Source: a virus. Taken from it: a stretch of 43,742 nucleotides of DNA. The position numbers were made by a program, and so were the translations under genes. Below the pieces are notes generated by a model. It did not search any database. It saw only the letters and a list, made by a program, of their open reading frames with translations, and was not told the DNA's origin. Below are positions 1-43,742 of this stretch, in pieces. Each line of letters begins with the position of its first letter. Position 1 is the stretch's first letter. Location of the stretch: the IMG/VR virus record IMGVR_UViG_3300036832_000544, positions 1-43,742 of that record; one strand, 5' to 3'.

Positions 1-127
1 CCGACAATTGCAACGACTACCGCTATCTCGGCTTCATTCGCCGCGGCGTGTTCTTCCACGGCGGCCCGAAGGCTAAAATCGGCAACGAAGCCCCCAGTGT
101 GAAAGCCTTCCGCTGGTTTTGGGAGCG
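1..127. repeat. Left copy of the 127-bp terminal direct repeat
   Basis: Bases 1-127 are identical to 43616-43742. The repeat lies inside one open reading frame that reads continuously across the joined ends, so the molecule is circular or circularly permuted. A 127-base overlap is a common largest k-mer length in short-read assemblers, so an assembly origin is the simplest explanation. Confidence 0.95.
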
Positions 128-251
128 TTCCGCCAGCGGACGCCTAACGCCGCAGCTGGAAGTCTCGCATATGGGCCGCTGCGGCCGCTGCGGCCGCGCC
201 CTGACTGTCCCGGAATCTATTGGTCCTGAATGCATAACAAAGGTGATGTGA
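1..251 (+). CDS. DUF6011-like zinc-ribbon protein, C-terminal part (start at 43468 across the junction)
   Basis: The frame is open from base 3 to the TGA at 249-251 and continues the gene that starts at 43468, giving 132 residues when the circle is closed. The C-terminus carries a CGRCGRALTVPESIGPEC pattern. This matches the short cysteine knuckle of DUF6011 proteins, common in phages and plasmids and presumed to bind zinc; their biochemical role is unknown. The gene follows promoter 43401-43429 and leads the early small-gene cluster. Its stop overlaps the ATG of the next gene (TGATG), suggesting translational coupling. Confidence 0.8.
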   Translation, partial: DNCNDYRYLGFIRRGVFFHGGPKAKIGNEAPSVKAFRWFWERSASGRLTPQLEVSHMGRCGRCGRALTVPESIGPECITKVM

Positions 252-448
252 TGCTTGAATCTCGAAAATTAGCCCTCGCGGCTTACAACGCTTGGTGCGA
301 GGCGGGTCATCCACCCGCGTTGAATAGCGCCTATGCCCTGACTCTGGCCATGGGTTACGTCGTCAACTGCACTGACGATCGTCCCGATTCTGACGAACAA
401 GCTCTGTTGAGCTTGTTGCGCCAGATGATCCACGAAGGGATTCGATGA
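251..448 (+). CDS. Small hypothetical phage protein, 65 aa
   Basis: Soluble, mostly helical 65-residue protein of unknown function. The ATG at 251 is preferred over the in-frame ATG at 230: it overlaps the upstream stop (TGATG) and has an AAAGGTGA ribosome site about 6-10 bases upstream. The C-terminus (LLSLLRQMIHEGIR) is amphipathic. Its stop overlaps the next start by ATGA, so it sits in a coupled early operon. No family recognised. Confidence 0.7.
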   Translation: MLESRKLALAAYNAWCEAGHPPALNSAYALTLAMGYVVNCTDDRPDSDEQALLSLLRQMIHEGIR

Positions 449-693
449 AAACCTCCAATGGCGATTACGTCGCCATCCACGCGGTCGACTGGCGCGTCGC
501 CAAAGTGGTCAAGGCCACTCACCGGGGCCTCGTCCAGGCGGTCAAGTTCAGCGACCACAGCTGTATTTACCGCATCGACCGCCGGATGAATGTTTTCACC
601 CTCGGCCCCCACCAGGCGCAAGCCGCGCGCCTGTACGGCGCCGACGCTTGGCCGAACAAAAACGCTTTCAAGGCCGCCATTCTAGCGGCCTGA
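445..693 (+). CDS. Hypothetical phage protein, 82 aa
   Basis: Begins with an ATGA overlap to the upstream gene. The protein is basic and beta-rich at the N-terminus (MKTSNGDYVAIHAVDWRVAK), with an alternating hydrophobic pattern like a small SH3-type or OB-type barrel, and ends in a helical segment. Only the translation frame, coupling and regular codon use support it. No known family was recognised. It precedes a strong hairpin, so it may be the last gene of this short unit. Confidence 0.65.
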   Translation: MKTSNGDYVAIHAVDWRVAKVVKATHRGLVQAVKFSDHSCIYRIDRRMNVFTLGPHQAQAARLYGADAWPNKNAFKAAILAA

Positions 694-709
694 GAAAGGA
701 GGTGCAGTT

Positions 710-746
710 CTTGCCCGCCAGTTGGCACACCCGAAGGGCGGGCAAG
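710..746 (+). terminator. Strong intergenic hairpin without U-tract
   Basis: CTTGCCCGCC (710-719) pairs perfectly with GGCGGGCAAG (737-746) around a 17-base loop. No run of T follows, so it is not a canonical intrinsic terminator. It may be an attenuator, a processing site or an mRNA-stabilising element between gene 445-693 and the leader peptide at 779. Confidence 0.55.
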
Positions 747-778
747 GCCGGCGCCATCCGCCGAATCAGGAGTTTACA

Positions 779-829
779 ATGTCAAAAATGATCATCCTAG
801 CCGCGCTCTGCGACGTTGCATGCGAATGA
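779..829 (+). CDS. Putative 16-residue leader peptide
   Basis: A 16-residue reading frame (MSKMIILAALCDVACE) begins at ATG 779, six bases after a clean AGGAG at 768-772. Its TGA overlaps the ATG at 826 (ATGA). This is the best ribosome site in the interval and it precedes the peptide rather than the larger gene. The peptide may therefore load ribosomes onto 826-1173 by coupling. It is hydrophobic with two cysteines. Whether it has a function of its own is unknown. Confidence 0.4.
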   Translation: MSKMIILAALCDVACE

Positions 830-1173
830 TCACGCCAGAAAACCTTCGCCTCGCGCTCGCCGGCGAGCGCTGGGCGACCTTCGATCCAGGCTTCACCATC
901 GAGCATCTCGGCTTTCTGCCGGACATCCTGTGGCCGGACGATCCGCGCTCGGTCAAGGATCAATTGAACGATCGTTATGCTCATGGCGGTGGTTATCGAT
1001 CGAGCAGCGGCTTCAAGCTCTGCAAGGATATGGCGCTCAAATGGCCAGGCGACCCGCTCCAGCGGCCGTTGGCGGCGGTGCTGATCAATCAAGAGCTCGT
1101 AGTGTTCTACCCCCATGCCTTCCTCTTGGTGATGCAGCCTGACGGCTCCTTTGAGGTGACCCGTGTCGATTAG
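826..1173 (+). CDS. Hypothetical phage protein, 115 aa
   Basis: Acidic to neutral protein of unknown function with a compact alpha/beta pattern. Two ATGs are possible, 820 and 826. The second overlaps the stop of the upstream leader peptide (ATGA) and is chosen here. The C-terminal half (VLINQELVVFYPHAFLLVMQPDGSF in part) is strongly hydrophobic but interrupted by charges, so a buried strand is likelier than a membrane helix. It overlaps the next gene by 11 bases. Confidence 0.65.
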   Translation: MITPENLRLALAGERWATFDPGFTIEHLGFLPDILWPDDPRSVKDQLNDRYAHGGGYRSSSGFKLCKDMALKWPGDPLQRPLAAVLINQELVVFYPHAFLLVMQPDGSFEVTRVD

Positions 1174-1387
1174 TTACAAAGCCGAGGTTATAGCCGACTC
1201 GAGCGGCAAGTGGGTTGGCAACGGCTTACGATTCGAGACTCGCGAGGAGGCGGACGATTACGTCAGCGACCTAATGCGCCGGTGGACCAGTGTGCGCGCC
1301 TGGCGATCGGTCGAAAGCTTGGATCCGGTCACGCATCGCTTTGCCGCCGGCCGCGCCGTGGAGATCAAAAATGACAAAACACTTTAG
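1163..1387 (+). CDS. Conserved small phage protein, 74 aa
   Basis: Starts with GTG at 1163, preceded by GAGGTGA. The sequence (EVIADSSGKWVGNGLRFETR, then a region ending RWTSVRAWRSVES) belongs to a small protein type I recall from many alphaproteobacterial phages and prophages, usually annotated as hypothetical. Its pattern resembles a short beta-alpha-beta fold with a conserved GLRF...EA..YV core. Function unknown. It overlaps both neighbours slightly, as expected in an early operon. Confidence 0.7.
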   Translation: MSISYKAEVIADSSGKWVGNGLRFETREEADDYVSDLMRRWTSVRAWRSVESLDPVTHRFAAGRAVEIKNDKTL

Positions 1388-1586
1388 TGAACGTTTTGAA
1401 GAATTTATGCGCGCCACACGCGACGATGGCGGCGATTGGCGCCCGCATATTATCGCGGTAGCCGACACGATGTATGTTTGCAAAATTTGGCTCGAAAGCT
1501 ACACCGAAGGCCATATTCCAGCCGACGTTATAGCGATGGCGAAACTAGTGCTGGAGCATGAACGCTATGCCAAACCATTGGACTAA
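1371..1586 (+). CDS. Hypothetical phage protein, 71 aa
   Basis: ATG at 1371 follows a GGAGAT ribosome site and overlaps the previous gene by 17 bases. The open frame extends upstream to 1290, but that segment lies inside the preceding gene and is Arg/Pro-rich, as expected of a shadow. The protein is helical with several aromatics (WRPHIIAVADTMYVCKIWLE). No recognisable domain. Confidence 0.65.
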   Translation: MTKHFSERFEEFMRATRDDGGDWRPHIIAVADTMYVCKIWLESYTEGHIPADVIAMAKLVLEHERYAKPLD

Positions 1587-1740
1587 GCTGTTCGGCGCCA
1601 GCCGCCGGGCCAAGGATCGCAAGTTGCTCGAGGCGCTCGAGCGCGACATCGCCAACGAAGAACGCGCGCCGCGCGTCGAGCGCGACAACAAGGAAGAGCG
1701 CGAGCGCATCGCACGCGCGTTTGGCCGGGTGGTTCATTGA
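1558..1740 (+). CDS. Small charged coiled-coil-like protein, 60 aa
   Basis: The translation from ATG 1558 (GGAG at 1552-1555) is dominated by Arg, Glu and Lys with heptad-like spacing (RKLLEALERDIANEERAPR). A single helix or short coiled coil is likely. ATG 1567 is an alternative start. Function unknown. The stop overlaps a TTG start for the next gene. Confidence 0.55.
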   Translation: MNAMPNHWTKLFGASRRAKDRKLLEALERDIANEERAPRVERDNKEERERIARAFGRVVH

Positions 1741-2033
1741 ACCCGCTCGACGTCCTGGCCCGCCGGCTCGAAAAGGAAGAGGCGCGCCGGCCGCTCGACG
1801 AGGATTATTGCGCGCTTTTGCGCGAGCTCATCGAGGGCGAAAGGCGTTGGCTTGAATTGAAAAAGTTGGCCGCGGAATTCGAGCCACAATTGGAAAACCT
1901 CACCGCGGCGCTCAAGCGCGGCATTGCGCGAAAGCGCGCCGCGGGCGAGGAGCTCAAGGACAATCCCGACAAGCTCCTAAAGGCGCTCCACGAGACTCAG
2001 AGGGCAATGGCGAAGCTCAAAAAGTGTCCTTGA
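1737..2033 (+). CDS. Helical charged protein, 98 aa
   Basis: Starts with TTG at 1737 overlapping the upstream stop (TTGA), with a GGGTGG purine stretch ahead of it. The protein is almost entirely charged helix (ARRLEKEEARRPLDEDYCAL, ending LKALHETQRAMAKLKKCP) and probably forms a coiled coil. No family recognised. Its stop coincides with the -35 region of the next promoter, so it likely ends this transcription unit. Confidence 0.55.
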   Translation: MNPLDVLARRLEKEEARRPLDEDYCALLRELIEGERRWLELKKLAAEFEPQLENLTAALKRGIARKRAAGEELKDNPDKLLKALHETQRAMAKLKKCP

Positions 2034-2058
2034 GCTTGCCCGTGAATAGGACTATATA
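2030..2058 (+). promoter_or_regulatory. Phage promoter P1 (TAGGACTANATA family)
   Basis: TTGAGC at 2030-2035 and TATATA at 2053-2058 are separated by 17 bases. The -10 lies in the block TAGGACTATATA (2047-2058), shared with promoters at 18534, 41231 and 43401. Initiation about seven bases past the -10 would fall on the ATG at 2065, giving a leaderless transcript if that start is used. Confidence 0.75.
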
Positions 2059-2064
2059 ACTCAC

Positions 2065-2415
2065 ATGACTACGCATCTGAATCAAGAGCTCATGTACCTG
2101 ACCAAGCGCCGCGCCCGCGGCGACGGTCTAAAACCGCGTGAGCGGATCGCCATCAACCTGTTCTGGCGCAAGGGCGTGAAAGTCCCGGTGCTGGCGCGCG
2201 TGTTTGGGGTCAGTAAAAACACGATCTACTACAAGTGTCTGACCGGGATGGCCGACTCTTATCCGAACGGCGCCTCCAATCTGGCCGAAGAGACCAACGA
2301 GCTGATCGAGGGCATGGGCGTCGAGGCGGCGTACGAGAAATACGTGACGCCAAAGATGATCAAGGCGATCAATGACGATATGGGGCGCGAGGATGCCAAG
2401 CGCAATGACGCTTAA
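2065..2415 (+). CDS. Small DNA-binding protein with helix-turn-helix, 116 aa
   Basis: Residues about 40-60 (KVPVLARVFGVSKNTIYYKC) form a classic homeodomain-like helix-turn-helix, similar to resolvase-type or small-terminase recognition helices. The flanks are basic. It is the first gene after promoter P1. ATG 2065 is almost at the predicted transcription start; ATG 2092, preceded by AAGAG, is an alternative with a short leader. A role as an early transcription regulator is inference; the specific target is unknown. Confidence 0.7.
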   Translation: MTTHLNQELMYLTKRRARGDGLKPRERIAINLFWRKGVKVPVLARVFGVSKNTIYYKCLTGMADSYPNGASNLAEETNELIEGMGVEAAYEKYVTPKMIKAINDDMGREDAKRNDA

Positions 2416-2851
2416 TGAACTGACCGAGGCGGCGGTCAGGCACGCCAGAAACGCCTTGCTGGATCAGCCCGGGGCAAGCCTGCTGCCGACGTTTCTCATC
2501 CAGGGGCGCGACCGAACGACGATCGTCGGGACGCCGTTCGACGGCGACCTGGAGAAGGACATCGTCGCCGATGCGGTGCGGTTCATGCTGAAGCATGAGC
2601 ACGCCGACAGCTACAGCTTTATGTCCGAAGCCTGGGTGACCAGACAGCTGCCCGGTGAGCCTTACCTCCAGCCGGCCAAGTCCGATAAACGGCGCGAGGC
2701 GGTGGTCGTGATCGCGGTCGATCGCGCCGGCGCCGGCCGCATGCAAGCCTACGAAATCGAGCGCAACGACCAAGGCGTGGTGATCGAGCTCAAGGCCCAA
2801 CCCGGCTTTGACGGCCCGCAGGGTGGTCGTTTCGCGGATCTGTTCAACTGA
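2405..2851 (+). CDS. Conserved hypothetical phage protein, 148 aa
   Basis: The start at 2405 (MTLNELTEAAVRHARNALLD) is chosen because the conserved-looking protein begins there; in-frame ATGs at 2372 and 2393 lie deeper in the upstream gene. It has an alpha/beta pattern with a central FMSEAW motif that I recall from short proteins of Bradyrhizobium-type prophages. Function unknown. It abuts the methyltransferase gene, overlapping by one base. Confidence 0.65.
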   Translation: MTLNELTEAAVRHARNALLDQPGASLLPTFLIQGRDRTTIVGTPFDGDLEKDIVADAVRFMLKHEHADSYSFMSEAWVTRQLPGEPYLQPAKSDKRREAVVVIAVDRAGAGRMQAYEIERNDQGVVIELKAQPGFDGPQGGRFADLFN

Positions 2852-3339
2852 TGGGCAAACGATCCGACTTCCCGCGGCGCCCGCAGGACGATTACGCAAC
2901 CCCGCTGGCGGCCCTTAAGCCGCTGCTGCCGCATCTGGATCCCAAACTCATGATCATCGATCCCTGTCCGGGGGAATACTGCCTCGTCAATCATCTGAAC
3001 GATGGGGACTTTTTCGCCATTGGCCTGCCAGGAGACGCGCGAACGACATGCTATGACATACCATTAGTTTTCGTCACCAATCCGCCGTGGACGCGCTCAA
3101 TCCTGCACCCGATCATCGAGAATCTGTCCAACCAGGCGACGACCTGGCTTCTGTTCGACGCCGACTGGATGCATTGCAAACAGTCGATTCCCTATTTGCC
3201 GCGGCTGCGCCAGATCGTTTCGGTCGGCCGGGTGAAGTGGATTCCAGATTCGCCCTATACCGGCAAGGACAATTGCGCTTGGCACATGTTTGGGACGCCA
3301 GTGTCCGGCAATTCTACCCGCTTTTACGGCCGTGCATGA
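2851..3339 (+). CDS. Phage SAM-dependent DNA adenine-type methyltransferase, compact
   Basis: Carries the TNPPW catalytic motif IV (residues about 74-78) typical of N6-adenine DNA methyltransferases, and a motif I-like segment IDPCPGEYCLVNHL. Downstream blocks TWLLFDADWMH, VSVGRVKWI, TGKDNCAW and TRFYGR match a phage methyltransferase type recalled from alphaproteobacterial phages. At 162 residues it is short: the stretch between motif I and NPPW is compressed. It could protect phage DNA from restriction or mark it for regulation. The target site cannot be read from sequence. Overlaps the next gene by ATGA. Confidence 0.75.
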   Translation: MGKRSDFPRRPQDDYATPLAALKPLLPHLDPKLMIIDPCPGEYCLVNHLNDGDFFAIGLPGDARTTCYDIPLVFVTNPPWTRSILHPIIENLSNQATTWLLFDADWMHCKQSIPYLPRLRQIVSVGRVKWIPDSPYTGKDNCAWHMFGTPVSGNSTRFYGRA

Positions 3340-3812
3340 ACCCGCGCGAGGCCGGCCAGGTCGAGTATGAAGAGCCGGATTGGCCGGTGGAATTCGACAC
3401 CGAGTGCCTGCGCTGGCCTAATCTGCCCCGTTATCTGCAGGAGGAATCCGCCTTCCCCGCGATCACGTCGCGCTGGCGGCGCTTTCACGCCACGCCGCTC
3501 GAGGACGGAAAGCGGCGGCCGGCGCCGGCGACAGACGCGATTATCGCCCTCGCCAAGCTCAAGGTAATGCCGCCGCGGAGTGCCTGGAACGAAATTCCGC
3601 ACGGCGACGAGACTGGCTATCAACACGACGACCACATGTGGATGAGTTATGCCGGCGAGCAGTGGCGCATCGTGGCGATCGAGGACTACATGTTGCATCT
3701 TGAGAAGATGTGGTTCACAGAGAAACAGCGTGAGACAAAAACAATTGACCTCAATCGCGCGCGTTGGGACGGCTACCTTGACGCCGCGGTTGCAGTCTTG
3801 TCGGCTGGATAG
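3336..3812 (+). CDS. Hypothetical phage protein, 158 aa
   Basis: ATG 3336 overlaps the methyltransferase stop (ATGA). The open frame extends upstream to 3087, but that part is a shadow of the methyltransferase gene. The protein is rich in Trp, Glu and Arg, with no transmembrane or signal segment. Its 3' end overlaps the convergent cro-like gene by 40 bases, so transcription from the two genes collides there. Function unknown. Confidence 0.65.
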   Translation: MNPREAGQVEYEEPDWPVEFDTECLRWPNLPRYLQEESAFPAITSRWRRFHATPLEDGKRRPAPATDAIIALAKLKVMPPRSAWNEIPHGDETGYQHDDHMWMSYAGEQWRIVAIEDYMLHLEKMWFTEKQRETKTIDLNRARWDGYLDAAVAVLSAG

Positions 3813-3985
3813 ATATCTGGCCGCAGTCGATGGCGCGAAACGCCGCTTAATTTTTCCAGCGGAATGACGCGTAACGGCGGCGTGACACGCCATTTAATGA
3901 CGGACTGCGCCTTGATGTCTAAAGCGCGAGCTACGGCGTTGAGACCACCAACCCGTCTGATCGCTTCTTGCAAGGCGTCTTCCAT
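3773..3985 (-). CDS. Cro/YdaS-like transcriptional repressor, 70 aa
   Basis: Read leftward from ATG at 3985. Residues about 7-35 (EAIRRVGGLNAVARALDIKA then QSVIKW) match the Cro/YdaS antitoxin-type helix-turn-helix, in which the recognition helix follows A-x-x-L-x-I. Total length is normal for Cro-like repressors. The gene diverges from 4072 onward and faces a 20-bp palindrome that contains both opposing -35 boxes. It is the only leftward regulatory gene in the early region, as expected for a genetic switch. An upstream in-frame ATG at 4069 would place coding sequence over the operator and is rejected. Confidence 0.8.
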   Translation of the reverse strand: MEDALQEAIRRVGGLNAVARALDIKAQSVIKWRVTPPLRVIPLEKLSGVSRHRLRPDIYPADKTATAASR

Positions 3986-3999
3986 AAGACAAACCCTAA

Positions 4000-4043
4000 C
4001 ATAAGAAAGTCTCTTGACACAAGCGTCAAGATAGAGGCTTATA
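4000..4043. promoter_or_regulatory. Divergent promoters sharing a palindromic operator
   Basis: A 20-bp palindrome TCTTGAC(N6)GTCAAGA spans 4012-4031. Its left half contains a rightward -35 TTGACA (4014-4019), followed after 18 bases by CTTATA (4038-4043). Its right half contains a leftward -35 TTGACG (4029-4024), followed after 18 bases by CTTATG (4005-4000). Both promoters therefore have the same spacing and -10 type, and a dimer on the palindrome would cover both -35 boxes. Confidence 0.7.
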
Positions 4044-4071
4044 ACCCTGCCTCTAAAGGAGGGGTCCATCC

Positions 4072-4458
4072 ATGGGTAAGGTCATTTCATTGAAGCCGTA
4101 TATGCCGGCAATGCCGACAACGTGGCCAGAACGGGCGCCGCGCAAGGTTCCGCTTGGGGTCACCGTTAAGATTGCGTGCGACGAATTGCGCGATACGGAG
4201 CCGAGGTTCCTTCAGTTCCTGGAAGCGATTAATGGCGAGACGGCGATCACCAAGAGGCGCGCGTTTGACACTCATCATGCGGTGCAAATGGTGATCGAGC
4301 ATCTCAAGGCGAACGGCACGATGTCAATTGCGGTGGAGGATGCGGGGCGCGTTGCCGACATCATCACCGCATGGCGCGGGGAGAACGGAATCTCCCTGAA
4401 AACCCGTCTCGCCGCCGCTCGCGAGCAGCTGATGCTGGCGGCCAAGGCCGCTGAGTAA
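4072..4458 (+). CDS. First rightward gene of the switch; unknown protein, 128 aa
   Basis: Starts at ATG 4072 after an excellent AAAGGAGG site. No domain recognised. Residues about 75-105 form two helices (HHAVQMVIEHLKANGTMSIA and DAGRVADIITAW), followed by an Ala-rich helical C-terminus. Its position, directly behind the operator and immediately before a ParB-like protein, suggests a role in regulation or replication control. That is inferred from context only. Confidence 0.65.
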   Translation: MGKVISLKPYMPAMPTTWPERAPRKVPLGVTVKIACDELRDTEPRFLQFLEAINGETAITKRRAFDTHHAVQMVIEHLKANGTMSIAVEDAGRVADIITAWRGENGISLKTRLAAAREQLMLAAKAAE

Positions 4459-4464
4459 TGATCG

Positions 4465-5484
4465 ATGACGACCATTGCCGACACCATAAGGAATCTTCGT
4501 TTTGATGAGGTCGACCTCACCGATCTGCGTGCGTCAATGATGAACCATGGCTGGGTGAAGGAATTCCCAGCCATTGTCGACGAGCACGGCGTGACCTTAG
4601 TTGGCAATCGGCGAACGAAGATCGCTAAAGAACTCGGCATTGAACCGGTCATCGTTAAATTGACGCTCGGCGTTGGCGACGCGGCTGACGCCGAGCGACT
4701 CAAATTGGCGCTCGTTTCCAATATCGGCGGAGCGCCAATGACGCGCCGTGACCGTAAAAAGTTTGCCCGACATCTCTATAGCGAACGTCGATGGACGATG
4801 GAGAGTATCGCCAAGGCGCTGGGCGCCAGTCAGCAGACTATCAGTAGAGATCTTAGAGATTTACTCACTGTGAGTAAATTAATTCACCTCAAAACCAACG
4901 ATAATCCTAAAGGGGCAGGTCGTCCAAAAGGGAGCCGATCCAAACAACTCCGCGAAAGCGTTCGAGTATATGTCGAGGCGGATAAGCCTGTGCCGCGGCC
5001 CAAACTGTCCGAGGAATTCCTCGTGGCGGAAGGCACCGTCAATCTAGCGACTCAGTTTGAAAAGGGCCGAGTCGAAGGGTTACGAGAAGCAATAATCCAG
5101 GCGCCGATCGACACCTCGATTCTAAGCGAAACGCAAAAGCAGAAATTCGAACGGCTGGAACGAGCGCTTCGCGCCAAACTTCAAAAAGAACTTACCGAAG
5201 CGCGGCGGATGCTGCGAATTGAGATCGAAGCTAAATTCCGTCAGCAATTCGAAGCCTGGAAGGAAATGGCTTTCCCCGCCCTGCAGAAACAGAAGAACGA
5301 GGCTTTCGAGGATCTGCAAAGGGCCAAACGGTTGGTCAATGGCTACAAGCCGCTGTTCACTTTCGAGCAATTTAAAATACTTCTCATCGTGCTTCACCCT
5401 GACAATTCGGCGTCACCAGAGACGCGCGCAGAAGCTCTTCAACTCTTCAACGACAAGAAGCTTTGGCTGACGGGCAAAAAATAA
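4465..5484 (+). CDS. ParB-like/HTH protein with coiled coil and J-like C-terminus, 339 aa
   Basis: Residues 1-70 resemble the ParB/Srx N-terminal domain, including a GNRRTKIAKEL motif (47-57) equivalent to the ParB G-x-R-R box. Residues about 108-131 (TMESIAKALGASQQTISRDL) are a helix-turn-helix. A long charged helix (about 200-290) follows. The C-terminus has LLIVLHPDNSASPE with an HPD tripeptide near 311-313 and a following A-x-x-L-F-N helix, as in J domains. It may partition a plasmid-like genome, regulate transcription or recruit a host chaperone to the origin. It sits directly upstream of the putative origin. Confidence 0.75.
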   Translation: MTTIADTIRNLRFDEVDLTDLRASMMNHGWVKEFPAIVDEHGVTLVGNRRTKIAKELGIEPVIVKLTLGVGDAADAERLKLALVSNIGGAPMTRRDRKKFARHLYSERRWTMESIAKALGASQQTISRDLRDLLTVSKLIHLKTNDNPKGAGRPKGSRSKQLRESVRVYVEADKPVPRPKLSEEFLVAEGTVNLATQFEKGRVEGLREAIIQAPIDTSILSETQKQKFERLERALRAKLQKELTEARRMLRIEIEAKFRQQFEAWKEMAFPALQKQKNEAFEDLQRAKRLVNGYKPLFTFEQFKILLIVLHPDNSASPETRAEALQLFNDKKLWLTGKK

Positions 5485-5514
5485 GGGCCCCCTGAAAGCC
5501 AAGACAGGGGGCCC
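5485..5514 (+). terminator. Perfect 10-bp hairpin after the parB-like gene
   Basis: GGGCCCCCTG (5485-5494) pairs with CAGGGGGCCC (5505-5514) around a 10-base loop, starting directly after the stop codon. No T-tract follows. It may slow or stop transcription ahead of the origin-like region, or protect the 3' end. Confidence 0.6.
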
Positions 5515-5517
5515 GCG

Positions 5518-5560
5518 ATGGTTCTAATCGAGACGAGGTGCGACGTCTCGAGAGAACCAT
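5518..5560. other. Second, two-tier hairpin
   Basis: ATGGTTCT (5518-5525) pairs with AGAACCAT (5553-5560), and inside it CGAGACG (5529-5535) pairs with CGTCTCG (5544-5550), with a small asymmetric bulge and an eight-base loop. It lies between the terminator-like hairpin and two DnaA-box-like 9-mers. It could be an origin structure or part of the mRNA leader of the helicase. Confidence 0.6.
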
Positions 5561-5565
5561 AACAG

Positions 5566-5584
5566 TTCTCCACATTCATCCACA
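5566..5584 (+). other. Two DnaA-box-like 9-mers, candidate replication origin
   Basis: TTCTCCACA (5566-5574) and TCATCCACA (5576-5584) each differ from TTATCCACA at one position. They are spaced ten bases start to start, about one helical turn. They lie in the only sizeable gap beside the helicase gene and just after two strong hairpins. This layout suits a host-DnaA-assisted origin but is not proof of one. Confidence 0.45.
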
Positions 5585-5592
5585 ACCCTCAT

Positions 5593-5622
5593 TTGACAGC
5601 GTCCGAGTCCGAGTTGAAAGAT
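5593..5622 (+). promoter_or_regulatory. Possible promoter for the primase/helicase gene
   Basis: A perfect TTGACA lies at 5593-5598. The best -10 after 18 bases is AAAGAT (5617-5622), which is weak. The spacing matches the switch promoters at 4000-4043. It may be activator-dependent or used only weakly. Confidence 0.35.
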
Positions 5623-5641
5623 TTGGTTTTCGGGTGCGCCA

Positions 5642-8119
5642 ATGCCGACAGAAGCACGGATAATTCAACGTGCCTTGACGATTGAATTGATCGCCAAACG
5701 TCGTCTTAATGCGACGGCAATATGGCTGAATCCCGAATCTGCAGCGGCGAACGCCGATGACGCCACCCGAGAATCTCACAAACTCAATACACCGGTCGAG
5801 GATTGGCAGAGCCCGAACGATGACCGCAATATGGCGGTTCGTCTCGTTGATGGGTTCGTAGAACTCCAAATCGCCTCGCCGGACGACATCTGGGCCCGGA
5901 ATTTCTTCGAAGCCTGCGCGAGCCTCAAGGTCGACGCCCGATTCGCCTATGGCGCGCGCGGCCGGCCGATCACCTCGATCATCCTGCATGCCGATCGTCC
6001 CGAGAAGTGGGGCGATCGCTGGCCGCGCGGACATCGAGACAAGGGCGGTCAATGGGTGGAGACAAAGATCGCTTATTCGCCTGCGGCGTCGAAGCCCGTC
6101 TATGTCCATAGCCGGCCGCTGCCGGGGTCGATCTTCGCCAACGACCTGATGGTCTGGCGCCCGCTCGGCAAGCCGGCGGCCGACGACGGCGAGCTCGGGC
6201 TCGAGGATCTCGAGGCCCGCCAGATGGCGACGACAAGCATGGAATCTATTTGTCGGGCGGTCGCCTTCGCCACGCTTGGCTATTGGATCGGGGTCTACCT
6301 CGACGGACTGGATTGGGATCAGAGCCTGACACGGACGATCGGCGGCTGGATCGCACGCCAGATCCGCGAGGGCGCCGACATCAACGCTCGCGGAAAATCG
6401 CTCGAGGGCGTATGCTGGGCCCCGGTCGATAGCCTGGATTCGGCTGACGACCTCCTACGTTACTGTCTGAGACTTGGCGCGGGGCGAGAGCTCCGCGTCG
6501 CTTTCGAGCACGCTGATAGCGCGCTCGACCGGAATCGGCCGGTCGCGGGTTGGCCGGCGATTGAGACGCTCTTCGGCCCACACGCCAGAGTCGGAATCCG
6601 TCGCGCCTTTCGCGCCGGCCTCGATATAGATGTGATCGAGCGCATGTCGGAGCAATATGTCCTCGACACCAGTGAGCATATTTACATCGATCGCGAGACG
6701 CTGCTGAAGGGCGTCTATCCATATTTCCACAAGCAAGACGATCTGGTCCGCCAGTGGGACAACGAGAGCCTTTTCGTCGGCGGCAAACCGCAAAACCCCT
6801 TCCGGCTCTACGCTCGCTCGTCGCTGCGCACAGACGTCCTACGACAGGAGTTTCTCCCCGGCTCCGAGCCTGGAGCCATCCTGCGCTTTTCGCCCGTCTA
6901 CGGGCTGGTGAGCGACGATGAGCGCAGGGCCGACGAATATGTGGTCCTCAATAATTTCGGCGGCTTTCACATCAAGCCCGTCTCAACGATAGACCAAGCC
7001 GTCATGCGCGAGGTCGGAACCATGCTCGATCGGATGCTCGCGCTTTTGACCCAGGACAATGCAGCGCAGATGAAATGGCTAAAGCAATTCATCGCCTGGA
7101 TCAGACAACATCCTGAAGTTAAGGCGCAGGTCTGCCCGATCATCGTCGGCGGTCAGGGCATCGGAAAATCGATGTTTGGCAATGAATTGATGAAAGCGTT
7201 ATTTGGCAATATGGCTGGAGGAGCCGACGCTGGTTCGCTCTCCGACAACAAGTTTATGATCACGCCGTTCGTGCGCAAACTGATCACCTTTATTGACGAG
7301 GTGCATTTAGAAAACGCTGCGGCAATCAATCAAATCAAAAAAATTGTCCGCGCTGACTATGTGTCTGGACAGAACAAATTCGAGAATCAGAAAGACCATT
7401 ACATTCCATCGCGTCTGTTGATCGCCTCCAACGATGTCAAGATCGGGCTGCGCAGCGAGGACGCCGCCGATCGCTGTTTCTTTTTCATCATCGCCTACAC
7501 CTACAAAAATAAGAAGATGACCGTGCCCGCCTTTCAGGCGTGGGCGCAAACTCTCAAACCCTTTTTCGACATTGTCGACGCCAATTTGAAGAACGTCGTT
7601 TTTCGCCAGCATTTGGCTCGTTATTTCATGGATATCGAGGTCACGCGGGCCGAACTGGAAGATCTGACATGCTCGTCGCATGACGACGAGGATGTGGTGC
7701 TCGCGACCATGTCCAAGGAGCGCGAAATAGCGCGGGCGATCGTGGGCGACGCGCGGGTGCAGCAAGGTCTGGATATCACCGCTTGGTTTAACACCCAGCA
7801 ACTGCGCGAGGCGATCAAGCGCATCTATGACGGGCGCAACAGAGTCGAGGCGTCACTGGTGCTGGCGGAATACGAGCAGGCCGGCGTGCTAGAAAAAGAG
7901 TTTGGTGATAACTACAAGTTCAAATACAAGTATGGAACACTGCTGGAGAAGCTGGGCGAGGCGCATGGTTTGGCGGTCCCGCCAAACTGGCGTTTGGAGC
8001 CGGACGATTTCGGCGCCAACGATGTTCTGTCGATGCAGGGGGGTAGAGAGTGGCGAGGCTATCGACAAAGCAAGGCGCCGCGACAAAGGCGCGATCTCGA
8101 CGCTATGCCGGACTTCTAA
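5642..8119 (+). CDS. Phage replication primase/helicase, SF3/DUF5906 type, 825 aa
   Basis: The C-terminal third is an SF3-type helicase: Walker A GGQGIGKS (about 503-510), Walker B LITFIDEVHL (about 548-557) and motif C LLIASNDV (about 592-599), in DUF5906/D5-like order. The N-terminal region (about 60-140) has features reminiscent of archaeo-eukaryotic primase folds, notably FAYGARGRP, but the expected acidic pair appears as VELQI, so primase activity is doubtful. It probably unwinds the origin and loads host replication enzymes. It lies directly after the origin-like region, and no phage polymerase was found. Confidence 0.8.
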   Translation: MPTEARIIQRALTIELIAKRRLNATAIWLNPESAAANADDATRESHKLNTPVEDWQSPNDDRNMAVRLVDGFVELQIASPDDIWARNFFEACASLKVDARFAYGARGRPITSIILHADRPEKWGDRWPRGHRDKGGQWVETKIAYSPAASKPVYVHSRPLPGSIFANDLMVWRPLGKPAADDGELGLEDLEARQMATTSMESICRAVAFATLGYWIGVYLDGLDWDQSLTRTIGGWIARQIREGADINARGKSLEGVCWAPVDSLDSADDLLRYCLRLGAGRELRVAFEHADSALDRNRPVAGWPAIETLFGPHARVGIRRAFRAGLDIDVIERMSEQYVLDTSEHIYIDRETLLKGVYPYFHKQDDLVRQWDNESLFVGGKPQNPFRLYARSSLRTDVLRQEFLPGSEPGAILRFSPVYGLVSDDERRADEYVVLNNFGGFHIKPVSTIDQAVMREVGTMLDRMLALLTQDNAAQMKWLKQFIAWIRQHPEVKAQVCPIIVGGQGIGKSMFGNELMKALFGNMAGGADAGSLSDNKFMITPFVRKLITFIDEVHLENAAAINQIKKIVRADYVSGQNKFENQKDHYIPSRLLIASNDVKIGLRSEDAADRCFFFIIAYTYKNKKMTVPAFQAWAQTLKPFFDIVDANLKNVVFRQHLARYFMDIEVTRAELEDLTCSSHDDEDVVLATMSKEREIARAIVGDARVQQGLDITAWFNTQQLREAIKRIYDGRNRVEASLVLAEYEQAGVLEKEFGDNYKFKYKYGTLLEKLGEAHGLAVPPNWRLEPDDFGANDVLSMQGGREWRGYRQSKAPRQRRDLDAMPDF

Positions 8120-8343
8120 CATGGCCGCTTGCGCTGTCACTCGCCGCACCGGCGCATAGTCACTGCTTTAGTGTATGGCTCTATCCCTATCCGCAGCGCT
8201 GTCACGCGATCGCTCACGTTCCGTTCCCCCCAGAACGAATCGACATCTCCCTACCTGGCCTCCTCGATATCGACTGGGGTCAAGCGGGCGACGACTATCT
8301 GCGGGGGATTGCTTTGCTTCGAAACTTGGTTAATGCTCCCTAA
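8050..8343 (+). CDS. Small exported HCxSxWLYPYPQRC-type protein, 97 aa
   Basis: Starts with GTG at 8050 after AGGGGGG (8038-8044), overlapping the helicase gene by 70 bases in another frame. A basic N-terminus and hydrophobic stretch (YAGLLTWPLALSLAAPAHSH) look like a signal peptide. A CFSVWLYPYPQRC motif and an acidic DIDWG segment follow. I recall similar short proteins in Bradyrhizobium and related prophages, always of unknown function. The two cysteines may form a periplasmic disulfide. Confidence 0.65.
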   Translation: MARLSTKQGAATKARSRRYAGLLTWPLALSLAAPAHSHCFSVWLYPYPQRCHAIAHVPFPPERIDISLPGLLDIDWGQAGDDYLRGIALLRNLVNAP

Positions 8344-8430
8344 CGCCGGGAGCCGGCCGGCCAGCCGTGTGGTCGAGGTTCCTTCGCTGGTTCTCCTCGA
8401 TCCGCTCCCGGAGCCTCTCAGGAGGAATAT

Positions 8431-8706
8431 ATGGCTACGCAACCGCATCCAGAGCCGCCGAAGCCCGCGCCGCCGCCGCCTAAGCCGCCGGAAGATCCTC
8501 AAGACAAAACCGCCGCGACCAAGGCCGAGCTGGAACTGCAGAAGAAGCAGGCCGGCGAGCCGGTTAAGACGATCGCCGACGAGCAGCGTGAGCGCTCCGA
8601 AGAGATGGAGAAAGAGGGCGTCGATAAGTGGATGTCGAAATTCGACCAGCGAGCGCCTGAAGAGCGGCGCCAGCAGATCAAGGGCGTCATCGCCAAGGCA
8701 AGCTGA
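8431..8706 (+). CDS. Proline-rich then charged helical protein, 91 aa
   Basis: Has a strong AGGAGG site before ATG 8431. Residues 1-25 are nearly all Pro, Lys and Ala; the rest is Lys/Glu-rich helix ending QQIKGVIAKAS. No enzyme motif. The stop overlaps the next ATG (TGATG). The 87-base gap upstream contains an imperfect two-step hairpin (GGGAGC 8348-8353 with GCTCCC 8404-8409; TCGAGG 8373-8378 with CCTCGA 8395-8400). Function unknown. Confidence 0.6.
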   Translation: MATQPHPEPPKPAPPPPKPPEDPQDKTAATKAELELQKKQAGEPVKTIADEQRERSEEMEKEGVDKWMSKFDQRAPEERRQQIKGVIAKAS

Positions 8707-9755
8707 TGGCTGTCTTCGCCCCCGGCGATCCGCTTCCACAAGGCTGGATCAGGTTCCCGGACGGCTCAGTCGGGCCGCCGAATCAAGTCGGCAGCGACTG
8801 GAACGCGTCTTTCCGGCAACCGGTCCCGCCGACGCCAGGCGGCCCCGCGAGCACCGTTCCCGGAGCTCTTGCACCGAGCGGCAGCACCCAGATCAGCACC
8901 GGCGGCGGCCCCATTCCGATCACTGATAGCACTGCAGCTCCGCCCGGAGGGACGTCGCTCAACACGACCGGGCCAGAGCCACCTGGCGGCAGCGGTGATG
9001 GCGGGTTCAACCCGTTTTCGCTTCTTCGTGCGATTCCTAATCCTTATTGGAGGGCGGCTATCGCCGGGGCTGACGTTATGGCGCCGACGCCGACAGCCAA
9101 CGACGCTGCGCCGACGAATGCCTGGTTTCAACGGCCGAGCGGCGTCGGCGGTATGCCAGGACCACAGGTCACCAATCCCGAGCAACCTGACCATCCCTCG
9201 ACAATGCGTTATCCCATGTGGCCGACGCCGCCCGCGCCCGCGGCGGCCTCTTCGATTCCTATTGGAGGCGGACCTGGCAATGTCATGGAAGCTCCTACAG
9301 GAACACCCGCAGCGGCGCCGAAGGGCGGCGGCAAGAAAGGGCGCATCAATCCGGCGAACGTTAACCTTGGCCGTGGGGCTCCCGGCGTCACCGCGAACGC
9401 GAGTCCCTTTATCGGAATCGACCGGCCCAACGCTGACGTGACCGGACACGCGCGTGGGTATAATAGCGGCGTTCAAGGCACCGCGCTCGATCTCAGCGGA
9501 CTGTTCAACCATCCGGCGGTTGCGGCTGCAGCGGCGGCGCATCCCGCGGTCCAGGGCGCGCTGGCGCGCGGGGCGCTCATTTCGAAGACGACGGGCAAGC
9601 CAATGCCCATGAGCACGGCCGACGCTGCAGCGAATTTCCATCGCAATAATGCCGGGAATCTAGTTCCCGGCGCGCCGCCGCCGCCGCCGGTCATGCCGCC
9701 TGATATCGCCGCTAAGCGACGCGGATCCACCAGCAGTCAGTCAGGAGGCTACTGA
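8706..9755 (+). CDS. Low-complexity Pro/Gly/Ala-rich protein, 349 aa
   Basis: Begins MAVFAPGDPLPQGWIRFPDG, then long disordered stretches rich in Pro, Gly, Thr and Ala. No signal peptide or membrane helix is evident. The C-terminus is Ala/Asn-rich with a polyproline run (APPPPPPVMPP). It could be a virion-associated or scaffolding-like protein, but nothing in the sequence fixes this. Three small genes follow with overlaps or AGGAGG sites, so 8431-10303 is probably one operon. Confidence 0.55.
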   Translation: MAVFAPGDPLPQGWIRFPDGSVGPPNQVGSDWNASFRQPVPPTPGGPASTVPGALAPSGSTQISTGGGPIPITDSTAAPPGGTSLNTTGPEPPGGSGDGGFNPFSLLRAIPNPYWRAAIAGADVMAPTPTANDAAPTNAWFQRPSGVGGMPGPQVTNPEQPDHPSTMRYPMWPTPPAPAAASSIPIGGGPGNVMEAPTGTPAAAPKGGGKKGRINPANVNLGRGAPGVTANASPFIGIDRPNADVTGHARGYNSGVQGTALDLSGLFNHPAVAAAAAAHPAVQGALARGALISKTTGKPMPMSTADAAANFHRNNAGNLVPGAPPPPPVMPPDIAAKRRGSTSSQSGGY

Positions 9756-9756
9756 C

Positions 9757-9981
9757 ATGATGACGCTCACCAATTTCAACGAAGAACTTAACCGTGTGAT
9801 CAATCTTGGATTGGCCAATGCCGGCAACACAGTTGGCTCCAACACGCCTCTCACCCAAGCGGCGATGGCGACTGCGCTCACCAACGCTTCGGCCGCGGTC
9901 ACCGCCCTTGCTGGCGCGGCGACGACGCACAGTCGCGAGATCGCTGATCCCGGTCCGGCGCTCAACCCGGCGCAACCGTAA
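9757..9981 (+). CDS. Small Ala/Thr-rich helical protein, 74 aa
   Basis: AGGAGG at 9743-9748 precedes ATG 9757; ATG 9760 is also possible. The protein is an amphipathic Ala/Thr/Asn-rich helix (TQAAMATALTNASAAVTALA) of unknown role. Its stop overlaps the next start by one base (TAATG). Confidence 0.6.
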   Translation: MMTLTNFNEELNRVINLGLANAGNTVGSNTPLTQAAMATALTNASAAVTALAGAATTHSREIADPGPALNPAQP

Positions 9982-10127
9982 TGCCCTCCCGGAACGTCAT
10001 GCCTAAGTGGAAGTCTGGCACGCTTCATAGCGGCTCGAAGAAAGGCCCAGTGGTAAAAAATCAAAAACAGGCGGTCGCCATCATGCTGAGCGAGCAGCGC
10101 AAAGAGAAGCGAGGAAAGCGGCCATGA
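9981..10127 (+). CDS. DUF6496-like small basic protein, 48 aa
   Basis: The 48-residue product contains MPKWKSGTLHSGSKKGPVV followed by KQAVAIMLSEQRKEK. This matches the DUF6496 pattern (LHSGSKKGPxVxxxKQAIAI.LSE) seen widely in phages and bacteria. The family is thought to be a small nucleic-acid-associated protein but has no proven function. It overlaps the next gene by ATGA. Confidence 0.7.
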   Translation: MPSRNVMPKWKSGTLHSGSKKGPVVKNQKQAVAIMLSEQRKEKRGKRP

Positions 10128-10303
10128 AACTTAGCGGACGAATCCCGCATGGTCAGGGCGGCGAGATCGCCGGCTTTCCTAAAATGGCCAAGCGGCCGCC
10201 GAAGCTAAAGGGCCGGGTGGCGAACGACGTCGCTCAATATGCGCCGCGTTCACCGGTGATGCCGCCGCCGCAAGGCGACACGAATTTCAGGAAAAAGCGT
10301 TAG
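10124..10303 (+). CDS. Small basic Pro-rich protein, 59 aa
   Basis: Coupled by ATGA to the DUF6496-like gene. The product is highly basic, with repeated Lys/Arg-Pro (KMAKRPPKLKGRVAN) and a C-terminal FRKKR. It may bind nucleic acid. It overlaps by 17 bases with the oppositely oriented gene 10287-10643. No family recognised. Confidence 0.5.
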   Translation: MKLSGRIPHGQGGEIAGFPKMAKRPPKLKGRVANDVAQYAPRSPVMPPPQGDTNFRKKR

Positions 10304-10643
10304 CTTCCCACACCTGAGCGCGGCTCGGCACGCAATTGCAGAAGTCGGCGCTGAAGAGGTTCTGTGCGCCAAGTTGATAATTTGCCTGCATCGCTGACTG
10401 GCTCAGCATCGCCAGCTGCTGCGCCGTGCCGTTGGCCGCGCGTCCGACGTTCTCATAACGCTCCCGCCATGAGTGCGCGATCGACGCCCAGCCCGCGACG
10501 TCCTGCAGTGCGGAGTCCAGTCGCGTCTGCAGCTCCTTGTTTTCGCGCTCCAGCTCCTCGATTCGCTTCGTCGTCTCGACGTCAGGGTTAGCCGGCAGGA
10601 GCTTGGCTGCAACGACGGCGGTGATGAAACTCAAAAGCGACAT
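10287..10643 (-). CDS. Leftward membrane-anchored coiled-coil protein, 118 aa
   Basis: The N-terminus (MSLLSFITAVVAAKLLPA) is one hydrophobic helix. It is followed by a clear coiled coil (TTKRIEELERENKELQTRLD) and a C-terminal region with CNC. The opposite-strand frames here are Arg/Ser/Pro-rich shadows, which favours this one. No strong ribosome site is visible. Topology resembles a one-pass inner-membrane protein, possibly an i-spanin-like or exclusion factor, but that is speculative. It is the only leftward gene besides cro in the early arm. Confidence 0.5.
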   Translation of the reverse strand: MSLLSFITAVVAAKLLPANPDVETTKRIEELERENKELQTRLDSALQDVAGWASIAHSWRERYENVGRAANGTAQQLAMLSQSAMQANYQLGAQNLFSADFCNCVPSRAQVWEANAFS

Positions 10644-10709
10644 GTCAGGGTTCCCGATCAGGGAGACGAGCTGACCATAAAATCACGCTGTGGACAAGTC
10701 CGAATTCGC

Positions 10710-10739
10710 TTGACAAGTCTGCTTTGTTGTCAATATTAC
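10710..10739 (+). promoter_or_regulatory. Promoter for the ssDNA-binding module with dyad repeat
   Basis: TTGACA (10710-10715) is followed after 18 bases by TATTAC (10734-10739). TTGACAA (10710-10716) and TTGTCAA (10727-10733) form an inverted repeat spanning the spacer. GACAAGTC occurs twice, at 10693-10700 and 10712-10719, 19 bases apart. The arrangement suggests a regulated promoter for 10783-12358. Confidence 0.55.
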
Positions 10740-10782
10740 AGTCCTAGAGCCAAGGGTGCTCCACCACAGAAGGACTGAAGCC

Positions 10783-11274
10783 ATGATGAAATTCGACACT
10801 CGGACCGCCGCCGACTACGCCGCCCAGAAGTTGGACTCGCTGCTCGAGCGAGCCACGCGCGACACCGAGGAAGCGCTCTCGACCGGCGATCTTCCCACCG
10901 CCGTCGCGCATTTCGACGAGCTCCGCGAAACCGTGCGTAGCCTGGCGGAGAAAATGACCTTGCTGAATAAGCATATCGAGACGCTCAGCTACGAGCAGCT
11001 GCCGACCATGTTCACCAATCAGGACGTCAAGACACTTACACTTGACGGCGTCGGCCGCGCGACGGTCAATATTCGCTGGACCGCCAGCATGCCCGACAAG
11101 GAAATGGGACTCGGCTGGTTAAGGCAAACCAACAATGCCGGCATGATCCAAGAGACGGTCCATCCGCAAACGTTGGGCGCTTTCGCGAAAGACGAGACCG
11201 CCGCCGGCCGACCGCTGCCGTCTGAAATTTTCAAAGTCACCGCGCAACCCTACATCTCGATCACAAAAGGCTGA
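10783..11274 (+). CDS. Conserved phage protein of the recombination/ssDNA module, 163 aa
   Basis: ATG 10783 follows AAGGACT. Residues 1-75 are a helical, acidic region (AADYAAQKLDSLLERATRDT); residues 90-163 form a beta-rich domain (VGRATVNIRWTAS through FKVTAQPYISITKG). This two-part layout recalls short proteins encoded beside single-strand-binding proteins in podo- and siphophages, sometimes grouped as DUF7173. That name is from memory. It probably works with the product of 11480-12358 in DNA metabolism. Confidence 0.6.
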   Translation: MMKFDTRTAADYAAQKLDSLLERATRDTEEALSTGDLPTAVAHFDELRETVRSLAEKMTLLNKHIETLSYEQLPTMFTNQDVKTLTLDGVGRATVNIRWTASMPDKEMGLGWLRQTNNAGMIQETVHPQTLGAFAKDETAAGRPLPSEIFKVTAQPYISITKG

Positions 11275-11279
11275 TCGGG

Positions 11280-11483
11280 ATGCCTCGCCGTAAACCCCGC
11301 GAACCAGAAAAACGTATCGCCTACAAGGTAGGCGAGGTCGCTGAAATGCTGGGATGCAATCGCAAGACGGTCTGGCGCTGGCTGCAAAAAGGTATTTTGC
11401 GCGAGGTGCCGATCCCCGGCGGTCACCGGCTCGTCGACGTGCGCAGCTTAGAAAAGCTAATGAATGAGAAAGCGAAATCATGA
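11280..11483 (+). CDS. MerR/excisionase-type winged HTH protein, 67 aa
   Basis: The core KVGEVAEMLGCNRKTVWRWL with the later PIPGGHRLVDVRSLEKLM is the standard excisionase-like MerR-type HTH (PF12728-like), in which the second block is the wing. Because no integrase is present, a role as a transcription factor or origin-binding accessory is likelier than excision. It overlaps the following gene by ATGA. Confidence 0.8.
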   Translation: MPRRKPREPEKRIAYKVGEVAEMLGCNRKTVWRWLQKGILREVPIPGGHRLVDVRSLEKLMNEKAKS

Positions 11484-12358
11484 GCAACGAACTCACTGAA
11501 AAGTCTGTCGGAGGCGTTCCTGACTGGATGCGCAAGGCATCCACCGGCGTTAAGATCGGCAACATCGACGCCAGCGACTTGAAGCCGCCTAGGTTGAAAA
11601 TCCTGGCCGGCATGAGCCCGGAAGTCATCGAGGGCACGCCCGGCGCGACTGTCGGTCACTTCTGGATGACCATTTTGAACCGGAGTCTAGGCCCTTCGGT
11701 CACCGGCTCGCTGATCCTACTTCGAAAGTCGTACCACGTTTGGGCGCCGCGCGGCGGCTCGGTTGCCGGCGTCGATCAGAAAGGTCCGTTGGCGACGGCG
11801 ACGGACGGCGTTCACTGGGATCAGCCGAACCAGAAATGGGAGGTGAAGTTCCAGGGCAACCCAACGGTCTATGAATGGAAGATCGGTAAGTTGGTCACCG
11901 ACTTTAAGGCCGACAAGTTTGGCTCCGGCCAGGACGACGATCCGCGTTCGAAGCCGATCGCTACGCTCACCTACGATTCGTTGTGGCTGGTCGACATTGG
12001 CGAGGGCAAGAAGCAGCTGGCGGTGTTCACCGCTTCGCGCACCGGCGTCCAGCCGACGACCAATTTTATTAGCACCATGATGATGATGGTGGGCGTCGAC
12101 CACTTCTATCAGCGCTATCGAATCGTGTCGAAGAAGTTGACCGGGCCAACTGGAGACCCCTATTTCAGTTTCGAGTATCAGCACATCGGCAACATCCAAG
12201 ACGAGACCGAGGGCGCCGCCGTACGGGCGCTCTACGAGCAATATTCGAAGTCTGGGTTTGTGGTCGATCTGGGCGAAGAGGCCGAGAAGATTCAAGAGGC
12301 CAAGCGGCCGTATGAGCCGTCAAAGGGCCACGAGGACTTAGAGGACATTCCGTTCTAA
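11480..12358 (+). CDS. Putative phage ssDNA-binding protein with SSB-type acidic tail, 292 aa
   Basis: The body is beta-rich with many aromatic and basic residues, and no enzymatic motif was seen. The last residues, EDLEDIPF, match the canonical DDDIPF tip by which bacterial SSB recruits partners such as PriA, RecO, Exo I and clamp loader. The protein is larger than bacterial SSB (about 170-180), so the fold may be a phage-specific one. Its neighbours fit DNA replication and recombination. It is the best candidate for coating ssDNA during phage replication. Confidence 0.55.
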   Translation: MSNELTEKSVGGVPDWMRKASTGVKIGNIDASDLKPPRLKILAGMSPEVIEGTPGATVGHFWMTILNRSLGPSVTGSLILLRKSYHVWAPRGGSVAGVDQKGPLATATDGVHWDQPNQKWEVKFQGNPTVYEWKIGKLVTDFKADKFGSGQDDDPRSKPIATLTYDSLWLVDIGEGKKQLAVFTASRTGVQPTTNFISTMMMMVGVDHFYQRYRIVSKKLTGPTGDPYFSFEYQHIGNIQDETEGAAVRALYEQYSKSGFVVDLGEEAEKIQEAKRPYEPSKGHEDLEDIPF

Positions 12359-12360
12359 TC

Positions 12361-12395
12361 CCCCGCGGGATCGATTGGACGCGATCCCGTAGGGG
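12361..12395 (+). terminator. Strong 13-bp hairpin after the SSB-like gene
   Basis: CCCCGCGGGATCG (12361-12373) pairs with CGATCCCGTAGGGG (12382-12395) with one wobble and one bulged A, around an eight-base loop. It starts two bases after the SSB-like stop and lacks a T-tract. It may stabilise the mRNA end or give partial termination. Confidence 0.55.
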
Positions 12396-12458
12396 CTAGG
12401 AGGGGCCGCCCCGCGTTGCAGCCACAGCGGTCCCTCCGCTCTATCCGACAGGTGCAAA

Positions 12459-12662
12459 ATGCCAATGAGCCAAGACGAGTACGAACGAATTTCCGCGATC
12501 ATCACTCACGCCACGCTGACTAAGACTATTGAATACGCCTATCCGAACATGCCGCCGAGCGAGCAGGACGCGCTGATCGTTGGCGTGATCGACCGCATGG
12601 CCCGGATGCGCGGCTGGTCGGTGCGGCGCGAGTTCGTGCTCAGTGAGGAGGAGAGGGAATGA
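12459..12662 (+). CDS. Small acidic helical protein, 67 aa
   Basis: ATG 12459 follows AGGTGCAAA, a leader also used at 43468. The translation MPMSQDEYERISAIITHATL is helical and acidic, ending LSEEERE. Unknown function. The stop overlaps the next ATG. Confidence 0.6.
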   Translation: MPMSQDEYERISAIITHATLTKTIEYAYPNMPPSEQDALIVGVIDRMARMRGWSVRREFVLSEEERE

Positions 12663-12844
12663 CCCCGCATGAATTTATAAATAGAATTAGGAGCTTGTAC
12701 AATATTGATCACCACAATCTGCCTGAATTGACCAGTGATCAGTGGGAGCAGTTCCGGAAAGACCCTCCGAGGTACTTGATTAATTTGGCTGACAAGGTTC
12801 AGAGCGAAGCTATCGTTCGGGAAGTCGAGAAGCGCCAGATATGA
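12659..12844 (+). CDS. Conserved short phage protein, 61 aa
   Basis: The pattern FINRIRSLYNIDHHNLPELT then DQWEQFRKDPPRYL matches a small family I recall in alphaproteobacterial phages (IDxxxLPELxxxQWxxFxxxPxRY), of unknown role. Base composition is AT-richer than its neighbours, which may mark recent exchange. ATGA coupling at both ends. Confidence 0.65.
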   Translation: MTPHEFINRIRSLYNIDHHNLPELTSDQWEQFRKDPPRYLINLADKVQSEAIVREVEKRQI

Positions 12845-13122
12845 AAACAGTCCGCGTCGGCAACGGTCGCATTTACGAGGTGCCGACCACCTTCGCTGAA
12901 GGTGAGGAGATGATCACTAAGGCGATGAGCTACCACGAGGGCCGCGGCAGCAATCTGGCGCTCCAAGCCAAATGCGCGCAGATCGCCTACGGACTGTTCT
13001 GCGACCAAGAGCTCACCGCCGACCCCACCGAGGCGCTTTGCTTTCTCATCCAGCGCATCTGTCAGCGTAAAGGAGCCGGACTTGACGCCCGACAAACTAG
13101 CGAAGATTCGGGCGCTCGCTAA
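12841..13122 (+). CDS. Hypothetical phage protein, 93 aa
   Basis: Overlaps upstream by ATGA. The product starts with a short beta hairpin (MKTVRVGNGRIYEVPTTFAE), then helices with three cysteines. The C-terminal 14 residues overlap the next gene in another frame. Function unknown. Confidence 0.55.
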   Translation: MKTVRVGNGRIYEVPTTFAEGEEMITKAMSYHEGRGSNLALQAKCAQIAYGLFCDQELTADPTEALCFLIQRICQRKGAGLDARQTSEDSGAR

Positions 13123-13507
13123 TGACCCCCGCGGCGATCCGGCAACGCGCGCGATCGCTCAGGCGGCCCTCAAGCGCTATGCGACGCTTCAACAAGACGC
13201 CAATCTGGGGGCGCAAGCGCGATACGCGCACAACCCGCCGAATCCACGTATGCAAAACACACCGGAATACAATCGCTTCCGGTTTATGGATCTCGGCAGT
13301 TGGCGGATGACAGCGAATGGCAACCCGTCGCATCTCATCGTCCACAAGGGCAAGTCGTATCGCGTCGTGCTGTTCCGACACAAAAAGCGGCCGACGCACG
13401 GTTGGATGCGCGTCGACACGATCACCGATAAGACCGAATTTTCTGGCGCGTTTACAACCAGAGAGGAGGCGCATGCTGACGCATGGAAAAGCTTGATGGC
13501 GATCTAG
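13082..13507 (+). CDS. Hypothetical phage protein with N-terminal KIRALANDP helix pair, 141 aa
   Basis: TTG at 13082 has an AAAGGAG site about seven bases upstream and no later good start is present, so it is chosen. Residues 1-35 (LAKIRALANDPRGDPATRAI) resemble the short repeat-like helical motif of DUF2786-type proteins. The rest is beta-rich and basic (FRHKKRPTHGWMRVDTITDK). It may bind nucleic acid; the function is unknown. Confidence 0.6.
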   Translation: MTPDKLAKIRALANDPRGDPATRAIAQAALKRYATLQQDANLGAQARYAHNPPNPRMQNTPEYNRFRFMDLGSWRMTANGNPSHLIVHKGKSYRVVLFRHKKRPTHGWMRVDTITDKTEFSGAFTTREEAHADAWKSLMAI

Positions 13508-13683
13508 ATTACGCTTTTTACCTGACGATGGATGAGGTACTGGATTTAGTCGTTATCCACTGCGAGCGCGCTCGTGACGCGGATAACGACCAGACGATGG
13601 AACTGAATATCAAGTTGGCGTCCCGAGCCATGCGGTGCGCCCTCGAAATCATCGGGTGCAGAAAAGAAGGTAAATATGACTGA
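13483..13683 (+). CDS. Small acidic protein, 66 aa
   Basis: ATG 13483 lies inside the end of the preceding gene, after GAGGCGCATGCTGACGC. The product MEKLDGDLDYAFYLTMDEVL has acidic helical character with three cysteines. No family recognised. It overlaps the next gene by eight bases. Confidence 0.5.
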   Translation: MEKLDGDLDYAFYLTMDEVLDLVVIHCERARDADNDQTMELNIKLASRAMRCALEIIGCRKEGKYD

Positions 13684-14041
13684 ATATACCGTCACCATGC
13701 GGCTCACCGATCGGGAGCAATTCGTCCACTTCATCGACAACGTTGGTCCCGTGGTCGACAGGCTCGTCGTCACCGTCAAGGCGACCGAAGCGGCCGATGC
13801 GATTCCCGACGCACCGGTTAAGCCGGCTGTTGCGCGCACCACCCGGGCGCTGCGAGGCTCCAAGGTCAACACCACCATCCTGCAGGCGCTCGCAGGCGGC
13901 TCTAGGACGGTCAAGGAGCTTAAGCAGGCGCTTGAGGCTAGCAGCCTATCGCCGGGGTCACTGTCGACCGGCCTGGCGGTTCTGCAGCGGTCCAAACAGG
14001 TCCAGCGGATCGAGGACGGGCTCTACGGCCTGGCGGCGTGA
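13676..14041 (+). CDS. Winged-helix-like regulatory protein, 121 aa
   Basis: Residues 1-40 are a beta-alpha segment (TEYTVTMRLTDREQFVHFID). The C-terminal 55 residues (LQALAGGSRTVKELKQALEA through VQRIEDGLYGLAA) follow a winged-helix pattern: helix, turn, recognition helix, wing with RIEDGLYGL. A DNA-binding role in the recombination/helicase block is inferred. It overlaps the nuclease start by four bases. Confidence 0.6.
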   Translation: MTEYTVTMRLTDREQFVHFIDNVGPVVDRLVVTVKATEAADAIPDAPVKPAVARTTRALRGSKVNTTILQALAGGSRTVKELKQALEASSLSPGSLSTGLAVLQRSKQVQRIEDGLYGLAA

Positions 14042-14400
14042 ACGAAGCCGACTGCAAACGAAAACTCGTTGCGGAGATTAACCGTCTCCGCGGCGGTCGG
14101 GCACGCCGGGTGGAGGATCGTTGGGCGATCGGCGTGCTCGATCTCATTCTCAAATTACCGGATCTGCCGCTGATCATGGCCGAGGGGAAACTTATTAAGG
14201 GCAATCTATTTGCCCCCACCGAGCGGCAGTTTATCGAGGGCAATCGCTGGATTGAGGCCGGCGTCGGCGCGGTGCTGATCGGCTGGAGGGGCGAGACGAT
14301 GGCAGTCTCGCCTTGGACCGAGCAGGCCGACTGGCGTGACTGCTGGACTGGACCGAATCGCCTTGAAACGCTCGTTGAATATCTGACGGATTCTCTGTGA
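14038..14400 (+). CDS. VRR-NUC-like PD-(D/E)XK nuclease, 120 aa
   Basis: GTG start at 14038 (GTGA overlap). The core GVLDLILKL (Asp35) followed by MAEGKLIKG (Glu49, Lys51) fits the D...ExK catalytic signature of VRR-NUC/Holliday-junction-resolvase-like nucleases. TERQFIEGNRWIEAGVGAVL supplies the typical QxxxGxxxxxAG helix that follows. Such small nucleases are often encoded next to SNF2-like helicases in phages, exactly as here. Likely acts on branched DNA during replication or packaging. Confidence 0.75.
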   Translation: MNEADCKRKLVAEINRLRGGRARRVEDRWAIGVLDLILKLPDLPLIMAEGKLIKGNLFAPTERQFIEGNRWIEAGVGAVLIGWRGETMAVSPWTEQADWRDCWTGPNRLETLVEYLTDSL

Positions 14401-14783
14401 TGACAGACGGCGGCGCTCGTTACGATGATCCGAGGTGGGTAGAGTTGTTTGGCCGCTATCCGAGAAAGGTGCTCGATCGCTGCGCCAAATTCCACGTTAA
14501 CAATCCTCAAGTTTGGCCGTTGTTCAAACGAGCAGCCACACAAATGAAAGCCACGGGACGAAAGAAATACGGCGCTCGCAGGATTATGGAAGCTATCCGT
14601 TGGGAGATCGACCTTAAACGCCCAGCCGCTCAACCATTTAAAATCAATGGTGACTTTGTGCCAATCTATGCTCGTTGGCTAATTTACAACCATCCAGAAT
14701 TCAAAGGGTTTCTCGAATTACGCGCAGTTCGCAGCAGGGGAATCAAGTCGGAAGAAGAACGGCGTCGCGAGGGGACTTTATGA
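14400..14783 (+). CDS. Conserved phage protein FHxxNPxVW family, 127 aa
   Basis: ATG at 14400 overlaps the nuclease stop by one base; GTG 14397 is an alternative. The blocks FHVNNPQVWPLFKRAA, GARRIMEAIRWEI, FKINGDFVPIYARWL and HPEFKGFLELRAV match a very common phage family with no known activity. Its codon use is AT-richer than its neighbours. It overlaps the SNF2 gene by ATGA. Confidence 0.75.
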   Translation: MTDGGARYDDPRWVELFGRYPRKVLDRCAKFHVNNPQVWPLFKRAATQMKATGRKKYGARRIMEAIRWEIDLKRPAAQPFKINGDFVPIYARWLIYNHPEFKGFLELRAVRSRGIKSEEERRREGTL

Positions 14784-16189
14784 GTACGCTCGATCCGGTT
14801 CAGATTGCTGCTCTTGATTTCGCCCGCGACAAACGCGGCGTCGGCTGGTTTTTGGAACAAGGACTCGGGAAGACGCTGTGCGCCCTGGCTGAGTTCAGCT
14901 GGTATCACCAGCTAGACGAGGCCGATCGGATGGTCGTCGTCTGCCCGAATACATTCAAATCCGGTTGGGTGGACGAAGTCGAGAAGCACGGGTTCAAATT
15001 TGACCTCCACGTTTTTCGGTCCCCGAAGAAAGAGGCGGCGGCGACCTTTCTCAACGCAAAATTTCATAGCCAGCCGCCGGTCCTGATCATCAATTACGAA
15101 GCTCTCCGGATGCCCAACGTGCTCAAGGCGATCGCGATCTGGGCCGGCCGCGGCATGACGTACTTCGCGATCGATGAGTCGATCCAGATCAAAAGCAACA
15201 AGAGCGCGCAAACCAAAGCCGTTCTCAAGCTGGCTCCGCTCTGTACTTTTGTCCGGATTCTAACCGGGCGGCCGCAGACGCAAGGTCCGCATGATCTGTG
15301 GGGCCAGCTGCGCGCGATCGGACTACTCGAACACATCAACTACTATGTTTTCCGCGGCGAATATTGCGTCATGGGCGGCTGGCAAAACAAGGAGGTTCTC
15401 AGAGCCAAAAACACGACCCAACTGGCCTCTTATATGGCTCCTGCGGTTTTCCAAGCGCAGAAAAAAGACTGGCTGCCCGAGCTCCCTCGCAAAGATTCGA
15501 CCATCCGTGACTACGCCATGTCGACCGAGCAGCTGCGTCAATATCTATCGATGGAACATCAGTTTTTACTCTACCTCGAGAGCAATGTCGTCACTGTGGA
15601 TGTGGCGATCGCGAAATACGAAAAGTTGGCTCAAATCCAGACCGGATTCATCTACGACGAGGCCGGATGCATCCACGAGCTCGTCAAGCCGAGCGAAAAC
15701 CCCAGGCTCCAGCTCCTCATGCAATTGCTCGAGGAGGAAGTCGCAGGAAAGGCTTGTGTTGTTTATCGACATCGGCCTATAGTGGATGTGTTAGCTACAG
15801 CCCTATCGGATTATCAGCCAGCGTGGATCAGGGGCGGGATGAAACCAGAGGACGTCGAAGCTCAAAAAAAGCGTTTCAACACGGACCCCAATTGCCGTGT
15901 GATCCTGCTGCAGGCCGAGGCGAGCAAGTATGGCCACACCCTATTGGGCGGACCGGACCCGGACGACCTCTGCCGGACGATGATCTTTTTCGAGAACAGC
16001 TACTCAGCCGATACGCGCGACCAGATCGAGGACCGGATTCATAGGCGTGGCCAAACAGGCGAAAGTGTGCTGTACATTGATTTGTCGGGGTCCGATCTCG
16101 ATCGGCGCATTGTGAAGGCTTTGCAACGAAAAGATGAGCTATATCGTTCCGTGTTTAAAAATCTACGCGCTGCGGTTCCCGCGGCGTGA
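14780..16189 (+). CDS. SNF2/SSL2-like DEAD-box-superfamily helicase, 469 aa
   Basis: ATG 14780 overlaps the upstream stop (ATGA). Motif I is EQGLGKT (Lys31), motif Ia CPNTFKSGW, motif II AIDESIQIKS (Asp132-Glu133), and the C-terminal motif VI is DRIHRRGQTGES. This is the phage SNF2-like SF2 set with DES instead of DEAH. The length suits the minimal two-RecA core. Probably remodels replication or recombination intermediates along with the VRR-NUC-like enzyme. The open frame upstream of 14780 is a shadow. Confidence 0.85.
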   Translation: MSTLDPVQIAALDFARDKRGVGWFLEQGLGKTLCALAEFSWYHQLDEADRMVVVCPNTFKSGWVDEVEKHGFKFDLHVFRSPKKEAAATFLNAKFHSQPPVLIINYEALRMPNVLKAIAIWAGRGMTYFAIDESIQIKSNKSAQTKAVLKLAPLCTFVRILTGRPQTQGPHDLWGQLRAIGLLEHINYYVFRGEYCVMGGWQNKEVLRAKNTTQLASYMAPAVFQAQKKDWLPELPRKDSTIRDYAMSTEQLRQYLSMEHQFLLYLESNVVTVDVAIAKYEKLAQIQTGFIYDEAGCIHELVKPSENPRLQLLMQLLEEEVAGKACVVYRHRPIVDVLATALSDYQPAWIRGGMKPEDVEAQKKRFNTDPNCRVILLQAEASKYGHTLLGGPDPDDLCRTMIFFENSYSADTRDQIEDRIHRRGQTGESVLYIDLSGSDLDRRIVKALQRKDELYRSVFKNLRAAVPAA

Positions 16190-16211
16190 GATGTAGAGGA
16201 GAAGGGTGACA

Positions 16212-16934
16212 ATGAAAAAGCTACTGCTAGGGACTATCGGAGCTGCGGCCCTGTTGGCCGCGGCGCCGGCGGACGCCAGACTGCAACTCAGCATCTCGAA
16301 CGGCACGACGACCGTCTCTTGTTTTGACGGTCAGTTGGGTTGCGATCAAAGCGGAGGGGCGAACAATCTGCTCGTCCTCAACACCACGATCGGGTCCGCC
16401 TTCGTCGAGGTCACGCTGGCGCAATCCACATTCGGCACGCCCAACGTGCTTCAGCTTTCAAGCTCGAGCATCGTCAACGCGGGCATCGCGCCAGTCAACA
16501 TCACGCTTCTGGCGAGCGATAACGGCTTTGCTGGTCCGGTTTCCTTCATCGAGGAAAGCGGTTCGTTGACGTTCAACAACGCCGTTGGATCGAGCGCGTC
16601 GTCCCTGCGGTTCTGGGCTGATCCGCTCAATGTTCAGGGGGCGAATCCCTTGAACACGCCCGGCACGCTATTGGATACAGTGACCGGCACGCCGACGACC
16701 AATCCCGACAGCTTTTCGGGTTCGTTGTTCTCGCCGTTCAACGCTTCAGGCCCGTTCTCAATGACGGAGGGCGCGAGTTTGAATTTGATTGGCGGCGGCT
16801 CGATCACCGGCTTTAATCAGAGTATGACTTCGGGCGTTCCGGAACCGAGCCAATGGGCGATGCTACTCGCTGGTTTTGCGTTCTTGAGCTTCGTCGGATT
16901 CCATAAGCAGCGTAAGGAGCGGTTGGCGATCTAA
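16212..16934 (+). CDS. Secreted PEP-CTERM sorting-domain protein A, 240 aa
   Basis: ATG 16212 has AAGGG at the right distance. The N-terminus MKKLLLGTIGAAALLAAAPA is a Sec signal peptide, with cleavage likely after ADA. The mature part is Ser/Thr/Asn/Gly-rich and beta-like, with a cysteine pair in VSCFDGQLGC. The C-terminus has VPEPSQWAMLLAGFAFLSF followed by HKQRKER: the PEP motif, hydrophobic helix and basic tail of exosortase substrates. No exosortase is encoded here, so sorting would need the host enzyme. Function may be surface alteration. Confidence 0.85.
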   Translation: MKKLLLGTIGAAALLAAAPADARLQLSISNGTTTVSCFDGQLGCDQSGGANNLLVLNTTIGSAFVEVTLAQSTFGTPNVLQLSSSSIVNAGIAPVNITLLASDNGFAGPVSFIEESGSLTFNNAVGSSASSLRFWADPLNVQGANPLNTPGTLLDTVTGTPTTNPDSFSGSLFSPFNASGPFSMTEGASLNLIGGGSITGFNQSMTSGVPEPSQWAMLLAGFAFLSFVGFHKQRKERLAI

Positions 16935-16941
16935 CAAAAAG

Positions 16942-16962
16942 GGGCCGCGGTGGTCGCGGCCC
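16942..16962 (+). terminator. GC hairpin between the two PEP-CTERM genes
   Basis: GGGCCGCG (16942-16949) pairs with CGCGGCCC (16955-16962) around GTGGT, followed by TGTTTC. It resembles a weak intrinsic terminator and would lower transcription of the second PEP-CTERM gene relative to the first. Confidence 0.6.
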
Positions 16963-16983
16963 TGTTTCAAGGAAGGGTGAAAA

Positions 16984-17757
16984 ATGAAAAGCTTACTGTT
17001 GAGTGCTACCATACTGGCGGCCGTTGGGGCAAGCCCCGCACTCGCCGCCTGTTCCGGCAACGTCACCATCGGCAACATCGTCTGGATCTCGGGCTGCTCG
17101 TCCGACAATCAGGCCAACGATGGCGACGACGTGAAAATGTTCGTCGATAAAACGCCGACAACGACGCAGGCGATTGAAGGTTCGCTTGGCAGCAATAACC
17201 AAGCGTTTGACAATATCCATTCGGCAGCTAACGCTGATTTCGAGACGGATGGCAGTGGGTTTGCAAACTTCAAAAGCGTCGATGCTGGCTCGCCATTGAA
17301 CACCCTGACGGCTTATCAGTTCACACCGGGGCCGAGTCCAACTTTCCCGGACGGCACGCCGTTTCCCGGCTTCGACGGCGAACTGTTCCGGGGACAGATC
17401 GACAATCTGGGAGCCTTCGACGGCATGCTCGACGTGTCGATCACGTTCTCCGATAATTCGACGGCGAGCCACACCTTCACCGGCCTCGCCACCAACGGCA
17501 AGGATTTTGGCGTTCTCGGCTTCGACGAACTCCTCGACCCCGGCCTTCTGGTCAAGTCGGTGTTGATCTCGGTCGATGCGCACGGCGGGGCGTGGAACGA
17601 GTTCAAGCAGATCGAGTTCTCGGTGCCCGGCGCCGTGGCGGTCATTCCAGAGACGTCGACCTGGGTTATGGCGCTGTTAGGCTTCGGCATGGTGGGGATC
17701 GGCTATGGAGCGCGCAGAAGGTCTCTTCATCAACGGGATAATCGCACTCACGCTTAG
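16984..17757 (+). CDS. Secreted PEP-CTERM sorting-domain protein B, 257 aa
   Basis: Begins with signal peptide MKSLLLSATILAAVGASPAL (cleavage after ALA), then CSGNVTIGNIVWISGC with a possible disulfide. The mature domain is acidic and beta-rich. The C-terminus IPETSTWVMALLGFGMVGIG plus GARRRS is an alphaproteobacterial PEP-CTERM signal (PExSTW). The ribosome-site context GGAAGGGTGAAAAATGAAAA closely resembles that of protein A. The bodies are not obviously homologous, so they may be partners rather than duplicates. Confidence 0.85.
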   Translation: MKSLLLSATILAAVGASPALAACSGNVTIGNIVWISGCSSDNQANDGDDVKMFVDKTPTTTQAIEGSLGSNNQAFDNIHSAANADFETDGSGFANFKSVDAGSPLNTLTAYQFTPGPSPTFPDGTPFPGFDGELFRGQIDNLGAFDGMLDVSITFSDNSTASHTFTGLATNGKDFGVLGFDELLDPGLLVKSVLISVDAHGGAWNEFKQIEFSVPGAVAVIPETSTWVMALLGFGMVGIGYGARRRSLHQRDNRTHA

Positions 17758-17863
17758 TCTTGTCATTTGGACGGGGACCGGCAGCTTCATCGGTTGGCTG
17801 GCGCTGGCGGTCCCAGGCGCTATTATGATCTTCGCAGGCTGGATCGCAGTCCTGCGCGAATAG
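17705..17863 (+). CDS. Small two-helix membrane protein, 52 aa, holin-like
   Basis: Starts at ATG 17705, inside the end of PEP-CTERM gene B in another frame, behind GGTGGGGA. The 52-residue product has two hydrophobic segments, LFINGIIALTLSLVIW and FIGWLALAVPGAIMIFAGW, joined by a TGTG turn, and charged ends. Size and topology fit a class II/III holin or a small membrane effector. It follows PEP-CTERM genes and precedes the Pro-rich protein. Confidence 0.6.
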   Translation: MERAEGLFINGIIALTLSLVIWTGTGSFIGWLALAVPGAIMIFAGWIAVLRE

Positions 17864-17872
17864 GAGGAGCAA

Positions 17873-18460
17873 ATGGCAGGTAAAAAAATTGTCATCGTCG
17901 GTGAAGTTTACGATCCTGATCTAAGCGTTGGCGGCGGCCCCATGCCTCCAGGTGAAGGCGGGCCCCCTCCCGGTATCTGGCCCTCACCGGGGCACCCCGC
18001 ACATCCTATTGCACCGGGTGGTCCGCCTCCTGGCATTTGGCCCTCACCGGGGCATCCTGCTCATCCAATCGCTCCGGGCGGGCCTCCCCCATACCCTGCG
18101 CACCCGATTGTCATCCCGCCAGAATTTATCAGTGACGTTCATCCGGAGCATCCCATCGTTATTCCTCCTCCTCCGGAGATCTGGCCTTCACCGGGAGTTC
18201 CAACTCACCCAATCGTGATCCCGCCCGACATCGGTATCTGGCCGCCGGATGCAAAGCCTGAACATCCCATCGTGATCCCGCCTCCGACGACAGTGTGGCC
18301 GCCGGATGCAAAACCTGTACATCCTATTGTAATTCCTCCCGATGGACCTCCAACGGTCTTGGATAAATGGGATGTGAAGGCGTACTGGACGGAACAGGGC
18401 GGCTGGGGAGTGGCGATTGTTCCGACTGAGAATCATCCCGGCGTGCCGACGCCGTCGTAA
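17873..18460 (+). CDS. Proline-rich repeat protein (HPIVIPP / PPGIWPSPGHPAHP), 195 aa
   Basis: GGAGGAG precedes ATG 17873. Two exact-length 60-bp units (17957-18016, 18017-18076) encode GGPPPGIWPSPGHPAHPIAP. Degenerate versions with HPIVIPP and WPPDAKPxHPIVIPP follow. The C-terminal 35 residues (DKWDVKAYWTEQGGWGVAIV) form a small beta domain. Similar Pro-rich proteins with a C-terminal beta domain occur in alphaproteobacterial phages with no known role. No signal peptide, so export is unlikely unless by a virion route. Confidence 0.7.
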   Translation: MAGKKIVIVGEVYDPDLSVGGGPMPPGEGGPPPGIWPSPGHPAHPIAPGGPPPGIWPSPGHPAHPIAPGGPPPYPAHPIVIPPEFISDVHPEHPIVIPPPPEIWPSPGVPTHPIVIPPDIGIWPPDAKPEHPIVIPPPTTVWPPDAKPVHPIVIPPDGPPTVLDKWDVKAYWTEQGGWGVAIVPTENHPGVPTPS

Positions 18461-18481
18461 GAACGAGTTCCCCGTTCTTTA

Positions 18482-18528
18482 CCCCCTAAAAGCGGGGAGC
18501 TCTAGGGGGAGGCAGCCCTGCCTCCCCC
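18482..18528 (+). terminator. Overlapping alternative hairpins at the end of the early arm
   Basis: CCCCCTA (18482-18488) can pair with TAGGGGG (18503-18509). The same GGGGG also begins GGGGGAGGCA (18505-18514), which pairs with TGCCTCCCCC (18519-18528) around GCCC. The two are mutually exclusive, the arrangement used by attenuators. No T-tract follows. Confidence 0.55.
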
Positions 18529-18533
18529 GCCTC

Positions 18534-18562
18534 TTGACTAGGACTGCAACTAGGACTATATA
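18534..18562 (+). promoter_or_regulatory. Phage promoter P2 (TAGGACTANATA family)
   Basis: TTGACT (18534-18539), 17-base spacer, TATATA (18557-18562), with the shared block TAGGACTATATA at 18551-18562. It points rightward into the 25-residue gene at 18595 and beyond that into the antisense strand of the virion operon. Confidence 0.8.
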
Positions 18563-18594
18563 GCTAGCACCGACGACAAACAAAGGTGCTGAAA

Positions 18595-18672
18595 ATGGAC
18601 ATTGGACAGTTTATTGAAGGCGTGATTATAGCTGTTGCTCTCAGCTTTCTTATCAGGCCAATGGACTCATAA
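18595..18672 (+). CDS. 25-residue single-pass membrane peptide
   Basis: The peptide MDIGQFIEGVIIAVALSFLI, ending RPMDS, has one hydrophobic helix. AAGGTGC lies seven bases before ATG 18595, and promoter P2 lies 32 bases upstream. It overlaps by six bases, tail to tail, with the last virion gene. The dedicated promoter argues for expression. It could be a membrane toxin-like or lysis-timing peptide, or the RNA could matter more than the peptide. Confidence 0.5.
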   Translation: MDIGQFIEGVIIAVALSFLIRPMDS

Positions 18673-20112
18673 TCGCCCGCTGCCGCTCATTCCGTAGCCA
18701 GCCTGACGCGCCGCATCCAGCACCGGCTGATACCATCCTGACCCATTGAATGCGCTCGCGGGCAGATTCTTGCCGGTGGCGGCGAGATGCCGTGCGGCGG
18801 CCAAGCTGCCCTTCACTGGCGGCCCAAAGGGCTTCATTTTCGGCCCAATAGCGGCTCCCAACAGTCCCATGCCAATGCTTGCCGGCTGCCCTCCACCCAA
18901 AAGAGCGCTGGCGCCATAACCAAGCGCCGCGTCCGTTCCACGGCTAACGAGCTCATTGCCGGCCCTGTGCATCCAATTGGGTTTCATCTGCCCGACCTGG
19001 CTCAGGGCGTCGAACAGCCCCGGCTGCGCCTGATAAAGGCCGGGCCGTTTAGCCAAGGCTCCCGCGATTTTGTCGGGGGCTTCGTCTCCGAGCGCCGCCC
19101 AGCCCTCGATGTCACGACTGGTCTTGGCGATGTTCATCGCCCTGTTGGCGTCGGCAACCCGAGAGGCGTAGGGGCCTAAAGTTTGGTCGAGCGCTCGGTT
19201 GAAGTCGCCAGCGATCCGTTGATCCGTTGAACCGCGCGATGATTTCATTAGCTGACGTTGATAATCAGCGACATCATCGGCGGTGATCACTTTGCGCGTA
19301 CCGAGGTCGTTGATGATCTTATCAACCCTGCCGGACAGAGTGTCGCTTATGCCTGTGGCCTGCTTGGACACCATATTGTTCTTGACGCTTTCCAGCGCAT
19401 TTTTAACAGCGGCCGGATTGCCCTGAATCTTTTCGAGCGGCTGAAGCTTGCTCTGCGCGGCCGTCAAGAGATCAGCGGTCGAGGGAGTCTCCGGGCCCGC
19501 CTTGCCACCCGGTCCCGTAATCCCGCCGGTGACGAAACCAAGCCCCGTGCTCTTAGCGATGTCTTCAATGCTGCCGCCGTGGCCGGCCGTGCCTAAGCCC
19601 GCGAGCGTCCCTTGCTCCGTTCCGCCGCCGATCGCCCTTGCAATCAGATTGCCGGTGCGCTCCCCCACCAGATCCGTAGCGGCCGGCGCGACCTTGCCGG
19701 CGATCGCTCTCCCGACGCCGGCCCCCTCTGTGCCAGCGGCTATGCCGGCCATGCCGAGCGCCTCGCCGGCGCCGGCCTGGGGCGTGCCCTTGAGCCGCTG
19801 TTCGGCGCCTTGGACGTCGACAAGATTGCCGCCGTACGGCGCCTGAGCGATCGCCATGCGCGCGGTGTCCATCGCAGGGCCGGCGTGCGCCGCCGCGTAA
19901 TCGCCCCAAGACATGTCCGCCGGCTTGTCCCAGATGGCTTTGGTGCTGCCTGGGTAGCTCTTCTCCAGAGCCGCCTGAGCCGCCGGACCCGCCGTGACTA
20001 ATCCAAGAGCTTTCTGCCAGAACGGCTGCGCGGCAGACGTGCTGTCGCTCGATGAGCTCGAGCCGCCTAAAGGAACTCCGCTTAGTTGGGTGGATTCGTC
20101 TCGCCAGCCCAT
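18667..20112 (-). CDS. Internal/ejection virion protein, 481 aa
   Basis: Starts at ATG 20112 (MGWRDESTQLSGVPLGG). It has Gly/Ala-rich glycine-zipper stretches (GEALGMAGIAAGTEGAGVGR and GYGASALLGGGQPASIGMG), which can insert in membranes, and a central charged helical part (about 215-330). It is the last gene of the virion operon, where podoviruses place proteins that are expelled with DNA. No enzymatic motif seen. The assignment rests on order and composition. Confidence 0.6.
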   Translation of the reverse strand: MGWRDESTQLSGVPLGGSSSSSDSTSAAQPFWQKALGLVTAGPAAQAALEKSYPGSTKAIWDKPADMSWGDYAAAHAGPAMDTARMAIAQAPYGGNLVDVQGAEQRLKGTPQAGAGEALGMAGIAAGTEGAGVGRAIAGKVAPAATDLVGERTGNLIARAIGGGTEQGTLAGLGTAGHGGSIEDIAKSTGLGFVTGGITGPGGKAGPETPSTADLLTAAQSKLQPLEKIQGNPAAVKNALESVKNNMVSKQATGISDTLSGRVDKIINDLGTRKVITADDVADYQRQLMKSSRGSTDQRIAGDFNRALDQTLGPYASRVADANRAMNIAKTSRDIEGWAALGDEAPDKIAGALAKRPGLYQAQPGLFDALSQVGQMKPNWMHRAGNELVSRGTDAALGYGASALLGGGQPASIGMGLLGAAIGPKMKPFGPPVKGSLAAARHLAATGKNLPASAFNGSGWYQPVLDAARQAGYGMSGSGRL

Positions 20113-20113
20113 C

Positions 20114-21574
20114 TCACTTCTTCCCCTTCTTGTGAATATTGCCATCAGGGCCGCGGAATTTCGCGCCATCCGGCAGGGCGGCGACGGCGGCGTCAGCGTC
20201 AGCCTCGCTCATTTTGCTGAAGTCCTCATATTTCTCCACCGTCGCCCCGTTGTAGAGCGGATCGCCCTTCTTGAGGTAAGCTCGATTCACGCGATCGGCG
20301 TACTCGGCTGGAACCTCACCGCCGGCTGCGGCGGTCGAGTTAGCAAGCGATAAATTGAATCCATCATCAAGCCTGTTGATCTCTCTTGTAATGCCTTCCG
20401 ACGTTTGATTGCGATTGAAAATCGAGGACGCCCCCGAAGCGAGCGCCTGGAATTCGCGTGAGTTGCGAACGTTCTTGACGTTTCTCAGCCCCTCGCCAGC
20501 CAACTGACTCTGCAACTGATCCAGCTTGATTCTGGCCTGGAGCGTTTCCGGATCAATAGTGCCAGTCCAATCGCGTAGCTTTCCGCCCGTTCCGCCCGTC
20601 ATCTCGGGGTTGCGAACAGCGTCGGCCAGCTTGGCCGGATCCACGTTCTTGAGGTAGTTGATCGTATCTTGGACCGGCCTGGCCGCGCGCTGAGCCTCAT
20701 CGAGGTCATCCTTGGAGGTCAGCTTGTCGTGGGCCGCTAATGCTGCGGTCTTTGTCTCTTCGGTCTTCTCCGCGGTGTAGCCGGTCGTTGATGTCCAGCC
20801 GGGATGCTCGGCGTACATCTGCTCGTCGGTGCCGCCGGGATGCTGCATCTTCCACATTCTGATGTCGTTGCGCAGATCCTTCTCGACCGGCGTCTGACCG
20901 CCGATCGCGCTAACGAGCATGTCCGGCGGAATGCGATTGTTGATCTCTTCTTCCGACACGCCTTGGTCGCGGAGCGCCTGGCGCGCGGCGTTGTAGTCCT
21001 TGATCGCGTCAGTCGGCCGCCCGGCCTCCGCCACTTCCCGGAGGTGCGTCGCGATCATATCCGGCAATTGCCCAGAAAGCCCGAGCATCCTGCCTTGTCC
21101 AGGCTTAAGGCCGAGCATCTGCTGACCAAGAAGATCGGCGCCGGCCAGGAACTGAGCGTGCTCGTTGATGTCTGTCTGCTGCTTCTGAATCCCCCCGATC
21201 TCCTTGAGCGCCGCGAGGCGGTCGTCCTGAATTCCGCCCATTCCCCGAACCGCTGCCTGTTTGTCGGCCTGTTGCTGCGCGGTGCCGAACGAGGCCGCCA
21301 TGCCGGCGAGATGCTGGTTGAGATCGGACGACAAGGCGTCTTGTTGGTGGACCCGCAACAGGAGCTCGATCGCTTTCGCGTTCTGCGGATCTGGGGCATA
21401 GCTCTGGGACGGGGTTTGTCCAGGAGCGGGGGTCATAGCCGACGACGCTCCCTGTGCGGCGGGATCGGGATTCGGGTTGGGACTATAGCCTTGATGGGCG
21501 AGCAGCTGCGCCACTTGCGGGTTGAGGTTGCCGCCAAAGCCCTCTGTGATCAGGCCGCCAATGCCGACAGGCAT
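20114..21574 (-). CDS. Internal virion protein, 486 aa
   Basis: ATG 21574, MPVGIGGLITEGFGGNLNPQ. Gln/Ala-rich helical region (about 60-160) then charged helices, ending in a Lys-rich tail (GNIHKKGKK). No transmembrane segment. Composition and order (between the lytic virion protein and the glycine-zipper protein) fit a podoviral ejection protein that builds the trans-envelope conduit. No sequence family recognised. Confidence 0.6.
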   Translation of the reverse strand: MPVGIGGLITEGFGGNLNPQVAQLLAHQGYSPNPNPDPAAQGASSAMTPAPGQTPSQSYAPDPQNAKAIELLLRVHQQDALSSDLNQHLAGMAASFGTAQQQADKQAAVRGMGGIQDDRLAALKEIGGIQKQQTDINEHAQFLAGADLLGQQMLGLKPGQGRMLGLSGQLPDMIATHLREVAEAGRPTDAIKDYNAARQALRDQGVSEEEINNRIPPDMLVSAIGGQTPVEKDLRNDIRMWKMQHPGGTDEQMYAEHPGWTSTTGYTAEKTEETKTAALAAHDKLTSKDDLDEAQRAARPVQDTINYLKNVDPAKLADAVRNPEMTGGTGGKLRDWTGTIDPETLQARIKLDQLQSQLAGEGLRNVKNVRNSREFQALASGASSIFNRNQTSEGITREINRLDDGFNLSLANSTAAAGGEVPAEYADRVNRAYLKKGDPLYNGATVEKYEDFSKMSEADADAAVAALPDGAKFRGPDGNIHKKGKK

Positions 21575-21575
21575 G

Positions 21576-22172
21576 TTACTGTCCCTTCTGTCCGCCCAGG
21601 GCGTTCAGCGTGTCGAAAAATCCCGTATTGCTATAATTGCCGGCGCCGGTCCCACCCTTCTGGTTGGCGAGGAACTGCTGCAGCACGCTCGGCTGATTGC
21701 CGATCTGATACTGCGGCACCGTGGCGCCTGGCGTATTTACTTTGCCCGGATTGGACAGAAGCGAGATCGCGTCGTCGAGCGAGCCGCCGCTCGCGGCTTG
21801 TTGCGGCGCGGCGGCTTGCGGCGCGGCATTCGCAGTTTGCGAAGATGGAACATACGCCCCCATCGGCCCCAATCCCAGGTTCCTGGCGTAATTGGCCTGC
21901 AACGTCGGATCGCTCGATATGGTGGGCGCCAGCGATGACCAGTCGCCGTATTTGGGCGCTATCGTTTGAGCCGCGGGCGCGGCTTGCGGCGCAGCCGCGG
22001 GCGTCGAATTCAATGTCGTTCCGGGCGGCGGCTGAATCGGATTGCCCATCGCGTCGGTGGGCGTACCGCCGCTATAACCGGGCTGAGGAATCCGGCCCTG
22101 AAACTGGGAGTATAGGTTGGGCCCATACATCCCGCCCTGTAGTTCAGCCATCATGACGTCTTGCTGAGACAT
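21576..22172 (-). CDS. Small Ala/Gln/Pro-rich virion-block protein, 198 aa
   Basis: ATG 22172, MSQQDVMMAELQGGMYGPNL. Largely low-complexity with AAPQAAPAAQ-type stretches. No domain recognised. Its place between two putative ejection proteins suggests a virion role, perhaps a linker or chaperone of these proteins. Confidence 0.55.
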   Translation of the reverse strand: MSQQDVMMAELQGGMYGPNLYSQFQGRIPQPGYSGGTPTDAMGNPIQPPPGTTLNSTPAAAPQAAPAAQTIAPKYGDWSSLAPTISSDPTLQANYARNLGLGPMGAYVPSSQTANAAPQAAAPQQAASGGSLDDAISLLSNPGKVNTPGATVPQYQIGNQPSVLQQFLANQKGGTGAGNYSNTGFFDTLNALGGQKGQ

Positions 22173-22180
22173 AGCGAGCC

Positions 22181-23437
22181 CTAACTGTACATTGGGTTAA
22201 GGGAATAATCACTGAGCGTGCGCGGTTGCGGCGACGAATTGAGCGTCGTTCCCAGAGGCATGAGCGGTTGCTGGCCCGCCAGCCCGGAACCATAAGGCGC
22301 CGAAGACCAGGAAAGGGGTTTAGCCTGAGAAGCCATGGTCTGCGCCAACAGTTGCCCCGCTGGGCCCGCGAGCATCCCGCTTTCATCCGGCTGCGCCTGG
22401 ATCATCTGTGGCGAACTTATCTGCGCGCCTTTCGGGCTAAGGGCCGAGGAAAGCTTTTCCAGCGGACTCTTGCCGGTCTTTGCGTCCTCCGCCGTTAGCT
22501 TGGCCAACGCGTCACCGACGCTGGTCGGAGCTCCGGGAGTCGGCGCAGACGTTCCACCGGCAATCGCGGGCGTGTTCCATTTCGGAGAGCCGTCGTCGCC
22601 AACCGAGCCGATCCCGGCTCCCATGGCGAAACGATGTTTCCAGTCATTGACCTTCGGGGCCTCGAAGTCCTGGGTCCAGATTCGAGTGGCGTCGGCTGCG
22701 GTGCTGGCGTTGTTCTTGATGTTGTCGATTACCCCCTTGTACTTGCCGTCGAGCTCCTGGTTGAAATAGGCCAGCTGCGCCGAGGGATCAGTTTCCGCGA
22801 CGCCCATTGACTTCGCCACCGCCTGCAGCCCCGCGCGCCGCGGCCCGACCCACTGCGCGAAGCCCATTGCCCCGCCGGGATCGTTCGGATTGTAGGCGTT
22901 AGGATCGAGCCCGTGCCCACTTTCCCCCATCAAGCTGTACATTGCCCCCATCGCCTGTTGGGGGTTGAGCCCGCGGCCGATCAGCGTCTGATAGACGGAG
23001 TTGCGGAAGTCGACCGGCGGCTGACTGCTATCGGGTGCTACAGCCGCCCCATGCGGCCCGCTGGAACTCGCCATCGTATTGCTCGCAAGTTGAAAATGGT
23101 TGGGATCCCCTTTACCGATCGCGCTCAACCCGTACTTAGGCGCTAGGGCCCACAGCGCGGCTTGCTGAGTAGGGTCATCCGCGGCGAGGTCTGCAGCTAG
23201 CCCGAGTTCGTGTTTGCTGGTCCCCGGCCTCGCCGCAAGCGGCACAGCGCCTCGTTCGGGATAGGGAAGGGATTGACCGTGGAGGCCGGCCTGGTAGTTC
23301 GCGAACAGCTGACGCTGATCTTCGGCCGTGCGCACGCCAGAGAGAAAGTGCGTCTTGATCCCCTCGCGCTCGGCCTCCGCGCGCATTCGATCGAGCGGTC
23401 CGCCGAAGGATGGATCGAAATTGAGATCAAGCGCCAC
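22181..23437 (-). CDS. Virion lytic protein: M15 peptidase plus phage tail lysozyme, 418 aa
   Basis: Residues about 1-125 match M15/VanY D,D-carboxypeptidases: SGVRTAEDQ, GTSKHELGLAADLA (zinc ligands His76 and Asp83) and DPNHFQLA (His114). Residues about 143-265 match the phage tail lysozyme domain with MYSLMGESGHGLDP (Glu172 as the likely general acid) and GAMGFAQWVGPRR. The C-terminal 150 residues are low-complexity. The protein would cleave both peptide and glycan of peptidoglycan during entry and is the only peptidoglycan hydrolase found in the window. Confidence 0.85.
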   Translation of the reverse strand: MALDLNFDPSFGGPLDRMRAEAEREGIKTHFLSGVRTAEDQRQLFANYQAGLHGQSLPYPERGAVPLAARPGTSKHELGLAADLAADDPTQQAALWALAPKYGLSAIGKGDPNHFQLASNTMASSSGPHGAAVAPDSSQPPVDFRNSVYQTLIGRGLNPQQAMGAMYSLMGESGHGLDPNAYNPNDPGGAMGFAQWVGPRRAGLQAVAKSMGVAETDPSAQLAYFNQELDGKYKGVIDNIKNNASTAADATRIWTQDFEAPKVNDWKHRFAMGAGIGSVGDDGSPKWNTPAIAGGTSAPTPGAPTSVGDALAKLTAEDAKTGKSPLEKLSSALSPKGAQISSPQMIQAQPDESGMLAGPAGQLLAQTMASQAKPLSWSSAPYGSGLAGQQPLMPLGTTLNSSPQPRTLSDYSLNPMYS

Positions 23438-24707
23438 CGAGCGCCCCTATCGGCATGCGTCTCTTGGTGTTCGCGAGTCCGCCTGCACGCGCCCCCGCGC
23501 GCGGGTTGGAGCGCGCCGCTTTCACGCCGCCAGAGAACGAAGGCAAGTGCGCCACGGACGGCGTCGCCGCGGCCAGGGTCGGTTGCGGCACGGCCATTAT
23601 GCCGCCGATCTTGGCGGTCGATCCCGGCGCCGCCTTTTCGATATCCTGCGCCAAGGGGCCGATTGTCTTCGGCGCGCTCGGAGACTGGCCTTTCATTCGG
23701 AACGACTTGATCGGGATTCCCGTCACCGGATCCGAGCCGAGCGGCGTAATGTCCGTCTTCACCTTCTTGTCCGACGCCTTGTAGATATCCGCGCCGGTTT
23801 GTGCTCCCTGCATGATCAGGTTCGCCCAGTCGGTTGGCGTGGTGGTAGTCTGCTGCGAAGCGCCGGTGGTCGAGGTATCGTGCGGCGTCATTCCGAGCGC
23901 CGAGAGCAATATGTTCAATTGCTGGTTAGGGTAGCTTTGCGCCTGCTGGAATTTGTTGATTTGCGAGTTGATCTGGTTCTGCGCCTGCATAGTCTGGCTG
24001 GCGCCGGCCGAGGTCAGCATACCGTATTGCGCTTGATTCGCCGCGTTGAGCGCGTTGCCGGTGTTGGTCAGTCCTTGCGCGGCGAGGATGTCGCTATTGA
24101 TCTTCGCTTGCTGCGCGGTCTGATTGCCCTGCTGCGCCGCGAGCGTGCGGTTGATATCCCCCGTCGCGCCGGCCTGAGCTTGCTGGAAATTGCTCTGGTT
24201 CAGACCGGCCGCCATCTGGGCCATGCCCTGGGCGCCCTGAGCCTGGGTGACCCCCTGCTGGACGCCCATGCGCGAGCCGCCGAAGGCGTTGGCGGCGTTG
24301 GCCTGATTTTGATTGCCGACTTGCTGCTGACCCAATGCCTGTTGGTATATTGGCATTGTTGTGTTGATTACGCTCTGCGTGTAGGGGTTCATATAGGGAG
24401 ATAAATCTGTATTCGACAGCTGTCCTGCAGTAACATTGCTAGGAGTTTGACCAAGTGCATTCAAATAACCAGCCGTAGAAGCTCCGTACTGGTCTTGCCC
24501 AACACCTCCGCTTGATGCGGCGAGATTCCAGGACTGTTGTGTTTGCGGAGCTACGTCAGCAACCATTTGACCTTGATATTGCTGAAGAGGACGCGAAGCT
24601 ACATCTTGAGCGTAAGCGTAATTCTGTTGCCCAGCCTGCTGCATCCATTGTGGAATTTGGCTGACAGACTGAGACGAAGTGTCCTGAGTCGTTGTTCCAC
24701 TGCTCAT
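23427..24707 (-). CDS. Ejection/internal protein with S74-like chaperone region, 426 aa
   Basis: ATG 24707 is ATGA-coupled to the upstream gene. Residues about 1-300 are Gln/Asn/Ala-rich helices with repeated QQ and AQ. Residues about 311-365 contain SDKKVKTDITPLG and GPLAQDIEKAAPG, the SD.RLK..I and GLIAQEVE signature of S74 intramolecular chaperone domains. The basic tail is KRRMPIGALGG. S74 domains normally end trimeric fibres, so a helix-rich protein carrying one is of note. The first 370 bases are AT-richer than the rest. Confidence 0.6.
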   Translation of the reverse strand: MSSGTTTQDTSSQSVSQIPQWMQQAGQQNYAYAQDVASRPLQQYQGQMVADVAPQTQQSWNLAASSGGVGQDQYGASTAGYLNALGQTPSNVTAGQLSNTDLSPYMNPYTQSVINTTMPIYQQALGQQQVGNQNQANAANAFGGSRMGVQQGVTQAQGAQGMAQMAAGLNQSNFQQAQAGATGDINRTLAAQQGNQTAQQAKINSDILAAQGLTNTGNALNAANQAQYGMLTSAGASQTMQAQNQINSQINKFQQAQSYPNQQLNILLSALGMTPHDTSTTGASQQTTTTPTDWANLIMQGAQTGADIYKASDKKVKTDITPLGSDPVTGIPIKSFRMKGQSPSAPKTIGPLAQDIEKAAPGSTAKIGGIMAVPQPTLAAATPSVAHLPSFSGGVKAARSNPRAGARAGGLANTKRRMPIGALGGA

Positions 24708-25075
24708 TCGACTTCTCGCTGATAGACGAAGGACCGGGCCTTTACTTTCCAACCACGCCTTTTAGCATCGGGCATAAACCCCTTGCGGCCAAAAGCCAGG
24801 ATGACGGTTGCGCCGACTTCGGCGGCGAAGATTAGCAGACGATCGTGCAGCACGCGCAATTCATTGATGTCGCCGATAACTGCGATGACCTCGAGCGCCT
24901 TACCGCGGGGAAAGACGCCAATCCGAGTGACAGCGATGCTGTCGCCCTCCGCGAACATCTGCAGCTTGCCCTCGCGCACCTGCGTGAGAATGTCGCTGGC
25001 GCGGTAAAGGCCCCCCATCCGATCAAGAATGCGATCGAGCTTCCTGACATGCGGGTGGGGCGCCAGGACGTTCAT
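24704..25075 (-). CDS. Small virion-block protein, possibly GNAT-like, 123 aa
   Basis: The sequence has an alternating alpha/beta order, IAVTRIGVFPRGKALEVIAV, ELRVLHDRLLIFAAEVGATV, KGFMPDAKRRGWK. This resembles the degenerate acetyltransferase-like proteins found beside podoviral internal proteins. The family is not certain. Coupled by ATGA at both ends. Confidence 0.5.
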   Translation of the reverse strand: MNVLAPHPHVRKLDRILDRMGGLYRASDILTQVREGKLQMFAEGDSIAVTRIGVFPRGKALEVIAVIGDINELRVLHDRLLIFAAEVGATVILAFGRKGFMPDAKRRGWKVKARSFVYQREVE

Positions 25076-25359
25076 CGCTCTCTCGAAGGAGCGGGGGTAG
25101 CGCCCGAGGGCGACTTGGGCGTCTGCGCACGGCGCCGCGTATCAGGAAATGGCATCCAGCGGACGTACCGAAGACCACGCTTACCTGTCTCCTTGATCGT
25201 ACGCGCCGCGAACCAACCAACCTTCCCTGTCAAACATCGCATTTCGCCGCGATAAGCCGCCAGCGTGTCATCAAAATTCGCGCCATCGGCCAAAAGTTTT
25301 CTGGCCTCCGCGCACATGTCGCCCTTGGAGCCGGAAAACTGCATTCGATGCTCGCTCAA
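25072..25359 (-). CDS. Hypothetical protein of the tail/ejection block, 95 aa
   Basis: ATG 25359. The sequence has a central FAARTIKETGKRGLRYVRWM segment and basic C-terminus. No membrane helix. ATGA-coupled to both neighbours. Function unknown. Confidence 0.55.
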   Translation of the reverse strand: MSEHRMQFSGSKGDMCAEARKLLADGANFDDTLAAYRGEMRCLTGKVGWFAARTIKETGKRGLRYVRWMPFPDTRRRAQTPKSPSGATPAPSRER

Positions 25360-25616
25360 GGTTTTCCACTCCCGAGCGCCACCGCCGTCGCCGTCACCAC
25401 CCCGGTGTCGCTAACCGTAATCCGAAAAACCTTGTCGCCCGGCGACAGAAGCAGGATTCCCGGCGCCGCCATGCTGACGTCCAGCTTGGTCGCAAAACCG
25501 TTACGGCACCACAGCGCAAAAGAACGTAGATAATTGGCTTCAGATTCACTAAAACCGGCGCCGCCCGGAATATCCGGCGGCGGCTGAGCGGTGAAGAAGG
25601 GCGGTTGATTCGCCAT
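25356..25616 (-). CDS. Hypothetical protein following the nozzle gene, 86 aa
   Basis: ATG 25616, MANQPPFFTAQPPPDIPGGA. The C-terminal half is a beta-rich segment (ILLLSPGDKVFRITVSDTG), as in small virion decoration or tail-chaperone proteins. Order suggests a virion part; no family recognised. Confidence 0.55.
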   Translation of the reverse strand: MANQPPFFTAQPPPDIPGGAGFSESEANYLRSFALWCRNGFATKLDVSMAAPGILLLSPGDKVFRITVSDTGVVTATAVALGSGKP

Positions 25617-27439
25617 CAGCGATCTCCGCGCGGAATCGAATCAATGAGATGCTGGCCCAAGGTCCACGGCTCGACCACCGGAGTCGCCATATCGATACGC
25701 AGACGAACGTCACGCCCAGTGACTCTAAAGTCGACGTAACCGTCCGCGCGCACCGGTGTCTGGATTGATTGCAGTTCCTGCAGCCCTAAAGATCGACTGT
25801 TCCTGTAAAATAAGCTGTAACGCAGACTGGCGATCGCGTTGGCGATCGCCGCCGGATCGGTTTGATCGACCGCCTCGACATCCGGAATCATCTGCTTGAC
25901 GGTTACCAGTTGCGAACCGGAAGTGAGATTGAGATCAAAAGTCTCGGCGAACGGCAGCACCACCGGCATATTGGCGTTGGCGTAGGTATTGCCGACATTA
26001 TGCTGGAAGGCGACATAATCGTCAGCGAAGATCGGGTGCGAAGTATACGAGCTCGTAATGCCGGCCGAGCGCGACATCCGGCACTGGGTCCACCAGCCTT
26101 CCTTATAATTAAAGACCGCAGCCCTGGTGTTGAACGGGCTGTTTAGGGTGGGGAAAAACCACCACCATTCGTTGAATTCGCCTAAGTGACAGGCGAAGGA
26201 AAGCTCACGCACCGCAATCGGATCAAGGTTATCGTCGATCCAAGGTCGAATCTTACACGCCACCGGCAACACCGAAGTGCCGTCGTAAGAAAATACGCCC
26301 TGCTCGGTCATCCACAAGGTCAACGCCGAGGTGGTGGTGACACTCTGCGGGCTCCAAGGCGTCGTCCCGTCGCAGAGCTCGACGTAGTTGAAAACATACG
26401 GAAGTCCCAAAAATCTGCTGGCGTAGCATTTCTTGGCGGTCCAGAACAAAATTCCGGTGCGTGAGGCGTTGGCAGCGATGATTGGACTCGCCGGCTCAAT
26501 GTCGAGAAATCCGGCTTGGGAAACGACGTTGGTATAATCCCAAGCAGCGGGGTTCTCCTGATCGCACCAGGCGAAACGGCGGCTCGAGCCTCCTCCCGTC
26601 GTTCCATCGTTGGTCGAGCCGAAAATGACAATGAATCTTTCCTGAGTGACGACGAAACAGCGGCCGTTCGGCACCGGGCCACGGCCGCTCGCCGGCGGCT
26701 GCACCACCGCTGCGCCGCCGACCGCCGGATCCCACATCAAAAGGCGAGAATCCGCCGAGGTCATCGCGTAGAGGATGGAGCCGAAATTATCGAGACTATA
26801 GGCGTCGGGCACCTTGGTAATGGCGACCGAACCAGGAATCGCGCGCTGCTTGCCATACCAATCGAAGTCAAGCTGATCGCCGGCGGCGCCCGCCGAAGCG
26901 GCGACGGCAGTCAAGGTCAAAACCGTTCCGACATAGGTCGAAACGACGCCGACATAAGCATTTTTGGTGACGTTGTAGACGCCCTGACCAGCAATGACCT
27001 GACCGGGGCCAGATGGCATAGTGATCGTAGTCGCCGAAGTCGTCCAAGCCGCGGCGGCATTCAATAAAACGTTCCGACTGTATAGCCCGTCGCCAAAACC
27101 GCCGACGAGGCCGGTTGGCGGCGTTATAGCGGACGTCGGACTGATGTCGGTCAGCGCGCCGCCAGTGTCGACATAGAGATTGCTCTCGCACAAATAGGCG
27201 ATGTGGTATTGCCCATCGAGTCCATACCAGCCATGAATAAGCTTACAGCGCGAGGCGAACTTGTATTTTTCGACCCCGCCGACGACGTTGGTGTACTGCG
27301 CCTGGCCGCCAAACGGAGTCATTTGGCCCTCCCGCCAACGAACCGCGTTTACCTCGCTCCAATTGCTGCTACGCATTTTTTTCGTGGCGGTGGAAACCAC
27401 ACCGGCGGGAATCTCGATCGGGCGAAACTGCGTACTCAT
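25616..27439 (-). CDS. Tail nozzle-like protein, 607 aa
   Basis: ATG 27439 (MSTQFRPIEIPAGVVSTATK) overlaps the collar-gene stop (TAATG); the upstream in-frame extension to 27484 is a shadow. The protein is large, beta-rich, with repeated W and Y (NWSEVNAVRWREGQMTPFGG) and a segment YSLDNFGSILYAMTSADSRL that resembles beta-propeller blades. This fits the P22 gp10 / SU10-type nozzle, which closes the short tail and must open for DNA release. Confidence 0.65.
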   Translation of the reverse strand: MSTQFRPIEIPAGVVSTATKKMRSSNWSEVNAVRWREGQMTPFGGQAQYTNVVGGVEKYKFASRCKLIHGWYGLDGQYHIAYLCESNLYVDTGGALTDISPTSAITPPTGLVGGFGDGLYSRNVLLNAAAAWTTSATTITMPSGPGQVIAGQGVYNVTKNAYVGVVSTYVGTVLTLTAVAASAGAAGDQLDFDWYGKQRAIPGSVAITKVPDAYSLDNFGSILYAMTSADSRLLMWDPAVGGAAVVQPPASGRGPVPNGRCFVVTQERFIVIFGSTNDGTTGGGSSRRFAWCDQENPAAWDYTNVVSQAGFLDIEPASPIIAANASRTGILFWTAKKCYASRFLGLPYVFNYVELCDGTTPWSPQSVTTTSALTLWMTEQGVFSYDGTSVLPVACKIRPWIDDNLDPIAVRELSFACHLGEFNEWWWFFPTLNSPFNTRAAVFNYKEGWWTQCRMSRSAGITSSYTSHPIFADDYVAFQHNVGNTYANANMPVVLPFAETFDLNLTSGSQLVTVKQMIPDVEAVDQTDPAAIANAIASLRYSLFYRNSRSLGLQELQSIQTPVRADGYVDFRVTGRDVRLRIDMATPVVEPWTLGQHLIDSIPRGDR

Positions 27440-28209
27440 TAGAGGTACTTTATTATGAAGTTCACACCGAGGTAGGGCGGCCAATTGTTGTGCGCCGCGC
27501 CGCCGCCATTGTTCTGAATGCCAATCCCGGTCGCCGCGGCGACGATGCCGATGCCAGTACCGCGCGTGTCAGTGGCGTTTTGACCCGTCCCTGCCGCATT
27601 GATATGGACCGCCGGTTGCTGATTGTCGGTGCGGCCGGAAAGGATATTGATCCCGCCCGCTCCGGGATAGAATGAACCGCCCGAAGGGGTCGTGCTGGTA
27701 AAAACGCCACCATGCGTATGCGCGTCCTGGCTCGCGCCATGCGTGTGGCCCGGGTCGGGGACCCCGTGAAGATGCCCAGCGTCGGAAACGTTATGCGCAT
27801 GCGTCGGATCGCTGACCCCGTGAGCGTGGACTGGCATTTCAGCGGCGGTGAGCGTATGCGACGCCTCGCCGCCGGCGGCGGCGAGCGTGGTCGAGAGCGG
27901 CATCCGGCCGCTGAAATTAGGCAGATTGAAGCTCGCGCCACCGCCGCCATAAGTGTAGCCGATCACCGCGAACAGCGCCGCGTAGGCTGTCGTATCGAGT
28001 GACTGGCCGGCGCAGATGAGCCAATTGACCGGCGGCGTGGCGGAGAACCACAGCGCACCCGAGCCGATCGGGATTCCCGCCTTAGCGTTGGTGAAGACCT
28101 GGGCGTCGATCTTAGCCGTAGTGGCGTTGAGCGTCGAACCCCAGGTATTGGCGCTCGCCCCCGGATCGGGCATCGTCCATGAATAATTGGTGGTGAGAGT
28201 CTCGGCCAA
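27439..28209 (-). CDS. Tail-collar-domain fibre with histidine ladder, 256 aa
   Basis: Starts at TTG 28209 behind AGGTG. Residues about 45-112 (IPIGSGALWFSATPPVNWLI, TYGGGGASFNLPNFSGRMPL) are a phage tail collar domain. Five HxH motifs follow at 128, 137, 146, 155 and 164, exactly nine residues apart, then a Gly/Thr-rich tip. In T4 gp37 such HxH motifs bind metal ions on the trimer axis. It is likely a host-contacting tail fibre tip. Confidence 0.8.
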   Translation of the reverse strand: MAETLTTNYSWTMPDPGASANTWGSTLNATTAKIDAQVFTNAKAGIPIGSGALWFSATPPVNWLICAGQSLDTTAYAALFAVIGYTYGGGGASFNLPNFSGRMPLSTTLAAAGGEASHTLTAAEMPVHAHGVSDPTHAHNVSDAGHLHGVPDPGHTHGASQDAHTHGGVFTSTTPSGGSFYPGAGGINILSGRTDNQQPAVHINAAGTGQNATDTRGTGIGIVAAATGIGIQNNGGGAAHNNWPPYLGVNFIIKYL

Positions 28210-28210
28210 G

Positions 28211-28384
28211 TTACACCTGTGATTCGATCTTCAAACCCTGCTCGACGATCTCGGCGTAGTGCCGGTTCGCCGGATCGGTCGGGACATGGGCGACCGTCGG
28301 CCCGACCAGATCGCCGAGCGTCTCGCCCTCGTCGAGCGTGACTTGGATGGTGGTTTCTTCGGGGGACGAGTAGACGAGTTGCAT
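28211..28384 (-). CDS. Small fibre-associated protein, 57 aa
   Basis: A 57-residue product (MQLVYSSPEETTIQVTLDEG, ending VPTDPANRHYAEIVEQGLKI then ESQV) fills the gap between two fibre genes with the same codon style. The HVPxDPANRHYAEI ending is a motif I recall in short proteins coded next to tail fibres. Possibly a fibre chaperone or connector. Confidence 0.65.
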   Translation of the reverse strand: MQLVYSSPEETTIQVTLDEGETLGDLVGPTVAHVPTDPANRHYAEIVEQGLKIESQV

Positions 28385-28386
28385 GG

Positions 28387-29580
28387 TCAGAAATCCGCGT
28401 CCGCCGTGTAAGTGACATTGATGCCAAACCCGCCAGTAGCAGATGTAGTTGCGCTTATTAATACTGCGCTCAAGCCAGTCAGCACAGCATATGAAATTGC
28501 GCCAACATTGCTGTTGCTGCTTCCGACAGTTGTAAACGTTGGACTTGCTCGTTGCGAAGTTGGAAAAAAAGCAGTGCTACCTACTCCAGAAATAACATTG
28601 ACTGCCCCATTATACACGGACTGTCCTTTCCAAAAATACCGGCAACAGTCGATCAAATTGTCGGAGAACTTCTTGAACTCCGGCTCGGCGTTGCTCGCCG
28701 CCGCGCCGACCATCAGCGCCACGCCGGTGATGTAGAGGTATGCGTTGAACGTGCCGACGACGCTCACTGCGCCGGGAGCGGAGGCGAACCCCCCCGCCTG
28801 CCACGATCCAGCGGAACTAGAATTGTTCGCCCCCATCCCCAGGCTGAACGTTAATTCCAGCGCATCTGCGTTCGCCGCAACGTACCATGTTCCAGTAGTA
28901 TCCCCGGGAATAGTAATCTTGAATTTGGTAAAAACGCTCGCTGTCGCAATCGTGTAAGTGAAGACGTAACATCGATTAGCAGCAGCGTTGCGCACTGAGC
29001 CGCTGAACATGCCGGTGAGGCTCGAATAAGCCCAAAACTCAAGCGTCACTGGTTGAGCATTCGCTGTCCCCCACATCGCGTCGTTGAAATTGCAGCCTTC
29101 GACAAATTGGCGGAACATGAAGTAATCCGCCGCCGCCACGGCATAGGCAGCGGACGTGGTCCATGTGAGATAATTTGGGAAGGTAAAACCACTGGTAGAG
29201 CTTTGGCCGACGTTGCCTTTACTCGCAACCGACACTATAACTTTCCAGCGATCAACCGCATAATTGCCAGTGGCGGCGACCAGTGCGCCCCCATTGCGCT
29301 GATCGACCGACATGTCGCCGTTGATGACGCGGTTTTTGTAGCGAATGTTCGACCACAGGGACGCGACTGGCGTGTCCACATATTGCTTGGTCGCCGGATT
29401 GAGCGCGGCGGGCGGATCGTGCGCCAGCACGATGTCGCCAACCATCGTCCCGCCTGCGAGCGGCAGAAACCCGGTTCCGGCGCTGGTCGAGGCCCACTTC
29501 GCCCCATCCCAAATCCAGGTCGAGCCGTTGGCGGCGGTGAAGACCTGATTGAGGGTTGGGGCGTTCGGAAAGTCGATCAT
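28387..29580 (-). CDS. Receptor-binding tail fibre, 397 aa
   Basis: ATG 29580 is coupled by ATGA to the collagen-like fibre. The N-terminal 90 residues hold FLPLAGGTMVGDIVLAHDPP and NPATKQYVD modules typical of fibre stems. The NRVINGDMSVDQRNGG and DRWKV motifs start a jelly-roll-like carbohydrate-binding domain, which ends in a variable Ser/Thr-rich tip. The final third of the gene (about 28390-28640) is clearly AT-richer. It probably binds the host surface sugar and defines host range. Confidence 0.75.
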   Translation of the reverse strand: MIDFPNAPTLNQVFTAANGSTWIWDGAKWASTSAGTGFLPLAGGTMVGDIVLAHDPPAALNPATKQYVDTPVASLWSNIRYKNRVINGDMSVDQRNGGALVAATGNYAVDRWKVIVSVASKGNVGQSSTSGFTFPNYLTWTTSAAYAVAAADYFMFRQFVEGCNFNDAMWGTANAQPVTLEFWAYSSLTGMFSGSVRNAAANRCYVFTYTIATASVFTKFKITIPGDTTGTWYVAANADALELTFSLGMGANNSSSAGSWQAGGFASAPGAVSVVGTFNAYLYITGVALMVGAAASNAEPEFKKFSDNLIDCCRYFWKGQSVYNGAVNVISGVGSTAFFPTSQRASPTFTTVGSSNSNVGAISYAVLTGLSAVLISATTSATGGFGINVTYTADADF

Positions 29581-30806
29581 CGCACCCGCCTCGCACTGAT
29601 GGAACCATAGGCGGTCGCCGTCGCAGCGCTCTGAGCCAGTCCCAACAAATAAACAGTGGTGGCGGACGTGACCGAAACTCGAATTGGCGCGGGCGTCATT
29701 GCGCCGCCGTAGTTCACCCCGATTGAAAGCATATTGACTTGCGACGAATTCACCCCCGGCGCCCCAAAGGCAGCGGATGTCACACTCAGGCCGCCGATCA
29801 GCACTGACGCGGTTCCGGTGACGGGGTTGACGACGACATTGCCCCACACGTCCCAATCGCCAGCGGTCAACGATAAGGTTGCGACATTGGTCGCAGCGCC
29901 GCTGGTCGAACAGGCGATGGGCGTTGAAATCGTGGTGTTACGAAACTCGCCAATCTGCCCAGCCGCCGCATCCGAGCCGTCAGTGACGCCCGTCCTCGGC
30001 TGATAATTGCCAAGCGACGAATTGAGTTGCTGCAACGGCACCGGATTGAGGTTCGCCGTGGCGTTGCCCGCCAGCACAACCGGCCCGGTCATCGTCCCGC
30101 CGGTCAAAGGCAGGAAATTGCCGCCGCTATTGTTGGCGATCACCCACTGGCTGGTATTCGGATCGACGTACCAAACGTACAATTGCCCGCCGACGCTGTC
30201 CCACCACAGATCGCCCGCCTTAGGCGAAGACGGGGCCGTGTCGGAAACGGTGACGCTGGCGCCGCCCGCGACCGCCGCTTGCCAAGAAGCATCCGAGCCG
30301 CGCCGCACGTAACTCTTGCCGTCAGTCGGCGCTTCCGGAACCGGGCCTGGCGGGCCCGTTGGACCGGGATTCCCCTGCGGCCCTAGGTTACCCTGCGGCC
30401 CTTGCGGTCCGGGCGGTCCGGGCGGTCCCTGTGGCCCCGTGGGCCCGCCACGCACGTCGACATATTCCTTCGTCGCCGCCTGCAGCGGCTGCGTCGGATC
30501 CGCAGCCAACATCACCGGATCATGAAAAGTGACGATTCCGGTCGCGCGTTCGATGGTGATCGGAGAATCGACGAGCGCCCCGCTATTGAATCGCTGAATG
30601 GCGAAATCGCCCTGCGGCGTACCGTCGTTGAGCACCAAAGCCCATAAATTCTGATCGTTCTCAATCGAGGCGATCGTCCCCGGCGAACCCGTGATCTGGA
30701 TGTTCTCGACGCTCGAGGTGATGCTATCCGGCGGCGCGCAGCCGCAGGCGCTCTGCCAGTCGCCATCGACCGGCAGACCCTCGACTACCCATTGGTCGTT
30801 CGCCAT
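29577..30806 (-). CDS. Collagen-like tail fibre, 409 aa
   Basis: ATG 30806. Residues about 1-115 form the attachment part ([20 protein letters not shown]). Residues about 120-155 hold roughly twelve Gly-X-Y triplets ([20 protein letters not shown] onward), a trimeric collagen-like rod. [16 protein letters not shown] segment, another [17 protein letters not shown] stem module and a beta-rich C-terminal head follow. It likely links the adaptor ring to the receptor-binding fibre. Confidence 0.8.
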
Positions 30807-31459
30807 CAGCCAAAACTCCGGACCCGGCCGCGCGCGAGCAGCGAACCCGACGCCCTGGCGCGCTGCCAGTTGGCGTTGAGTTTCTGAATCATGTCTTCGG
30901 CCAGCTGCTTCATCGTCACCGCCTTGTCCTCTTCGCCAACCGCGTGCAGATTCGTGTGCATGAGCGCCGCACAGCGATAGAGCGATTGGAATTTTGTGTA
31001 GACCCAGGAGTTGACGGTGTCGGAGAATACCGGCACTTCGGCGTAGTAGCTCAACTTAAACTGAGTGCCTTCGATGTCGTCGACCAACCCGCCGAAATAG
31101 ATCGTGCGCCCCTCGATTGTGTAATATCCAGTAGTGGAATCCGAGGTCGCAGCGACCGTCGTATAGGGCTGGATCGGCAACATGAAGAACTTGTCGCGCG
31201 GCATGTAACGGATCGGCCGCCAGCCACTCGGCGTACCGTTGGCGATCAACATGAAGTCTGACTCAAGCCAGTCGTCGGGCAACGGCGCGCAGCTTTGGGT
31301 GACATTATTCGTCGCCGTGCAGATCATACGATCGATGCGAAGCTCGGCGTTGAGCTTCTCCTCCGCGTTGCGCACGAAGCTGGTCAGAAGAACCGGACTC
31401 CAATCCTGCCGATTAGCATAATCAGCAAGCGCAGCGGTGAAATCAGCAAAGTCCGTCAT
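30806..31459 (-). CDS. Head-tail adaptor protein, SU10-like, 217 aa
   Basis: ATG 31459 overlaps the preceding stop (ATGA); the upstream frame to 31471 is a shadow. The sequence MTDFADFTAALADYANRQDW, then FVRNAEEKLNAELRIDRM and PDDWLESDFMLI, and the C-terminal FQSLYRCAALMHTNLHAVGE helix match the phage adaptor family of SU10-like podoviruses. It would form a ring under the portal on which nozzle and fibres attach. Confidence 0.75.
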   Translation of the reverse strand: MTDFADFTAALADYANRQDWSPVLLTSFVRNAEEKLNAELRIDRMICTATNNVTQSCAPLPDDWLESDFMLIANGTPSGWRPIRYMPRDKFFMLPIQPYTTVAATSDSTTGYYTIEGRTIYFGGLVDDIEGTQFKLSYYAEVPVFSDTVNSWVYTKFQSLYRCAALMHTNLHAVGEEDKAVTMKQLAEDMIQKLNANWQRARASGSLLARGRVRSFG

Positions 31460-32124
31460 TGCCCGCCCCACAGGTATTGGAGCGCCTGGCCGGCGGTGGG
31501 CTGTGACGCATTCAAGATGTTGGGCGCATCCAGGGTATAGGACCGCGGATCAGGCGCGTTCTGCTGCGGATGGGGCCCGGATGGCGACGGCATCGGCCGA
31601 TAACGAGGATCGTTGGGCATAAACAGCCCCTCCGGTCTCGTGATCGGCGGCAAGTCTGTTTGCGGGTCCCAATCCTGCCCACGAAAAGGCAGTTGCGGTC
31701 CAACTGGAAAACGCTGATAGGGCGCCGGCGCGTTGCGCACCGCTTGCATAGACGGGTGATAGTTGGGCTGGAACGAGTTGCGGTAGTTGTCCGATTCCTG
31801 TTCCGGTCCGACGCCTAGATTTGTAGTCTGGTACGGCATAAACCCGCTGGTGGCCATGCTCATGGCTTCTGCATCGGTCGCCGGCGCTGGTCCCATGGAT
31901 GGCGGATATTGCTTGTAAGCGTCGGCCGTCAGCGCCTGGCCTTCGCCCATAGGGCCCTGGTGCATGAACTCAGTCGTGTGCGGATTCGCGCGCTCATCCG
32001 TGATCGTCTGCTTCGTATCCGGCATGTCTTGATAGCCGCCGGCGCCGAGCAGCGCGCCGCGCGAAGCCGGGCGCCGCGGCGGCGGCGGCAGATTGCCGAA
32101 CAGCATTTCATACAGGCTAGCCAT
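31456..32124 (-). CDS. Pro/Gln-rich virion-block protein, 222 aa
   Basis: ATG 32124 overlaps the stop of the two-TM gene by one base. Disordered, rich in Pro, Tyr and Asn (NYRNSFQPNYHPSMQAVRNA). No known domain. Position between capsid and adaptor genes suggests a head or neck part, perhaps a flexible decoration or scaffold. Confidence 0.55.
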   Translation of the reverse strand: MASLYEMLFGNLPPPPRRPASRGALLGAGGYQDMPDTKQTITDERANPHTTEFMHQGPMGEGQALTADAYKQYPPSMGPAPATDAEAMSMATSGFMPYQTTNLGVGPEQESDNYRNSFQPNYHPSMQAVRNAPAPYQRFPVGPQLPFRGQDWDPQTDLPPITRPEGLFMPNDPRYRPMPSPSGPHPQQNAPDPRSYTLDAPNILNASQPTAGQALQYLWGGQ

Positions 32125-32303
32125 TAGCCAATAATCCTAGCGCCGCCGAAGATAACCAGCCCAATGATGACAAACAGGATGAAGTACACGATCGGATTCG
32201 CCACCGGCCACCACGGGAAATTGTTTGGCGCAGCTGTCGAGCCAAACACCCCGACCAGCAGTAGGATCATGATCACGACGTAGATGATCTCAAGCAGCCC
32301 CAT
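32124..32303 (-). CDS. Two-TM small membrane protein, holin candidate, 59 aa
   Basis: An AGGAGG site eight bases before ATG 32303 is one of the strongest in the window. The product has two hydrophobic helices (LLEIIYVVIMILLLVGVFGS and NPIVYFILFVIIGLVIFGG) separated by a short NNFPWWP linker, with few charges. This is the usual plan of small class II holins, which form membrane lesions for lysis. A virion role is also possible. Confidence 0.7.
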   Translation of the reverse strand: MGLLEIIYVVIMILLLVGVFGSTAAPNNFPWWPVANPIVYFILFVIIGLVIFGGARIIG

Positions 32304-32312
32304 GCTCGCCTC

Positions 32313-32543
32313 CTATGGCCGAGTTTCCTGAATCTTGCCCATCACGACATCGCAGGCGTCTCCGGTCAGCAACGCCTTGCCGTCGCTCATATCGACCACG
32401 CACTTAGCGCCAGGCGCGAAATGCTCGCGATGCGCATCCCGCACGTCGTGCAACTCCACAATTTTATTGGGATCGATCCAGAGTGGGTGCCCATCCGGAG
32501 CGTGCAGTTGAACAAGGGAGAGAACGATCGAGGCTGCGCGCAC
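32313..32543 (-). CDS. FlbD-like small protein of the head block, 76 aa
   Basis: GTG start at 32543. The central VQLHAPDGHPLWIDPNKIVE and VVDMSDGKALLTGD resemble the short beta-sheet repeat of flagellar FlbD-type proteins (L..xDG.xlWIN...I). In phages, such proteins follow capsid genes and may decorate the head. The match is by pattern only. Confidence 0.55.
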   Translation of the reverse strand: MRAASIVLSLVQLHAPDGHPLWIDPNKIVELHDVRDAHREHFAPGAKCVVDMSDGKALLTGDACDVVMGKIQETRP

Positions 32544-32544
32544 A

Positions 32545-32838
32545 TCACACCCGCCCGCGCCAGATCCGAAACGCTTCGTTGTCGGAGTCGTTGAGGAACC
32601 GCTTGAGCTCGTCCGGATCCATGCCGATCACGCGATCGGCGTGAACCGCGGGAATCCGCGCCACCGCCTTCATGTCACCACGCTGGTTAAGGAGCTCGCG
32701 ATCGCGCGCAATGCCGGCCATGATCTCGTCGATATTCTGCTCGGCATGCACGACCACCCGGCCAGGATTCTCGTCATCGAGAATCATGGTGCGGCGAATC
32801 CCGTCGCGTTCGAGGTAGGTGATACGACGCTCGGTCAT
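32545..32838 (-). CDS. Conserved head-completion-type protein, 97 aa
   Basis: ATG 32838 overlaps the 37-residue gene (ATGA). The C-terminal half (MKAVARIPAVHADRVIGMDP, then RFLNDSDNEAFRIWRGRV) matches a widely seen phage family in which a RxVAxIP block is followed by LND..N..FR...GRV. It usually sits after the major capsid gene. Precise role unknown. Confidence 0.65.
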   Translation of the reverse strand: MTERRITYLERDGIRRTMILDDENPGRVVVHAEQNIDEIMAGIARDRELLNQRGDMKAVARIPAVHADRVIGMDPDELKRFLNDSDNEAFRIWRGRV

Positions 32839-32948
32839 GGTTTTACTCCCAGGCCGAGCGCAATTTGAGCGAGGAGAACCTCGATTTTTGTGAGACTCTC
32901 CTCAATCCTCGCCAGGGCAGCGAGGGCATGCGTCATGTCCTCGTCCAT
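32835..32948 (-). CDS. 37-residue protein between capsid and head-completion genes
   Basis: The product MDEDMTHALAALARIEESLT, ending KIEVLLAQIALGLGVKP, is a single amphipathic helix. GAGGGG precedes ATG 32948 and its stop overlaps the next start (ATGA). The tight packing supports it as a real gene, perhaps a small capsid accessory. Confidence 0.6.
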   Translation of the reverse strand: MDEDMTHALAALARIEESLTKIEVLLAQIALGLGVKP

Positions 32949-32962
32949 CGCCGCCCCTCATA

Positions 32963-33976
32963 TTACGCCTTGATCCCGTTCATCAAGATGTGGCCAAGAG
33001 CGTTTCTTACTTCAACGCCCCACTCGACCACCACCATTCTTGTCTCCGCATCGCCTGTCCTCGCCATGAGGTACTGGCGGAAAGATCGGAAGAACGCCAC
33101 CGCGGCATAGTCTGGATCAATAATAAGCCCGACGTCGACCGGCACCCAACGACTGGGAACGCACTTAACGCGCCCGAAATCAGTCGCCAGAACGTCGACC
33201 GTACTTACGACTTCGGTCTTGCCGACGAGAACCTGCGTAGTACTTCTTCCAGTGAACGTGCTGACGGTCCTTTTGGGCCCCGGCGGCACCACCCAAAGCG
33301 TCGGACTCGCCCCGTTCTGGTACGCCAACTGCATGCCTGAGCCGAGCATAGCTTCGGTTACTTGAACCGGCGCCGCCGGCGCAGTCATGACGACGGTGCT
33401 GCCAGTAGGTAGACCAGAGGTGCCAACCACCCCGACAACGCCGACCACCGCGCCGCCGGCTGTCGCGGTTGTTCCCGAGTTGCCGGCCTTGTCGACCGCG
33501 CGGCCGATCCAGTGAGTGAGCGATTCGGTGATGCGCGGCGTGGTGGTGTAGTTGCCCGAAGTATCGGCGCTGCGCGCCTGCCGCGAGCACATCGCCGATT
33601 CCATGTCGCTTTTCAAAACTTTGCTCGCCATGGCCATCTGATGAGCCATTTCCGACGACTTGCCGGCGGCGTCCGATTCTTCCTGTGACCCCGAGACTGT
33701 GGCGTCACGCTCGGATATCTGTGTGACGTTCGTTTGCCGCACGGTGGGCTGCGAAAGGTTATTCGAGAGTAGAAAACCTTCCAGCTGGTTGTTAGCAGGA
33801 TTAACAGTCGGCAGGAACTCTGTTTGCCAGTCGAACTGTCGATTTTTTACGTTACGTCTGCGTATAGCGGACATAACCGGAGTATCGAATGGATCTATAT
33901 TATAGATCGCGTTCGATAAATCTTCCCTATTGGCTGTCGCCTGATAGGTGCTGAAGGCGTTTGTTACTTGTGGCAA
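32963..33976 (-). CDS. Major capsid protein, DUF5309/SU10-like, 337 aa
   Basis: The start MPQVTNAFSTYQATANREDL, then IYNIDPFDTPVMSAIRR, is the N-terminal signature of the DUF5309 (SU10) HK97-fold major capsid family, and length is normal. The body has the expected long helix (AGKSSEMAHQMAMASKVLKSD) and the C-terminal RTGDAETRMVVVEWGVEVRN. It follows the scaffold gene as usual. The 5' quarter of the gene is AT-richer than the rest. Confidence 0.85.
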   Translation of the reverse strand: MPQVTNAFSTYQATANREDLSNAIYNIDPFDTPVMSAIRRRNVKNRQFDWQTEFLPTVNPANNQLEGFLLSNNLSQPTVRQTNVTQISERDATVSGSQEESDAAGKSSEMAHQMAMASKVLKSDMESAMCSRQARSADTSGNYTTTPRITESLTHWIGRAVDKAGNSGTTATAGGAVVGVVGVVGTSGLPTGSTVVMTAPAAPVQVTEAMLGSGMQLAYQNGASPTLWVVPPGPKRTVSTFTGRSTTQVLVGKTEVVSTVDVLATDFGRVKCVPSRWVPVDVGLIIDPDYAAVAFFRSFRQYLMARTGDAETRMVVVEWGVEVRNALGHILMNGIKA

Positions 33977-33991
33977 GGTTAACTCCCATGA

Positions 33992-35068
33992 TCAGAGCAT
34001 TCTACGAAACACTTCCACGGCATCTTGTAGCTTGCCGCTGCTCGCCAACTGGCGCTGTGCTTGGTCGAAGCCTGACCTGCGCGCATTCCCAATGGGCGTA
34101 GCCGCGCCGGGGGAGACCGACTTGCCTCTGCTCGGATCTACAGGCTTGAGGCGACTTGCCTGCATCCGGTCGTACTTGCTCGCCTTCAACAACACCGTGA
34201 GCATTCGCGGGTCGTAGACTGTGGCGACTTCGTATTCGCTGAACCCCGCAGCCTGTGCGGTACGTCGCATAGACTCCAGATTTTTGTTCAGCGCAGCTTC
34301 GTCAACGAAGATCTTAGGATGCATCGCAACGAACTTAGCGAACGCTTCTACCGCGTATTTCTGCAAGCGTCTATCCGCGTCCTCCGTATTGGCCTGCTCA
34401 CGCTGCGCCCGCTGTTGCTGCGACGCCGCCAGCTTGCCGTAGAGAATCTGATAAACCTTCTGCTGCCCGTGCGCGGCGCGCGGATCCCTGGCGAACTCCT
34501 GATCCCAATTTGGCTCTTGCGGAATCATGTTCGCGAGATCCTCCTCGTAATCAGCCCTCGCCTTGTGCCAGATGTTCCAGTTCGCCTGCAGGCGCCCGTA
34601 CTCGCCCTCGAGTTCCTTCTGGATATTGAATAATTGCGCCTGCCGTTTGTGGAACGTCTCCGTGCGGATGTAACCGGAGAGCGCCTCCTGCAGCGTGACC
34701 TCGCGCGGCTCACCGTCGACCGTGATTTCGTACTTCTCACCACTATCGGTCGCGGCCGGCGGCTCGCCCTCGTCATCGTCCGGCCGCACCTCGTTGCTGA
34801 TGCGCTCTGGCTCTTGATCGGCGTCTTCAGCTTCGTCGGGCTCCCGCGCCGGGCGCCGGACGACTTCCCGCTCATGCTTCTCGAGCCGCGGATCACTGCC
34901 GCCGTCGCGCGTATCACCCCTCTCGTCGCCCTCGATCGGCCGCTCGCCAAACATCGGTTCCGGCTTGGCTTGAGTAGCGACAAACTTACCGGCGACGTCG
35001 CGCGGCCGAATCTGCGGCGCGATCTCGTTGGAAAATTCGATTGTAGCCTCATCCACCCCTTCGGCCAC
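33992..35068 (-). CDS. Scaffolding protein, 358 aa
   Basis: ATG 35068 (MAEGVDEATIEFSNEIAPQI). The N-terminal third is acidic and disordered (PDEAEDADQEPERI). A VDGEPREVTLQEALSGYIRT core (about 115-135) is a motif common in podoviral scaffold proteins, followed by long charged helices. Its place just before the capsid gene fits. The 3' end (33.99-34.33 kb) is AT-rich, continuous with the AT-rich start of the capsid gene. Confidence 0.75.
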   Translation of the reverse strand: MAEGVDEATIEFSNEIAPQIRPRDVAGKFVATQAKPEPMFGERPIEGDERGDTRDGGSDPRLEKHEREVVRRPAREPDEAEDADQEPERISNEVRPDDDEGEPPAATDSGEKYEITVDGEPREVTLQEALSGYIRTETFHKRQAQLFNIQKELEGEYGRLQANWNIWHKARADYEEDLANMIPQEPNWDQEFARDPRAAHGQQKVYQILYGKLAASQQQRAQREQANTEDADRRLQKYAVEAFAKFVAMHPKIFVDEAALNKNLESMRRTAQAAGFSEYEVATVYDPRMLTVLLKASKYDRMQASRLKPVDPSRGKSVSPGAATPIGNARRSGFDQAQRQLASSGKLQDAVEVFRRML

Positions 35069-35324
35069 TATGCGCTCCCTTCAAGAACTCAGCGTCGTGC
35101 GACATGCTGTCGAGACGCTTCGGGATCGCTTCCAGCACCTGAAGCTTGGCAACCAAATCCAGCACCTTCGGAACGTCGGTCCTGTCCATCAACAGGAGTT
35201 CTCCGAGCCATTGTTTGTGCAGCGTCCGAACCGCGGCGGTGAAGGCGCGATTTTCCAACAGCTGACCGGCTTCCTTGGCGACCGCCTTGATCAGTTCCGG
35301 ATCTGTTTTCGGTATGTCGTTCAA
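35049..35324 (-). CDS. Small head-block protein, 91 aa
   Basis: ATG 35324, MNDIPKTDPELIKAVAKEAG. Helical with repeated Leu/Lys pattern and a basic C-terminus. It is ATGA-coupled to the HNH gene and overlaps the scaffold start by 20 bases. No recognised family. Confidence 0.6.
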   Translation of the reverse strand: MNDIPKTDPELIKAVAKEAGQLLENRAFTAAVRTLHKQWLGELLLMDRTDVPKVLDLVAKLQVLEAIPKRLDSMSHDAEFLKGAHSGRRGG

Positions 35325-35752
35325 TTGTATCGAGCCTCGTGCATTTTGCGCGAACGCTCTTTGCGCTGCTCAGGAGTGAGACGCATAACGGCCCTAAACG
35401 CGCTTCCACTTCGCTGCTCAATCGGAACCGCCATTCTAGCCTTGCGCGTTCTCTCGCTTCGCGATTCCGCTGATATGTCTTGCTGATTCTCGCTCCTAGT
35501 CGCCCAGCGTAAATGAGCAGGGCTTATACACAGCCCGCCACAGCAACCTATTGGCGTAGAGTGAGCCGCTTCATGCTTTTCTGTGGGAGGAGATCCGTAA
35601 ACCTCCTCGCAAACCAATCTGGCGACTTTCTTCGTTACGCCCCTACGCTTAATGCATGGGCGGTTACGGCCAACAACGCTGCCTAGCCATAAATAACAGC
35701 CTGTGTTTGGCTCCGGAGCCCAACGATCCGCCAAATCGTCCAGCAAGCTCAT
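35321..35752 (-). CDS. HNH homing endonuclease, 143 aa
   Basis: Contains CYLWLGSVVG near the N-terminus, a KHEAAHSTPIGCCGG core and the ISPAHLRWATRSENQQD block, the order of residues in PF13392-type HNH endonucleases (HxC/HL..N). The C-terminal tail is basic. It lies between portal and scaffold genes with ATGA overlaps at both ends, and its codon use (AGA, ATA and A/T-ending codons) differs from neighbours. A free-standing mobile endonuclease rather than a terminase partner is the likely reading. Confidence 0.8.
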   Translation of the reverse strand: MSLLDDLADRWAPEPNTGCYLWLGSVVGRNRPCIKRRGVTKKVARLVCEEVYGSPPTEKHEAAHSTPIGCCGGLCISPAHLRWATRSENQQDISAESRSERTRKARMAVPIEQRSGSAFRAVMRLTPEQRKERSRKMHEARYN

Positions 35753-43221: not shown

Positions 43222-43430
43222 CGTCCATGCGCAACCGGCAGTGGGCGCCGCGTGACGAACCTCGCTATGGGCCCAAGAACGAACACTGCGGCCACATCGG
43301 CGGATGTCCATTCCCCGAACTGGATTGTCCGCGACTCGGTTGCTGGTTGAGGGATGATCGGCCGACCGCGAGAATCCATGTCGGAATACTGAAATATCAC
43401 TTGACTAGTCCCAACGCTAGGACTAGATAG
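43218..43430 (+). CDS. Small cysteine-rich protein, 70 aa
   Basis: ATG 43218 overlaps the upstream stop (ATGA) and follows GGAGG. Residues NEHCGHIGGCPFPELDCPRL then GCWLRDD place four cysteines and a histidine for zinc binding. The stop codon lies in the -10 of promoter P4. Unknown function. Confidence 0.6.
   Translation: MTSMRNRQWAPRDEPRYGPKNEHCGHIGGCPFPELDCPRLGCWLRDDRPTARIHVGILKYHLTSPNARTR
43401..43429 (+). promoter_or_regulatory. Phage promoter P4 (TAGGACTANATA family)
   Basis: TTGACT (43401-43406), 17-base spacer, TAGATA (43424-43429), with the shared block TAGGACTAGATA at 43418-43429. It drives the junction gene and, through it, the early genes at 251 onward. Confidence 0.8.
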
Positions 43431-43467
43431 GTAACTGACGCCGCCAAGGGCGTTGATGAGGTGCAAA

Positions 43468-43742
43468 ATGCAAATTCCCAATCCGGCGCAATTCGCGCTC
43501 GCTGGCAACGCCATTTTCACGTTGCAGAGCCTAAAAACCAACGTCCGTTTCACCTACAAAGTGCGGGTGGCGGAAGACAATCTAACCATGCATTTTGTCA
43601 GCTGCCTGGTCGGTCCCGACAATTGCAACGACTACCGCTATCTCGGCTTCATTCGCCGCGGCGTGTTCTTCCACGGCGGCCCGAAGGCTAAAATCGGCAA
43701 CGAAGCCCCCAGTGTGAAAGCCTTCCGCTGGTTTTGGGAGCG
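43468..43742 (+). CDS. DUF6011-like protein, N-terminal part (continues at base 1)
   Basis: ATG 43468 follows GAGGTGCAAA. The translation MQIPNPAQFALAGNAIFTLQ through FTYKVRVAEDNLTMHFVSCL reads without interruption into the repeat and thus into 3-251. The N-terminal part resembles a small beta domain (LKTNVRFTYKVRVAE) seen ahead of the DUF6011 zinc knuckle in similar proteins. The whole gene is 132 codons plus stop. Confidence 0.8.
   Translation, partial: MQIPNPAQFALAGNAIFTLQSLKTNVRFTYKVRVAEDNLTMHFVSCLVGPDNCNDYRYLGFIRRGVFFHGGPKAKIGNEAPSVKAFRWFWE
43616..43742. repeat. Right copy of the 127-bp terminal direct repeat
   Basis: Identical to bases 1-127. Removing one copy joins the two parts of the DUF6011-like gene in frame. 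Confidence 0.95.

Follow-up and report, generated by a model that had tools for sequence, protein, structure and literature searches.

Mobile PEP-CTERM genes in viral contigs: candidate phage surface proteins for sorting by the host exosortase

Results

In the window, by which we mean the whole 43.7-kb virus record analysed here, genes for portal (phrog_1216), terminase, scaffold and tail occupy the minus strand, and genes of replication type the plus strand. Two adjacent open reading frames (ORFs), P1 and P2 (Table 1), come near the end of this plus-strand block. A first-pass annotation had read this pair as two secreted PEP-CTERM proteins, and we confirmed both ORFs at the coordinates it gave, with a signal peptide and a tag in each. 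Both N-termini are hydrophobic and lysine-bearing and end in A-x-A (signal peptides were called by eye and with a hydrophobicity script), and both C-termini pass from a motif through a hydrophobic helix to a basic cluster. The motif is PEPSQW in P1 and the variant PETSTW, with PET in place of PEP, in P2. We prefer the ATG start of P1 to the upstream GTG because it is better positioned behind AGGAGAAGG.

Table 1. Genes and sequence features around P1 and P2, in window coordinates
Feature	Position	Strand	Description
SNF2-type DNA helicase gene	14780..16189	+	Directly upstream of P1; slot marker
P1, alternative upstream start	16206	+	GTG
P1	16212..16934	+	240 aa; Sec signal peptide, ~185-aa beta-sandwich domain (predicted), PEP-CTERM
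P1 signal peptide	16212..16277	+	Ends ...ADA before RLQLS
P1 mature domain	16278..16838	+	Predicted jelly-roll beta-sandwich
P1 PEP-CTERM	16839..16931	+	PEP motif, membrane helix, basic tail; PF07589 match 16836-16904
GC-rich hairpin between P1 and P2	16942..16962	.	T-run on minus strand
P2	16984..17757	+	ATG start; 257 aa; Sec signal peptide, mature domain, PEP-CTERM variant
P2 PEP-CTERM model match	17644..17721	+	PF07589
52-aa ORF	17705..17863	+	Two hydrophobic stretches; overlaps P2 end

Terminator-like sites in the P1/P2 region are no more frequent than in shuffled sequence. P2 has two closer full-length relatives only, plus some distant ones; its homologue in contig L013 is likewise trailed by an ORF that resembles, by eye, the window's 52-aa ORF. 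A proline-rich repeat ORF (17873-18460, plus strand) contains HPAHPIAPGGPPPGIWPSPG, and Pro/Gly-rich ORFs lie between the helicase and the PEP-CTERM gene in L020, L026, L027, L034 and other records. At 42627-43430 (plus strand) the window matches the Pfam model for fatty acid desaturase weakly, at a score under the cut-off. No integrase was found among two sets of 10 window proteins compared with Pfam or in PHROG scans of the window, and neither P1 nor P2 matches a PHROG at E up to 0.1.

The carrier of P1 and P2 is a phage with a podovirus-type portal. Its cultured portal relatives are those of Ochrobactrum phage vB_OspP_OH (38% identical) and Sinorhizobium phage phiM5 (35%), and since the nearest cultured relatives infect Ochrobactrum and Sinorhizobium, there are hints in the sequence of an alphaproteobacterial host. 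The helicase did not yield a host, because a scan of cellular genome contigs returned no more than two loci, both of them remote (24% and 23% identical).

Profile models, which the first-pass annotation had suggested as a check on the tags, bore them out in part. In a six-frame search PF07589 recovers P1 at 24.3 and P2 at 23.8 bits, over its cut-off of 20.7, and matches none of 14 control genomes searched in the same way; scored as whole proteins, the two fall just under that cut-off (20.1 and 19.4 bits). TIGR02595 supports P1 (17.6 bits, cut-off 16) and not P2, which is absent at E up to 1, and NF035944 (PEPxxWA-CTERM) places both under its curated cut-off of 35, P1 at 25.2 and P2 at 23.2 bits. 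The same annotation had claimed that the window encodes no exosortase; this held, and more widely, as PF09721 matches none of 41 virus records (the window and 40 others). Among the 14 controls that model matches Methanocaldococcus jannaschii only. With no exosortase found in the phages, dependence on the host's exosortase would follow.

P1 belongs to a family that keeps both signals. Viral contigs were searched with the mature domain alone (alignment A4), which returned 62 viral loci, with some near-copies among them. Each of the 62 starts with a signal-peptide-like sequence, and a PEP-CTERM tag is present in all 58 loci with a complete 3' end, the remaining four being cut there. The query lacked both signals, yet the relatives carry both, so the association goes beyond chance. 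In 59 P1-family sequences the alanines of the A-x-A are at least 97% conserved, and in the tail the P, the E and one G are invariant and the W is kept in 95%, while many other positions vary. A profile of the family also weakly matches the start of nanobody constructs in the PDB (best E 0.011), which we take to be a PelB-type signal.

Most tags of the P1 family (55 of 58) read PExxxW; the other three, in L227, L237 and L244, read PEP[AF][ST]LG on the same domain, and those of L227 and L237, missed by the regular expression, were read by eye. The PEP[AF][ST]LG-tagged gene of L227 occupies positions 7932-8642. The portal of this phage is also nearest to that of phiM5, so a very different host for it is not supported.

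Searches elsewhere returned little. P1 and P2 have no match in 50,697 phage records, and in one genome each of 84,980 species, scanned with two peptide patterns, 72 pattern matches included no relative of the P1 domain. A plasmid search gave one match, covering query residues 193-242 only, to a Sphingomonas protein annotated PEPxxWA-CTERM. Queries with the bare tags gave no matches, perhaps through the low-complexity filter.

The P1 model, built with 22 sequences, has a mean pLDDT of 80.8 and is all beta from residue 27 to 210, with a helix at 214-241. The structures that match it best are Bdellovibrio Bd1399 (Z 8.9), a Bacteroides surface glycan-binding protein (8.8), a glucosyltransferase domain (8.2) and CBM61 (8.1); viral capsid domains, tail-spike domains and Eph receptors score only slightly lower. 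In a viral structure library the matches are tail fibres and many uncharacterised proteins, at low TM-scores. The fold thus resembles carbohydrate-binding modules and glycan-binding proteins (Z about 6.5-8.8) among many other beta-sandwiches, and because such sandwiches are common and the scores middling, it does not reveal the bound ligand; from the model, glycan or receptor binding is a plausible role. P2 gave no usable model (mean pLDDT 38.5).

No NCBIfam or Pfam family matches the domain of the window's P1 alone at E up to 0.1, and the domains of other members have single weak matches only. Full-length proteins of the family (22 members) do match named NCBIfam PEP-CTERM families, two of the 22 matching NF033554 at E up to 0.001. 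When the tag was removed (15 of those 22), these matches disappeared, NF033554 included, so they reflect the tag.

A second family, A7 (start TLQIEVFDNG), has the same layout on a different domain, about 20% identical to that of P1. A signal peptide is present at all 65 of its loci and a PEP-CTERM tag at 59 of the 60 with a complete end; the exception, L320, has lost the PEP motif and retained helix and basic tail. Median amino-acid identity in A7 is 88% for the mature domain, 57% for the signal peptide and 55% for the tag. Domain dN/dS in this family has a median of 0.10 and a maximum of 0.30 (1260 pairs, 51 sequences). For the P1 mature domain it is 0.01-0.15 in the six closest pairs, and across 711 P1-family pairs whose dS lies between 0.05 and 1.2 it has a median of 0.37 and reaches 0.87 at most. 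The mature domains of P1 and A7, the two families tested, are under purifying selection.

A motif scan of viral contigs gave at least 85 matches in at least 80 loci; at least 78 have a PEP-CTERM-like tail, at least 71 of these with a signal peptide. A further phage PEP-CTERM family (start ATQITVENIG...) has eight members among the matches listed (L094, L114, L127, L147-L150 and L161). Several PEP-CTERM genes occur together in the window, L004, L012, L014, L025, L047, L057 and L086, and tandem arrays of two or three are present in several records. One such array, L014:9458-12339 on a 73-kb viral contig, holds three PEP-CTERM-like genes including a P2 relative; the family model has no match in the L014 record at E up to 0.001.

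The first-pass annotation had proposed surveying phages for PEP-CTERM genes in the position held by P1 and P2, and such genes do recur behind the helicase as well as elsewhere in viral contigs. Relatives of the window's helicase occur in 42 viral records, 27 of which have a PEP-CTERM match (24 of them over the cut-off). Where the helicase is at least 72% identical (28 records), a match is present in all 24 records whose contig extends far enough, in three of them at 19.4 bits, under the cut-off; as several of these records are near-copies of one another, the 24 should not be counted as independent. The other four of the 28 end 427-1299 bases behind the helicase without a match, and in three of these the start of a PEP-CTERM gene is visible (L032, and L322 and L324 on the contigs of L040 and L036). 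These four and 11 records with a helicase at most 70% identical make up the 15 of 42 without a match. Some of the 11 are short contigs (L052, L054, L056), and three further records, L057, L058 and L059, have a match despite a helicase at most 70% identical. Absence from 15 of 42 helicase records indicates that the PEP-CTERM gene is dispensable for this type of phage as a whole.

In vB_OspP_OH the convergent structural block comes directly after the helicase. There the helicase is the last plus-strand gene of the examined stretch, a minus-strand gene begins about 125 bases on, and, unlike in the window, no annotated gene lies between helicase and structural block. With only about 125 bases in that slot, the PEP-CTERM genes look like an insertion.

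The families also occupy other slots. At 7 of 63 loci, counting the window, the P1-family gene follows a close helicase within 800 bases. In L205, L208, L218, L230, L234 and L250 it is flanked by terL and portal, on their strand; in L232 and L261 it comes just after the portal gene; and in L227 and L237, both with PEP[AF][ST]LG tags, it separates the genes for scaffold and major head protein. At 28 of the 63 loci none of the markers was seen. Across 49 P1-family records, the phrog_1216 portal is present in 24 and any helicase match in 15, strong in only four. A7 genes have a close helicase (71-76% identical) upstream within about 1 kb at 18 of 59 loci and are flanked by terL and portal in L280 and L287, with no marker at 30 of 59. 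Different PEP-CTERM families thus have the helicase slot in common. In the motif scan, 12 of the 50 loci examined (of at least 80) have a helicase match in the record, three of them strong.

Among 39 A7 loci of 8 kb or more, 97 of 230 pairs whose domains are at least 80% identical at the DNA level share no flanking ORF; since all 39 loci join one group transitively, this figure speaks of mobility and not of fully separate lineages. The architecture of P1 and P2 is retained across phages, and genes of this kind move between slots and between phages. Presence in some and absence from other related phages, in varied slots, is moron-like behaviour, and P1 and P2 are best read from their sequence contexts as accessory (moron) genes.

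Discussion

We think it probable that P1 and P2 are phage surface proteins that are exported by Sec, sorted by the host exosortase and alter the host surface to the phage's benefit. Judging from the signals that they carry, the host's Sec pathway would export both proteins, the C-terminal PEP-CTERM would hold them, and the host exosortase would recognise and process the tag. In this way the mature domain would reach the outer envelope or the extracellular polymer of the infected cell, either released there or fixed in place. It would most likely change the surface to the phage's benefit, whether by hiding receptors or polymer from further phage or by altering the matrix so that progeny escape trapping. 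We put masking of receptors or polymer first because the domain, and not the tags alone, is under selection. Some copies lie among late head genes and others behind the helicase, positions that point to no single expression timing.

The C-terminus might instead be a generic membrane anchor of an inner-membrane protein facing the periplasm, where it might for instance prevent DNA entry, with exosortase uninvolved. The missed cut-offs of some curated PEP-CTERM models, and L320 with its helix and basic tail but no PEP motif, would suit such an anchor, but it would need no P, E, W or G, and these are kept in 95-100% of the 59 P1-family sequences; the PE motif is likewise kept in 59 of 60 complete A7 genes while many other tail positions vary. 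We regard this reading as unlikely. Less likely still is that the proteins are phage counterparts of floc or biofilm PEP-CTERM proteins, a matrix glue that binds infected cells together or retains polymer, which overlaps with the surface-altering role that we favour. The P1 model does resemble carbohydrate-binding modules, among other beta-sandwiches, and overexpression of a bacterial PEP-CTERM protein lowers soluble and raises bound polymer, according to PMC9850573; the fold matches are, however, middling and widespread (Z below 9), and the benefit to the phage is unclear. It is improbable that P1 and P2 act as decoys, saturating the host exosortase and thereby blocking host surface proteins or polymer. 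The presence, in some records, of several PEP-CTERM genes in one phage and the lack of an exosortase in 41 phage records are in keeping with decoys, yet a decoy requires the two signals only and would not need the mature domain, which is the best conserved part (88% against 57% and 55% in A7; dN/dS about 0.1).

Two further readings are the least likely. PEP-CTERM proteins are ordinary in bacteria, and some other contigs of the motif scan could hold host genes through mis-assembly or miscalling, the outcome that the first-pass annotation had named as fatal to its proposal; as a general explanation this is very improbable, since in several contigs the P1-family gene has terL and portal, or scaffold and head protein, on its two sides or follows the helicase, and no relative of the P1 domain was found in one genome each of 84,980 species (two peptide patterns). 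For P1 itself, host contamination is ruled out by phage gene neighbourhoods in many contigs: beside helicase, terL, portal, scaffold and head genes, and with relatives in phages, these are phage genes. That P1 is a virion (decoration) protein, as the place of the L227 gene between scaffold and major head protein genes might suggest, we reject on its signal peptide and membrane tail, which every complete copy has, and at most loci the gene was not found among head genes; the chance of a virion role is accordingly minimal.

Phage T5 makes a surface protein for superinfection exclusion, the lipid-anchored lipoprotein Llp. P1 and P2 are predicted to be likewise phage-made, exported and envelope-anchored accessory proteins, but with a C-terminal tag for the host exosortase in place of the lipid anchor. 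Bacterial substrates of the PEP-CTERM/exosortase (EpsH) system have a signal peptide, PEP motif, membrane helix and basic tail, as set out by Haft et al. 2006 (PMC1569441). In the model given there, the signal peptide directs export through the inner membrane, the tag remains behind as an anchor, and the exosortase, on recognising PEP, hands the protein on; such sorting is described for environmental bacteria with an outer membrane and exopolysaccharide genes. The words phage and viral are absent from that main text. P1 and P2 share with the substrates so described the same four signals and an otherwise unfamiliar mature domain. Unlike them, they are phage-encoded mobile genes with no exosortase beside them, P2 has PET, and the P1 domain is absent from our bacterial scan. 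With the floc-forming PepA (PMC9850573) they have in common an exported PEP-CTERM protein expected in the matrix; unlike PepA, the P1 family has no NF033554 match without the tag (15 of 22 members).

The first-pass annotation knew of no characterised phage system of this kind. None appeared in the literature searched on PEP-CTERM or exosortase together with phage or virus either (subscription papers and bioRxiv lay mostly outside its scope, and sources were available in part), and the host exosortase as a general phage delivery strategy was not described there. A single passing mention came from PMC11003980, in which the genes that hot-spring viruses have acquired include those for 13 TIGR03118 proteins bearing a putative exosortase-interaction domain. 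Expression of a Microcystis PEP-CTERM gene is the topic of PMC12642866.

A wider reading is possible, and we put it forward tentatively: a shared pool of phage-specific PEP-CTERM families may move among phages, their domains keeping their sequence while signal peptide and tag are exchanged or tuned to the secretion and exosortase dialect of the host, so that the host exosortase would become a delivery system for surface effectors. The three PEP[AF][ST]LG tags on the P1 domain would fit a tag tuned to its host. Were it common for phages to bring substrates of their own, this would be a new route by which they change host surfaces. The families would then also offer natural substrates with a constant domain and a changing tag, useful for reading exosortase specificity, and the dialect of a tag could be a clue to the hosts of uncultured phages.

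Wholesale tag swapping is unsupported, as tags of different domain families are seldom alike: across domain families, 21 of 4904 tag pairs reach 80% nucleotide identity and two reach 85%, with a mean of 65.8%. Such weak sharing does not demonstrate swapping. The best single case is the pair L308/L312, with nucleotide identities of 94% for the domain and 69% each for signal peptide and tag; the pair L296/L302 was left out for domains of unequal length. In this hand-picked L308/L312 pair, four-fold sites differ at 18 of 105 positions in the domain against 8 of 19 in the two flanks (Fisher p 0.028).
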